A DNA stretch of 64,000 bases, taken from NCBI RefSeq assembly GCF_963675165.1, contig NC_087391.1:4266646-4330645 (forward strand), read 5' to 3'. The translations under genes were made by a program, and so were the position numbers. A model generated the notes under the pieces. That model saw only the letters and a program-made list of their open reading frames with translations, made no database searches and was not told the origin of the DNA. Of the stretch, positions 1 to 64,000 are shown in pieces; position 1 is the first letter of the stretch; every line of letters begins with the position of its first letter. This DNA comes from Halichondria panicea (taxonomy: Eukaryota; Porifera; Demospongiae; Suberitida; Halichondriidae).

Positions 1-1190
1 CGTTGTCTGCAAAACTTTTCGCCAACTAGCAAACGCTAAACTAGCGAGAACACCAACTTAAGAACACAACTACTGAGTGACAGTCCACCGTATGTTCTTA
101 TATACTGCATGACACGCTACTGGATAGGCGTGTCACACTACGCTATGGTTCTATATATAATTTTCTTGTGCTCTAGCCCCCTTTCCTATATTCTCTGCAC
201 GAATCTGCCACTATTATATACCAACTCAAAGTCATTTAAACACAGTGATAGATACACAGCTCATATACGACGGAAAGGTGACATGTATATTATTATGACA
301 TGTGACCTATATTCATATCTAAACATAAGAAACCATAGTGCAATAAGAAACATTTAAAGTACAGTCAGGTGTCTACAATTGTTCATTCACATGATCAGCA
401 ATATGTAATCAACTTGTTTTAATGTGTGCATGCACGAAGATAATACAATAATGCTAATTTTATATTCCCTTTCCTGCTAGTTGCGGTTACAATAGTGACA
501 GTAGGTCAGACAGAATGCCTTTTTTGTGTACAATATATTGGAGTTGTGTACGACCTCTTGACACGTTATATCATGATGAACATTTCTTTTGCGTTTAATT
601 TTGCTGCATGCAGAAAACTCCAAGAGTGGGTAATAATCGACCATTATTGTTTTAAAAAGCCAAAAGTCCAAGTCTAAAATTAATGCCCGGGCCATCAGCA
701 GAGCCTTGCAGCTCTCTTCTCACTCTTAATTGCACCTACCGAAAGGCAATAGCTAGCGTTCTAGTGTAGAGCTAACTATGGAACACTCCATGGACAAGTT
801 TTTCTACGCACTCTTCTGAAAAAGCTGCAATGGCATTCCAAGTAGGCATAACTCAAAAACCAAGCATTATTTGCAATCTCACGAAATTAAAATCCAAGAA
901 AACATGACTAGAATCCTATAGAAACTCCTTCATTGGTCCTTGAGCAGCTGCATGTAGCAGTCTACACACGCACACAAACAAACACACCATATATACCTCG
1001 CTTGCACATGTGCACCGAGGTATAAATATTGATGCCAACTACTGTTAAAAAGATCGACTGCTTTGTGTAAGGTAGCTATATATAGACTGTGTAAACATTG
1101 ACAGATTTTTAGAAATCCATGAAATGAGTGTTGTTTTCATAATGCATTGTGGTTTTATTAAGATGTCAACAATTCTACAGTTTGCTTCTA
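1..1190. other. Upstream region of the TPR-CHAT gene
   Basis: No convincing coding exon is seen here. The second half holds one copy of a dispersed repeat (entry 560-1023). The open frame of the first coding exon runs back to a stop at about 1140. A promoter or a 5' non-coding exon may lie here, and an acceptor-like site at 1179-1180 just before the first in-frame ATG leaves that possible. Confidence 0.5.
560..1023. repeat. Dispersed repeat, copy 1
   Basis: This stretch matches 11160-11697 over its whole length with small indels. Shared landmarks include catgatgaacatt, the run agagccttgcagctctctt, aagctgcaatggcattccaa and a terminal part ending near caccgaggtat. The end contains a short palindrome (tacctcg / cgaggta). 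No coding capacity is seen. It is probably a non-autonomous transposon or other interspersed repeat; the family is not known to me. Confidence 0.75.
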
Positions 1191-4100
1191 ATGCTGACAT
1201 CAAAAGTTGAAAATTGGAAGATTGTGACTATCGACTGTGTGGATCCTCCTGATTTAACATCTATCCAAAACATGGTACAATATCATAATACAGATACCAC
1301 ACCACAGAAAAGCTGGAAAAGTATATGTACATGTAAGCTTTATTCAACAACCAATGCAATGTGTGCGACATTATCTGGAAGAAAGGAATCAGAGGAGACA
1401 TCAAAACTCAGGGAAAGAGTCTCTGAAATAAAACAACCAGAGAAAGCTGTCAAAAGTGATGCCGAAGATGGTCAAGAACTAACCAATGGAACTATTTTCA
1501 CCGGTGCAAGCACTTCTATGTGGTTGGACGCTAGAAATATTGTACATACTTCAATTGGTAAAGGTACTACCGTGGTGAAACTTGTCACTTTGGGGCCCTC
1601 TATAATTGTTAGTGAATGTGCAAAAATTTATAACGATTTTTCAGATGAAAATAATAGAAACCGTGCTTTAAATTCCTTGAACAATGAGTTTAGTAAAGTT
1701 ACTACCGTAGTGGAACATGACAAAGATTGTGTTCAGACTGAAGACGAATGTGTCACTTTGGAACCCTGTAGTGCAAGTGCAAACACTTCTTTTTCTGTGG
1801 CTAGAAACGATTTGTCAAAAAATGATGGTAGTAACTGTGCTTCAAATTTTATACACAATAGATTTGGTGTAGATACGGTAATAGGGGAACGTGGAACAGA
1901 TTTTGTTCGTACTGAGCTTCAGTATGAGAAAGTATCTGAGGTGAAGCAGACTGCACAGATGCACAAAAGACTAGCTCTACACTCTGCTGACGTATCATCC
2001 GTTGATAATGCCTTTGAAAGTTCCTCTATCTGCCCACTCGTGAAAGAAAATGAAACAATTCGACTCGAGAATAACAAAATCAGCAAGCATTCTTACTCTT
2101 TCATTATGCACAGCAGTGATATCAAAATACTTAGTAAGGTTCATTCTCAGCAGGAAAAAGTTGCTGTCGCTGTGGCCCAAACGCCTCAAATTTTGCAAAC
2201 TGGCTTTGTACTGCCTAATAGAGCAGAAGGGAGCATTGTGTTGTCTACTTTTGCAGACGAAACATGTAACACTGGAATAATAATACCTCTTGTTGAAAAC
2301 GAAGAATCGATAAGAGCTAAAAGTACCTTATTGGAAATTCCTCAGGATGTATTGGCACCAGAATATGCTTTAACTGCAAAATTGAGGGACCCAGAATCTT
2401 CTAGCGATGAATCAGGCGTTGAAAGTAATGAAGAGTACAAAACTAAGATCAGAAGAAAGATAATTGGATATGTACCTCGGAGAAGACAGCTACTTGTATT
2501 CTACAGTCGTCGTGAAAAGAAGAGCAAAATTAAAACTAGATTCAAAATACACGAACTAAGTGATTCTGAGAATGATGATGACTTGCCTAATATATCACAA
2601 GAGAAGTCTTATAACACACAGAAAGTAAGGAGGCAACATTTGACCCTGTCCAGATACAGCCATGTAAAGCTAAGGTGTAATACATCTGGTGAGCTGGCCT
2701 ATATGGAAGCAGACTCCAGCCAAACAGAAGGCAGTAGTCTGGATTCAGCTACTGATGATGTAGTAGACAAGTCATTTCCAGAGGATGCGAAGTGCGTTTT
2801 CATTCATCACACCGCTGCTTCTACTGACACGCATTTGAGGAAAGTACAATCAGCTCGAGGTCAACTCTGTAATGTTTTGATTAAGCACAAGGGGTCAGTA
2901 GTCGGCACCCACGTTCCTCGAAGAAGGAAAAATATACGTGTACAAGAAGTGTCTTCTGCCTGCCGAGGAGTTAGGAAAATAAAACAGGCTCACAGAGTAA
3001 TTACTACTTCAGCCTCTGAAGTATCTTCTGACTACTCAAAATCTGCCATAGTTCTTGAATCATTTTCCCAACGAAACTTATTTGCTATCAAGGCATTGAA
3101 AACACCAACAAGCAACTTTGTTGGTATTCTATCACACGAGAAACTTAGTCAGTCCAACATTGGATTAGTAGACCAAACAACCACCTCTGAAACATCATCA
3201 CAAGAACAACTTTCTAGATACATCTCAGCCACAACTGTACGTACCAACTCTATGAGACTTCCTACATTGGCTGCTGCAAAAAATCCGAGTGTGAGTTCAC
3301 CACATGTACCACCTGCTATGGCGGCAGAATCTCCGGTTAAAAGTAAAGGTCAAAAAGGAAGGTCGTTGAGAGTACAAGTAGATGGTGAACGAAAGGCCTC
3401 TTTGTTGAATACTGTCACTGCAGCTTCTATTCCACAATTATGTAGTACCAGGACCAGTGAAAGGAACTCTCCTCGTGAGAATGATAGTAGCCTACAAAGA
3501 AGTATTCCTACACGGAGATCACCTGATTGGATTGCCATAGCAACTAAACTTCTTCATGTTCCCGACTATCAAAAAATGATACAGATTCTCAATGGTGTCA
3601 CACCAGCTCAAGAAGATGTTGTGGCTCACAAATTCATCAGGGGAATTGCTTACTTCAAAGTTGGCAAGTTACGACAAGCAATGGATGACCTACACGAGTG
3701 TGAGAAATTTGCTTTAGAATCCATTGAAGACGAAAGACGTGCACACTCTCAAAGGCAATTGGATAGTGGAGTATTTTCAATGCAACCTGGATCACAGGCT
3801 TCCTCCCAGGCATCAAGTTTGCAATATTTGCAACAATCATCCAAAAAAGGAGACGTTGCAGTTTGTAATGTATACATGGGAGATCTGCACTATACTTCAG
3901 GCTCCTATCTTGAGGCATCGAAATGTTATCAACGAGCGGCCGATTTGTATGACAGAGAATGTGTAGCAAGACTGTTCAGGATGGTTCCCCCCACCATATC
4001 AACAATTCACTCGAAATGTGGCAGCTGCTTACGCAATTTGTCCAAATCAATGGAGGCCATTCAAGAGTACAGAAATGCTATTGAGACAGCCATTAGAGAC

Positions 4101-7100
4101 AAAGACCGTCTGGCTGCTCACACTAGCCTTGGAAACCTCCAACAGACTCTAGGTCAGAACAAAGAAGCACTGGTAGAGTACGAACATGCCCTTGATCTAG
4201 CAGAGACACTCAATGAACACATGTCAGTTGGTTGGACTCATGGGAATATTGGAAATGCCTTCCTCGGACTGAATGAAAAAGACAAAGCACTATTTCATCT
4301 TCAAAAAGCCCTTGATATCACTATTAAGTACGAACCTAAACCAGATTCTATAGGAAGAGCATATAATAACCTAGGCACTGCCTACCAGTCAATGGGTGAC
4401 CTTGACAAAGCTGAAGAACACTATGACCTTGCTTTAAGTCAGGCTATCTACGGCAACGACCCAGCTGGACAATCCAGAGTTTATGGAAATATCGGGAACA
4501 TATATATTGTCAGGAAACGTTTTGAAAAAGCTATCCCTCACTACACCGAAGTGCTTCGCCTCTCCAAAGATGAGGCTACGATTAGCACCGCTCACCACAA
4601 CAGAGGATGTGCACTATATGAGTGGGCAGAGAGTAAAATGCTTGCTCTAGAACAATCTTTACAGAAAACTTCCTCAAGTAACGAGCCAACATTTCGATTT
4701 CACGGATCCCAAACTACACTTCCCCAAAAGCATAGTCCTCGTATTGTGATCGATAGCATTGCCAAACTCTTCAGAGATGGAATGTCAGATTTGCAAAAGG
4801 TTGCTGAAACTCACGAAGCAAAACTTGACCACATCAAAGGATCAGCCAAAGGACTTTCACTTTCAGTCTCCCTCACAGAGTCAAATTCTCGCACTTTTCA
4901 TCGCTTACAGGACTGCATGGTTGCTATAGGCAACTGGAGGGAGGCTCTTCTCATTGCTGAGCAAAGCAGAGCTCGTACGCTCGGAGAAATAATGCTTGCA
5001 CGAAAAGAAAGTCAACTTGAGAAGGCTCTTACCTCACCACTAAACCTGGAGCATGTGTACTCCATTGTGAGCTCACAAAAGTCTCCTGTTCTCTACCTCA
5101 CCCACACTGGAGCTAGTTTGTTTGGCTGGGTGCTCGTTCCAGCTGAAGACAGTGACAGCATTTCAATCGAGATGTTTGAAATTCCCATATCAGATGACCA
5201 GTTTGATGGAAAGAGCTTCGATTATCACATCAGATACGGCCTTACAGAGGTCTTGGTGGAGCAGAGCTATGAGATGTATCGCAGCATTGACTATGACGAA
5301 GAAACTACTGCTCCTGTTGCTCAACTCTTCAAGGTCATTGGTAAGCCCTTTCAAATGACTCTTGACCGACTTCTTCCAGGAAACAAAAAAGCAAAAATGC
5401 AAAAGATTGTTTTGATTACTGATACTTACACCAGTCTATTGCCATTTACTTGCATGTACGATCCAGACAGTGAAACCTTTCTTGGTGATCATTATTATTT
5501 TGAAACCATGCAATCTTTATTGACAATGGGTATAATGAATCAGCTCCCAGAACCAATGGTTGAATTACCAGCAGATCCACAAAGTATGTGCATTGTGGGA
5601 AATCCTATCATTCCCAAATTTTACCTTAATGGTGAAGTATGGTCCCTGGGGAAACTCCCTTATGCAAGACGAGAGGCTCAGTGGGTGGGGCATATCCTGA
5701 ACACTCCACCTATTCTGGACGAGCAAGCGACCAAAAGTGCTGTCGTAATGCGATTCATGAGAGCCAAAGTGATTCACATAGCAACCCACGGCAGCTCAGT
5801 CTCGGGTTTCCTAGCATTTGCCTCACTCACCTCTACCAGACAAGGGGAGGGGGTTGACTCCAGTGGAGTACTGCTGCACCCGGAGGAGGTGGAGAAGCTC
5901 TCCATCAGTCCAGCTCTTGTCGTTCTCTCCAGCTGTGACTCCTCAAGAGGTACCGTGAAGGCGGACGGTGTGCAAGGGATGGCAAGAGCATTTTTGTTGG
6001 CAGGTATGTATACTATGATGTACTTACGGTATAAGTATAATACGTAAACCATTAAATGTATGCTAGAGTAGGTATATGTAATTGAGTACATAAAGAGGAG
6101 TATCCAATTCCCACGCACATTCCATTCTACATCTTGGACTAAATCCCGTCACTAACACTTGTAGTTGAGTAAACTGTTAGCCATGAATAAAATTAAATGT
6201 GGGCTGAAGGTACAAACCACATGTGTGTGTGCTGATATCTTATTTTAACCACGACACCTACGCACCACTTAAGATGAGGTCTGATAGTGGCGTGGTATGA
6301 CATACTCGTACCCTAACTTGGTTTACACTACAACTGCTACAGTTGGATACTCCTCTTTATGTACTCCTGGTATATGTAATTAAAGGCTGCTACTAAATTA
6401 AGTTGTTTTTCTGCAGGTGCACAAGCTGTGCTCACCGCTCTGTGGAGGGTGCCTGACGAATCTGCAGCTGTGTTCATGCGTTTCTTTTACCGGTTCCTTG
6501 AAAATGGGTTTGAGAGCTCCCTCTCACTTCAGAAGGCAATCCTCAGTTTGAGATGCTTCTCCAAGTACTCACAGTACATACATTGGTCCGGTTACCAGCT
6601 AACAGGGAGATCCATTCGTTTGGACATGAAGCCGTCTCCAGTGACGACTATGTTAGAGAGCACCCTGAGGCCAAGCTCTCCGTTTCCCCGGCTCATGCTA
6701 GTCAAGAAGCTAGAAAGTGTGTTGGTGGATAATCCAAGACTACCCACTGATATTCAGGTTCGTAATTGCCAATCACTCTCAGGCTAATTACTTCAGTGGT
6801 TCATGAGCCAGATCTCACCCTAGTATACTAAACAAGCTTGCATGTGTGGTATAATTATACTTATGATAGATAAAACAACTGTTTGGACAGCAATGTTATT
6901 GTTATTGTCAACTGTTTAGTCACTGTTTGCTTTCAATACAACAAACAAACTTGCATGTGTGGTGTATACTAAGTATTAATTGTGACGGATAAAACAACTG
7001 TTTGCACAGCAATGTTACAACTTTTTAGTCACTGTTTGCTCAATACGAAATAATTATACCGTACTAAAAATTAATTATGAATATTGGTTGAATGTAACCA

Positions 7101-9020
7101 GATTCTTCATGGATCTCCTGGAGTGAAGCCATCTGAAATTGCCATTGACTTCATTCACTCTTGCCACGCTAAATTTGCAGCTGGAATTTTCTGGATCAGC
7201 TGTCGCACACCAGACATCATTGATGCCAGTCTGAAAAGCATTGAGAAAGTGAGTGAATTGACAATCACTGTGTTACCACACCCAATTTCAAGCTTTAAAG
7301 TCACTGTGTGAAGTGATGGTATAAAAAAAAAAGTGGGAGGTGGCTTAATCGACAAGTTGTGACTGACAGACAAGCATCGCTAATATGATGCCGCTGAATA
7401 GCATAATCGTTAGAAACAGATTGCTTATATAAACACAAGTTCTTAAGTTTGTATACAGTTCGTGGACATACGTTGATAAGTACAGGGAATTTTGAAGATT
7501 GAAGTGACTTACAAAGTGTTCTGTGAAGTGACGAGTTTAATATAATTATTTTTATAGACGAAGTAGGTAGGTCTAGGTTAATATGTGGAAAGCGCAGAGA
7601 TTCCAAAGCCTTACTACGTGGCTGAAATAGAAGTGACAGATGGTATTGTAGGCAGGAGTAAACGTTTAGGGGGGGGGCTTTACGCGCGGTAGCGCGCCGC
7701 AAATTTGCCTGCTTTGTTGACTTCACCGTTATATCACTGTATTACAGTCTATAGATAGAGTCTACTTTCTCTTAATGGTTACAGGTTGCATGCACGTATA
7801 TATAGTTGGGTTAATAAATGTATTGCATGCAGACAATTGACAAGCCTCTGAACAAGCTGCGACTTAGTGACACACAGCAAGCATTGGTGGTCCTGGACAA
7901 TGCAATCGAACTGCCAAACTCGGGAAAACTGATCAGCTTCCTAAAGCACACGAACGTTCACATCATCATTCTGTCAAAGTCAGCAGATCCCATCGACTCT
8001 TTCGTAAAAGAAGTTGATAAAGCCTTGATCAGAGGTTGCAGTATACACGAAGTGAAAACACTCTCAACAATTGACTCCACCCAGCGAATCGTGTACGAAA
8101 TCTCCAAGCAGTACTATCTAAAAGCAAACAACAATGATCAAGCAATCTTTGAGAAGTTGGCTGAGTTTACATCCGGCTCACCCCTAATTGTTGACATAGC
8201 CGCACAAGTTCTGCTCAAGTATGTGCAAGAGAATTCTGACGAACCTTCTGAAGGTCTAAACCAATTTGCCGATTCCATTCAGCTTTCAAAATCTCGGAAA
8301 GTTATCCATAAATCTCCTCCATTGGCAAGTTCTCTTCAAGGAGTCGAGGACACATGTTTTCAAGTGAGGGAAATTTCAGATGCATTCACACGCCTTGTTC
8401 CAAACGTCGCCAGTGTCTCGCCGAATCACACAGATGTGTGGGAGTCAGAGAGTGAGTACGACTCTTGGGACTCGATCGGAGCCTTAATCCAACGTTGCGT
8501 ATCCACTCCAGGAGAAATGTTGCTGCTTCAAGCCCTGTCCATTTTTGGTTGTATACCAATTCCAATTCCTTTGGTCACTACCATGTCCTCCCTGATAGCT
8601 CAGTCATCAGGTCACTCACACTTGGGTGGTATCTTGCACGAGCGACTAATGGAGGCAAAGTTGATATTAAGGTATCCCCAGCCAGTTGTTCTTCATTCTA
8701 CTTACACTAAAAGTGACAAAGCCAGTGAAGAGCCACTCTTCTTGTACCTTCCTCAGCACTTGGCTAGTCAGCTGTGGCTATGTAATGACATCGATCAAGT
8801 AATGGCTGTAACAGTTGCATACAAAGCATTGCAAAAAGTTATCGACGAAAATTCAGCAAAAAATCCAGAGCTCTTACATTTTTATCTCGGGCTCATCCCA
8901 CCTCTTGAGGAAAAAACTGCACTACTAGCTGTTGAAAAGAAGCATTGCTATGAGGCAGTGTACGAGTTATACCTGCAGCTGTCACATCAACTCAGCTCCA
9001 ATAATCACACCCACATCTGA
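1191..9020 (+). CDS. TPR-CHAT protein with C-terminal NB-ARC-like domain (TTC28-like)
   Basis: Exons 1191-6003, 6417-6757, 7102-7248 and 7833-9020 join in phase to give 2,162 residues. The start is the first in-frame ATG; an upstream exon is possible. Residues 1-770 are polar and probably disordered. Tetratricopeptide repeats span about 778-1143. A CHAT domain (caspase-like HetF/TPR-associated protease fold) spans about 1295-1690, with the expected dyad His1533 in HIATHGSS and Cys1582 in VLSSCDSS, followed by the family-typical LLAGAQAVLTALWRVPDES across the first intron. Exons 3-4 resemble an NB-ARC/STAND NTPase: GSPGVKPS at the Walker A position (1722-1729), ALVVLDNA at Walker B, HIIILSKS, and a GSPL motif. 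The intact dyad argues for a protease switched by its TPRs. The Walker A lysine is displaced, so nucleotide binding is doubtful. TTC28 is the nearest vertebrate family for the TPR-CHAT part. Confidence 0.85.
6071..6381. mobile_element. MITE in intron 1 of the TPR-CHAT gene
   Basis: Two 24-bp inverted repeats, 6084-6107 and 6343-6366, are perfect reverse complements (starting gagtacataaagagg). They are flanked by a 13-bp direct repeat, ggtatatgtaatt, at 6071-6083 and 6369-6381. There is no coding content. This is the structure of a non-autonomous DNA transposon; the superfamily is undetermined. Confidence 0.75.
6831..7050. repeat. Two-copy direct duplication in intron 2
   Basis: Two successive copies of about 110 bp share cttgcatgtgtggt, gataaaacaactgtttg, acagcaatgtta and tagtcactgtttgct. 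It is a local tandem duplication inside the TPR-CHAT intron and has no coding content. Confidence 0.7.
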
Positions 9021-9494
9021 TTCTTCGTTTAAAAGTAAGACTGTAACAACATTGCCGTATACTTTAATAAGCAAAAGTGGATACTCCGCAGAAGGGCCTC
9101 TAATATTTAGCCCGTTATTTAAAGGCTCAGTACTGTTACTTGTACTCCAATTGAATAATCAGTATAATTATGTGTTTTACATCAAGGTTTTTTTTTTTTA
9201 CAGGTCAGTTCTAGTTTACACTTGTTTTTTTGGACCAAGTACACACCCCTAAAGTCACCAAGCTAACTTATAATTATAGCATTAATCAGTCACATTGTTA
9301 TACTGTACTCTGTACTTTTCCCTAGCTGTCATACAGATAGATATCTCTAGTCCATAATTGCCTCATGCAGTTGCTATTTAATGCCTTTCATGTACTGAAG
9401 TGATTCTATTGACTGATACTCAGTTTCACTTTTGAATTCATGTGTGTGCCTCTCTTTGTATTTTGTTTCTATTATTTACTATTGTAAGTTGCCT

Positions 9495-9625
9495 GTGTTT
9501 CAATGTTTAGCTGCCTATTAGTGTTTCAATGTTTAGCTGCCTATTAGTGTTTCAATGTTTAGCTGCCTATTAGTGTTTCAATGTTTAGCTGCCTATTAGT
9601 GTTTCAATATGTTTAGCTGCCTTTG
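9495..9625. repeat. 26-bp minisatellite, five units
   Basis: Four exact copies of a 26-bp unit beginning gtgtttcaatgtttagctgc are followed by a fifth with a 2-bp insertion. The array lies about 475 bp past the TPR-CHAT stop codon, probably in or beyond the 3' UTR. Confidence 0.9.
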
Positions 9626-9652
9626 TACTCGCCTAAAGTATCATATAGCTAC

Positions 9653-9757
9653 GTACATCATAATGGTTTGTTTCTATTTTTGTATATGTACATCATAATG
9701 GTTTGTTTCTATTTTTGTATACGTACATCATAATGGTTTGTTTCTATTTTTGTATAT
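9653..9757. repeat. 35-bp minisatellite, three units
   Basis: Three near-identical 35-bp units beginning gtacatcataatggtttg are tandemly arranged just after the 26-bp array. Confidence 0.9.
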
Positions 9758-10670
9758 ACCGATATTCATTTTGTATGTATTTGTTTTGATGTTTAGTAAT
9801 AATTATACTTCACCATGCATGTGTTGTCGATGACAACTGTTTATGTACCCTAATGGGACAGTGGAGATGTTGTGTCAGTGACGTGGGGGTACTCAACCAA
9901 TGTTATCGCAAGTTAAGAATGAATGGTGCATACACAATGTAAGTATTTTTCACATAATTTATAGAACAGTTGTCTATTAAATGCAGTTGTCTATTAAATG
10001 GGTTTTTTGTGACAAAAAAACTGTTTTTGATTTTCCAAAGCTTCTTCCTTGTTCAGTTTTCTTGGATATTCACCAAACTCCCGCTGGAATGTTTTCTTCT
10101 TAATTGCCTTCAGGAAAGCTCCAACTGTATGGAGGTAATAGGTGAGTCAAATTAGAATAACTGAGCACACCAACATCAATAAGGTACAAGCATGAGTAAC
10201 AGATCTGTTTACCTTCCCCCCATCATCATCTATATACCTAAGGTGAGTGCTGGTTAATATCTGTGTATGCCGGACATGCACTAAAGGATCACTACGTATA
10301 CGGAATGCCATATAATTTTCGAGGGTATAATTGTTCACGAATTGTGAATTTCGTGTATAATTATTTTCGAGGATAATTTAGCGGACTTGTATTATTTTTG
10401 CGGTTGAAATGTTTGTGGCTTGGTTGAATTTGCGAATATTACCTGATGCTGAGCTCTAGAGAACGTTAATATCGTTGAACGTTTCTTTGAGGGTATGCCC
10501 CTACAAACAGAAGCTCAGACTGCAGCTGGACCCTGTTCTGTACTGTCAAGGAGCCCATGTCAGAGACTCTAAAATCTTTATCTAAATTGTCGGTTTTTAG
10601 GCCTTGAAAAACAGGCTGTCTCCCAACTGAGTCTACGAAATTAATTGCGCTAGCTTAATTGGTGGCTCAC

Positions 10671-12699
10671 TTTTCTCCAATGTGTTGCCAGCTGTAGCAT
10701 CCCATGTTGACACTTCAACTGAGTCTATTAGGTAGACGGGAAACAGAAACCTCACTCCTAACGTCCTCTACACGAAAATTAACAATTATATTTGTAGGTA
10801 TCTTGACTGAGTGAAAGTTGCATGGAAGACAATGGCTATATACCGTGCATACTTATTGCATACCTCTCTATGTGGTACTCCATCAAAGATGTCCTCCATT
10901 GGCAGTGTGAGTGTGCTGGTGCAGAGAAGAGTGTCGGTGGAGCATATGGAGGCAATATCTGTAGGACGAGCAGGTCATACTAATAGAAATGGTTGGTTGA
11001 GCATTGTTTTGTGCACTATTGACAATTTTGTAGGTAATAAGGGCAAATACGGCTTTCAGTATAATTACTATAGTAAAAAGTATAAGGGGAAAGACCGCGG
11101 TGCTAATGCTTTGGTGGAGGTGTCAAAGCTAAAACTACAGTACTAGCTATTCTATATACACACATTATATCATGATGAACATTTTTTGCATGCAGAGGCA
11201 TAATCCACTGAGAAACTCGAAGAGTGGATAATGATCGACATGATGAACATTTTTGCATGCAGAGGCATAATCCACTGAGAAACTCAAAGAGTGGGTAATG
11301 ATCTACCATGATTGTTGTTAAAAACGATATGCCAAAGGTCTCAGTCTAAAATGATGGCTGCATCAACAGAGCCTTGCAGCTCTCTTCTCACTCTTGCAGC
11401 TACCAATAGCTAGCGTTCTAGTGCAGAGCTAAGTAGAGTAGCAACACTCTGTGGACAAGTTATTCTACGCATTCTTCTGAAAAGGCTGCAATGGCATTCC
11501 AAGTAAGCAAAACTAGGCATAACTTGAGAACAAAGCATTATTTTGCAAATCCACGAATTAAAATCCAAGAAAACGTGACTAGAAGCCTATAGAAACTCTT
11601 ACTTGCACTTTATTGATCCTTGAGCAGCTGTAGCAGTCTACACACACACAACACACTACCGTATACCTTGCTTGCGCATGCGCACCGAGGCATAATGTTA
11701 TGGAGACAATAATTATACCTCTAAATATAGAGTTCTTGATTGAGATGTTTTCATTGACTGCCTCTAATACAATGTCAGCATCAGCCACCGCTGAAGAGAG
11801 GAGACCATCAGCTATTACTTCCCCCTGTGAGAGAGTAACATACAAACCAGTGGAGTACTCTTACAAAATATGATATAAAATGCATGTTATACAGAGTAAC
11901 TCAATCCCCATAATATATTCAATAATGTTTCCCTAAAAGCATTGATGACTTGCATAAATCTAGTAGAAACATCTCCATAGCCTACAACTATATACACTTT
12001 ACTGCGGGTAACAAACAAACTCCAACATGCAAGCATGTTCCAGAGTACCGTATAACGCCAAATTTTAGAGGACCTAATATTTCGCCGATTAATGGATAGC
12101 TCCTTACAGCACCAGAAGTATGCAATGATTTGAGGCAATAATTTTTGAGGTTCAGTTCAAACTGCGAATTAAAGGTTGGCACTATACATCATAGTACCCA
12201 GATACTCCAGACACACCCACCCACCTTGATGTTGAGGTGTGTGGGCAGCAGGTTGTTGTCTCGGAGCTCCTGGAAATGAGCTTCAATAATGGAGTGGATT
12301 GTTTGAATGGTGAGTGGATTGTGGTCGTAGATGTGCACAGTGCAGCCTTGCAGAGCCAGCTCTCCTGTATTGAGTACGAGAGCATTGTGCATTGTGAACT
12401 GATTGTCCATGGTTACAGAACACTACGTTTATCTGTGTTTGAGCCTATACTCTCCTAATTTTGTTATAAGTGCTACAATTTCAATTGATAGCTAGCTCTA
12501 CTTCAATTGTGAACAGTACCTTCAATTCTAAATAAAAGGCAAGAAACTAATTAACACAGTGTTCTGTTACACTATGCTGACGAGTCCAATAAGACAGAAA
12601 CAATCACAATTTTTGTTGTATACCTGCAATTCTTATTCCAAGGAGCCCGCCTCCTATAACAGCCACTCTACGGTGAATCCAGTGGTCTGTATCGGCCAT
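10671..12699 (-). CDS. 3-hydroxyacyl-CoA dehydrogenase-like protein (3' end unresolved)
   Basis: Five exons join in phase: 12699-12624, 12364-12225, 11824-11719, 10958-10864 and 10767-10671, about 171 residues. The N-terminus is a Rossmann NAD-binding fold: GGGLLGIRIAG matches GxGxxGxxxA, and HIYDHNP supplies the acidic residue after strand 2. DADIVLEAVNENISIK matches the dehydrogenase segment before the SNTS region, here CTSTLTLP. GVRFLFPVYLIDSVEV aligns with the catalytic stretch of HADH, normally GLHFFNPV...EV, but the catalytic His is Arg while the Glu is kept. Redox activity of the classical type is therefore doubtful. The last assigned exon ends in phase 1 and the terminal exon(s) below 10671 are not certain. 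The intron at 10959-11718 holds a dispersed repeat. The ATG is only 267 bp from that of PPP4R2 on the other strand. Confidence 0.75.
11160..11697. repeat. Dispersed repeat, copy 2
   Basis: This is the second copy of the repeat at 560-1023. Its left part is internally duplicated: a unit of about 68 bp containing tgcatgcagaggcataatcc occurs twice (about 11170-11238 and 11239-11306). It sits in an intron of the dehydrogenase-like gene. Its right end carries TGCGCATGCGCA (11673-11684), an NRF1-type palindrome. Confidence 0.8.
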
Positions 12700-12966
12700 T
12701 AATTCTTCTCTGCTGTGTCTAGTCTAGCTCTCTCAGCTTTTTGCACAGTCATGGCCATCTCCTCAGCCCCACCCCCCCTTTATCAATCTAGCCACGCCCC
12801 TAGTAGGATAGTCACGTGCTCTTTATTCATCTCTACCATGTACCAATGAGACAATCATCTTGACTGCCTTTCTCCAAGCTTCTTGACACTGTACAAGCCA
12901 TCATACAGCTCTAAGAGTACATGCACTTCATACCAAAAGCGTATGCTTTATATTTAAACAGCTGAA
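12700..12966. promoter_or_regulatory. Divergent promoter between dehydrogenase-like gene and PPP4R2
   Basis: The two start codons are 267 bp apart on opposite strands, so the genes must share or overlap promoters. The interval contains a CACGTG E-box at 12813-12818 and a GC-box-like gccacgcccc at 12791-12800. Function is inferred from spacing only. Confidence 0.55.
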
Positions 12967-15900
12967 ATGGACTACACACACCTTAAGGAGATTCTACAAG
13001 GTTTGTAACATCGTATTACACTGTCACAGCCTGTACTCACTTGTGTGTGGTTAGCTACTAACTACGTATCAATGTGTTCACTCACTTCGCTGTAGTAAAA
13101 TGGTACAAGAGAGTGGGTGTATGCGTACTTGTACTATTAAAGATGTGAGTGTGTATTGTCTGGTGCCTGTTAATATTGTATTTAATGCCCATCACTATTA
13201 TACACAGTTAACAACGAGACTAGGGAGTACCCAGATGAAGCAGACACGATACTCGAAGACACAGCAAAATCAGGAATTGTTCGGTGAGTACAGTGCATTC
13301 ACTCAATGATGCATGCAATATAGCACATTTACCAGAGGCCGCTTGTATAAAGGCCACACTCAAATAGTAGCCGGCCATTTTCAGTTCAATAGAATCCGCT
13401 CTCAAATAGTAGCCTCATTGAACTTTGAGGCTATGATATTGATACTGGTATCTACGGCAGAACTAGGTAGCAGGTTGTTAGTGCTTTTGAAAGACTTTCT
13501 CATGGCAGAGTTCGAGTTTGTGCAGGTCAAAAGAATTTTTTATGACCACTAAACTTGAATTAGCTGGTGTGTTAGTAAGCCTAATAAACGCCTCTCTCGA
13601 ACAGTGGCCTCTCTCGAATTGTAGCCTCCTCTGCCAGCAAAATGAAATATTTAGTAGCCGCGGCCTCTGATCAAGCATTTGGTATGTGCTCTACCATACC
13701 GTATTACTAGCAAGTATCAAATGTACATGAATATGCGAGTGTTATACTGGCATGACAGCATGACACACGATCCTTACCAGAACGCAATAGTTAGATCACA
13801 AGAATCACATTTTTTTGCTGATTTTCAAGGTTTTTTCATACCTAAAATATTCTAGTAATACGGTAACAAACCATAGATAGAACAGGAAAGGGATTGGAAA
13901 CGACCAGGCCGCCCTGTGTCAACGGGTGAAACACTCCACGTTATGATTTCGCGCTCCCGATTATTTTAGTTTTTACCGTACTCTGGTTGTATTTCAACTG
14001 TTTCTAGCTCTCCTATCCACTAGCGATCACTCAGGGGCTGGGAGGTACTCTAGAGAAGTAAGTTTACACCATGGACAAGCTCTAAGTTTGTTGTCTTTAC
14101 TACTTTTTGTTGAAATTACTCCATGTCAACTTTTCTCTTTCCCTGCTGTGAAGCCGAAACAGCAAAGGACATTGCTTGACTTGGTTATTATGTATCTAAG
14201 TGCTATATGGAATGGTTTCATGCTATGGATAAGCTTTACTGTTCATAAGTATAGTCCTTCAAACCGCTTTAGTATACTTTTAGAGACACCACGGGCCTTA
14301 ACCCCCCACGACTTCATAGTAAGGGCTATTCCTTCTTTTATAGCATGTATTTGTTTAGTGATAGTGGCTGCGTTGCTTAGTCGACCTTATGGAGCTAGAT
14401 TCTCCTTACTTTTTAGAATAATCAACATTAAAAGTGATCAATTTCACCATTTCTATGTACAGCACATTGTATGGCAGCAAGACAGGTAATGAGCATGCTG
14501 ACTATAAATTATAATCTTTTGTAGTTTTAGCCACACCCTATAACGTGGAGTGTTTCACGCAAAAATTTGCGTTTCCAATCCCTCTTACTGTTCATCCATG
14601 AACAAACGGTATTCGCCCTATTTAAGACACCACTCTATACAAGTTTACAAAGTATATAAGCGCCACTTGGTCATTTCACCTGATATTGTACGATATAATT
14701 ATATTCATTTTGTGCATAATTATAATCTCGCAAAAGCAATGCAGTGTATTGTGTTGTATTTCTGTGTTTTCTGCTCACCCACAACTTTGTTCACTGCATG
14801 GTGGTGCAGATTTTCATGGAAACTGCTGAAGCCATTGCTAAGAGAAAGACTACAGAGAGTAAGTGTGAGAGAGAGGGCCTAGCATGTAACCTCGCATGTC
14901 ACATGTGTTGGTGGGGAGACAAAATTATTAGCCATACAAGTATAGGGGGAAAACAAAAGCGAAATTATACGCATACTGTTGCTGTTATTTTGTATCTGAA
15001 TATATATACATTCACAGCAGGTATGTACAGTGTGGGTGCATGTGTAAACCAAAGGGCCATAGGACTTTAGGCACGTATGATGAAAAGTACAGGCCATGTA
15101 AAGAACAAATTTAGGGCGACACCTTCTCGTCAGTTTTAGTTGATTGTTGTATTACGTATCCAGGTGCTGGATTGTGGGTTTGAGGGCCAAGAGTGTAAGG
15201 ACGATGAGAGACTGTGTGACCACCTGCTCGACAAACTGGACACATTCGAGAAGTAAACATAGCTACGTTGTGTACACTCAGTATAAGCTTAGCTTGTGCT
15301 AGGCCCCCAGAGCTTGAGTTTGAAAGTCCAAGTTTGCGTATTTTGTAGCTGTAAGGAAGTCTAGCACACGATGGCTGTGTTTAGTGAGGTTTAAATATTT
15401 GGCCATAATTTTCTTCGGAAACTGGCTAATTCTGCTTACCAACTTTGTGTGTCCATAACTTAAGTTATCCAATGATTTATAATTCTTAGAAAGTTCTAAT
15501 ACAGGGTAAGTAACAGTATCCTGTGTTTTGGCTGACCTTGCAGATCATATGTGAGAAGTTACACTACTGTATACTAGATTTTCCGAGCCAGCTGTCTGAA
15601 TATGTAGCACATGGCTGTATTGATGTACATACATGCCAACACCCATTATCTGTTGTTAATTGATGACACCCGTACAGCCCACCGTTCACCATCCAACGAG
15701 TGTGTGAGCTAATTACAGAGCCCAGACGCCACTACAGGAGGATTGGTGCTTACATGAGAGCCATGGAGAGGGTAGGCTAATATCACTCACTGTTATGCAA
15801 CAACCGGGTAGAGGTTGTATGTCCACATTACTAAAATCTGTGTTGATTAATGTAACTGTACTTCAGATGATCTTTACCGCTTCAACACACATTAATTAGT

Positions 15901-16817
15901 AAATGTGACTTTTACAATGATGATGTTTACCTGAAGCTCTCATTACAGAATCTACTGGTTGTGGCCACCCAAGAACCTGACCTGACATGGATGAAAAGTC
16001 CCAGGTAAACACTTAGTCTATAGATATAATATGTACAACAGATTACCCTTCTCCTTTGTAGGCTGTAGTCTGATCTGATTTAGTGGCTTGTACCTACTTT
16101 GGCATTGGTGATTTTCCCGAACAAATAACACTAGTTTTAAATTGATGTGAACACAAACCTAACAAATTTGCACAAATGACCTATTTAACTTGCCGCCCCC
16201 GTAGACTGACACAACTGTTGGAAGAGCCTATGAAAACAACTGATGCAGAAAACAATGCTTCCTCACCGACAACCAAAGACTCTCACCACAATGGCGATAC
16301 ACTCTCACATAATTCTGATTACTCTTCTGATGGCCCAAACAATACAAGACACCCTGTTAGCATAACAACAGATGTAGCCCCTGCCAGTATGAATAGTGAA
16401 CATGAAATCAACGGGCACTTATCAATGGATTTCGAGCCTGCTCGGGTGTGTAGAAAGAGAAAGAGTTGCGACAGAGACGAATTCGAAGGCACACCACCTC
16501 CCCCTCTAATTGAAGAACCGAGAACAATTTTACAAGAAGCCGACTCCACGACAACCGTTGGAGCCGACCAGGAGGGAGTGGCAATGGACATAGACTCTGT
16601 ACCACAAACTGGTATCATGTCTGAGAGTATGGAAACGGAAGAGATTGCCGCAAAGAGACTCAGACCCTCCTCACCGGAAGCCATCGTCCCCTCTAATATC
16701 GGGCAAGTGGGAGCTGAAGAATTGGTGTCGTCTGCACTAGATGAAAGTGGACAAGTGCATAATAAGAGCACAGGACAGTCGGAATCACTCTTGAATGTAG
16801 GGAACCATGGTAACTGA
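12967..16817 (+). CDS. PPP4R2: Serine/threonine-protein phosphatase 4 regulatory subunit 2
   Basis: Seven exons (12967-13000, 13208-13283, 14810-14858, 15164-15252, 15678-15771, 15949-16004, 16205-16817) join in phase to 336 residues. The N-terminal ~130 residues follow PPP4R2 closely: MDYTHLKEILQ matches the family start, and PPFTIQRVCELITEPRRHY with RAMERNLLVVA matches human IPFTIQRLCELLTDPRRNY and GVEKNVMVVS. The last exon (about 204 residues) is acidic, Ser/Thr-rich and low in order, as in the family, and includes the basic cluster RKRKS. PPP4R2 anchors the PP4 catalytic subunit and helps dephosphorylate DNA-damage-response proteins in the nucleus and at centrosomes. The large intron 2 carries an inverted-repeat transposon and another repeat. 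Human PPP4R2 is longer (417 residues) mainly in the tail. Confidence 0.9.
13332..13669. repeat. Possible MITE in PPP4R2 intron 2
   Basis: The ends ccagaggccgc and gcggcctctg are inverted copies. Inside, the motif aatagtagcc or attgtagcc recurs several times. This suggests a small foldback element, but no target duplication is evident. Confidence 0.4.
13880..14593. mobile_element. Inverted-repeat DNA transposon in PPP4R2 intron 2
   Basis: The left end (gaacaggaaagggattgg, then aaacg, then gtgaaacactccacgtta) and right end (taacgtggagtgtttcac, then cgtttccaatccct, then cttactgttc) are inverted copies interrupted by unlike spacers of 23 and 11 bp. The element is about 714 bp. A 400-bp open frame inside (14088-14489) has no ATG at its start and two hydrophobic stretches; I do not recognise it and do not call it a gene. 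No clear target duplication was seen. Confidence 0.65.
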
Positions 16818-18045
16818 ATGTGTAGTAAGCAATCATAGAGTCTATATAATTATTATGTCGCTATAGTTGTTTGTTTGTGTAGTTTTATCATGACTAGCAA
16901 TCTCTCTTCTCACCTACTTATTGTTTATGGCTCCTTGCTAATGTTTATAATTATGCTTTGTAACTGCATCTCTTACGACATTATTTCCCTCAAGTGATAA
17001 AATTGCACATTTCTGTATTTCAATGGTTGATTGTTCTGGGTGTAAGGTACAGAAATGCATGTTTATACGTACTTACATAAGGCGTGCCTGGCCCGATACG
17101 AGAGCATGTGGTCTTCCTTTGAATTGCTCAACTTTTGATATCAATACATACATGTAGAAATTCATTTGCTTGAAAGAACCTATTGACGTGTACGGACTTT
17201 GCCATACCACTTACATTAATTGCTCTTATAAAGCGTTACCTAAGTGGATCGATGTAATTGGCAGACAGTCAACATTCACTTCCATAAATGCTGCTATGGG
17301 CTTGCGTGTTGAAACTATTCCTAAACGTAGCTGTGTTGTTGTGTATCCCACCTGTTACCATGCACTATAAGCTGCTACATTGTTTCAGCTTGGCATGTGG
17401 GAATAGCCGTGTGCCCATTGTTAAAGTTCTCAAAGCCTACATGTATGTACGTGAGCTAGCTATGTCATTGTACGTGAGCTAGGTTTGTCATCGTGTACAT
17501 GTGCTTGTTTTACTTCTGTTCTTACACCCAATACCATTCTCAGCTGTGTTTGCCCTCTATCTATTCAATACCAGGAGTACTGTTCCAATGTTTAACTCTG
17601 GTTGGTTCATAGGCCTCAATGCTTATCTCTGTCTAGCTTTACTGCTATGTTCGAATTCCTGTATCGTATAGCTACTAACACATACTCAGTGTTTCTCTTA
17701 TTTCAGCTTATATCGGGATAATTATGTCCAAGGAATTTTGTATTAGTACTATACTTAGGAAGTAGTACATGTACAATGTTGTATCAACCTGTTTGGGAAA
17801 CCCTTTTTTAGTTCTGTTGGCACATTCTTCTGCAATCTGTAATTTGTTTGTAATTATTTGCCTCATTCTTGCATGTAAATGTAGATATTGTTCGTTGCCT
17901 AGTGACTAAAGCTTACTAAATGGCCTGTGTGGGAACGCCATAATAAGAACTGTTCTACATGTACAGTATAGGTCCTACTTTTATAATTGTTGTCTCAATC
18001 CACCCCTTTACACTAGCCTTGTAACCCCCAAGTCCCCCATACATT

Positions 18046-18245
18046 CATTACTCCCACTCGGGTACGATTATAGGCTATTACGAAAGTGAATGTACGCCTC
18101 TTACTCTCACGCATTTGTTATATACTCCCACTGAAGTACAGTCATAGGCTATATGAAAGTACTGGTCTCAATACACTAGCCTTACCCCCTGCATATGTTA
18201 CTCCCACTCAGGTATATAAATAGGCTGTATATGAAAGTAATTATA
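18046..18245. repeat. Diverged tandem repeat, three units of about 65-80 bp
   Basis: Three units share the pattern actcccactcgggta, then ataggct, then gaaagt. They are diverged and imperfectly spaced. No coding content is seen. Confidence 0.6.
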
Positions 18246-18391
18246 GCCTCAAAGGCCTATTATTTACTCAAAAATAACAGGCCTTTGATTATGATAATGA
18301 CACAGTCTATAAGGATGTTTGTGATAGGAAAAGCCTTTGATTCATCACGGCTATCAGTTGTTGTTATTGTGCTGCTATGTATATATATAAT

Positions 18392-18811
18392 ATCCCCACC
18401 AGAACCAACAACTCTCCTTAGATTGTTTTGAAACATTTTGAAGCTGTGCTTATCTAACGCCACTTTTCACCTTTCACCCTTACCGGATAGACCTGTGTTT
18501 GTATGAATGCTGTGTTTACTGTACTTTGTGAGGTGAGGTTGACAAACTTTCACATAGCAGTCAATAAGCAGAGCAAAGCGGTGGTTGACACTATGTATGG
18601 GATATAGACGTTAGTGTGAAACACCTGCACATCGCTGAAATAATTGAGATTCTTAGGTAACCACCAATATGGACTTACCATACCTGAATAGACACACAAC
18701 TATAGGATGTTGTGCCACTAGGTTTATTCACATGACTACATATTCCCACCAGAACCAACAACTCTCCTCAGATTGTTTAGAAACATTTTGAAGCTGTGCT
18801 TATCTAACGTC
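18392..18811. repeat. Pair of 68-bp direct repeats
   Basis: The segment starting ccaccagaaccaacaactct and ending gctgtgcttatctaacg occurs at 18392-18459 and again at 18744-18811, separated by about 285 bp. The copies are nearly identical, so the duplication is recent. There is no sign of a retroelement between them. Confidence 0.75.
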
Positions 18812-20633
18812 ATCTTCTTCTTCATCGTACTGTTTAGGTGTTAATGCAATTACTATTACAGGCTGATTGCTTATTATTAGTACCACTAAAACACTACCTA
18901 TAGGTAATGGCAACCTGACATACCTCACTTTAGACCTTAGCCTCAACATTTTTCAATTACGATGTGATTATACATGTTTACACCCGTAGCTATAAGCTAT
19001 AATTATGGTTTGGGAAGCATTCATAATGGAACTACGTAAGCATTCAATTCCTGGCAGTGTATACGTATGTTCCTACAATGTACATGTATAAGGACTTTAT
19101 CTAAGATAGACTGTGTGGAACAATGAGCTAAGGTCACTCAATATACCAGTATCTCCAGTGTCTGCATGTAGGTAGTAATTATCACATCATATCCGGCTAC
19201 TGACAGAATCCTTATTAATCCAATTCCCTGTGCATTACTGTAACTGCCTCAGGCCTATATATTGAAACCCATTAGGCTATAGCACAGTTGCATATAAACT
19301 TTTGAGTGTTTCTTTAAAGCTAACTTCTGCTTTGATTATTCTCACTCTTCATGACGCAATTAGCATCACAATTGAACCCGTGCATCGAAACTTTTAGGCA
19401 CTATGAGTTGCAACCTTGTTAACCCATTTTTAGGTTCTCCTTAAGTGCCAGTACACCTATAAGATAATTGATAATTCCGGCTGAACAAAAATGGCTTCTC
19501 CTAATTCTAGTGTGTTGGTTGGTAAAATTAGTCGGTTTGTCTTTTGATATAATTATGCATGCACTAACTTTTTATGGTAGCTAGCTGTCGGAGAACAATT
19601 ATAATTATAAGACTATAGGTATATGGATTTGTGTGAGTGGACCTGTATTTGTGACGTGTGTTGTGTTACGAGGTTATTAATTCATTTGTGGTTAAAATTA
19701 ATTATGTCGAGTAATTTACGTGTTGGAATGCAAACACAAATGCCTGGAGGGCGTAGTAGAGCACGGGATGCAGCCGTAAAGTGGGCAATTACTTATATAT
19801 CTAGGCATTTAATAATCTGTTTGTATGGCTAATGGATTTGGTGTCTGTCCGTGATGATTGATGACAGCCAGGTGCGCAGTCACATTGAGTGCATGAAGCA
19901 TTACGTATAACTTCAGGTTAATATAAGCTTATAGGGCTACTCTTGCCTGAGGCCATATAGGATTTCACCTGATATAGGTGGTTGCGTGTACTTAGGTAGC
20001 TTGTTCTTTGCTTACTTTAATTTGTTCGGGATTCTGACATGGTGTGAAATTATTTGTACAGAATGGAAGGTGCTGTGTAATTTGACTATCTTTCTGGCAT
20101 CTAAGATCTGTAAAACTGCGTTGATTATGCAACTACATGTAATAGCGTGGTGTGTTCTGTCGGCCACAGCAAAGTGACAAGTGACATTTGTGGCTATGTA
20201 CCTACAAGAATTATGTGACCACATTTCAATGGTAAATTGTACTAAGTTCATCATGGCACAGATGTTACATGTCTGGGAGGATGTGACACAAGCAAATAGC
20301 TCCCAGAAATTATTAAATTGATACCATTGAAATGAGGAAATGATGATCAAGTGCTCTGGCTGAACCCCCAAATGTAAATGAGAGTGGTATATTCAACATC
20401 CTGTCGTGTGTGTAATTTGTAACCAGACTCACATCACTTTACATTTAGTTCCAGTTGCCGTCAATAACAGGTTTCCCATTTATTCTGAGAAGATTGTATC
20501 ATTAAACCACACTGCTGTCAATTAACCATGCAATCTCCACCATGCAATCTCCACCATGCATGGTTTCCATGCACCAGCATAGTGCTCTCATGGAATTTCC
20601 ATTATTATAATTACCCCATAAACATTTCACCCT

Positions 20634-21270
20634 AGCTGAAAGCGAAGTATGAGTCTATATATAGCATTTTAAAACATCCCTGTTTGTGACATTTTTGGCT
20701 CAGTTACTTTTTGCAGCCTCGTGTAACAATACACACAGATTTCCCTATAATGAGTGCACGCTCTGAAAGCATAAGTATGAGTCTATATATAGCATTTAAA
20801 AATATCCCTGTTTGTGACATTTTTGGCTCAGTTACTTTTTGCAGCCTCCTGTAACAATACACATAGATTTCCCTATAATGAGTGCACGCTCAGTAGCTAG
20901 CTGAAAGCGTAAGTATGAGTCTATAAATAGCATTTTAAAACATCCCTGTTTGTGACATTTTTAGCTCGAGAGCTATAGTTATGTTGATTAGTTTACAGCC
21001 TCCTGTAACATTACGCAGACTTGTTTATATTTTGCGCTCAGTGTTTCTAACTATTTGAAACACTAGCTGAAAGCGTAAGTATGTACAGGCTATGGGAAGT
21101 GTATGGTGCCTCTTTACGAGTCTATATATAGCATTTTAAAACATCTCTGTTTGTGACATTTTTAGCTCGAGAGCTATAGTTGTGTTGATTAGTTTACAGC
21201 CTCTTGTACATTACACATAAGTGTGTAATGATATGGACTTGTTTAGATTTCCCTGATATGCAGTGCCTTA
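20634..21270. repeat. Long-unit tandem repeat, four copies
   Basis: Four copies of a 130-180 bp unit share gctgaaagcgtaagtatg, gagtctatatatagcatttt, catccctgtttgtgacattt and a tail with gcagcctc(c)tgtaaca. Copies three and four share an additional segment (agctcgagagctatagtt). Each unit contains a TATATATAG run. Confidence 0.85.
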
Positions 21271-21799
21271 ATGAGGTCCCTGGCTTTACAAATAGTTTTA
21301 TCACACTGTTCTGTAATTCCATACTAATGAACACTGTTTGTAATTCCTCCCACGCACATTAAACGATACTGAGCCTAATGGTGTGTATACAAGCTACATA
21401 CATGTGTCCCCACTCCCCAGGGTGGTCAGACCATATATGAGGTAAAAAGCAACTCAAGATCGAAGTCCATATTAGAGAGTAATTATTGGATGGGACATGC
21501 AGCATATGCACCTAATGATGCCTGCCCTCTAGAGATTTATGATTGATCTTGTATTATACTGTAGCAGGAAAATGGATCCCACAACCTTATACAGAGTGTA
21601 CTGCTATGTACATGCTTAAGCTTTGATAGCCATTAGGAATTTCACACATGGCAATCATTTGTCCAAAAGTTAACAGTTAAAAGCATATTATAATTATATG
21701 GCACTCGACAGAACAAAACACAATAGCGGTACGTGTATGAGATATGTAAATAATTATGGTGATTTCAACACAAAATGATGGATGAAGAACAAAAGACAA

Positions 21800-24700
21800 T
21801 TACACTAGGCTCTCACTTCTATGAATAACGAAATCATCAGAGTCACATCTCGTAGCTATTTTGCAAGTCTTCACTTGGTTCACAGTTCTAAAACTCACGG
21901 CTTTCTTTATACCCTCCCCTGACGTGGTGGGACTGATAATCTTGTGCTCGTAATTCACTCTATTTATTCGATGCCTATTATCAGCCACCAAGTTTTTAGG
22001 CTGTCTGCTGACGGCCACATGTGCCAGGTACTCTTGCGACGGGAACCTCGGCCGCATACGGTGATACGCCTCAGGTGAGGGGGTGCGTCGTAGTGGTAAG
22101 GGGGCGGATTGCGTGGGTGTGCACTGCAAGTGCTGTGAGTGCGGGGAGGTCGCACGAGGACCCTGTCCGGCACTGTAACAGAGGGGAGACAAGTTTCTAG
22201 GTGGTGAGCGACTAGTGCTCCGAGAGGAGCTACTGATTGTGAGCTGATGAGGAGATTCGTTAGACGACCGACGGTTGGAGGAGCACATGTATTCATAGCC
22301 TGCCTCGTTCACTTTAATCATCGATGCTGTCATGGGTGTATGCTCGGCATCGGTCTCCAGCTGTGTCGTCACGGGCACCTTCTGGGCATGCTTGTTAGAG
22401 TCCTCTAACTGTGCTACCTTGTTGTGGCCTTGGGCATATTTGTGACTGCGTGAATCGAGAGAGCCACAGCTGTCGATCCTTCGTAGTGGGGTGTTGTTAC
22501 CGTTAACCTTCTCTTCGAGAACGGCGTAAGTGTGCTCGACAGTTGGTTGTATCGTACTTTGGTTTGATAGAATCAGACGATTTGAAACAGCCTGTAGGGG
22601 AAAAGAATTATAAGGTCAACAATGTATTGTATTCAGGGGGAAAACTACGACTGTTCTGGTGACAATGAATTGAAACAATGAAATGCATCATCAACTCCTG
22701 TACAATAATTATGCATTCTCAAGGAGACAAATCACATTGTTTGCATAGTAACCAAATATGTTCAAAGTAAGCCGAGCACAATGGGAAACACCCCGGCTCA
22801 CTAGTATACAATATCCTGGGTACTACAGAGAGATGTCTCCATTTATAGGGTAGCAAAGTCACGACAAAACATGCCCACCCATGTTTCTCAAAACAATAAT
22901 AATTATCTTCACAACTGAATCACACACCCCAAAACATCCATTAGTGTTCTGTTACATTACCACAACAATTATCAAAGAAGTAAAGTTCAAGTATACTGGC
23001 ATACCTTTATTTTCCTAGCCACACTCAGGGTGATATCTTGATCCTGTTCCAAGAAGAGCAGAATGGCTTCCTCTGGATCATGCACTTCAAATCCATTCAC
23101 CTAATGGAGAGGAACCATACATCATTGTAATTGCTGGCTTCACATGTGCTGTATATTGGTATGGTATTGCTCAATATGGTTGCTCAATGAGGACACCTGT
23201 TGGTATATACTCTGATTATAATTAGGTGAGCAAGTGCATGTGCTTAGCTAGCATAAACATCGGTTGTTCAATGGAAAGCATAAACATCCGTTGTTCAATG
23301 GAAATGCAAGGCTGCAAAAAGAGCACACTACCAAATGCTACCACACGCAAAAATACCCAGGGTAAAATGTGACCAGCCCTGACACAGCAACACGCGCACA
23401 CACACCCTGCATTTACTGTCTCAAACAACAGGGGCTCCACCTCAATGTTTGCCCATATCTCCCCCACTTATATAAAACAGGAACTCCCCCAGTGCATGTT
23501 ACAGTGGTTTGACTATACAGACACATGTGGTTTTACACCCTCCAAGATCAAATGCCTTACTGGAAGTTTAGACAAACCACAGACAATTATTCCCAAGCAA
23601 GGAGGTGGATAATTTAAGTGGTCTTTCCAGTAGCCAAGGGAAGATGTTGGAATTATTCTTTTAAGTTTTCACAAGTAAACTTGAGCTTCACAATTCCAGG
23701 AATTTTAGGTCTGAGAATCAAGCAGCTCTGGTTAGGATTCTCATTTACTAATGTTTTTAAAGAAGTTGCCAGAGCCTCATGATGCAATTCCATGCCAATC
23801 ACCAAATAAGTCCAAGTTGATAGGGGAAGCAGGGCTTACTCACTGTACATCTACCTAAGACAACAAATTAGTACTCATTTTTGTTGTGATAAGATGCTGC
23901 TAGATACAAAGTTCCTTTGAGCTTTCCCACAAAATGAATTCACTTAAGAATTGATAAAGTATTCAATTTCAACCTGTTGTCAGTAACTAATTTGATTCCC
24001 AGACTAGGCAAAAACAAACACTTCATACTGATAGCGTGCTGCGCAAGAATAGTCTAAGAATCTTAATTAGGGACTATTATGATTCTTATGGTGGGAACAG
24101 TTTAGCTTTAAGGAACACGTATCCATCTATTGTGTACTCACTTCAAAACAAATTACATTAAGCCAAATGAAACTTTCCCATTGTGTTTATATTCAACAAA
24201 GACTCCTACATACTCAAACGTACACAAAATGTTAATCTGTTTGGACGAGAAATAAACTAAAATTGTGTTTTCTAGTGATAGTGTTAGTTCTACTGTAACT
24301 AAAATTGTATTTTCTAGTAGATAGTGTTTGCACTGTAGGTCATTAGCACCCTCTATAGCACCTAGAGGGTGCTAATGACCGCTAAATGGTCACCTGATAG
24401 ATTAGGCGTAATGTAAGTCCCACAAATAATACAGCTGAGCTACTGTACTGTGTTGATTGAGAATTACCATCCAGACTGACCCACTAACACTATCACCCTT
24501 TGTATAAAGTTTGGTTGCTAGGCATTGGACTACACATACAGCTATACTCAATCACCGTGCACAAGACAGAATGACATGCAACTAAGCCAACACAGTAAGC
24601 ACAGTGCATTTCTGTAGCTACCACAACCACTTAGCCAACCACACAACAAACAAAGGGAGGTCCAGCCATTGTCAATGCCAATGCACGGTGGCTGACGTAG

Positions 24701-27700
24701 ACAGAGCTAGACTGGACTGTAGGCTGACACAGCCAAAGCCCACTTAATTTACTGAACTGCCTACACCCAGTATTTGTTTTTGTGTGGGCTATCAATACAA
24801 TGTGCATGTATGGGCATAAGCACTAGACCACAATGCCTTCCCTCTACGAAACCCCACTCAGTCTCTCCGCAGGTAATATGAAATTTAAAGCATGACTAAA
24901 TTTAAATCAGCCCCCCTTACAGCCAGATGCTAGACAAGTTTCAAACTTGCTAACAGTTTGTAGGGACCATTACAGTCAATACAGTAGAACACTCATCACT
25001 AATTGCAGCACTACGAGTACCTCTATTCACACACAAAGACTTGACTAAAGAGTAGCTGTTGCATTCACTCACCCTTCTGATAATGTCTCCACACTTCAGC
25101 CGGCCATCTTGATATGCCAGACCAGTGGGAAGAATCTGAGGAGAGAGAGAGAAAAGTATTATTAGAGGATCAAAGTGTACTTGCAAAGGCTAAACGTTTC
25201 AGAAAGAGATACATGAGAACCCTTCATGCATACCAGCATTTGTAAGCAGTATCTAGTTAAAATGTGCATATGGGGACTCTAATGATTTTGCCCTTAGATA
25301 GTGTTTCCGTCAACGATCTCTAATGACAGTTTAATGGTCCATAGCAACTGTTACTCGTGATTACACAAACAAGCAACCTAAGCAGGATCAATTTAGCGTC
25401 GAGCATCCTAATAGATCAGTTGTGATTACTCATTTGTGTGTGGCATGCTGACTTATAAGACACGGCAAAGGAAGTAACAGAAATGCTTTTGGATATGTTT
25501 ATACCTCACAAACATAGAGATATCCTTTGGCTGTCTTTGTGTCGTACCCTAGAGTAACTCCCAACTGGCTGGTACCATTCTTCTGTAGGTAGATGTCCTG
25601 CAAAGTAAAATAAGTTTCTTAAGAGCTGAACCAACACCATAGAATTATTCTAAACCCAGCATAAAAACTGTCTGTCATTATCACATCTAATCACTCTGAG
25701 TAGTTAGTTACCCTAACAACTACAAAGGCCACATGAAACATAAAAGAAGCCACCACAACAAACACAAATCAGCATGCAGACACCCTCATACAGTGTTGTT
25801 GCAACTAAGACAACATAAGGGGGCAGGTACAGGTTGATTCAACAAGTCTCTAACAACCCACAAGTCTAACAACCCACATCACCACTAATGCTATTGAGTC
25901 TGTGTAAACAAATCTAAACTACATCTGCTTAGCAGAAGGGAGCACACATTTAACTGTTTTGTATAACTCCAGCCGAAACAAAGTCAAAATTCAACAATAA
26001 TTGTGGGAGCAAAACAATCGTGGGAGCATAAGTTTATTCAACTCAAATCACTTTCAATTTTAGAATAAACCGAGCAACACTAAACAGTCAAATTGTACAA
26101 ACACTCACCTCTACTTCATATTCTCCCTCAATCCTACAGTTACTTCTAGTGTCAGCTTTACTCGTACCCACAAAAACATTATCAGACTCTTCCTTCTTGC
26201 GTGATTTCAAGAAATTCTTGAGCATTTCTTTCTCTGTCCGATAAGACTGTCGCAAGTTAGACAGCCGCTCAAATGGGACGTCTTCTGTAAATTCCACCAC
26301 TTCCTCTTGTTCCTTGAACATTCTCATTTTGTCTTTCTGGTGCTCGGGTGAGTTACTGCTTCCACTGGATAGTCCACTGTCCTTACTGCCTTTCTCTCCA
26401 GGGTGAGTGGTGTTAGAATTCACAATGGGGTATTCGATATGCTGTGGTTCACTAGACGAAAAAGCTCTTTGTTTCGTTTTCAGCAAGTCTCTTTCAGATA
26501 CTTGCCCAGCTCTTGGTCTATGGCTACCAGTTGGAAAGTTCTCTCTCAAGATTCCGGTAGTTATGAATTGAGAAAAGTCGTCTTGCTGGGAGAGATTTTG
26601 ACTCAGTTGCTGATCAGCGTACATTATTTCATCGTAGATGTGGTCTTGAGAGACCTCTGTCTGTTTTGAGGGGGGTACAAGCCCGCGAAGGATCGTCAAG
26701 GTGACCAGTTGCTTGTCCTTAATGCGAGCGACAGCTTCTTGTGGAGGGATGGCAGTGAGGTTGTAGTAGTCAACCTAAATGACAAACATATTTTCTCAGG
26801 TCACATTCTTGGAATATTTTTCACACAACATTACACAATATTTGGATATAGCACCAACCAGGAGTGCATGAATACACCAACACATGCCATATTCATACAT
26901 GCACGCATGTGGTACTTCAATCGAGCATTTAACTAAATTCATTTGTGTACGATGAGGTAAGAATGTCCTTTAAGCTACATCATAGCTCTAGCCTAAACAT
27001 TAGAGCTTTTATGGAGACAGATAATCACAAACAACCTTATAAAAAACATTTACGTATGCATCACTGCACGCACCTGCACAATTCTGTCTCCGGGTTTCAA
27101 TCCCGCTTTCCAGGCTAGACTGTCTTTATTTACCCCTTTCACATAGAAACTGGTTGGCGTCCCGTCTGGTGTCTAACGAGGAAGGCGTAAAAAACAATTT
27201 AGCAACTTGATGAGCGTGTGGGTGTGAAGTGGTTAAATGGTGTGTGTTGGCACACTAGTGTGAATCACGCTAAGAGTGCAAATGCAAAGGAATAGGAACT
27301 TTTACTATTGTTGCACTCTGAAATTACCTTTTCTCCAGAACCCAGTACGAGCCCCAAAGACTCTCTTGGCTTTGTTCTCTTCAAACGATAAGTATGCTGG
27401 GACTGCATTCTCTGCAGATATACAATAGCAAAAAAATGATGGCAATCCAGTAATGAATACAGCTAAGCATTGTTCAGTTTCTTCTAGCTCAGAGCCTGAG
27501 GCATGCATGCTGAATTGCAAAGCTAGTTTGAGTCTAACTTGCATGCAGACTAGACCTTACCATTGGCTTTGGAACTGTTATAGGCTTGTTGACAACAGAA
27601 GGAGATTTCTTAGTGAGTCCAGATAACTTCAACCCTCCAAATCCAAAGCTGCTGTTTGATTTGCGTTGCTTTACTAGTTTGGAACGTTGTGCAGTGGATC

Positions 27701-28178
27701 TTTTGTCCTTCTCACTCTCACTTACAATTCCTGACAACAAATGGTGCCTGTTTTTTGACTTGGAATGGGATGCTTCCTCAGGTTGAGACAAACTGAAGTT
27801 GAAGATTGAAAAGCTGCGAGTTTTTCCAAGAATTGACAATTTTTTAGAGTAGTGACAAGTTAGCTCATGCAACTCTTTATCTGCAAGTTTGAGAATAGCT
27901 TTGCAGCCGACTTTAGTATACTTGCAACTGGTTATCAGACAGGAAATCTGTTTGTCAATATGAGACGCCCTATGCAACGCTTCAACCTCAACTTCCCCGC
28001 ATCTAGCTGGACAAACTCCGTACTCGTCTATCCATGCATGAATACACTTGCGGCAGAATACATGACCGCAAGCAGTCGCCCTTGGATCTTTGAGAACATT
28101 ACCACAAATACCACAGACTAGGTAGGCGTCTATAGGTTCCGCAAACCACTCCAAAGGGTACCCACTGTTTGTCATCAT
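21800..28178 (-). CDS. PDZRN3/4-like RING-TRAF-zinc-finger-PDZ ubiquitin ligase
   Basis: Eight exons (28178-27561, 27411-27328, 27172-27074, 26774-26109, 25597-25505, 25135-25073, 23100-23005, 22591-21800) join in phase 0 throughout to 836 residues. A RING finger spans residues 22-60 with the spacing CGICG, ATACGHVFCRKC and the unusual last pair CPARC, which PDZRN3 also has. A TRAF-type zinc finger follows at about 79-110. PDZ1 spans about 207-295 (ESLGLVLG loop) and PDZ2 about 490-573 (SQLGVTLG loop). Residues 296-489 and 574-836 are Ser-rich linkers. The C-terminus, SESLV, fits a class I PDZ ligand (S-x-V). By homology it is an E3 ligase that targets membrane or junction proteins bound by its PDZ domains. 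The start chosen is the first ATG of a double ATG; LNX proteins were considered but have four PDZ domains. Confidence 0.85.
24338..24380. repeat. Perfect 17-bp hairpin in a PDZRN-like intron
   Basis: ggtcattagcaccctct and its exact reverse complement are separated by 9 bases. It follows a diverged duplication containing actaaaattgt and ttttctagt (about 24258-24330). The stem is short for a microRNA precursor; a foldback element is likelier. Confidence 0.7.
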
Positions 28179-28599
28179 TGTTGTCTGGGATCTGATCAAC
28201 TTTTGTTGCAACAAGTTTCTTTTTGGCTAGCTAGCTACACTTTCTTTGATTCCGAGTCGCACTGAGATGAGCGTAGAATGTGCGGTATTATCAGACTAAG
28301 GACATGAAGCACTATAAGAGAAAGAAGTAATTAGAAATTCCATAGTTGGTAAATCAGTTGGTTGCAGCTTAGACACTTAATTGGCCATAATAAATACGGT
28401 ATGTCTATAAGTCTTTATATGTACTTGACCTCTACAGAGCGAATGGTCGATTGCACAAAGTGAGCAATTTCATTACTGAGAGGGATGAGTTGGTATGATG
28501 GAATGGTGATGATTCATTTAGTGTGTGCACAGCAGAATATGCATCAGTCTCTGCACCTGTCACATAATATTATGCGTTGGCTCTTGCTCACTGGTCATC

Positions 28600-28812
28600 A
28601 ATTGGTGTGTGCCTTACCTTTTTCACCAACAGTTGAAGTTGTTGATTGTCTGAGCGAAGTTTACTGTTTTCCGAATGTAAGGTTGAGTGACATCATCTCA
28701 TGCTAATTAGTGTTCTCGCAAACAATGATTGTGTTCCTGCTGTTGACGTATTGCATCCTGTGCCAGTCCCATGCATGCATCTCTCTCAGCCTCCTCTGAT
28801 TCAGTGTCCAGG
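28600..28812 (-). pseudogene. Inverted relic of the NHR-kinase gene, coiled-coil exon
   Basis: Read on the minus strand from 28812, this matches the start of exon 3 of the gene at 30810 (acc. ggacactgaatcagaggagg, then ggactggcacaggatgca) and, near 28620-28665, its coiled-coil part (ctcagacaatcaacaactt). It is frameshifted and fragmentary. It is head to head with the plus-strand relic that begins at 28806, so the two form an imperfect inverted repeat. Confidence 0.65.
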
Positions 28813-29690
28813 TACAACACTGACCCAGAGAGGAGGCTGAGAAAGATCGGACTGGCACAGGATGCAAGACATCAACAGCGGGAACACAATCATTCGTTAC
28901 CAGTGTGCAAACAAACAGCTAATGACTGTTTTACAGATATCCTCGGCAACCGTTCCAGCAACTGTCAGGAGCTAGGTATTGTTTTAGCAGGTGTCACCAG
29001 AGGAGGTGTCTATTAGAGAGGACGAGATTCTTAGCCAAGGGGCCTGGGTTAGGGTTAGGGTACCTTTAGAGAAACAACGGTAGCCGTCAAACAAGTGTAT
29101 CCTGAATTCTTATGACAGAAAACGGTAGATCGAATTTGTCGTAAGACTCGAACCATGGCTCAGATTTGCCACCCCAACCTTGTAAGATTGATTATGATTT
29201 TCCTCTTTGTTGCTGCCGCCCTCAACGAGCAAAAAGGTTCCATGATTGTCACAGAACTTCTGGATACGTCTCTACGTTCTGTCTACCAGGACAATTGTGT
29301 TGGTCCCAATAAGCGAAGGATCTTTGGAGATCTTCTCAGCTCTGGTTTATCTCCACTGACAGAGGGGACCCGTCATCTACAGAAATGTCCTCCTTCTCTC
29401 TCTATCCAACAACAAATAGTTTGCCAAACCAACCTATAGCCTCACCCTTGCCCAACACCACAACAAACGAAGATTGATGTGTACATGTAGTTTGGGAGTG
29501 CTTGCTTTAATTGTGTGGTAACTCAAAAATGTATGCTATCGACCAATTTGTATGGCCAGGGCTCTACCCACTCATCACCTCCTGCGTCTCTCATTCCCTT
29601 CAGGACAGACCTTCCATGCAATGGACACTGTGCAACAGCACTTCAGAAATTAGACTTGGAATCTTAGAACATTAATTTTAGTGTCATGTG
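28806..29690 (+). pseudogene. Decayed copy of the NHR-kinase gene, exon 3
   Basis: This stretch follows the exon at 31522-32756 in order: YNTDPERRLRKIGLAQDA, then the segment before the glycine loop, VAVKQVYPE, MAQI-HPNLV, TELLDTSLRSVYQDN, GPNKRRIFGD, to the 3' end, and continues into matching downstream DNA (acattaattttagtgtcatg). It has lost most of the coiled coil and carries several stops and frameshifts. It keeps a CAA codon where the better copy has TGA. The NHR exons are absent. Confidence 0.85.
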
Positions 29691-30809
29691 AACATAATTA
29701 TCACTAGTACCCCATTTCATTGTGGATAATGCAATTTACAGCAATTCTTTTTAGCCAGTGACTGGGGCCATCAATTAGTACTAGATTTGAATGTGGTGAT
29801 GTCACTAGAATTAGGGTGAGACGGTACCAAATGAGACTACTTTTAAATTATTTAATTGTAACGCACGTAATTATAACAGGAGTGCCTGAGTATTGATTAT
29901 AGTAATAGCACACTATATACACTTCTCTATTATGTATTTCCCCCCTAAAATAAATTTGGAGTTATGTGTACGGAGAAAATATTTTAATTGACCAACTTAA
30001 GTGGGTGCATGTGAAACTATTTGTAGTAAAATTCACTGGTATCTGTTAATACCACACAGAGTAAACTGTTTTTGTAGACAGAAAGGGCTGTATTTATAAG
30101 ATATGCCATATAATTATATGTAGCCAATTGTGTTTTGTACTAGCCCCCTGTCTTCGAAACATTTAGAATTAGCTGCAAAACAAAGCATGTTCACATGCAT
30201 GCTTTAAAAAATTGGTTCACTATATAGGACACTACCATAATTATACCATGCAACAAGAAACGATATTATACAAGCAGGGATAGATCAGCAACTTCTAACT
30301 AGAGAAATCTTGCTAGCTGCATATGATAAAACTGCAATGTTATGCTCAACATCTATATTTTTAGCGTTAATGAAATGTTGAACATACATTTAAACTCTAA
30401 TACTTGTAACTTGCATACATGGTTTTGCGCCTGATTTTGTAATCTAGGCCTAGCAAGGTCTTAAACATACCATTTTGTTACGTTTTAAGCGCATGAGTCC
30501 TAGCTAGGTACATTTATCGAAACATGTACACATACATGTAGATCTAGATACTATAAATTAGTATCTATGATGCACATGTATATATAATTATTATTTTCAA
30601 TATTTCCTAGTTTTCTTCCTGAATACAGTAGATCTATAGTATAGTAAGACAGGTACAAAACATTTTGATGGTCACAGTGCAGTGAGTCTTGACTGGCTCT
30701 TGTTGGATACTCATAGAGTGTTACTATCTCTAGCCAATCAGATTGCAGGAGGCCCCAGAGCTCGAAGAGCGCCAACTGAGGGGGCAGGGCTAGTGGTACT
30801 TTTGAAGAG
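29691..30809. other. Region upstream of the NHR-kinase gene
   Basis: About 1.1 kb of AT-rich DNA with no exon I can support. It presumably includes the promoter of the gene starting at 30810. Confidence 0.5.
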
Positions 30810-32060
30810 ATGGCTACAATAAATGTTTTGTTCGGTGGAGTGCAATGGAGCAGCTCTCGCGTTACCTTCCATAGAAACACGGGGAGGAATATCAAGCTTA
30901 AAAGGACCAACACGGTAGCCACTAATACCGAGAGCTTCAACAATGCTCTAGTATTCACTAGTGAGCCAGTAGTTGCTGGGCAGATGCTCAAGGTCACTGT
31001 GACAGAGACCCATGATTTCGATTGGGCTGGTGGAATGGTGAGAGCTCATGCTCATTAGTGTGTGCATGGTTTTAGCTAGCTATATAATCTACACCAAGTA
31101 AATATCGCCACACTTTCTCGTTTATAGAATATCGGTTTTACTGGAGAGAACCCGGAGGATTCGATGCTGACACAGTGTGTGAGGTTGCTATGGCTAAAGG
31201 AGCACAAGCATTTACTGTGTACTAACGTCAATAATCTCCGTTACCAGAATATGGAACTCTGTAAGCTGAATTTCAACACTCATGAATTTCGGGTAGGTGA
31301 TTCCTTAGGAATTATGATGACGCTAGACAAAGGGTTCCACTGGTTTTTGAACGGTGTTTGGGGAGGGTCTTTTCGTGTGGAGGACTACCCCCTGAACCAA
31401 CCAATGTGGGGGGTCGTGGACGTGTATGGACCGTGTAGGCAGGTGAAGGCAGAGATTTCCACTGGTAAGCTATTACTTACACTGTATGTGTAGTCTACAT
31501 CTGTTCACTCCTCCCTCCCAGTGTCCAAGTACAACCTTGACTCAGAGAGGAGACTGAGAGAGATGGGACTAGTGCAGGATGCAAGACCTCAAGTAGCGGG
31601 AACACAGTCATTCTTCAGAGGAATACTAGGAATCGGATCAACTAACCCACGAAATAGTGTAACTAAAACAGTCTCAACTTTACATTTGGAAAATGGTCAA
31701 CTTCAGCAACAGCTCACGCAATCATGCTCAGACAATCAACAGCTTCGACGAGAGGTGGAAGAAAAAGGCCAAGAAAACATTCACTTACAGCAACAACTTA
31801 CACATGCCAACGGACAGTTAATAAGAGCCAATACAGAGAACTATCAGCTGATAGCGACCCTCAGAGGGCAAATAGACGTCCTCCAACAAAGAATGGCTTC
31901 TCAATCAGCAGCCAACTGTTTCAGTAATCCTCAGGAGGTGGAGTTTTGGCAGGTGTCACCAGAGGAGGTGTCTATTAGAGAAGACGAGATTCTTGGCCGA
32001 GGGGCCTGGGGCTACGTTGCCAGAGGAACCTTTAGAGGAACAACGGTGGCTGTCAAATGA
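30810..32060 (+). CDS. Neuralized (NHR)-coiled-coil-TKL kinase, cut short by an in-frame stop
   Basis: Exons 30810-31037, 31128-31464 and 31522-32060 join in phase to 367 residues. Residues 1-185 form a Neuralized homology repeat: VTFHRNTGRNIKLKRTN, then NALVFTSEP, GFHWFLNGVWGG and MWGVVDVYGPC are characteristic. Residues 190-330 are Gln-rich and coiled-coil-like, with heptads around LQQQLTQ and LQQQLTH. A kinase glycine loop (GRGAWGYVARG) and the lysine in VAVK follow, and then TGA at 32058-32060. The decayed copy at 28806 has CAA there, so TGA looks like a fresh nonsense change. As read, the product is NHR plus coiled coil with a vestige of kinase. NHR domains bind protein or lipid partners; an NHR-kinase fusion is not one I can match to a named protein. 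Confidence 0.8.
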
Positions 32061-32756
32061 GTGTATCCTGAAATCCTACGACAAACGACGTTAGATAGAA
32101 TTCGTCGTGAGATTCGCACCATGGCTCAGATTCGTCATCCCAACCTTGTCCTCTTTGTTGCTGCTGTCCTCAATGAGCAAATAGGTCCGATGATCGTCAC
32201 AGAACTCCTGGATACGTCTCTACGTTCTGCCTACCAGGACAATCGTATTGGTCCCAACAAACGAAGGATCTTTGGAGACATCTCCTCAGCTCTGGTTTAT
32301 CTCCACCGACAGAGGGAACCCATCATCCACAGAGATGTGAGCTCTGCTAATGTCCTCCTTCTCTCTTTACCCAACAACAAATGGCTTGCCAAACTCTCTG
32401 ACTTTGGATCAGCCAACCTAGCTCGAGATGCCACTACTCCTGGAGAAGGTGCTATCCTGTACACTGCCCCTGAGGCCTTTCCTCAAGCTCCGCATTCACC
32501 TCAACCACAACCACAACAGACGACAAAGATCGATGTGTACAGTTTTGGGGTGCTTGCTTGTGAAGTGGTGGCTCAAACGTTTCCAAAATCTGAACTTTTT
32601 CTTCGTCTGCTATCGAGAATGGAAGGTGTATGGCCAGAGTTCCACCCACTCATCACCTCCTGCGTCTCTCACTTCCTTCAGGACAGACCCTCCATGCATG
32701 GACACTGTGCTACAGACTATCAAACGATTGGGCTGGGAGCCTTAGGACATTAATTT
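32061..32756 (+). pseudogene. TKL kinase domain downstream of the in-frame stop
   Basis: The frame continues without interruption after the TGA for about 230 codons and carries the rest of a kinase domain: IIHRDVSSANVLLL (catalytic loop), LSDFGSANLA (DFG), YTAPEAF (APE) and DVYSFGVLA. All catalytic landmarks are kept, so decay is recent. Near 32695 the reading frame of the expected C-terminus (TVLQTIKRLGWEP) lies in another frame after ATGC-ATGG, which looks like a 4-bp duplication. The domain can be translated with the NHR part only if the stop is bypassed or is an allele or assembly error. Confidence 0.75.
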
Positions 32757-33420
32757 TTAGTGTCATGTGAATAATTCTTTTCAGCCTCAGGCATTGAATT
32801 ATTATTTTCCCCTTTCCATTGTGATGGTGTAGTTAATTTGAGTATAGTTGGTATGCACATTCTCAGCAGCACCACTGCACTATACAGTTTCATGTGTACA
32901 CAACGAGTGATGCAAGCTGCGTGCGCTGTGCTAATGCCTCTCGCCATGTTTTACTTTTGCTCAAAAAGTATTTTAGTGTCATGTGCATAATTGGTTCCCC
33001 CCTTTCTAAATATCAACATAATTATTACAACAGTTTCTACATGTTACATGTTTAACTAGTCTACAGTCACTTGTCAGTGCATGTCATAGAACAAGAGCAT
33101 TTAGTATTCCTTGCTTGACATTAACCCCCTCTCCCTACAGTAGATTGTGCTGTGAAGGAAGGGGACAGCCCACTCTGTATAAATCTCATGGATAGATCAT
33201 CTTCTTATCTATGTATAAATGCAGTTGCAATTTGTTACTTATAGCATGCATTACCATTACCAAATGGCATTCGGGGCGGTGTACTTATAAAAAGCAAAAA
33301 TCCGCCCTGGGAAAATGAATCTTTGGCGGGTACATTGTTCGCTCAGGTTTATAGGTGGAGTGCTAGTGTTAGGAGTGTCACCAGGCAAGCTAAAGAGGGA
33401 GCTGTGTGGTCTGGCACAAA
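32757..33420. other. Intergenic region with claspin promoter
   Basis: No exon is seen. The last 150 bp should contain the claspin promoter, including an E2F-like site (separate entry). Confidence 0.5.
33322..33330 (+). promoter_or_regulatory. E2F-like site upstream of claspin
   Basis: TTTGGCGGG lies 91 bp before the claspin ATG and fits the E2F core TTTSSCGS. Claspin is a G1/S-induced E2F target in vertebrates, so the position is suggestive. A second GC-rich string (atccgccctggg) lies just upstream. This is inference from motif and position. Confidence 0.45.
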
Positions 33421-36400
33421 ATGGTAGAAGTCCAAGACAATGAGAGTACAATTATGAAAAAGGTGAGTCAATATTACGGTATACGATACTAAAATGTCTA
33501 TACGTACACCCATTTTTGTACAGCTGCTCCAAAACTCTGACCTGTTTGGCGGAGAGAGTGACAGTGAATCAGACTCTTCACCGCCAGCACAACACAACGT
33601 CATTAGGCCACCCTTGGTCCCCGAAAAAGAGGAACCAAAAAAAAAGAGAAGGAAGCCAAAAGAGCCGAGGGAACCAAAGCCGAGAAAGTTGAAGAAGATC
33701 GATGTTCAACAGATTCACAGTGATAGCCAACGGATGGTGAGAGGTAAGAAGGTAATTATGTTGTGTGTCAAAAATTATTAATTCTTACCACTGTTAATAA
33801 TAATTATATACACCACACTGCATCATGACACACACACACACACACTTCACTCACGCATCCACACACAGAGTCGTCGCTGAATCTGCCCAAGTATCTGCCC
33901 AAGGCGAAGGATATCAACAGTTTTCTGACAAGGGTTCGGTCCAGAAAGTCTCAGTCCACTCCTGTGGTAGCCGCCATCAAATCCACCCCACTTGAGGAGG
34001 ATGAATTGGAAAAGGGTCTTCACATAAACAAGTAAGAATTCGCTCAGTTTACTAAATGTTTGTCTGATAACGATAAATTATTAATTGCAGAGAGAATTCT
34101 TCAAGCTGTGATGGAGACGAAGACTCGCTACCCCCTGTTGCCTTGGATGTACCCACCACACACCCTACTGCTAACGATAATCATATCAACGATAATACAG
34201 CTGATTATCAGATGCCTTCAGATCATGTGACCACCGCAGATTACGATCTCGACAATACCCTTCAAGACGACCAACTAGAAAACAATAACAACTCGGACTT
34301 TAGGGGAACGACCACATTGCCAGACGAACGAAAGACACCAGACAAAGATGTTGACCTGTCTTTCAATGGAGATATTTCCCCAACTGCCCCTAATCTTCAC
34401 CCAGAACCAGAAAAACAAACAACCAAAGTCAGTAAATCTAAGCAGCAACCAGCAGTATACACTAAGCAGACCACCATTACCAATCTATTCACTGCAAAGA
34501 AGCAACCAGATATAGAGTCCACCAAAGAAGAACCCTCCTCTGAAACCATGATCGATTCAATGGCCCCTCCATCACTCAAACCTCAACTCAGCTCAATGGA
34601 TGACTTCCTATTCGAGAAAGATAAAGAGCTCACTATTGAATTAAAACCAGAGAAGGAGCTCACTCCTTTGGAGAAGTTTCAGCAGAGGTATACCAAGCAT
34701 CAGATTACCAAGGTGAAAGTAAAAGTTGAGCCCATAGGGGAAGAGAAAACGCCGCTAGTGTCGGAGGAGATGGTGGCGAAACTGGGAGACAAGCCAGGTA
34801 CGTTAAATGTACTCTGTGTATTTTCCTCTGCCACTTTGTATTTGTACATTTGGAGTATGATATAATTATGGTTAACGTGTACAATTGTAGTTTAATTGTA
34901 CATTGTGTATTATTATTGTGTACTGTATGAGAGCCTTTGTTCTATACTGCTTGCTCCCTAGGAGCTATTCGACAGCACCTGCTATGCAAGCTCCGCGAGC
35001 AAGTGTCCCAGCAGAAGGCCGTGGAGCGGAGAGAGGCAGAGGAGGTGAGGAAGATGTACAATGAAGAGGTGGAGGAGGACGAGGGAGAGATGACAGGTGA
35101 GGGCGGAATGGAGGCGTATGTGCTATTGATAGCTAACTTTGAATGCCAACTTTTCATCACTGCCCTATTGTTGTGTCCAAACTAAATATGTATTTGTGTG
35201 TTTTGTGTACAGTGGCTAATTGAGTGCTTTTACAGAATTCTATCCAATAATTGTATTGTTATAACTTCCCGTGTATTTCAGATTGTGATACGACTGATGA
35301 AGAGTACGAACAGAACAGTGAGCTTGCAGCTGCAGAGAGTGATGTTTGCAGTGTTCTCGATGAAGATGAACAAATCAATGAGGCACCTTGTCGTGACGAA
35401 GGTCCTGGACTGTCCAATCAGAATTCAAACAAGGAAGGAGACTCGAACAGTGATGATGATGATGTGATCGTACCCACCTTGGTCAAGAAAAAATCATTTG
35501 TTAATCGAATTCTCGACTCTGATGATGAAGATGAAATAGAAACTCCTACGGACGTAAGTTCAACACAACCTGTGAGCTGTACAGATCATACAACTGACAC
35601 TCGCTCCGTTCTCGGTTCCAATTCCACGATCCCCAAACCAGAAACTTACCGTTCTTTTCCGAGTTCTGAATACAGTAGTATGAGTTTGTTTGACAGTGCA
35701 ACAACTTCAACTAGTGACCTTGTTCATAACGAAACCTCGAAGAAAGACGCAGTCGAGAGAAGACAAAGCTTTCTGATGAACCAAGAAGCCAGTATGCCAC
35801 CATTGATGCTCAATGTGTCCTCTGAGAGTGAGGACTCTGATAATGATAATGAGAGGGGTTCACCCATACAAAACGATGTGTCAGGGAGATTTGCCGGTTC
35901 TGGTTCCACGTTTGGCCTGCCCAAGGACAGTGGAATGGGAACAATGACAAGGATGGTGGATGACGAGGACTCTCAGCTCACTGGTGATGCTGCACGTACG
36001 TAAGAGATACAACGCAGCCTGTGTCTATGGGTTTTAGTGTTTTTGTAAGATGATCGAGTAATGCAGGGGTTCACCCATACAAAACGATGTGTCAGGGAGA
36101 TTTGCCGCCGCTTACCCCCCTCCCTCTCTCCCTCCAGGTGACTCAATTTCTGAGAGCCTTGAGACCAGTGCCCTGGGTGAGAAGGACAGCAGTATGGAGA
36201 TGAGCTTCCGCTGGCCTGACGGTCCCTCACTACCCCCGGCCCAACCCCAACCTAGGAGAGAAAACAGCACTGGGATAAAGGTACGTGCTTCGGAAAACAG
36301 CTTTCCTAGCAACCTCACTGCTGATATAGCCCACCCCAATATTTGCTTTACATGTGCAATGTGCACTGTGGTACATGTAGTTGGGAGAATTCCACCACAA

Positions 36401-39400
36401 AAAGTTATAAGCTTTTTTCAACCTACCATTCCTAGTTCACAATCCTAATAGGTGACTCTAATAGTGACCCTCTATGTTGGGTCAAAGTATTGTTACAGCT
36501 AGTACATTAGAACCTTGATTATCCGGACGCCTTGGTTCCAGAGGCAGGCCGGAAAACCGAATGGATAAACCACGCCTTGATCCACCCACTTAATTGATAA
36601 ACAGCAGTTTAAATTTAGTGCACGTGGGCATCTGTGCATGCGCAGAAGATACCTCATCCGTTTTAATAATTATACGTACCTGAGTGGAGCTAGGACGGAA
36701 GTAATCAGCCTCCTCTCCTAGCTGTGGTGCAGGTGGTGGTTGGTCCGCTGCCTGGTCACAGAGCTCCCTTATGATTGGCTCCTCTACTAGCACGTGCCTG
36801 ATACGCAACCCCTGTATGCGTGGGCGGGTGGGTGGTGGTTTACACACAACCATGCCTGTTTCCATGGTGACAGCTGTTAATTACGCGTACACATTAAGGA
36901 ACACGCCCATTTTTGAAAATTGTCAAGCCGGATAGAGATTCCGGAAAATCAACTGTACAGAATACTGGTACATGTATAAATCGTATACAGTGTGTTGATC
37001 GTCTATATTTTGTTTATTTCTTACACTGTAGGGTCTCGGATTTTCTGAAGAGACCTTTGACCCCCAGTCCCAATGGGAGGAAGCTCAGGCCCTACCTCCT
37101 GTTTCCATGTCAACGAACACCCAAGCATCGCAAGACGTGTGTGTGGATGAGGGCACTCAGTTTCTAGATGCTGACGGGTGAGCAGTACACCTCCCATTGA
37201 TGTAGTGCATGTGCTTGTGTATGTATCTAATGAGCTAATACAACTACTTGTTGTTTCTAGATGCTGACGGGTGAGCAGTACACCTCCCATTATTGATGTA
37301 GTGTATGTGCATGAATATCTAATGAGCTAATACAACTACTTGTGTAAAAATAGCAAATCGTAGAGATCAACAAGCTATTAAAAGAAGCTGCTATTATGTT
37401 GTTGCCATGATCCAAGAGATATTCAATCTTGCCTTTCCAACACTTGCTGTGTGTCTTAATACATGTATGTACATGTAGGTCTAACATGTACTGCGCACAT
37501 TGCTTTTGTACAGTTTCCTATGCGTACGCAAAGAGAAGAGACACACACACTCCTCCTCGGCCATCCATGACTCCCTGGACCCCACACAGGGCAGCTCCCC
37601 CACAGAGCTACTGGGACTTTGCTCAGGACAATTCGAGGAAACACGAGACCCACCCAGCCCAAGAAGACGTCTCTCCTCAGACTCTAACAGCACGCAGGGT
37701 GTTAGGGAACTGCTCGGACTCGCTACAAAACCCAAGGCTGTGGGTATATCTGGTTTATTGAGTGGAGATCGTGGTGATGGCGTTGAGGCTGTTACTGGTG
37801 GCTTGACTTTCAATAGTACTCAAGGCTTCTCACAGTTCAATGAAGTGGTTGGACTATGCTCTGGTGCGTTTCCCACTACTCAAGCTACCGGGAACATTGG
37901 CAGACCATTGCAATCTGTTCTTGGTGGCGACGAATCGCAGAATGCTGTACTTAACTGGGCGACGAAGCAGAAGGAAGGTGATGGTTACTATGGTGACTCA
38001 GAGAGTGAGGATGAGGATATGCCGTTGATTAAAAAGAAGAGAGTAAAACTAAAAGTAAAGAACAGCAACAGGTGCGTGCGTATACATACACATGCTGTCT
38101 TATTGTTGAAAACAGTGCAGCGTATCTGTTTATACAGTGTACAGCTGAAAAAACTGTTTCGTTTTTCGATAGCATGTACTGAAAATGGTCTTTTCAGGCA
38201 AACATACATATCCAATTGCTACCTGTATTTGACGCTACAGTGAGTATGATTATATGTTTGTGTGATCACTGTAGTGACCGTCTGGCAGAGTTTGTGGAGA
38301 GTGAGGCGGAGCTCTCCGGGTCGGACATGGGACCAGATGAGGACGATGAGATTCTGGCTGAGGAGGAGGAGGGGCTCTACGGGTACAAAGAGGATGAAGG
38401 TGGCCAATCAGATGTCCCCCTGTCGGATAGTGAACTCTGGGACCAGGTCAACAAGGCCCACATGTGAGTGTGTCTCTGTATGTCTCTGTACATTTCATGC
38501 TAAAGGTCATCGACAGTAAATCTCATGTTTTATGTGAAACCTGTTATTTGCTATTTATAATACAGCCATACCTAAATGGGTCTTAAGCGTATTGACCGGT
38601 TACTGAGCCATCTTTTTATTACAGCGCCATCACTGTGGTCTGCCCAAGGGTGACCCTATTAAAACAGATTACAGAAGGCTGTTGCCAAGGTTTCTGTGCA
38701 TTCATACATGTATGCAGTGTACCCTAGCTAGCTGTGTTCATGCTCACTACGTCGTAATTGTTGCAGGAAGCACACAATGGCCGATGACAATGCTGACTTG
38801 AGGGACATTAAAGAGAGATTCTTAAAAGGTGATGACAACATGTGATGTACATGTACAATGCTCACTATTAACTTAACTTGCATGCATGTAGTGGTGTGAT
38901 TTTTGGCTGATACATGTATGTACATGTATACTGTACATTCACTGTGTACCACGTGGTTAACTTTTGAGCATTCATAAATTATTTTGGATGGGACTAATAC
39001 AATCATTAATACAAAGCACAGTAGCCTCAGGAGCCTACATACAATCGGTGAATGTACTGTAGTACGTTACCTATACATGTACATGTATGTATCGTATCCT
39101 CAATGATAGGTACTCAACAGCTGCTCTTTTAGTTTTTGCTTAAGTAGGTATTGATTGAATCGCCGTTGAGGTTTTTCTTGATCAGAAATGGTCATGCTTT
39201 TATTCTCATTCAGAGGGTGACCTTTACGAAGACGGTCTAGCTCTGAAGAATGGTTTCTTTCGTACTCGTCGATTTACCAAGCAGAGTTCGGAGGTGGGCT
39301 CAGTGGACCTATTTTCAGAGGGGGTGGGAGAGGGGAATGAGATGGGTGTGGCACTTGAGGGGGAGGAGTTTAGCTCTCAGGCAGAGGCTCACCGAAGAAA

Positions 39401-40731
39401 AGATAGATTGGAGCGAGAAGAGTTCATGACAAAATGTCGGGTAAGCTACACAAGCTCATATTTGATTCTCTATGAATTTTGTGAGCTTTTTAGGTAAAGC
39501 CATGACTTCGATTTGAGCCATTCCATAAGTTGACTGACCGTAGAGTACAGGGTGAAATCATGTACTGTAGACATGTTTAAATTGTCGATCAATAGTACAT
39601 TTTTTCCTAGGAGAAGGATAACGGACTGCTGGCTATTGACGAGGACAGTCAGAGTATTCTTAGCATTATTGTGGATAACTCCTCACAGTCGGCAGCCACC
39701 AGTGAGTCATTAATCCATTAACATGTGACCTGCCCGTCCTGAATTAAAATTAGGAATTCTCATTAAATTTGCTGTACAATGTATGGGGTGATTTTGACTC
39801 AGAATGTCATGTGGTTCTGACCATGCAGCCACAATAGCACCTCCAGTATAGGGATGCCCAAAAGAAGCCTTGATTGGTTATTATAGTCAGGCCACTGTAT
39901 CAATATGTGGTCTTGTTGGCCCTGACTTCTGCAACATTATTATACACTACAATGCATAAACTAGTGTACATGCACAGTGTACATGTAGGTGTTCTTGGGT
40001 TTGAACAGTAAGCATCGAAGTACAGTAGTGAAATTCTATCTATAATTATACACTGTGCAAAAGTTCATTAATGAACTGAAGTCTTTACTGCTGTTAGCTA
40101 TGTACAATTCATGGTACATGCAGTTCAGTCTCTGTACATACGTAACTATATGATCATGTGTACTCCACCACTATAGCTCCACTTTTGGTGAAGCAGATGC
40201 CCAGGCTGACTATCCCATCTCTCTCCAGTGGTGGCTACAAGCACACTAGAGGATCGTTCCTAAAGCACGACTCTAACACCCTCCGTCGTCTCTCCTCCTT
40301 CACGGCAGCCACACCCAAAGCTGGGGGTGGCACAAATGGCTTTGTGTTTCACAAGAAACTGGGGGTTACTGGTGATGAGCAGGTGGACAGCAAGAGAAAG
40401 GTTCAGGTAAGAACGCTAGACATGTCAAAAGGCCAGACTGCATGTTGTTGATATGTATTGATCTAGGAATGCCTCCCAATCAATATTGTGTACTTTTTGG
40501 TTATAATTAAGCAGGTCATTTTATTTTTATGTGTGCAGTGTGCAGCTTTTACTTTTGAATCACAATTATTGATAACCCCCTTCCACTACACACACACAGC
40601 CTAAAAAGAGTTTTAAGAGGTTACTGTCAGTGGAAAAAAGCAATGAATCCAAGCGCCCCAAACTGGACAGGTCAATTTCAGCGCCCTCAGACACTACAAA
40701 ACATTCCAGTATATTCAGCATGTTCAAATAG
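33421..40731 (+). CDS. CLSPN: Claspin, replication-checkpoint adaptor
   Basis: Fifteen exons (33421-33462, 33524-33743, 33869-34031, 34091-34797, 34962-35096, 35282-35995, 36138-36280, 37032-37177, 37514-38071, 38275-38463, 38767-38828, 39214-39440, 39611-39701, 40177-40406, 40600-40731) join in phase to 1,252 residues (human 1,339). Matches include ESSLNLPKYLPK near 88, FVESEAELSGSD near 950, EDGLALKNGFFRTRRF near 1030 and the C-terminal SIFSMFK. Chk1-binding repeats, which are phosphorylated in animals, are visible: ELLGLCSGQFEE (~787), a worn ELLGLATK (~820) and EVVGLCSGAF (~864). QTTITNLF (~267) resembles a PCNA-binding PIP box. The protein is very acidic, with many SD/SE runs. It bridges ATR to Chk1 and supports fork speed. 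Two local duplications touch its exons. Confidence 0.93.
35854..36107 (+). repeat. 43-bp exon fragment copied into the next intron
   Basis: The 43 bp at 35854-35896, inside claspin exon 6, recur identically at 36065-36107 in intron 6 (starting aggggttcacccatacaa). The intronic copy is preceded by atgc, so that tgcag precedes gggttc and looks like an acceptor. Confidence 0.85.
36505..36570. mobile_element. Possible pogo/Tigger-type terminal repeat
   Basis: The string gaaccttgattatccgg followed by gccggaaaaccg resembles the ends of pogo/Tigger-type elements, and a related string (gccggatagag, ccggaaaatc) lies at 36928-36952. It may bound an old element in claspin intron 7. The match is from memory and weak. 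Confidence 0.25.
36680..36865 (-). CDS. Unassigned possible first exon inside claspin intron 7
   Basis: A minus-strand ATG at 36865 opens 62 codons (METGMVVCKPPPTRPR..., proline-rich, ending in DYFRPSSTQ) that stop exactly at a CAG|GTACG donor in phase 0. No downstream exon was found on the minus strand. It could be a nested gene, a captured exon within an old transposon, or chance. I do not recognise it. Confidence 0.3.
37161..37344 (+). repeat. 93-bp tandem duplication over a claspin splice donor
   Basis: The end of claspin exon 8 with its donor and 75 bp of intron is repeated directly (37161-37253 and 37254-37344). The second copy repeats tttctag, atgctgacgg and gtgagc, so it contains an acceptor, ten bases and a donor. 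Confidence 0.85.
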
Positions 40732-40982
40732 CTAACAGAAATTCTGCTCAGTCTATCTACAGCTGTCTTTCTATCTTGTTTTTCTGTCCTCCGTTAAATA
40801 TGTATTTGTGCTCGCACAAGATATTAATTTTGTTCATGATATGTCTATTTTGTTCAGATAAATGTGTGCAGAATGAACTTCACATGAACAGCTCAACAAA
40901 ATCAATTACATGTTATAGCAGACAAAATGGAAATTCACAAAAATTATCGTTCATGCAGAGTTTCAGCAGTTCTGACTTCCAC

Positions 40983-41778
40983 TCAGCTTGTGATCTTCAG
41001 TTCGACTTCGAAGCACCCTACTTCTTTGTTTGATGTCATGAACTCCCACTTAGCTACAACTTGAATCTGTAAAAAAAAAATTCAATTTCAGCTACTACAG
41101 AAATGAACTCAGACTCTTACACTAGGAGCCTCTTTTATAACGGGCAGTACGACTTTCTCAGTGAATTTGTCTCCCTTCTTGATGGGGCAAGTTGAAGAGG
41201 TACCTCCCAGAGTGCATACATCCCTCATAGTGTCTGGGTAACCGGGGAAAGGAACAGAAATTCCAGCAATGATTCCATACACAGAGTTGGACAATGTAGG
41301 AATGTCGTCACCTAGGTGAAAAAACATATAAAGCTCACGTCACATAATATTCAGGTTTCGAAATGTATATAGAAAATAATAATTATAATTATCAAGATGT
41401 GTGGAACTTGCAATGAGAATGCTAGTCTAATTACTCGTAGAATATCTTTACCATTATTTGTGATAGTGATCGAAACACTGATATTTTTCCCTTTGAGGAT
41501 AGGACAAGGTTCTTGGGTACAAGTCCAGGTGGAGTTGAAGACTGTGATATCGCTCTCTACAAGCACTGTATACACAGGGGGAGAGGTGCATGACATTAAG
41601 TGCATGCTCTGATCTGCTACACACTAATAATAATAGTTAAGGCTGTTTTACAGCTAGATATAATCCAGGCCATGAGGTACTTACTATTGGCATTGTCACA
41701 GTTCTTTATTGGCAAACCATCAGCATAACAACTTCCCACCAAGGCACACACAACTAACAGCAATGTAGCAGCTTGCAT
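40983..41778 (-). CDS. NPC2-like ML-domain lipid-binding protein, gene 1
   Basis: Four exons (41778-41685, 41556-41452, 41311-41121, 41066-40983) join in phase to 157 residues. The start MQAATLLLVVCALVGSCYA is a signal peptide. Six cysteines fit the NPC2 pattern: one after the signal (KNC), a CxxxxC pair in TCTQEPC, a pair in VCTLGGTSSTC and the last in GCFEV. PIKKGDKFTEKVVLP and VVAKWEF match the middle and C-terminal strands of the ML fold. NPC2 family proteins carry sterols or other lipids in lysosomes or outside cells. There is at least one N-glycosylation site (NST). It ends 252 bp from the claspin stop (convergent) and its ATG faces gene 2 at 252 bp. Confidence 0.88.
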
Positions 41779-42030
41779 TTTCCTCTTAATTTTGATAAGA
41801 CTTTTCAACTGTACTCTCGATCTCAGGAATGAATGATCCAGCAAGGAATTAAAGCTATGATCTGATGTGTCAGTACAGGATCTAGGAAGAGTATAATAAT
41901 CGTCAGTACAGTATCAGGTGATAGCAGACAGTTTATCAACATGTGGTGAAGTGTGAACTTAGGTGCGCATGCGTGCATATGCGCATATAACTCTTGCGTC
42001 ATCAGCAATAACCATTCTGGATTGCTGAAA
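41779..42030. promoter_or_regulatory. Divergent promoter of NPC2-like genes 1 and 2
   Basis: The 252 bp between opposed ATGs must serve both genes. It contains TGCGCATGCG at 41964-41973, an NRF1-type core, which is kept at the same place in the other two units (47166-47175 and 50797-50806, with a further copy at 50832-50841). Conservation among young duplicates is weak evidence of function. Confidence 0.5.
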
Positions 42031-43610
42031 ATGAAGGCAATTACCCTGCTGGCTATTCTCTCCATTGTGGGGAGCTGTTATGCTGCTCTGCCTATTTTTA
42101 CTTGCAAATCAACAAATAGTACCGGTATGTGTAAAATTACATCATTTAACGGTTCCTCCATAGAGCAAGAATAATGCTTGGAGGTATAAATTTACTAGAC
42201 TCGCAAGCCGTCACTGTTGCAGGGGAACAGTAGACTGGTCAAACTCCGTGTTGAGACTTGTGTTGCACAGTCAGCATATCAGAAAATATTTTAAGTGGCT
42301 GCGGTTTTCGTGACGTCAGTATACTGCATGTGATACGTAGAGTTTTCTAGTGAAACGTCACTATCATTGATCTTGTGGTAACCGCATGCGGTTAGTTGCC
42401 ACAAATATCGTGGCAAACGTTACACAAGTCTCAACACGGAGTTTGACCAGTCTACTGTTCGCCTGCAACAGTGACCGCTTGCGAGTCTATAAATTTACCA
42501 TGAATTAATTAATCATCAACATCTTCCTTTAGATCTTAAGGTTAATGAAATCAGTCTCTCTAACTCAACCTGGACATGTGAGAAATACCCTTGTGTTGTC
42601 TACAAAGGACTAAATGTTAGCATTACTATTTCATTTGAAAATGTTGGTAAGTATTTTGTATAGCTATGGATAATGTATATAGTATATAGAGGGGAAAACA
42701 ACAGTATCGCTATTAAATGCAGTGGCGGATCCAGGGGGGGGTCCCAGGGTGCCACGGATCCCCCCTTTCAGACTAAGCTATTGTGGCTTTACTACAGCTA
42801 CCAGCTAGCTATTTATCAGTTTTGTAGCTATTGTAATTTGATTCAATGATTGTACCTGTTGTTCTGATGCATCAACTGCCAAAGGAGTGTTCAGGTTAGC
42901 CTAGGTTAGCTAGTTGACTGTTCGTGGCAGCTAGCTAGCTCTACGCAAGTCTATTATGGGACTTCCCCTGGCTGAGTATGGGATTTTCCCTAGTCACGTG
43001 TGACCGGAAGTGGGCGTAACCTAAAAAATTTCGCGCTGTGCGAGACTTTTCACTACTCGCGCTGCGCGCTCGTAGTTTGGAACCCCCCTTTCATTTTTCC
43101 TGGATCCGCCACTGAAATGTGGTGGTGTTCCAGCTTTCTCGTTATAGCCGTTTGTGCAATGATGTAGACAAGTTTAGTACTTTCATTTAAGCAATGCACA
43201 TTTTATATCAACAGGTGCTACTGACATCACTACACTAACAAATGACGTGTACATAATTTTTGGACTTCCAATCCCATATCCTAAATTTCCACCTGAAATA
43301 AAGAATGTATGCTCTCTGGGAGACAGCTCATCATCTTGCCCCATCAAGAAGGGAGACAAATTCACTGAGAAAGTTATTGTACCTATCTTAGATACAGCAA
43401 TCTCAGCGGTAAGCCTTAATATTAATTCTTAGTCTTTTTGTAGCAACATGATTATCAATTCACTATAATTATACAGTAGTTTTCCCTATTCGTAAACAAC
43501 CTGTTTCTATTTCTATTCACAAACTGTAGATACGAGTTGTGGTAAAATGGCAGCTCGTGAATGGAAGCAGCGTAGAAGGCTGCTTTGAAGTCCAACTAGA
43601 AATTATGTAG
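42031..43610 (+). CDS. NPC2-like ML-domain lipid-binding protein, gene 2
   Basis: Exons 42031-42124, 42533-42646, 43215-43408 and 43530-43610 join in phase to 160 residues. The start chosen, MKAITLLAILSIVGSCYA, is the one shared by genes 3 and 4 and forms a signal peptide; an upstream in-frame ATG at 41953 would spoil it. Cysteines match NPC2: FTCK, TCEKYPC, VCSLGDSSSSC, GCFEV. NSTW is a glycosylation site. Intron 1 contains a 294-bp inverted-repeat element with a 9-bp target duplication and intron 2 a 395-bp element; both are absent from genes 3 and 4. Exon 3 is one codon shorter than in its sisters, in the segment VYIIFGLPIPYP. Confidence 0.88.
42196..42489. mobile_element. Mutator-like MITE with 9-bp target duplication
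   Basis: The 294-bp element has inverted repeats of about 70 bp (starting tagactcgcaagc, then gtcactgttgcagg) and is flanked by the direct repeat taaatttac at 42187-42195 and 42490-42498. Long inverted repeats with a 9-bp duplication are typical of Mutator-type elements. It lies in intron 1 of NPC2-like gene 2; genes 3 and 4 lack it. Confidence 0.85.
42720..43114. mobile_element. MITE with cagtggcggatccagg ends
   Basis: The ends cagtggcggatccagg and cctggatccgccactg are perfect inverted copies, flanked by the direct repeat aaatg (42715-42719 and 43115-43119). The sister gene at 47276 shows the empty site (attaaatgtgg). Its interior holds a short palindromic GC-rich part (ctcgcgctgcgcgctcg). 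Superfamily is undecided. Confidence 0.8.
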
Positions 43611-43769
43611 TAAAAAGCCAAAGCTAGAAAATTAAGTTGAATGATCATGAACAAGAGTTGTTGCTTGGTTCCTTTCTTATTATTTTGTTGAAATTATCAT
43701 TTACAAATGACATTGATTAGGAAAACATTTCAACTGCATGTGACACATTCATATTGTCAATAGGTTTCT

Positions 43770-44944
43770 TTAAGCTGATTGGTTGCTAACAGAGTCAATG
43801 CATCATTGTAACTGCTCTTAAAGCCTGATTCTAATTGTCTCAAACTAGCTTCAAGGCATTTTGTGGTTTCTCTTGTTCTTCGCTGCATGGCCAGTAATCT
43901 CTCCAGCTTGGCAATCATATACCGTAGTCATCAAGAGCCTCACTATCTTGTAACTCTGTATTGTCCTTGAGTAGCCTCTTCACCGCTGCCTTGAAAGACA
44001 CCAACTGCAGAGCAAATCACATGCAGTGAACAACTTACAATGGATCTACTAAAAAAAGTAACAGGTACTTGTGTCAGCATACTAAACAAGGATTGGTGAC
44101 TAACCTCTCTTTCTCTGTGTTTGGCCTCATCCAGCTGCTGCTGTGAGGTTTCTAGCTCTCCTCCAAGCCTTTCAATATTAGCCTTGTCTTGAGAACTTTC
44201 AACGATGGTCTTCGTTTTTGAGTTGGCTTGTTTCTGTCTAGCTTCAGCCAGTTGCTGTGCCTGATGTACTCTTGCCTGTGAAACCTCCTCTATAGTGTTG
44301 CTAACAGCTGAGCCACTTGGTCTTCTAGGTTTCCATTGTGGGTCTGATACGTATACATGTAGATGTGTGTGTGCATGTGTAAATATAGTTAGTATCAGTT
44401 CAAGTAAGCAGACATGTACCTGATTGTATCTATATACACATGTACTAACTTTGAGTTTTTGCGCATCAGCATTCTACTCCTTCAGTTTCATAATGGTCTC
44501 TTTCTCCTGAGTTGCTATAGTGTGAAGGCGTTCCATCTTTTTTTACTTTTTTCTACCCTGTAATAACAACTGCATTATACATTAAGTATATAATTTATAC
44601 ATGTGTACACCATACATGTATATGGTAACTATTTTGTAGTCACTATATACAATAACACCAATTAAGGGTGTGTGATAGGAATAGTATGAAGGTAGGAACA
44701 TACGGTATGTACATTGTGTACACATAATTATGATGGTTTCATGTACGTTATACATGTAGCTCACTTTGTCAAGGGAGGTTCCTCACTCCTTGAGTATAAT
44801 TCATAGTCGCTCTTCCATCACCGTGACCTTCTTCTGAACCAGGCCAAGGTGGAGCTCTTTGCTATCCAGAGACTGCCGACAAGACTTGAGCTTCCATTGG
44901 AGAGTGTACACAGCAGTCTGCTTCTCGGCAAGTAATTGAGTCTA
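43770..44944 (-). pseudogene. Dead copy of coiled-coil gene 3' exons, unit 1
   Basis: Counterparts of the last four exons of the gene at 52278-58315 are recognisable: 44005-43770, 44343-44105, about 44557-44450 and 44943-44764. Small indels break the frame, for example an extra 'atat'-type insertion near 43920 and a 2-bp change near 44291. No upstream exons are present, so it has no start. Confidence 0.8.
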
Positions 44945-45663
44945 GGTGTGTGTGTGTGGGGGAGAGTAGTAGCGGATGGGTACACGTGTAGTTGTGTATG
45001 GGTGCTGGTGGGTGTATTCCTTTACTGTATAGGGCTTATAAGCAAGCGTGTTCACCTGATAATGTGGTCTGATGTGTTTGCGGAGATAATCATCTGATTA
45101 ACACGTGAGTAGGATGAGAGGTTATGGGTCCAAATATTTGTCAACAAGTGGTTACCTTTGGAGCCTTAGGAAACCACTTGTTGCAGCCAAAAATAAATTC
45201 CCTGATTCCATTACAAACACTGTTAATTCCTAGAATCACTGCAAATTTAAGGTTTCTACTGTGTGCATGGTCATGGTACTTCTTTTAGTTACCTTAATGT
45301 TACTATTATAGACGGGTAGTAATTTTAGCATTTTCAGATTTTTCTCTGTTTTTAGGGTACTAGCAAATTCATTGCACATAAATATACTAATCAAAAGATG
45401 TATAGGTATGAGTTTAATTAAGGTTGAATGGAGTCAGATACAGATATGAAAAAAGGGCTCTAAAAAGTACTATACAAAAGTACATTAGAAAAAAAATGAG
45501 GTTCATAAAATTGCGTTTTATTATCAGCGTGTACTTAATTTAGCGTTAATTTACGACAAACTCACTAAAATTCGCTAAAGGTACCTGTTTATATTGAAAA
45601 GGAAGGGGATTGGAAACGAAACTGCACTTTGCTCAACGCATTTGTTATGCATGCATTACGCTA

Positions 45664-45705
45664 TAGCCTCGATTCCAGGCCGATTAAAACGTTGAATCGA
45701 GGCTA
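45664..45705. repeat. Mini-palindrome tagcctcgattc, copy 1
   Basis: A 42-bp foldback, tagcctcgattccaggcc to ttgaatcgaggcta, matches the ends of 62071-62134. It may be the minimal form of a foldback transposon. Confidence 0.6.
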
Positions 45706-46245
45706 GTATTACGCTAGACTCGCAAATTTAGCACAACAGGCAAAACACAAATAGAGAGAGATGCCTTCACTTGACGATTTTATATTAACGATTAGCAAAA
45801 TTTTACTTTTATTTTTAATTATTACAACAAATAAAGTTACACATGTAGGGTACTGATCTAGTAAGGAGCGGGCAAAATAAATAATAAAGAGTACAAAAAG
45901 GAAAATATACTTGTTAGTCCATTTCATTAGGGGCATAAAAGTGTGCCTCGGCCGACACCAAATCCATTGGTGGGATGGCTCTGATGGCGCGACCACGGGA
46001 GTACCGGGAGCCTCGCACATTGTATTGCAGATCTGAGCAGACTATATGATAAGGAGCATCGTAGCCAGTTTATGACTTGGTGGTAATTATGCTCCTTGGT
46101 GAGTAGGCTTGAGACAAACGATTGTAGCAAATAAGTGTGGGCGTAAGATCACGAATTTAATTACATTCCATTGGTTTTGTATTCCGACTTCATGACAAGA
46201 GTGCTCAGACGGTGTTCCAAAGGAACAGCGGCTGATTCATGAGAC

Positions 46246-46420
46246 TACTTCCCACCAAGGCACACACAACTACAAAGAGAGGAAAATACAAGCTGTTACA
46301 TTGCTGTTTAATGTCAAGACTTCAACTATACTCTCAGGAATGAATGATCCAGCAAGGAATTAAAGCTATAAATGTGTCAGATCATAGATACGTACATGTA
46401 CAGGATCTAGGAAATATTAA
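46246..46420 (-). pseudogene. Relic of NPC2-like gene 1 exon 1 and promoter, unit 2
   Basis: This matches 41735-41900: the start of the signal-peptide exon (cttcccaccaaggcacacac) and upstream DNA (ggaatgaatgatccagcaag, acaggatctagg). The rest of the minus-strand gene is missing and the exon is disrupted, so only the promoter side survives. Confidence 0.7.
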
Positions 46421-46433
46421 TATCAGGTGATAT

Positions 46434-47128
46434 AATTATGCTGTTTAACACCAGTTAAACCAGGTACTTTATCAGGGAACGGCTTCGGGGGCGTGGTCCA
46501 GAAAAGATAAAAGGGGAGGGGCTGCTTGGGTGCAGTATCACTGTAAAGGTGTTATCAACGAAGGGGTACAAGGGTAGCTAAGAAACGGGGGCCTGAGGGT
46601 CCTGGTAACAGTAACAATGCTCCCATTGGTCAGGGAGAGTATCTAAGGGAACAAGAGGTAACCAGTTGCCAGGCTTCACTCTCAAGCTGTTTACATAACT
46701 GTAAAGAGCATGGCCTCTTGGTTCTCAGAAATCCCACCCACCCACCACCTTTTTTGTCCCATGAGTAGGAGTAATGTTGTCTACAATACTTACCTCATGG
46801 GACCAGTGCTGGAGGCATATTTAGTCGTACTATACGTATGGGCAAGATCCTGCTTCTCAGTTTAGAGGGTTTAGGCTGTCAGGCATCCTAAAATTAGGCC
46901 ATCCAAGTATATTTTCGCAATGGATGGAGGGGAAAAATAGGGCCAGTATATTCTAGGCCATTAGATATATTTTCAGGCAATGTAAGTGATGCTATGACAG
47001 CAGGTGGCAGGATCTGCAGATGATTTATGCCTACCGGCACGCCCCCCACAATAGGAGCCGCCACATGGAGCTATCCACGGTTTTGTGTGTCTTAGCATAG
47101 ATGATACCTATGGTCTTAGAAAGTAAAA
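46434..47128. mobile_element. 695-bp insertion in the unit 2 promoter, family unknown
   Basis: Units 1 and 3 run directly from the gtgata string to gcagatagtt, whereas unit 2 has about 695 extra bases here. The insertion is richer in G and C than its surroundings, has no long open frame and no clear terminal repeats. It includes a foldback, gtcccatgag / ctcatgggac, at 46757-46802. It must lie just upstream of NPC2-like gene 3. Confidence 0.6.
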
Positions 47129-47275
47129 GTAGCAGATAGTTCGTCAACAAGACTGTGTATTTAGGTGCGCATGCGTGCACATGCGCACATAATAAATAAC
47201 TCTTGCGTCATCAAAGCAACAATCTTTAAATTCAGCAACAATCAATAATAAATAGACCATTCTGGATTGCTGAAA

Positions 47276-48101
47276 ATGAAGGCAATTACCCTGCTGGCTA
47301 TTCTTTCCATTGTGGGGAGCTGTTATGCTGCTCTGCCTATTGTTACTTGCAAATCAACAAATAGTATGTGTAAAATTACAGGAGCCCTAATGGTTCCTGC
47401 ATAGTAAGAATAATGCTTGGAGGTATAATTCATCAACATCTTCCTTTAGATCTTAAGGTTAATGAAATCCGTCTCTCTAACTCAACCTGGACATGTGAGA
47501 AATACCCTTGTGTTGTCTACAAAGGACTAAATGTTAGCATTACTATTTCATTTGAAAATGTTGGTAAGTATTTTGTATAGCTATGTATGTAGATATAATA
47601 CAGTATCGCTATTAAATGTGGTGGTGTTCCAGCTTTCTCGTTATAGCCGTCTGTGCAATGAAAAAACTCATGTAGACAAGTTATATATTAAAGCAATGCA
47701 AATTTTATCAACAGCTGCTACTGATATCACTACACTAACGAATGTTGTGTACGGAGTTGTTTTAGGAATTGCACTCCCATATCCTAACTTTCCACCCGAA
47801 ATGAAGAATGTATGCACTCTGGGAGACAGTTCATCATCTTGCCCCATCAAAAAGGGAGACAAATTCACTGAGAAAGTTATTGTACCTATCTCAGATGCAG
47901 CCATCTCAGGGGTAAGCCTTCAGTCTTTATTTGACTGTATAGTTTTCCCATGCATGCAGCTACATAATTATAATTATTATTCGTTAGCTAGTGTTACCAT
48001 GCATGTTTCACAAATCGTAGATGAAAGTTGTGGCAAGATGGCAGCTCATGAATGGAAGCAGCGTAGAAGGCTGCTTTGAAGTCGAACTAGAAATTATGTA
48101 G
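47276..48101 (+). CDS. NPC2-like ML-domain lipid-binding protein, gene 3
   Basis: Exons 47276-47363, 47450-47563, 47715-47911 and 48021-48101 join in phase to 159 residues. The signal peptide is identical to genes 2 and 4. The NPC2 cysteines (VTCK, TCEKYPC, VCTLGDSSSSC, GCFEV) and PIKKGDKFTEKVIVP are all present. Exon 1 is 6 bp shorter than in gene 2 because the donor lies earlier (AAATA|gtatgt). This is the shortest gene of the set; its introns lack the elements found in genes 2 and 4. The promoter carries a 695-bp insertion about 150 bp upstream of the start. Confidence 0.88.
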
Positions 48102-48272
48102 TAAAATCAGTCGAAGACAAATTATAATGAATATCATGAACAGGAGTTGTTGCTTGGTTCCTTTCTGTAAGTGTGTTATCGTTTGCTCAGTTGTTGAAAT
48201 TACATGTGTGTGACATTCATTAGGAAAACATTTCAACTGCTTGTGGCACATAAATATTGTTAATAGATAACT

Positions 48273-49447
48273 TTAAGCTGATTCGGTTGCTAACAGAGTC
48301 AATGCTTCATTGTAACTGCTCTTAAAGCCTGACTCTATATAATTGTCTCAAACTAGCTTCAAGGCATTAATTTGGTGTTTTCTCTTGTTCTTTGCTGCAT
48401 GGCCAGTAATCTCTCCAGCTTGGCAATCACACCGTAGTCATCAAGAGCCTCACTATCTTGTAACTCTGTATTGTCCTTGAGTAGCCTCTTCACCGCTGCC
48501 TTGAAAGACACCAACTGCAGAGCACAGCAAATAAATCACATGCATGCAGTAAATAACAATGGCAATGATAAAGTTTGCAAGCACATAATAAGTTAAGCAT
48601 CTAGATTATTACTAAAAAATAGTAACAGGTATACTTGTGTCAGCCAACTAAACAAGGATTGATGACTAACCTCTCTTTCTCTGTGTTTGGCCTCATCCAA
48701 CTGCTGCTGTGAGGTTTCTAGTTCTCCTCCAAGCCTTTCAATATTTAATTGTCTTGAGAACTTCAACGATGGTCTTCGTTTTTGAGTTGTCCTGTTTCTG
48801 TCTAGCTTCAGCCAGTTGCTGTGCCTGATGTACTCTTGCCTGTGAAACCTCCTCCAGTGTCGCTAACAGCTGAGCCACTCGGTCTTCTAGGTTTCCATTG
48901 TAGGTCTGATACATGTAGATGTATGTGTGTGTGTGTGTACATAATAATATACAGTTCAGGTATAAGCAGACATGTACGTGATTGTATCTATATACATGTA
49001 CACATGTACTATAACTTTGAGTTTTTGTGCATCAGCATTCTCCTCCTTCAGTTTCATAATGGTATCTTTCTGCTGAGTTGCTATAGTGTGAAGGCGTTCA
49101 ATTCCATCTTCTTTTCCATTTTTCTACCCTGTAATAACAACTGCATTATACAGTAAGTATACATACATGTATGGTAACTTAAAGGTATACACGTCACTAT
49201 TTATAGTCACTACAATCCAAGGGTGTGTGATAGGAATAGTATGAAAGTAGGAGCATAATTATGTACATTGAACACATTTATGATGATTACATGTACCAGG
49301 AGTAGCCAATAGTCGCTCTTTCATCACCGTTACCTTCTTCTGAACCAGGCCAAGGTGAAGCTCTTTGCTATCCAGAGACTGCCGACAAGACTTGCGCTTC
49401 CGTTGGAGGGTATACGCAGCAGTCTGCTTCTCGGCAAGTGATTGAGT
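48273..49447 (-). pseudogene. Dead copy of coiled-coil gene 3' exons, unit 2
   Basis: The same four exons as in unit 1 can be followed, from the stop-codon end at 48273 to the acceptor end near 49447. A deletion near 48745 (in the segment for NIERLGGE) and other small changes break the frame. The intron side has expanded into a large GT repeat. Confidence 0.8.
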
Positions 49448-49616
<169 letters not shown>

Positions 49617-50504
49617 GAGAGTAGTAGCGGATGAGTACACGTGTAGTTGTGTATGGGTGCTGGTGGGTGTATTCCCTTACTGTACACAAGCAAGCGTATT
49701 CACCTGATAATGTGGTCTGATGTGTTGCGGAGATAATCATCCGATTAACACGTGAGTAGGATGAGAGGTTAATGGGTCCAAATATTTGTCAACAAGTGGT
49801 ATACCTTTGAGCCCTCAAGGAAACCACTTGTTGCAGCCAAAAATAAATTCCCTGATTACCATTACAAACACTGTTAATTCCTGCAAAGGTTTCTACTGTG
49901 TGCATGGTCATGGTATTTTAGTTACCTTAATGTTACTATTACAGATGGGTAGTAATTTTAGCGTTTTTAGATTTTTCTCGGTACTAATTTTGGAGGATTT
50001 GCATTAGCACATAAATATACTAGTCAAAAGATGTACAAGTATATGAGTTTAAGGTTGAATGGAAAGTTTGGAGTCAGATACAGATGAAAAAAGGGCTAAG
50101 CTCTCTAAAAAGTACATAAAAACACATGAAAATAAAATTTTAATGAGATTCAATTGCTATTTGCGCGTACTTAATTTAGCGTTAATTTACGACAAAAGAT
50201 TGAAAAGGAAGGGGATGCCGAGAGAAGGGGAGTGGTTTCTAGTCTAGCATAATTATAATAAGCAAGCCGAGCAGGGGTCATTGGGCACAGATTTAGCACC
50301 ACAAGCAAAACACAAATAGAGAGAGATGCCTTCGCTTGACGATTTGTAGTAATTGTACTTAACGATTAGCAAATACGTGTGGGCAGTAAGATCACGAATT
50401 TAATTACATTCCATTGGTTTTGTGAGCAATCAAGAATTGACTTCACGACAAGAGTGCTCAGACGGTGTTCCAAAGGAACAGTACGGCGGCTGATTCATGA
50501 CACT

Positions 50505-50760
50505 ACTTCCCATCAAGGCACACACAACTAACTAGACTCGCAAGCCGTCACTGTTGCAGGCAATTAGTACGCCTGCAACAGTGACGGCATGCGAGTCTAC
50601 AACTAATAGCAATGTAGCAGCTTGTCTCTCTTTGATGGTCAAGACTTCAAACTGTACTCTCAGGAATGAATGATCCAGCAAGGAATTAAAGCTATAAATG
50701 TGTCAGATCATAGCATGTACAGGATCTAGGAAGAGTATAAGGTGATAATTAGCAGATAGT
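50505..50760 (-). pseudogene. Relic of NPC2-like gene 1 exon 1 and promoter, unit 3
   Basis: This matches 41735-41900 again, including cagcaatgtagcagcttg from the signal-peptide exon and the upstream DNA. The exon is split by a 67-bp palindromic element (50533-50599), and the remaining exons are absent. Confidence 0.7.
50533..50599. mobile_element. 67-bp minimal form of the Mutator-like MITE
   Basis: It consists almost only of the two terminal repeats of the element at 42196-42489 (tagactcgcaagccgtcact...). The flanks acaactaac and acaactaat are a near-perfect 9-bp target duplication, as judged against the empty site in unit 1 (41738-41746). Confidence 0.75.
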
Positions 50761-50923
50761 TCATCAACACAGTCATGATCAACACGTGTACTTAGGTGCG
50801 CATGCGCGCATGTTCAACATGTGTACTTAGGTGCGCATGCGTGCACATAATTATTATGTCGCATATAAATAATTACTCTTGTGTCATCAGAACAACTCAA
50901 AATACCATTCTGGATTGCTGAAA

Positions 50924-52010
50924 ATGAAGGCAATTACCCTGCTGGCTATTCTTTCCATTGTGGGGAGCTGTTATGCTGCTCTGCCAATTGTTACTTGCAA
51001 ATCAACAAATGGTATGTGTTAATGGGTTCCTGGTAAAAATAATATACATTATTTTATATAATTATATAAAATTATCAAGTAATTCTTCCTGTAGATCTTA
51101 AGGTTAATGAAATCAGTCTCTCTAACTCAACCTGGACATGTGAGAAGGAGCCTTGTGTTGTCTATAAAGGACTAAATGTTAGCATTACTATTTCATTTGA
51201 AAATGTTGGTAAGTATTGTTTTTAAGAGATGATATTCATTATAGTAGAGGGGACAACAACAGTATCACTATTACATGTGCTGTATCGTTATAGCTTTGTA
51301 AACTCATGTAGACAAGTTTCATAATTATAAGCAAAACTATTTTTTTATGTCAACAGGTGCTACTGATATCACTACTTTAACGAATGACGTGTACGGAATT
51401 TTTTTAGGAATTACAGTCCCATATCCTAAATTTCCACCCGAAATGAAGAATGTATGCATTCTGGGAGACAGCTCATCATCTTGCCCCATTAAGAAGGGAG
51501 ACAAATTCACTGAGAAAGTTACTGTACCTATCTTAAATGCAGCAGAATCAGGGGTAAGCGATTAATTAGGTGTTCAGTTGTAGCAAAACATGATTATATA
51601 CCGTATAGCACGAAATTTTGGAGGCACTTATATTTTGTGGAATGGCCTCTAAAAGCATTTCATTGCACAATGTTCGTGGAATGACAGCTTACCGGAAGCC
51701 ACGCCTTTAATCTTTGCACGTTATAGCAGATAATTTTAATTAAAGAACCGTTTTTGTGGACTTAGGATTGCTAACCCACGATATCAGCGAAAATTAAGCC
51801 CCTCGAAAAGTTTCGTGCTATACGGTATTTCGCTACATATTATAATAATAGATCTACACTGTAACTATACACTAACAAAATAATAATGATGATTATTTAC
51901 CATGTTTCTATTTCACAAACTGCATGTAGATGAAAGTTGTGGCAAAATGGCAGCTCGTGAATGGAAGCAGCGTAGAAGGCTGCTTTGAAGCCGAACTACA
52001 AATTATGTAG
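50924..52010 (+). CDS. NPC2-like ML-domain lipid-binding protein, gene 4
   Basis: Exons 50924-51011, 51095-51208, 51357-51553 and 51930-52010 join in phase to 159 residues. The signal peptide MKAITLLAILSIVGSCYA and the six NPC2 cysteines are kept (VTCK, TCEKEPC, VCILGDSSSSC, GCFEA). It differs from gene 3 by scattered substitutions such as EKEP for EKYP and NAAESG for DAAISG. Intron 3 contains an inverted-repeat element at 51599-51827. Its 3' end is 267 bp from the stop codon of the convergent coiled-coil gene. Confidence 0.88.
51599..51827. mobile_element. Tc1/mariner-type MITE in intron 3 of NPC2-like gene 4
   Basis: The ends ccgtatagcacgaaa and tttcgtgctatacgg are perfect inverted repeats bordered by TA on both sides, as expected for a Tc1/mariner-type TA target. 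The sister genes lack it. About 225 bp, non-coding. Confidence 0.8.
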
Positions 52011-52277
52011 TTATAGCCAAAGCCAGAAGTTTATTTTTATAATAAATGATCATGAACAGGAGTTGTTTCTTGGTTGCTTTCTGTAAGTGTGTTATTGTTT
52101 ACTTAGTACATTTGTTTACTTAGTACATAATTATGTACATGTATTATTTTGTTGAAATTACCAAAATAATTATGTACATGTATTATTTTGTTGAAATTAC
52201 CAAAATAATGACATTGATTAGGAAAACATTTCAACTGCATGTGACACATTCATTGAAAATAGTGTCAATAGGTAATT

Positions 52278-55200
52278 TTAAGCTGATTCGGTTGCTAACA
52301 GAGTCAATGCATCATTGTAACTGCTCTTAAAGCCTGATTCTAATTGTCTCAAACTAGCTTCAAGGCATTTTGTGGTTTCTTTTGTTCTTTGCTGCATGGC
52401 CAATAATCTCTCCAGCTTGGCAATCACACCGTAGTCATCAAGAGCCTCACTATCTTGTAACTCTGTATTGTCCTTGAGTAGCCGCTTCACCGCTGCCTTG
52501 AAAGACACCAACTGCAGAGCAAATCACATGCAGTGAACAACAATGAGATGACAATTTATATCTACATCGTAGCTATCTAGACTATTACTAAAAAAGTAAC
52601 AGGTACTTGTGTCGGCCTACGTACTAAACAAGGATTAGTGAATAACCTCTCTTTCTCTGTGTTTGGCCTCATCCAGTTGCTGCTGTGAGGTTTCTAGCTC
52701 TCCTCCAAGCCTTTCAATATTAGCCTTGTCTTGAGAACTTTCAACGATAGTCTTCGTTTTTGAGTTGGTCTGTTTCTGTCTAGCTTCAGCCAGTTGCTGT
52801 GCCTGATGTACTCTTGCCTGTGAAACCTCCTCTAGTGTCGCTAACAGCTGAGCCACTCGGTCTTCTAGGTTTCCATTGTGGGTCTGATACGTATACATGT
52901 AGATGTGTGTGTGTGTACATAGTTAGTATCAGTTCAAGTAAGCAGACATGTACATGATTGTATCTATACATGTACACATGTACTAACTTTGAGTTTTTGC
53001 ACATCAGCATTCTCCTCCTTCAGTTTCATAATGGTCTCTTTCTGCTGAGTTGCTATAGTGTGAAGGCGTTCCATCTTCTTTTCCATTTTTCTACCCTGTA
53101 ATAACAACTGCATTATACATTAAGTACATGTACAGTGTACATATCATGTATGGTAACTTAATGGTATACACAGTCACTATTTATAGTCACTACAATCCAA
53201 GGGTGTGTGATAATAATTATATAGGAATAGTATGAAGGTAGAAGCATAATAATATTATGTACATTGTACACATATGATGGTTACATGTACATGTAGCTTA
53301 CTTTGTCAATGGAGGCTCCCCACTCCTTTTCCTTTTGAGTATAACTCAATAGTCGCTCTTCCATCACCGTTACCTTCTTCTGAACCAGGCCAAGGTGGAG
53401 CTCTTTGCTATCCAGAGACTGCCGACAAGACTTGAGCTTCCGTTGGAGAGTGTACACAGCAGTCTGCTTCTCGGCAAGTGATTGAGTCTACACGTGTGGG
53501 TGTGTGTGTGTGTGTGTGGATGAGTACATTAGTTGTGTATGGGTGCTGGTGGGTGTATTCCCTTACTGTACACAAGCAAGCGTGTTCACCTGATAAAGTG
53601 GTCTGATGTGTTTGCGGAGATAATCATCCGATTAACACGTGAGTGGGGATGAGAGGTTAATGGGTCCAAATATTTGTCAACAAGTGGTTACCTTTGGAGC
53701 CTTAGGAAACCACTTGTTGCAGCCAAAAAGAAGTTCCCTGATTACCACTACAAACACTAGAATCACAGCAAAGGTTTCTACTGTGTGGTCAGTCATGGCA
53801 GGGTTTTATACAGGGTATCCTACAGGATTTTTTGCTAGGGGGGGGAATGACGACGGCCATAGGCTACCGAACATTTGGGGGGTCCAGGGGGCAGCCCCCG
53901 GAAAAAATGTGGCAGAATGATTGTCTAAGGTGCAATTTGGAGGTTTTTGTGCTTATTAGTGTTTTTTCTGCATTGTACACCTCCACCTTGCCTGAAAAAG
54001 CATTTTAAACAAGAAGCAGAAAAGCTACTCAAATTAACCTACATGTAAGTGTGTGTACAGAGCATGATCCCATTATGTACACAGCTATAAGGTTTAAATT
54101 TCAAAGGTTATTATATAAATGTATACATGCATTTTGTGTATCTGATACTTGAAATCTCTTGACTGAACTTTTGAACTGTACCATGGGCTAGATCAAAATG
54201 GATATAAGAGACTTTTTCTCTGATACATGATTATAATTATAGCTACATGTAGATTATACTTCACTGTAAAACACCACAATTTGGTACATGTATGACATTT
54301 AATTTTTCATATTTCCAGGGGGGGGGGGGGGATCCCAGGGCTCCCACCCCTCTGTATGAAACCCTGCATTAGTACCTCTTTTAGTTATTATTGCAGGGCA
54401 GAATACAACGAAAAACCATTGCACAAACAATATCACTGTTACACTATCCAAATGGATGCTCACCTCATGTTTGGTAAGTTGCTCAGCCTTGGTGAGGATG
54501 GCATCATGAGCAAAGTCTCCAGAAAGGATCTCAGCCGTGCCACTGTCCAGGTTCACTGCCTTGGTTAGCCTTCTGATAAAAGCCTTGTGCTATGAATTAA
54601 AAAACGAACAAATTGTCTCTCACACAACATTAAGCTAGCAGTGCAAAAAAAACTGGGCAAAAAACTATGGGACCTCCCACAACAAAAATTAATGTTCTTA
54701 TAGCTAAACAGTGGGGCTTGCTTGGGCCATTCCTGGAGTTTAACCTGGGACCTCTCGCATCCTAAGCGAGAATCATGCCCCTAGACCAACTGACAATCGC
54801 AGTACCTTGTCCTATTCTGGTACGGAACATACCTTCTCTAATTCTCTGGTGACACCTTCAGTCAAGATGTCTTCTGATACTTTCTTCCCTGCAAGCTGTT
54901 TGACCCTTGTGCTTTCATCTTTCAGTGCTTCTCTACATTGAGCTAGCTCAGTCTGCAGTTTATCAACTCTCTCTTGTAGCCGTGCCAACTCAGTCGTTGT
55001 CTGGGTCAGCTCATCACCATGGTTCACAGAATTCTGGTATTATTAAGAGAGATCTACACTTAAAGATTTCGACAGGATTTTGAAAGTATTTTTCTCAGCA
55101 AACAACACACAAGTACATGTACCTTGATCATTTGTTGCACAGACGACAGTAGAAGGGTGCTGTCATTGCTCTGAGCTCCCAGAGTATCTTGAAGTGATTC

Positions 55201-58200
55201 ACAAAGCATCAGGTACTAAGAAACAAAATAGTGTATATACTTAATACAGAGCACATATCTATGTGGAAATGTGAACTCACTTTTTGCTCAGCAGAATCAG
55301 CTAGTGACTTCTCAGAGTCTGAATTTCTCTGCAAGTTTACTATTCGCTGAGACAGACTTTCAATCCTACATGTATCAAGAGCAACAACAGCATGGTACGT
55401 ACCACGTATATAAACCATGCATATCTCACTTCGATTCCTTGGCCTGAAACTCATTCTCCTGTGCTAGTAGTGTCTTCTTGGCTGCCAGTAGTCTCTCCTC
55501 CATTCCTTCTTTTTCTCTCTCTCCAGCGACCACTTGACCCTTCATCTCCTCAATGGACTTCTCAAGGTCCCCTATTTGTGCAGCTTGCCCCTCGTGCTTC
55601 TTGGCTTCTGTTACTAGCCGGAGAATTGTCTCTCTGTGGAACAAAGAGGATTACCAATTGCCCAGGTGAATAAAAGACAAATACTGAAGTGAAAATACCT
55701 TACAAACGATTATAATACACAACAGCCCTGTCTAATATAATTTTCAATCAGTAACGGAAAATGTATGTAATAGGACATTGTACATTTGTACCTGTTTGCT
55801 TTGGAATCCAGCTCAACGGTTTTCATGCTACTAGTGACTGTCTCCATTCTCAGCCTTAGCTCTAAGCATTCCTCTGCTAAACTGCTCACCTATGTCAAGT
55901 AAAATCAATAAGGCTTGTACAGAAAATTGTTTTCCTCCGGCAACCAATCAGTCTTTGAACAAATCCAGTCACGGATGGTGGACATTAACTTACTTGTGAG
56001 ATAAGGTAATCGTTGTCAATGGAGTCGTCAGACTCCAATTGGAGCACCATCAGCAGTTGAGCAAACAGGTCTGCGTACTGCAACAAATTAAAGTACAACT
56101 ATAAATATCTGTTCACAGTTCATTATAGGGAACTCATGAACACATGCAACTGTTACCATGGATTCAGCAGTTGATGCTCTCTCCTGTGCACTGTCGAGCT
56201 CAGACTGTCTAGCAGAGAGTTGGGTCCTCTGACCCTCAATCTGGTCACTCTTCACAGAGAGCTCATTCTTGACTCTCCCCATTTCTGTCTGCAACTGGGT
56301 GAGTTGATCATTGAGGGTGTGTGAGGTCCTGCTTCCCTCGGCCTCTACTAGCTGTTGCCGTAGAGACTGCATTGTCGCACCTGTTCGAGCACATGTTTGT
56401 TGTAGGTTTTCCATTTCAGACTGCATGGGAATTAAGAGAGTAAAAGAGTAAATGCATTTGCATTCCTATGCAAACCTCAGCTTTCTAAAATTTGTGCATG
56501 TACTTTGACTTCCCTACTTTACACAGCTCTGCACCAGATGCACCTATGCACCTGACATTAATTGCTGTGCAAACATGCATGTACAGATTATGTACATTCT
56601 ATTTAGTTGCACATACAGCTTAGACAGTCGACATGTTACTAATACATGTAGTAGGCACACTCCACCTTAAGTTGGCCGATTTCTGCCTCCCTGCTGCCCA
56701 GGTCACTCTTGCTGCGTGTCAGCTGTGACTGTAGATTGGAGGCCCTCACGTCAGTGGCAGCCAAGTCTCCCCTCACTCTCTCCAACTCTCCCCTGCAAGT
56801 GTCCACCTGTGCCGTAGCTAGTCTGTGCTCCTGTGTCAGTGTGTTTATCTTCCCCTTGAGAATGTCCCCTACACTCTCACTGGCAACACCTTCTACACTG
56901 CAGTTTAGCTGCTGGGCTAGTTTTGAGCATGTCTCCTGAAGCTGCAAGTGTGTGCAAGTGTTGGAACAATGTCAAGTACTTCCAACAATATCAACTACTT
57001 GCACCATAAAATAGTCCTAGGGAGTTCGAGGTAAATAGGTTTTATGTTATGGGTAACTGCAGAGGTATAAATAACAGTCGGTCATCGGTCAATTTCCGAG
57101 CAATTAGCCTATTTGACCGGCCATTTAGCTACTTGCTCGGTCATAGGTCATCGGTCAATTTCCGAGCAATTAGCCTATTTGACCGGCCATTTAGCTACTT
57201 GCTCGGTCATAGTGTTCTAGCATGCAAAGATTGAAGGCCAAAGGTCATAGTTATGATGCGCATGCGCACTAAAATAATGATCTCATAACAGCCATATGTG
57301 TCTTTGTTCATTGCACAAGAGGAGGCCTAGATATTTATATAGCTATGTAGCAGAGTGACAAGACGACTAGGTAAGCTTCTATTTTATGTTCTAAGCATTA
57401 TCTTTTCTAAAAGCCTAGAGATTACTAAAGACATTGCATGGGTAATTTAGTGTCTGACCAATATCACCTGATGGCAGAACAAAATGTATTATGCTAGGAC
57501 AACTTGTCAGGACAATCAAGATGTGTTATTTATACCTCTGTGGCAAGTGTTACCTGGAAAGAGGTTTCTTTACTGTGTTCCAGTTCTCGAAATTTCCGTT
57601 GGAGCTCTAAATTATCCGACCTGCATTAATATTTAAGAGAGTGGTTATTACAAAATTTACAAGCACATACACAAAACAATTCTATCATAGTGCTGAACTT
57701 TTAGGTGAACTACTGAGCAGAACTTCTGAGCATGCACCGTTGCTATATTATAGCGCCAATCACCACTTTCACTCAAGAATGCCAAATGTTTGGTTGCCAA
57801 AGAAACCAGCAGACGTACATGTACCTTAGGGTGTTGATGAGCTGTTCTTTGTGGTTCAATTCATTTCTTGAAATTCGAACTGACTCCATAGACTGTGAAG
57901 ATTGTGTGTATAAAGAGTGCAATAATAAAGTGCAATGCCTGCGGCCACTTGAGTAAAATACGTATACGGAGTGTGTCAAAATGATGTGGAGTGCATGCAT
58001 ACTCTGAGACAATGTACCTAGCCCCATTGCTGTATCAATGAATATCAACTCACGTACCCTTCTCATTGTGTTCTGCATCCTTGGAGAGACTGTGGAAGGC
58101 CTGAGATAGTTCGGAGGGGTAGGAGAGCGCTGCCCTCCAGGTGAGAGTGGCCTCATAGTGCTCTGCTTACTGGTACTGGCTAGGGATTCCCTCAGGTCAA

Positions 58201-58315
58201 CTTGGAGCCCAGAGTCCTCATAGCAGCCCATTGCACGTGTTGCAGGAGTACCCCGGGTGGCCTGCTTGCCTGTCAGGCTAGGTCTTTGGCTGGGGATCTC
58301 TGGTAAGGTATCCAT
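52278..58315 (-). CDS. Long coiled-coil protein, unassigned
   Basis: Sixteen exons join in phase to 862 residues: 58315-58058, 57892-57825, 57620-57554, 56941-56666, 56420-56157, 56077-55994, 55889-55792, 55633-55430, 55365-55281, 55215-55123, 55033-54833, 54589-54464, 53487-53302, 53095-52988, 52883-52647, 52511-52278. Residues 1-85 are Ser/Pro-rich (LSPGGQRSPTPPNYLRP). The rest is almost all heptad-rich coiled coil, with stretches such as LARLQERVDKLQTELAQCRE and LQRKLKSCRQSLDSKELHL. There is no enzymatic domain. The make-up suits a centrosomal, ciliary or cytoskeletal scaffold, but I cannot name the orthologue. A 39-bp open segment at 53590-53628 (DDYLRKHIRPLYQ) may be one more exon but lacks an AG acceptor. 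The last four exons were copied twice into the NPC2 array. Confidence 0.8.
53798..54367. mobile_element. 570-bp inverted-repeat element in a coiled-coil gene intron
   Basis: The ends gcagggttttatacaggg and cccctctgtatgaaaccctgc are inverted copies with two mismatches. Inside the left end is tccagggggcagcccccgga, inside the right end a G12 run. Units 1 and 2 lack it at the matching place, so it inserted after duplication. Superfamily undecided. Confidence 0.7.
54725..54795 (-). tRNA. tRNA-Pro(AGG)-like sequence, degenerate or SINE head
   Basis: On the minus strand TTGGTCTAGGGG fits the A box, TCTCGC-TTAGGAT-GCGAGA is a perfect proline anticodon arm with AGG, and GGTTAAACTCC is a worn B box. 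The acceptor strands (TGTCAGT and AATGGCC) do not pair, and the T stem is poor. It is therefore a pseudogene or the head of a tRNA-derived SINE rather than a working gene. It lies in an intron of the coiled-coil gene. Confidence 0.65.
57081..57212. repeat. 66-bp tandem duplication in an intron
   Basis: Two identical 66-bp units start gtcatcggtcaatttccgag. Each contains the inverted pair cgagcaa / ttgctcg, so a foldback element may have been duplicated. An NRF1-type palindrome, TGCGCATGCGCA, follows at 57257-57268. Confidence 0.85.
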
Positions 58316-58463
58316 TGACCACAACTAAGGGAGGACTCACTGGAGATCAGCAATGCTTCATTCTCTCCTTCAATATTTTATTTCTAATTAATTTTGTTGC
58401 AAGAAAGGATTTTTAGTGTTGCCGTGGCGATTGTGCACGTGACAGACGTCTAATCCCTAAAAA
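58316..58463. promoter_or_regulatory. Divergent promoter between coiled-coil gene and TADA2B
   Basis: Only 148 bp separate the opposed ATGs. The interval has a CACGTG E-box at 58436-58441, 28 bp before the TADA2B ATG. No TATA box stands out. Confidence 0.55.
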
Positions 58464-60988
58464 ATGGCGGATGGTGAGTAGGTGTTTGTGATGCTTGCCC
58501 GGTTTGTTGCCCCTTCTCTTACAATTATATTATGTATTAGAATATTAGTCTAACAGCTACTTAGATCAGTAATCCTTATCCGCGTTTAGATGATGCTCAA
58601 CGTTATCACTGTGACTACTGTGGCTGTGACATTACTCTGAGGCTGAAATGCTATGTTTGCCCTGACTTTGACCTATGTTTGGAGGTAAGACTCACTACCT
58701 TAGTATAGTCAGCATTTTATGTGTACATCTTTTTCTATGTAAATCCCACCCCGTAGTGTTTTGCTTCGGGTGCTGAAGCTGGAGGTCATAATAAAGGCCA
58801 CTCCTACCAGTTGATTGTGAGTCTGAATATCCCATACCTAGTCAGTGTATAATTTATGTACAATGTACATGGGTTGTCCCGACGTGATGGGGTTCATTTA
58901 AATCCTTACTAGTTGTTCGTCCACCTTTGTTTACTCTCTACATAAGTATATCTGTAATGTGTGTAGTGCACACATGAATACTATAGTTCCCTGGTGAACG
59001 TAATTACGGGGTCAAACTTAATCAGTACCCTCTCATTAGGATGAGGGCAGTTTCCCTCTACTAGTGGATGATTGGGGAGCCATTGAGGAGGTCCTGCTGT
59101 TGGATGCAGTGGAACAAGACGGCTTCGGAAACTGGGATGACATTGCAGCTCATGTTGTCACCAAAACTGCACGAAGTGAGTGTGTAGACGTCTACGTAGT
59201 CCACTGTACCAACGTACCTACAAATTTGTTTGGCCCCATAGATTGCAGAGAGCACTACAATGACATGTACATCAACAGTACAATCGGAGAAGGTAAGGTA
59301 TTACTTGCTATGACTTTCTCTTGGTTGTGTTTTTATATTCCATCAAGAGTAGTGGTCAGTTTATCCTACCCATCATGATCCAATGCAGGTGTCATTTCCA
59401 GTACCTATCATGAAACTGTATTGGAGGATCACGGAGGAGAAAGTAAGTCAGTTACAGTCTGCAGTACATAGTGAGCATTATCTGTGTACAGTATGTGCAC
59501 AGTGCTCTTGTTATCTACAGTCTATGAGCATACTACTGCACTCTTATTTCTCTTAGTTCCCCCCTCACCGGCTAACTTCACTCCTGTCAAGCTGGAGCAT
59601 GCAGAGCAGTTGGAGCTCGGCTACATGCCTCTCAGAGACGATTTTGAAAAGGTGTGTACTGTATACTGTCACGTGTTACCAAGGGCGTATAAAGAGAAGA
59701 GGGCATGCAACTCACAATGTATACTGTGTATGCGTCGTATTACTGATGAGTCAGCAGGATATGCTATATTTAGCCATGATTTAGCCAACCGCCCACTAGG
59801 GAATAAAGGCTAGTCAGAGTATAAAGTGCACGTGCAATACATTCTTTACTCATAAACCCCCGCCTATTTATAATACGATAGATTGTAGTTGCATGCCCTC
59901 TTCTCTTCATACGCCCTTGGTGTTACTACACTCTACAGAAATAATGTGTGTATACCAGCTACCCATAGAACAGCAGGCCAGCTGGGAGTTTTCCTAGAGC
60001 TCCTAAGTTATATTGCTTACATCTAGTACTATTATCCAATCATTTTGTAAGAGAACAGTTGGAACAGTTGGACGCTTAAAGTTCTTATGTAGCTTCCTGC
60101 TGTCCTGTAATAATATTCCTGCAATAATATTGTACATGTTATTTTAATGGCATGCCATGTATGCAACCCCCCCCCCCCCGTATGCAGGAGTACGACAATG
60201 ATGCCGAGGCTCTAGTGAGCACACTAACAGTGAACCAGGACGATGATGAGGTGGAGACAGCCCTCAAACAAGCACACATTGACATGTACAACAAGAGACT
60301 AATAGAGAGAATCAAAAAGAAGAGGTAGGTAAAGTATTCTTTAAACACCTTCAATCATTATTTTGCTGTATCAACAGGGTAGCTAAGCAACACAATCTTA
60401 TTGCTGGAAAACAGAAGCAAAGTGGTACGTCAAGTTGTGTGTTGTCCATGGTGTAACATTTGACATCCGTGGTATTTCTTTTATTATAGCGTTCAAGAGA
60501 AAGATGCCCAAAGAGGAAAGGTACAGTACCGAGTATGGATTACAGGATAACTACATGTATATGTACATGTACACACAGTACAATACGTAGTGTACTGTAC
60601 ACTACACCTCAGGTTCCTACACTTTACTAGCACACAACTTGTGTGACTGCCTGCTAACACATGCATGGTTGTGTATACAATCGATTGTGGTCGTGAATAT
60701 CAAGTTTTCCTTGCCTTTACGTAGCTGAGGACAGTCAGCCAGCCATCCCATTTTAGTTAGTGTCAATACACGTATATGTACATGTACAATCATGCAACTA
60801 GAGTACATTGTTTAATCTAAGTATCACTTAGGGAGCTGCGTAGTCAGTACAAGCTGCTGGCTCGGCTGATGGAGCCTGAGGAGTACGAGACGTTCCTGAG
60901 CTCACTGAAGAAAGAGAAACAGTTACGGGAAAGGATCAGGCAACTCAAGAGGTATCGCAAGAACGGACTCACAAAGACAGAAGGTTCG

Positions 60989-61023
<35 letters not shown>

Positions 61024-61831
61024 CGTGCGGACACATGTGTGTATTGCATGCGTACAATAACTTGGCAAGTACATGTACGTGATGTGTAGTGGATATTATT
61101 AATTGTCCACTCATTGTTAGACACTCCTGTTTTTCAAGTTAAGTAGCCCTACCATTCATTCTTTCAGACTGTCCTGAGTTCGACTCTCTGAGCAAAGAGG
61201 AGAGCAAGAAGCTCAGTGACACAGACGGTGCTGATTCAGGTATAGTACCCACAGCTGTACCCACTAGCCGGCCTGGCTCTCTTGTGTGTTTTATCATTTA
61301 ACCCTCTCTGTATAGATTCTGATCAGGATCTCATTCTGCCTCAAGGAATTGACCTGCTCTCTGCTTCAGAGAGAAAGGTATTTTTAACGTGTGTATACTA
61401 CCTTATTGTGTGTTTTACGTTGTATTCTGACTTTTCAATATTGCTGTCAATTCATGTAATTGTGTTACTTTCCCAGCTTTGCAACTCCCTCTCGATGAAG
61501 CCGAGGGAGTACATGTCAGCCAAGACTGAAGTGATCAAGGTACAACAAATAGTAGATCCCCCATTTATAATTTTCCTCCACAATGAAGCTATAAGCTTTC
61601 TACATATGTTTGTTGAACTTGCTAAACTTGTCTGTAAATTAAATTCACAGTGTAATATTCCTGTGCCTGTACATACACCACGTCACGCTATTACCCTCTC
61701 TTCTCCCCTTGCAGACATCTGCTATGAAAAGAAGTGGGTGCCCAGTCAAGCCCAAAGTCCCCAAACATTTACCCTCAGAACACAAGCAAAAACTTCAACA
61801 GTATTTCACTCGATCAGGATGGCTGGGATAG
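58464..61831 (+). CDS. TADA2B: Transcriptional adapter 2-beta (SAGA complex)
   Basis: Fifteen exons (58464-58473, 58590-58684, 58757-58816, 59040-59175, 59242-59292, 59389-59442, 59557-59651, 60188-60324, 60378-60424, 60490-60520, 60832-60983, 61168-61239, 61316-61377, 61477-61539, 61715-61831) join in phase to 393 residues (human TADA2B 420). A ZZ zinc finger occupies residues 10-50 (HCDYCG, CYVCPDFDLC), a SANT domain about 62-118 (EEVLLLDAVEQDGFGNWDDI), the TADA2B signature LGYMPLRDDFE about 157, RIRQLKRYRKNGLTK about 275 and a SWIRM domain the last ~75 (LLSASERKLCNSL to SGWLG). The tail matches TADA2B rather than TADA2A. It couples GCN5-type acetyltransferase to SAGA in the nucleus. The first coding exon is only 10 bp. 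The donor after exon 11 (gttcgg) is weak and borders a GT repeat. Confidence 0.93.
59679..59920. mobile_element. 242-bp MITE in TADA2B intron 7
   Basis: The ends ccaagggcgtataaagagaa (continuing gagggcatgcaac) and their inverted copy ending tacgcccttgg form repeats of about 33 bp. A direct repeat tgtta flanks both ends. Non-coding. Confidence 0.8.
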
Positions 61832-62222
61832 AGTCTGCACCAAGTGTGCCATAATGGTCGGCCCTTCCAAGCATGGCTCTATTAAACACACTACACAGTT
61901 ATAACAAGCTGTGTCAGCTATAAATGAACATTTCATCTCATATTTAATATCCCTGATTCACTTTTTATTTTTTGATATCCATGGCCAGTTGTTGACAACA
62001 TTATGATGTACGGATATAAGTACTGACAACATGTGTTGAATGTGTAAACTGGGCGGAGGCTCATGCATGCTAGCCTCGATTCCAGGCCGCTGAGAAAGGC
62101 GCCACTATTCAAGGGGGGGCTGGAGTCGAGGCTACATGCATGCATGCAGCCAGCCACTCCCCCTCTAAACAGATCAAAACAAAAGTAGAGAAGCCAACTC
62201 CTAGATCCTAGGCCTAGTGAAT
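61832..62222. other. Intergenic region between TADA2B and the CARD-like gene
   Basis: No exon is seen. It includes the foldback 62071-62134 and probably the promoter of the next gene. Confidence 0.5.
62071..62134. repeat. Mini-palindrome tagcctcgattc, copy 2
   Basis: A 64-bp foldback whose left end (tagcctcgattccaggccg) is identical to the element at 45664 and whose right end (tcgaggcta) closes it. Spacers differ, as expected for foldback elements. Confidence 0.6.
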
Positions 62223-62836
62223 ATGGATCCTGTGGTGGACAATGGTGTCTGTGCTTTCGCAGCTATCAAGAAGCATATAGTGCGTCTCAACAAGGGCATT
62301 ATTGCCGGGCAGATTCCAGAAAAGCTCTACTCTGAAGAATTGATTGGTGAGGAACCTTGGGAATTGTATCTCAATTCTGCAACCATAGACTCTGATAAAG
62401 GGAAAAAAATTGCAAGAGCTGTCCAAAAGAATGTTCGTCTTTGTCCTGAACTGATGGATAAATTGTGTGATATCTTAAAGAGTGAAAGAGCTACTGAAGA
62501 TATCGCAAACGACCTCCAAGGTACTGCCTGCATGTCGAATGTCGTAGTAAATTCTTCAATATCTATATCTGCAAATTGTTTCATACACTCATAGCTAGTT
62601 GCTAACGATATAGATAACTTGTGTTTACGTAGACAGGATTTTAACTGAATGCTGTAGAACCACCACCACTAAACTACAATGGTTAGCGGCCTACGATCTT
62701 AGTATCATGATAACTATTTACGCCCCTTCTTGTGCCTTTATGTATTCATTCCCTGGGAAAACCCGCCCTGATTAAATTAATTTTACAGATACCTACGTGC
62801 TCAAGAAAGAAGAAGCTAAAGATAAGTCACAATCAA
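62223..62836 (+). CDS. Small protein with CARD/death-fold-like domain, 3' end unresolved
   Basis: Exon 1, 62223-62520 (ATG to CAAG|gtac), and exon 2, 62789-62836 (acag|ATACC to TCAA|gtaag), join in phase. Exon 1 is one helical domain of about 95 residues; KLYSEELIGEEPWELYL, then SDKGKKIARAVQKN and ELMDKLCDILKSE, resemble helices 2-6 of a caspase-recruitment domain. Exon 2 is charged (LKKEEAKDKSQS). A third exon could start at 63311 and would add NASICSV before a stop, but it lies in repeat-rich DNA, so I leave the end open. By analogy it would be an adaptor that pairs with other death-fold proteins. The fold call rests on pattern only. Confidence 0.5.
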
Positions 62837-64000
62837 GTAAGCAATATCGTTTTATCTGCGAGCTGTTTTTGTTTTCATTGAGTGCAGTGGGAGAGGGGGG
62901 GGAAGCTTCTTTATTGGACACATTATATAGTTATAGTTAGATCCCACTTGTGTGTGTTTAGCAGGGAATTATGAGCCATAATCCCATTTGAGTGTATTTA
63001 GCAGGGAACTATATGAGCTATAGTACCGGTACTATAGATTGCTCTGGGCTACAAACTACAACATTATACATTGTATGTTATAGTTATAACACGGGCACGA
63101 GGGATGTATGGAATATATTGCACTGAAGCACGAGGGCGCCAGCCCCGAGGGCTGAGTGCAATATATGCCATGCAGCCCGAGTGCACGTGTTATAACTAGT
63201 TTATATCCCGAGGGCATAGCAACATAACACTGTCCTAGTAACACAATATAAACAGCACAAAAAAAGACAGAGACAACTCTAGACACAGCTCCATCTCTTC
63301 TCTCTTCTAGACGCCAGTATCTGCAGCGTATAAGATTGGCATGACCGACGAATGGCTTGACACAAAATTGTTGGAGTTTTAACTGAAATCTGCAAAACAG
63401 CCCCACCCCACTTCTGGTGCTGCAAAACAGCCCCGCCCCACTTACTGCTGCAAAGAAACAGCCCCACCCCACTACTCAGTGAATACTAGCTGCTGGTCTA
63501 CGCTCGGCCTCATAACCAAGCCAAGAAAGCTCGCTTCTACACTGCTGCAAAACAGCTCATGCCCCCCAGCAAAAAGAGCCACTTCTAGTGCTACGGTGAA
63601 GCAGAATTGACATGCATCACTATGTCGAGGACTAGGTCGATCTAGGAACACAGAATCTTCCACAAAATAAATCTTGGACAATTTTAAAACCTGCACGGTT
63701 GCAAGAAGAAACTCCAGCAGTGCTGAACATTCATTCCTGCATGGCTGGACATACTTTGATACTTGTTATTTCTCATGCGTATTAATTTAATTTTAATTTA
63801 ATTGTCTGTCTAAATGCCAGAGGGGCGTTTTGCGGTCAGTGCAATATGACTTTGCGGTCAGTGCAATATGACTTTCAGCAGTGCAATATGCTTCATATTG
63901 CACTTGGCAACAACGTAGCAACGGGATATAATGTCATTTACAAGAAGATACACATAAAAATTATAATATTGTAGCTAGATTCTTTGTCTAGTAACACAAT
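62837..64000. repeat. Repeat-rich right end
   Basis: Three kinds of repeat are visible. At 63060-63200 a foldback-like segment carries cgagggcgccagccccgagg between two copies of gcaatata. At 63388-63472 a unit containing ctgcaaaacagccccacccc recurs three times. At 63833-63885 a 22-bp unit (gcggtcagtgcaatatgact) repeats. The string tttatatcccg near 63200 and its inverted form cgggatataa near 63923 may be the ends of one element of about 740 bp. No gene is supported apart from the possible last exon of the CARD-like gene. Confidence 0.55.

Follow-up and report, generated by a model that had tools for sequence, protein, structure and literature searches.

A candidate single-chain TPR-CHAT protease with a degenerate NB-ARC-like module in the sponge Halichondria panicea

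Positions 1191-9020 of the window (the whole 64,000-nucleotide stretch of Halichondria panicea DNA that was analysed) hold one four-exon gene of 2162 codons plus a stop, with no internal stop codon when the exons are joined in silico. With moderate confidence, we interpret its predicted product as a one-chain TPR-CHAT protease of the active kind seen in bacteria, notably cyanobacteria, to which a degenerate NB-ARC domain appears to have been added at the C-terminus; a one-chain sensor-protease is a plausible reading of the sequence. The genome contains four copies of the gene, all on one contig.

Gene organization and the TPR-CHAT region

All features of the gene lie on the plus strand. Exon 1 (1191-6003), which is part of a 1634-codon open frame, encodes a unique N-terminal region, a linker, the TPRs and most of the caspase-like CHAT domain. 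The unique region (amino acids 1-400) has no second match anywhere in the genome; none of 2000 Markov simulations stays open over the corresponding segment (1191-2390), the codon score of which is, however, weak. Exon 2 (6417-6757) encodes the end of CHAT and a linker to the C-terminal module, exon 3 (7102-7248) the degenerate P-loop and the next strand of the NB-ARC-like domain, and exon 4 (7833-9020) the remainder of the NB-ARC-like NBD, as delineated by profile comparison, followed by a possible winged-helix part and the stop codon. The length and phase of exon 3 are the same in all four copies. All three introns have GT-AG borders; intron 1 (6004-6416) differs by indels from both close paralogues, and introns 2 (6758-7101) and 3 (7249-7832) were delimited from splice borders and paralogue comparison. 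The presence of wnt genes in the same genome agrees with an animal source.

The initial annotation had proposed TPRs followed by a CHAT domain with His1533 and Cys1582 as catalytic residues and had suggested a profile search of the CHAT region; the results agree with this proposal in each respect. Several Pfam TPR families score over the cut-off in the window protein, within the TPR region and the linker to CHAT (amino acids 772-1290; 3504-5060). The CHAT family PF12770 exceeds the cut-off twice, in exon 1 (5313-6003; E 8.9e-26) and, for model positions 219-288, in exon 2 (E 3.1e-11). Both residues are found exactly at the claimed positions, His1533 in the motif IATHGS (codon 5787-5789) and Cys1582 in the motif LSSCDS (codon 5934-5936), and are invariant when the window CHAT is aligned with a paralogue and five CHAT proteins from cyanobacteria. 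The His-Cys dyad of CHAT is intact, and the product is a predicted protease. PADLOC yielded no match for the exon-1 part of CHAT or for exon 4.

The animal TPR-CHAT proteins are linked to TTC28, with one or two copies in the majority of non-anthozoan species, and the roles of the TPR and CHAT domains of the human homologue are poorly understood (PMC12314368, in part). The gene could therefore be taken for a TTC28-type housekeeping protein that serves as a TPR-CHAT scaffold in cytokinesis rather than as a receptor, and the TPRs, which are almost identical in the window copy and two other copies (amino acid identity 0.96-1.0 over residues 760-1359), do not look like a product of diversifying ligand recognition. 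Nevertheless, we consider this explanation unlikely. A better TTC28 candidate of the same genome, with a long TPR array and a CHAT domain that lacks the Cys, is located on C8; the window CHAT scores 72 bits against this candidate, compared with 107-160 bits against seven cyanobacterial proteins (24-29% identity to the aligned cyanobacterial CHAT regions), although faster divergence of TTC28 may have lowered the former score. These relationships rest on pairwise scores, given that a 12-row CHAT tree, in which branches are long and the rows L059 and L061 were poorly cut, does not settle the position of the window gene. The higher scores against cyanobacterial TPR-CHAT and the better candidate on C8 weigh against orthology of the window gene with TTC28. 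We also considered and rejected the possibility that the C-terminal module is an ordinary TTC28 tail: among the 18 plus-strand frames of at least 70 amino acids downstream of the C8 CHAT exon and the last 400 amino acids of the exon frame, a set that misses shorter exons, no probability exceeded 0.44 in the comparison with NB-ARC or 0.43 in that with the module.

The C-terminal NB-ARC-like module

The module is an NB-ARC-like NBD by profile comparison; NB-ARC is a switch domain known from immune receptors of plants and animals. Using hhalign, the C-terminal module matched a home-made NB-ARC profile of 13 reference sequences, which also attracts one NACHT sequence (96.2), with Prob 96.9 (E 1.5e-10, score 82), whereas the reversed alignment gave 0.1 and the best among 200 column shuffles reached Prob 2.34 and a score of 25.2. 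The match to a profile of 16 NACHT sequences was only 0.28, indicating a preference for NB-ARC over NACHT, two profiles that match one another at 97.5. When the module was searched by sequence in Pfam and PDB, no NB-ARC and only chance-level matches were retrieved; in NCBIfam, the TPR-protein family NF040586 matches the module with E 2.5e-6 and 26 bits, against a full-length cut-off of 300. The domain is divided over exons 2, 3 and 4; once these are joined, it aligns as a single NB-ARC.

The initial annotation had listed Walker B-like, sensor-like and GxP-like motifs in NB-ARC order and had called for a profile comparison of the C-terminus. In addition to the NBD profile match, Walker B (ALVVLDN, 7881-7901) and GxP (TSGSPL, 8169-8186, with the proline kept) stand up to comparison with the reference NB-ARC domains. 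The sensor-1-like strand (VHIIILSKS, 7956-7982) has lost its arginine: all 13 references have TSR or TTR at this site, compared with LSKS or LSHT in the copies of this gene. The possible winged-helix region (8511-8777) can be aligned to the NB-ARC profile, but this half by itself attains only Prob 4.14. The P-loop, which had not been listed, is found at the expected place in exon 3 as a degenerate Walker A motif, GSPGVKPSE (7111-7137), with KPS in place of GKT in all four copies; the swap is shared by paralogue D and is identical in the copies L022 and L023. Thus, the Walker A lysine and the sensor-1 arginine, both kept in 13 of the 13 reference NB-ARC domains, are replaced in both diverged lineages.

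These replacements bear directly on the possibility that the protein is a working STAND NTPase switch, with the protease controlled by ATP-dependent oligomerization. Such a switch would be compatible with the NB-ARC match and the retained Walker B and GxP motifs, and STAND and CHAT do occur in one chain in fungi (PMC10197012, in part). However, with GKT changed to KPS in every copy and the sensor-1 arginine lost in both lineages, an ATP-driven switch finds no support, the STAND reading is weakened, and we regard it as improbable. With a P-loop that is degenerate in every copy and no sensor-1 arginine, the module is probably a pseudo-NB-ARC, with a structural rather than an ATP-driven role.

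Gene copies and selection

Among the four copies, one paralogue is diverged, with its CHAT 51-56% identical to the others and its last exon only about 30%. The TPR-CHAT-module order is shared by all four copies; the diverged one also retains the His-Cys dyad and the last three introns, phases included, and on these grounds exons 3 and 4 belong to the same gene, as originally proposed. Conserved blocks are detectable in the C-terminal module between the diverged copies. Two sister copies additionally contain a Roc-like GTPase.

Comparison of the window copy with the two close copies points to purifying selection, with dN/dS values, all resting on few changes, of 0.14 and 0.05 for the TPR region with the linker (amino acids 772-1290), 0.04 and 0.05 for CHAT (amino acids 1291-1690), 0.13 and 0.15 for the NBD, and 0.17 and 0.38 for the tail. 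With these motifs lost and a tail that evolves faster than CHAT, the NB-ARC part might be taken for a functionless relic that is about to disappear, the lost motifs being the Walker A lysine and the sensor-1 arginine. This scenario appears doubtful: unlike intron 1, exons 2-4 of the window copy show zero indels and zero stops relative to the two other copies, the exons are open in the fourth copy as well, the dN/dS values are below 1, and the module keeps its conserved blocks. It is highly improbable that exons 3-4, or exon 4 alone, constitute a separate gene: an open frame (7818-9020) does start with ATG codons upstream of the exon-4 acceptor that are kept in L022 and L023, but paralogue D lacks an ATG in the open frame before the acceptor, its sole ATG lying some ten codons inside the exon, and has the same introns and phases, and the domain itself spans three exons.

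Proposed function and comparison with known systems

Under the favored interpretation of a TPR-CHAT protease with an added pseudo-NB-ARC, the TPR solenoid would bind a partner, as in bacterial TPR-CHAT; partner binding would rearrange and activate the CHAT protease; the pseudo-NB-ARC would have a structural role without ATP cycling, for example, in self-assembly or in keeping the protease inactive; and the cleaved substrate would set off a defence or cell-death response. More tentatively, the protein might be an animal immune or cell-death receptor that combines a sensor, an assembly platform and a caspase-like protease in one chain, with the NB-ARC as a nucleotide-independent pseudo-switch and with swappable N-terminal modules (the Roc-like GTPase in two copies and the unique region in another) on a fixed TPR-CHAT-pseudoNB-ARC core. 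Should this be the case, it would represent a caspase-type animal pathway without a separate caspase or adaptor. The set of four genes, with the dyad intact and the extra domain conserved, is a tractable case for asking whether CHAT proteases act in animal defence or cell death, as they do in bacteria and fungi, and the conserved pseudo-NB-ARC tests how far a STAND platform can work without nucleotide cycling.

We found no description of the TPR-CHAT-NB-ARC-like order in an animal in the open-licence literature, as far as its searchable excerpts go. The window gene shares the TPR-CHAT order with animal TTC28 (TPRBK); unlike the window gene, the TTC28 candidate of the same genome has neither the Cys nor, within the frames compared, the C-terminal module. 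Some corals have hundreds of TPR-CHAT genes (PMC12314368, in part); compared by description only, these consist of TPRs and then CHAT, and the excerpts mention no NB-ARC-like tail. The module has the NBD, Walker B and GxP in common with NB-ARC proteins (AfsR-like and TPR proteins of the reference set, NF040586 and plant NLRs), but has lost the Walker A lysine and the sensor-1 arginine and sits at the C-terminus. The order TPR, CHAT, NB-ARC-like also departs from the tripartite NLR layout with a central NTPase and C-terminal repeats.

Dozens of fungal NLR or NLR-like proteins with CHAT have been reported (PMC10197012, in part), and these, like the window protein, combine CHAT and STAND in one chain. 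In the fungal proteins, the protease serves as the signalling module at the N-terminus of an NLR, and a TPR-bearing CHAT protease of a fungus activates a gasdermin (PMC12881547, in part, for both); in the window protein, by contrast, TPR-CHAT comes first and the degenerate NB-ARC-like domain last. A gasdermin search of this genome gave no match, but the search controls were equally silent, so that absence is not established.

Bacterial TPR-CHAT proteins (cyanobacterial plasmid and GTDB relatives, and Csx29 of Craspase) likewise have TPRs followed by CHAT with a His-Cys dyad; in one bacterial TPR-CHAT, the distance between His and Cys shrinks from ~7 to ~3 A when the partner complex binds the non-self target RNA (PMC9729208, in part). 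Scans of GTDB and IMG/VR with exon 4 and of IMG/VR with CHAT confirmed no relative. Among the best 80 GTDB loci of the matches listed, 75 have the Cys motif and 73 a closed frame; all 73 closed frames stop 91-107 residues past the Cys motif, compared with 584 residues in the window protein. These 73 relatives end at CHAT and have no room for a C-terminal module.

Gene architecture and coding evidence

The gene at 1191-9020 on the plus strand combines TPRs, a CHAT domain and an NB-ARC-like module, in the order correctly recognized in the initial annotation. Its four exons, as annotated, join into 2162 codons with zero internal stops, the introns (6004-6416, 6758-7101 and 7249-7832) are all GT-AG, and the placement of His1533 and Cys1582 in CHAT agrees with our positions. 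The Pfam CHAT match exceeds the cut-off in both exon 1 (model positions 3-224) and exon 2 (219-288); intron 1 is supported because the match resumes in exon 2 where exon 1 left off. In-frame codon scores are 0.225 for exon 3 and 0.188 for exon 4, and those of the introns are -0.134, -0.116 and -0.005. The openness of the unique N-terminal stretch, 1191-2390, is beyond chance (open in 0 of 2000 simulations); the start and N-terminal part of the gene are unsure, given the weak coding score of this stretch (0.085) and, within 2391-3035, a rival frame that scores 0.124 vs 0.091 for the gene's own frame.

Among the close copies, namely the window gene and its paralogues L022 and L023, introns are almost as similar in DNA sequence as exons (identity of 0.92-0.98 and 0.97-0.99, respectively), as is the 3' flank of L023 (0.99 to the window copy), so that the coding argument rests on indels and dN/dS. 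Comparison of the window copy with L022 or L023 reveals zero indels in exons 2-4, and every intron carries indels. The dN/dS ratios against L022 and L023, respectively, are 0.14 and 0.05 for the TPRs and 0.04 and 0.05 for CHAT. For the NBD they are 0.13 and 0.15, based on 9 and 8 synonymous vs 4 and 4 nonsynonymous changes; the tail, with 15 and 7 synonymous vs 9 and 9 nonsynonymous changes, reaches 0.17 and 0.38. The indel pattern and these ratios support exons 3-4 as coding and constrained, with the weakest constraint in the tail. Elsewhere in the window, an open frame at 32061-32750 encodes a protein kinase domain (E 2.1e-23), with model positions 1-41 missing or located in another exon.

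A local gene family with variable N-termini

A CHAT search of the 131 Mb genome, in which the window is C15:4266646-4330645, yielded 10 matches that we read as six genes. Contigs C5 and C8 carry one each; the remaining four, each matched in two exons, lie on C15 and comprise the window copy, L022, L023 and, on the opposite strand, a diverged paralogue, D. Residue identity of D is 51-56% in CHAT and 28-32% in exon 4; the last three introns of D and their phases match the window copy, two extra introns further upstream are absent from the window copy, and every D intron is GT-AG. Wnt matches in this genome lie on three contigs and identify it as that of an animal, since wnt genes are not known from other organisms.

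From aa 760 onward, the window copy is 96-99% identical in DNA sequence to L022 and L023; upstream, identity is 0.73-0.82 at aa 601-780, 0.46-0.64 at aa 421-600 and, over most of aa 61-420, 0.34-0.44, which equals noise. Along exon 1, at about 2390-3530, divergence from the paralogues drops sharply (dS from 1.2 to 0.07), as after gene conversion or recombination. L022 and L023 encode a Roc/G-alpha-like GTPase (L022:1349-2700 and L023:1406-2700; Pfam, under the cut-offs) that shares a single open frame with TPR-CHAT. Because no ATG precedes its P-loop, L022 probably has a further exon upstream. Between these two copies, dN/dS is 0.88 in the first 580 codons (16 nonsynonymous and 5 synonymous changes) vs 0.06 in TPR-CHAT. 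For the window copy, no Roc-like GTPase was found in the window itself or the preceding 9.6 kb. The N-terminal differences likely reflect module exchange or gene conversion.

The GTPase family of L022 and L023 has 123 genome matches, some of them two per gene, and a COR-A-like region, under the cut-off, is present in two examined members. This large family of Roco-type genes, which combine the GTPase with a COR-A-like region and are in many cases clustered, includes loci L035 and L037. A frame matching Transposase_21 (tnp2; E 1.4e-17) at L027:9145-9681 extends just into the window, to position 36, about 1.2 kb ahead of the start of the window gene.

A degenerate NB-ARC-like module

The aligned module from the four copies, counted by hhalign as two sequences, matches a 13-sequence NB-ARC profile with Prob 96.9, E 1.5e-10 and score 82.0. 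The profile combines a single sequence of this genome with 12 of the 26 plasmid records that it retrieved. The controls gave 0.1 (reversed), 0.13 (Roc-like GTPase family), 0.05 and 0.06 (TPR-CHAT part of the same proteins) and, for 200 column shuffles, a maximum Prob of 2.34 and a maximum score of 25.2. Single-sequence modules reach 93.4 (window copy) and 82.5 (D). The signal resides in the NBD half, which alone gives 96.85 vs 4.14 for the presumed winged-helix half. In an independent library, NCBIfam, module residues 9-330 match NF040586, FxSxx-COOH system TPR protein (E 2.5e-6, far under the full-length cut-off of that family); proteins of this family start with an NB-ARC domain.

The NB-ARC match by itself cannot separate NB-ARC from NACHT because a NACHT sequence also matches the NB-ARC profile (96.2). 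The module gives 0.28 with a 16-sequence NACHT profile, though that profile and the NB-ARC one have a mutual match of 97.5; the module's Walker B, LVVLDN, lacks the NACHT form, hhhhD[GAS]hDE, described in a passage of PMC12258605.

The original reading of NB-ARC-like motifs was incomplete. In the alignment with the NB-ARC references, Walker B and the GxP proline are retained, and Walker A and sensor-1 are degenerate. Walker A is G-x-x-G-x-KPS in the window copy and D (L022 and L023 have the same P-loop letters as the window copy) vs GK[ST] in all 13 references, and sensor-1 reads LSKS or LSHT, without the Arg that 13/13 references have in TSR/TTR. Both diverged lineages have the same change, so the loss probably predates their split. 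By analogy with what is known of P-loop NTPases, ATP binding by the module would likely be weak or absent; the working STAND-type switch proposed initially is weakened by KPS in place of GK[ST] and by the sensor-1 replacement.

CHAT relatives and possible function

The CHAT region search retrieved 157 plasmid records, the best among the matches listed being cyanobacterial (27.6% identity); in pairwise comparison, seven cyanobacterial sequences score 107-160 bits, and the C8 and C5 genes 72 and 53 bits, respectively. Horizontal transfer is possible. Among the best 80 of at least 390 confirmed GTDB loci, the Cys motif is seen in 75. Two of these run off the contig, and the 73 with a closed frame all stop 91-107 residues past this motif; the layout of these relatives thus does not include the module.

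The TPR array of the C8 gene (L025:1270-5937) is long, in line with the expectation for TTC28 that comes from the mention of a 25-unit protein in a passage of PMC12314368. A motif search of its CHAT found neither the standard His nor the standard Cys motif; read directly, the sites are FASHVSW, with the histidine, and VVSGAHK, without the cysteine. This gene is a probable TTC28 orthologue that has lost the CHAT catalytic cysteine. On C5, L024:5460-7322 (minus strand) encodes a third CHAT type (E 2.1e-45, motifs STHGF and LSTCVSS), with no TPR found in its frame.

In favor of an immune role are the intact dyad, the local duplication, the variable N-termini and the abundance of NACHT genes (at least 102 genome matches in an exon-by-exon search); against it are the TPRs, almost invariant in three copies, and the failure to find gasdermin in the genome, in a search whose controls were silent. 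Many NACHT matches form arrays on C7, C13 and C14; the corresponding NB-ARC search gave 6 among the matches listed.

In bacterial TPR-CHAT, as a passage of PMC9729208 describes, a bound partner complex switches the protease, moving His and Cys close to each other, and in a fungus, according to an excerpt of PMC12881547, a TPR-bearing CHAT protease activates a gasdermin. By analogy with these systems, the TPRs would be the sensor and CHAT the cutting part, and the pseudo-NB-ARC might serve in assembly or autoinhibition. We call the window gene a new variant, predicted from sequence, of the TPR-CHAT protease.
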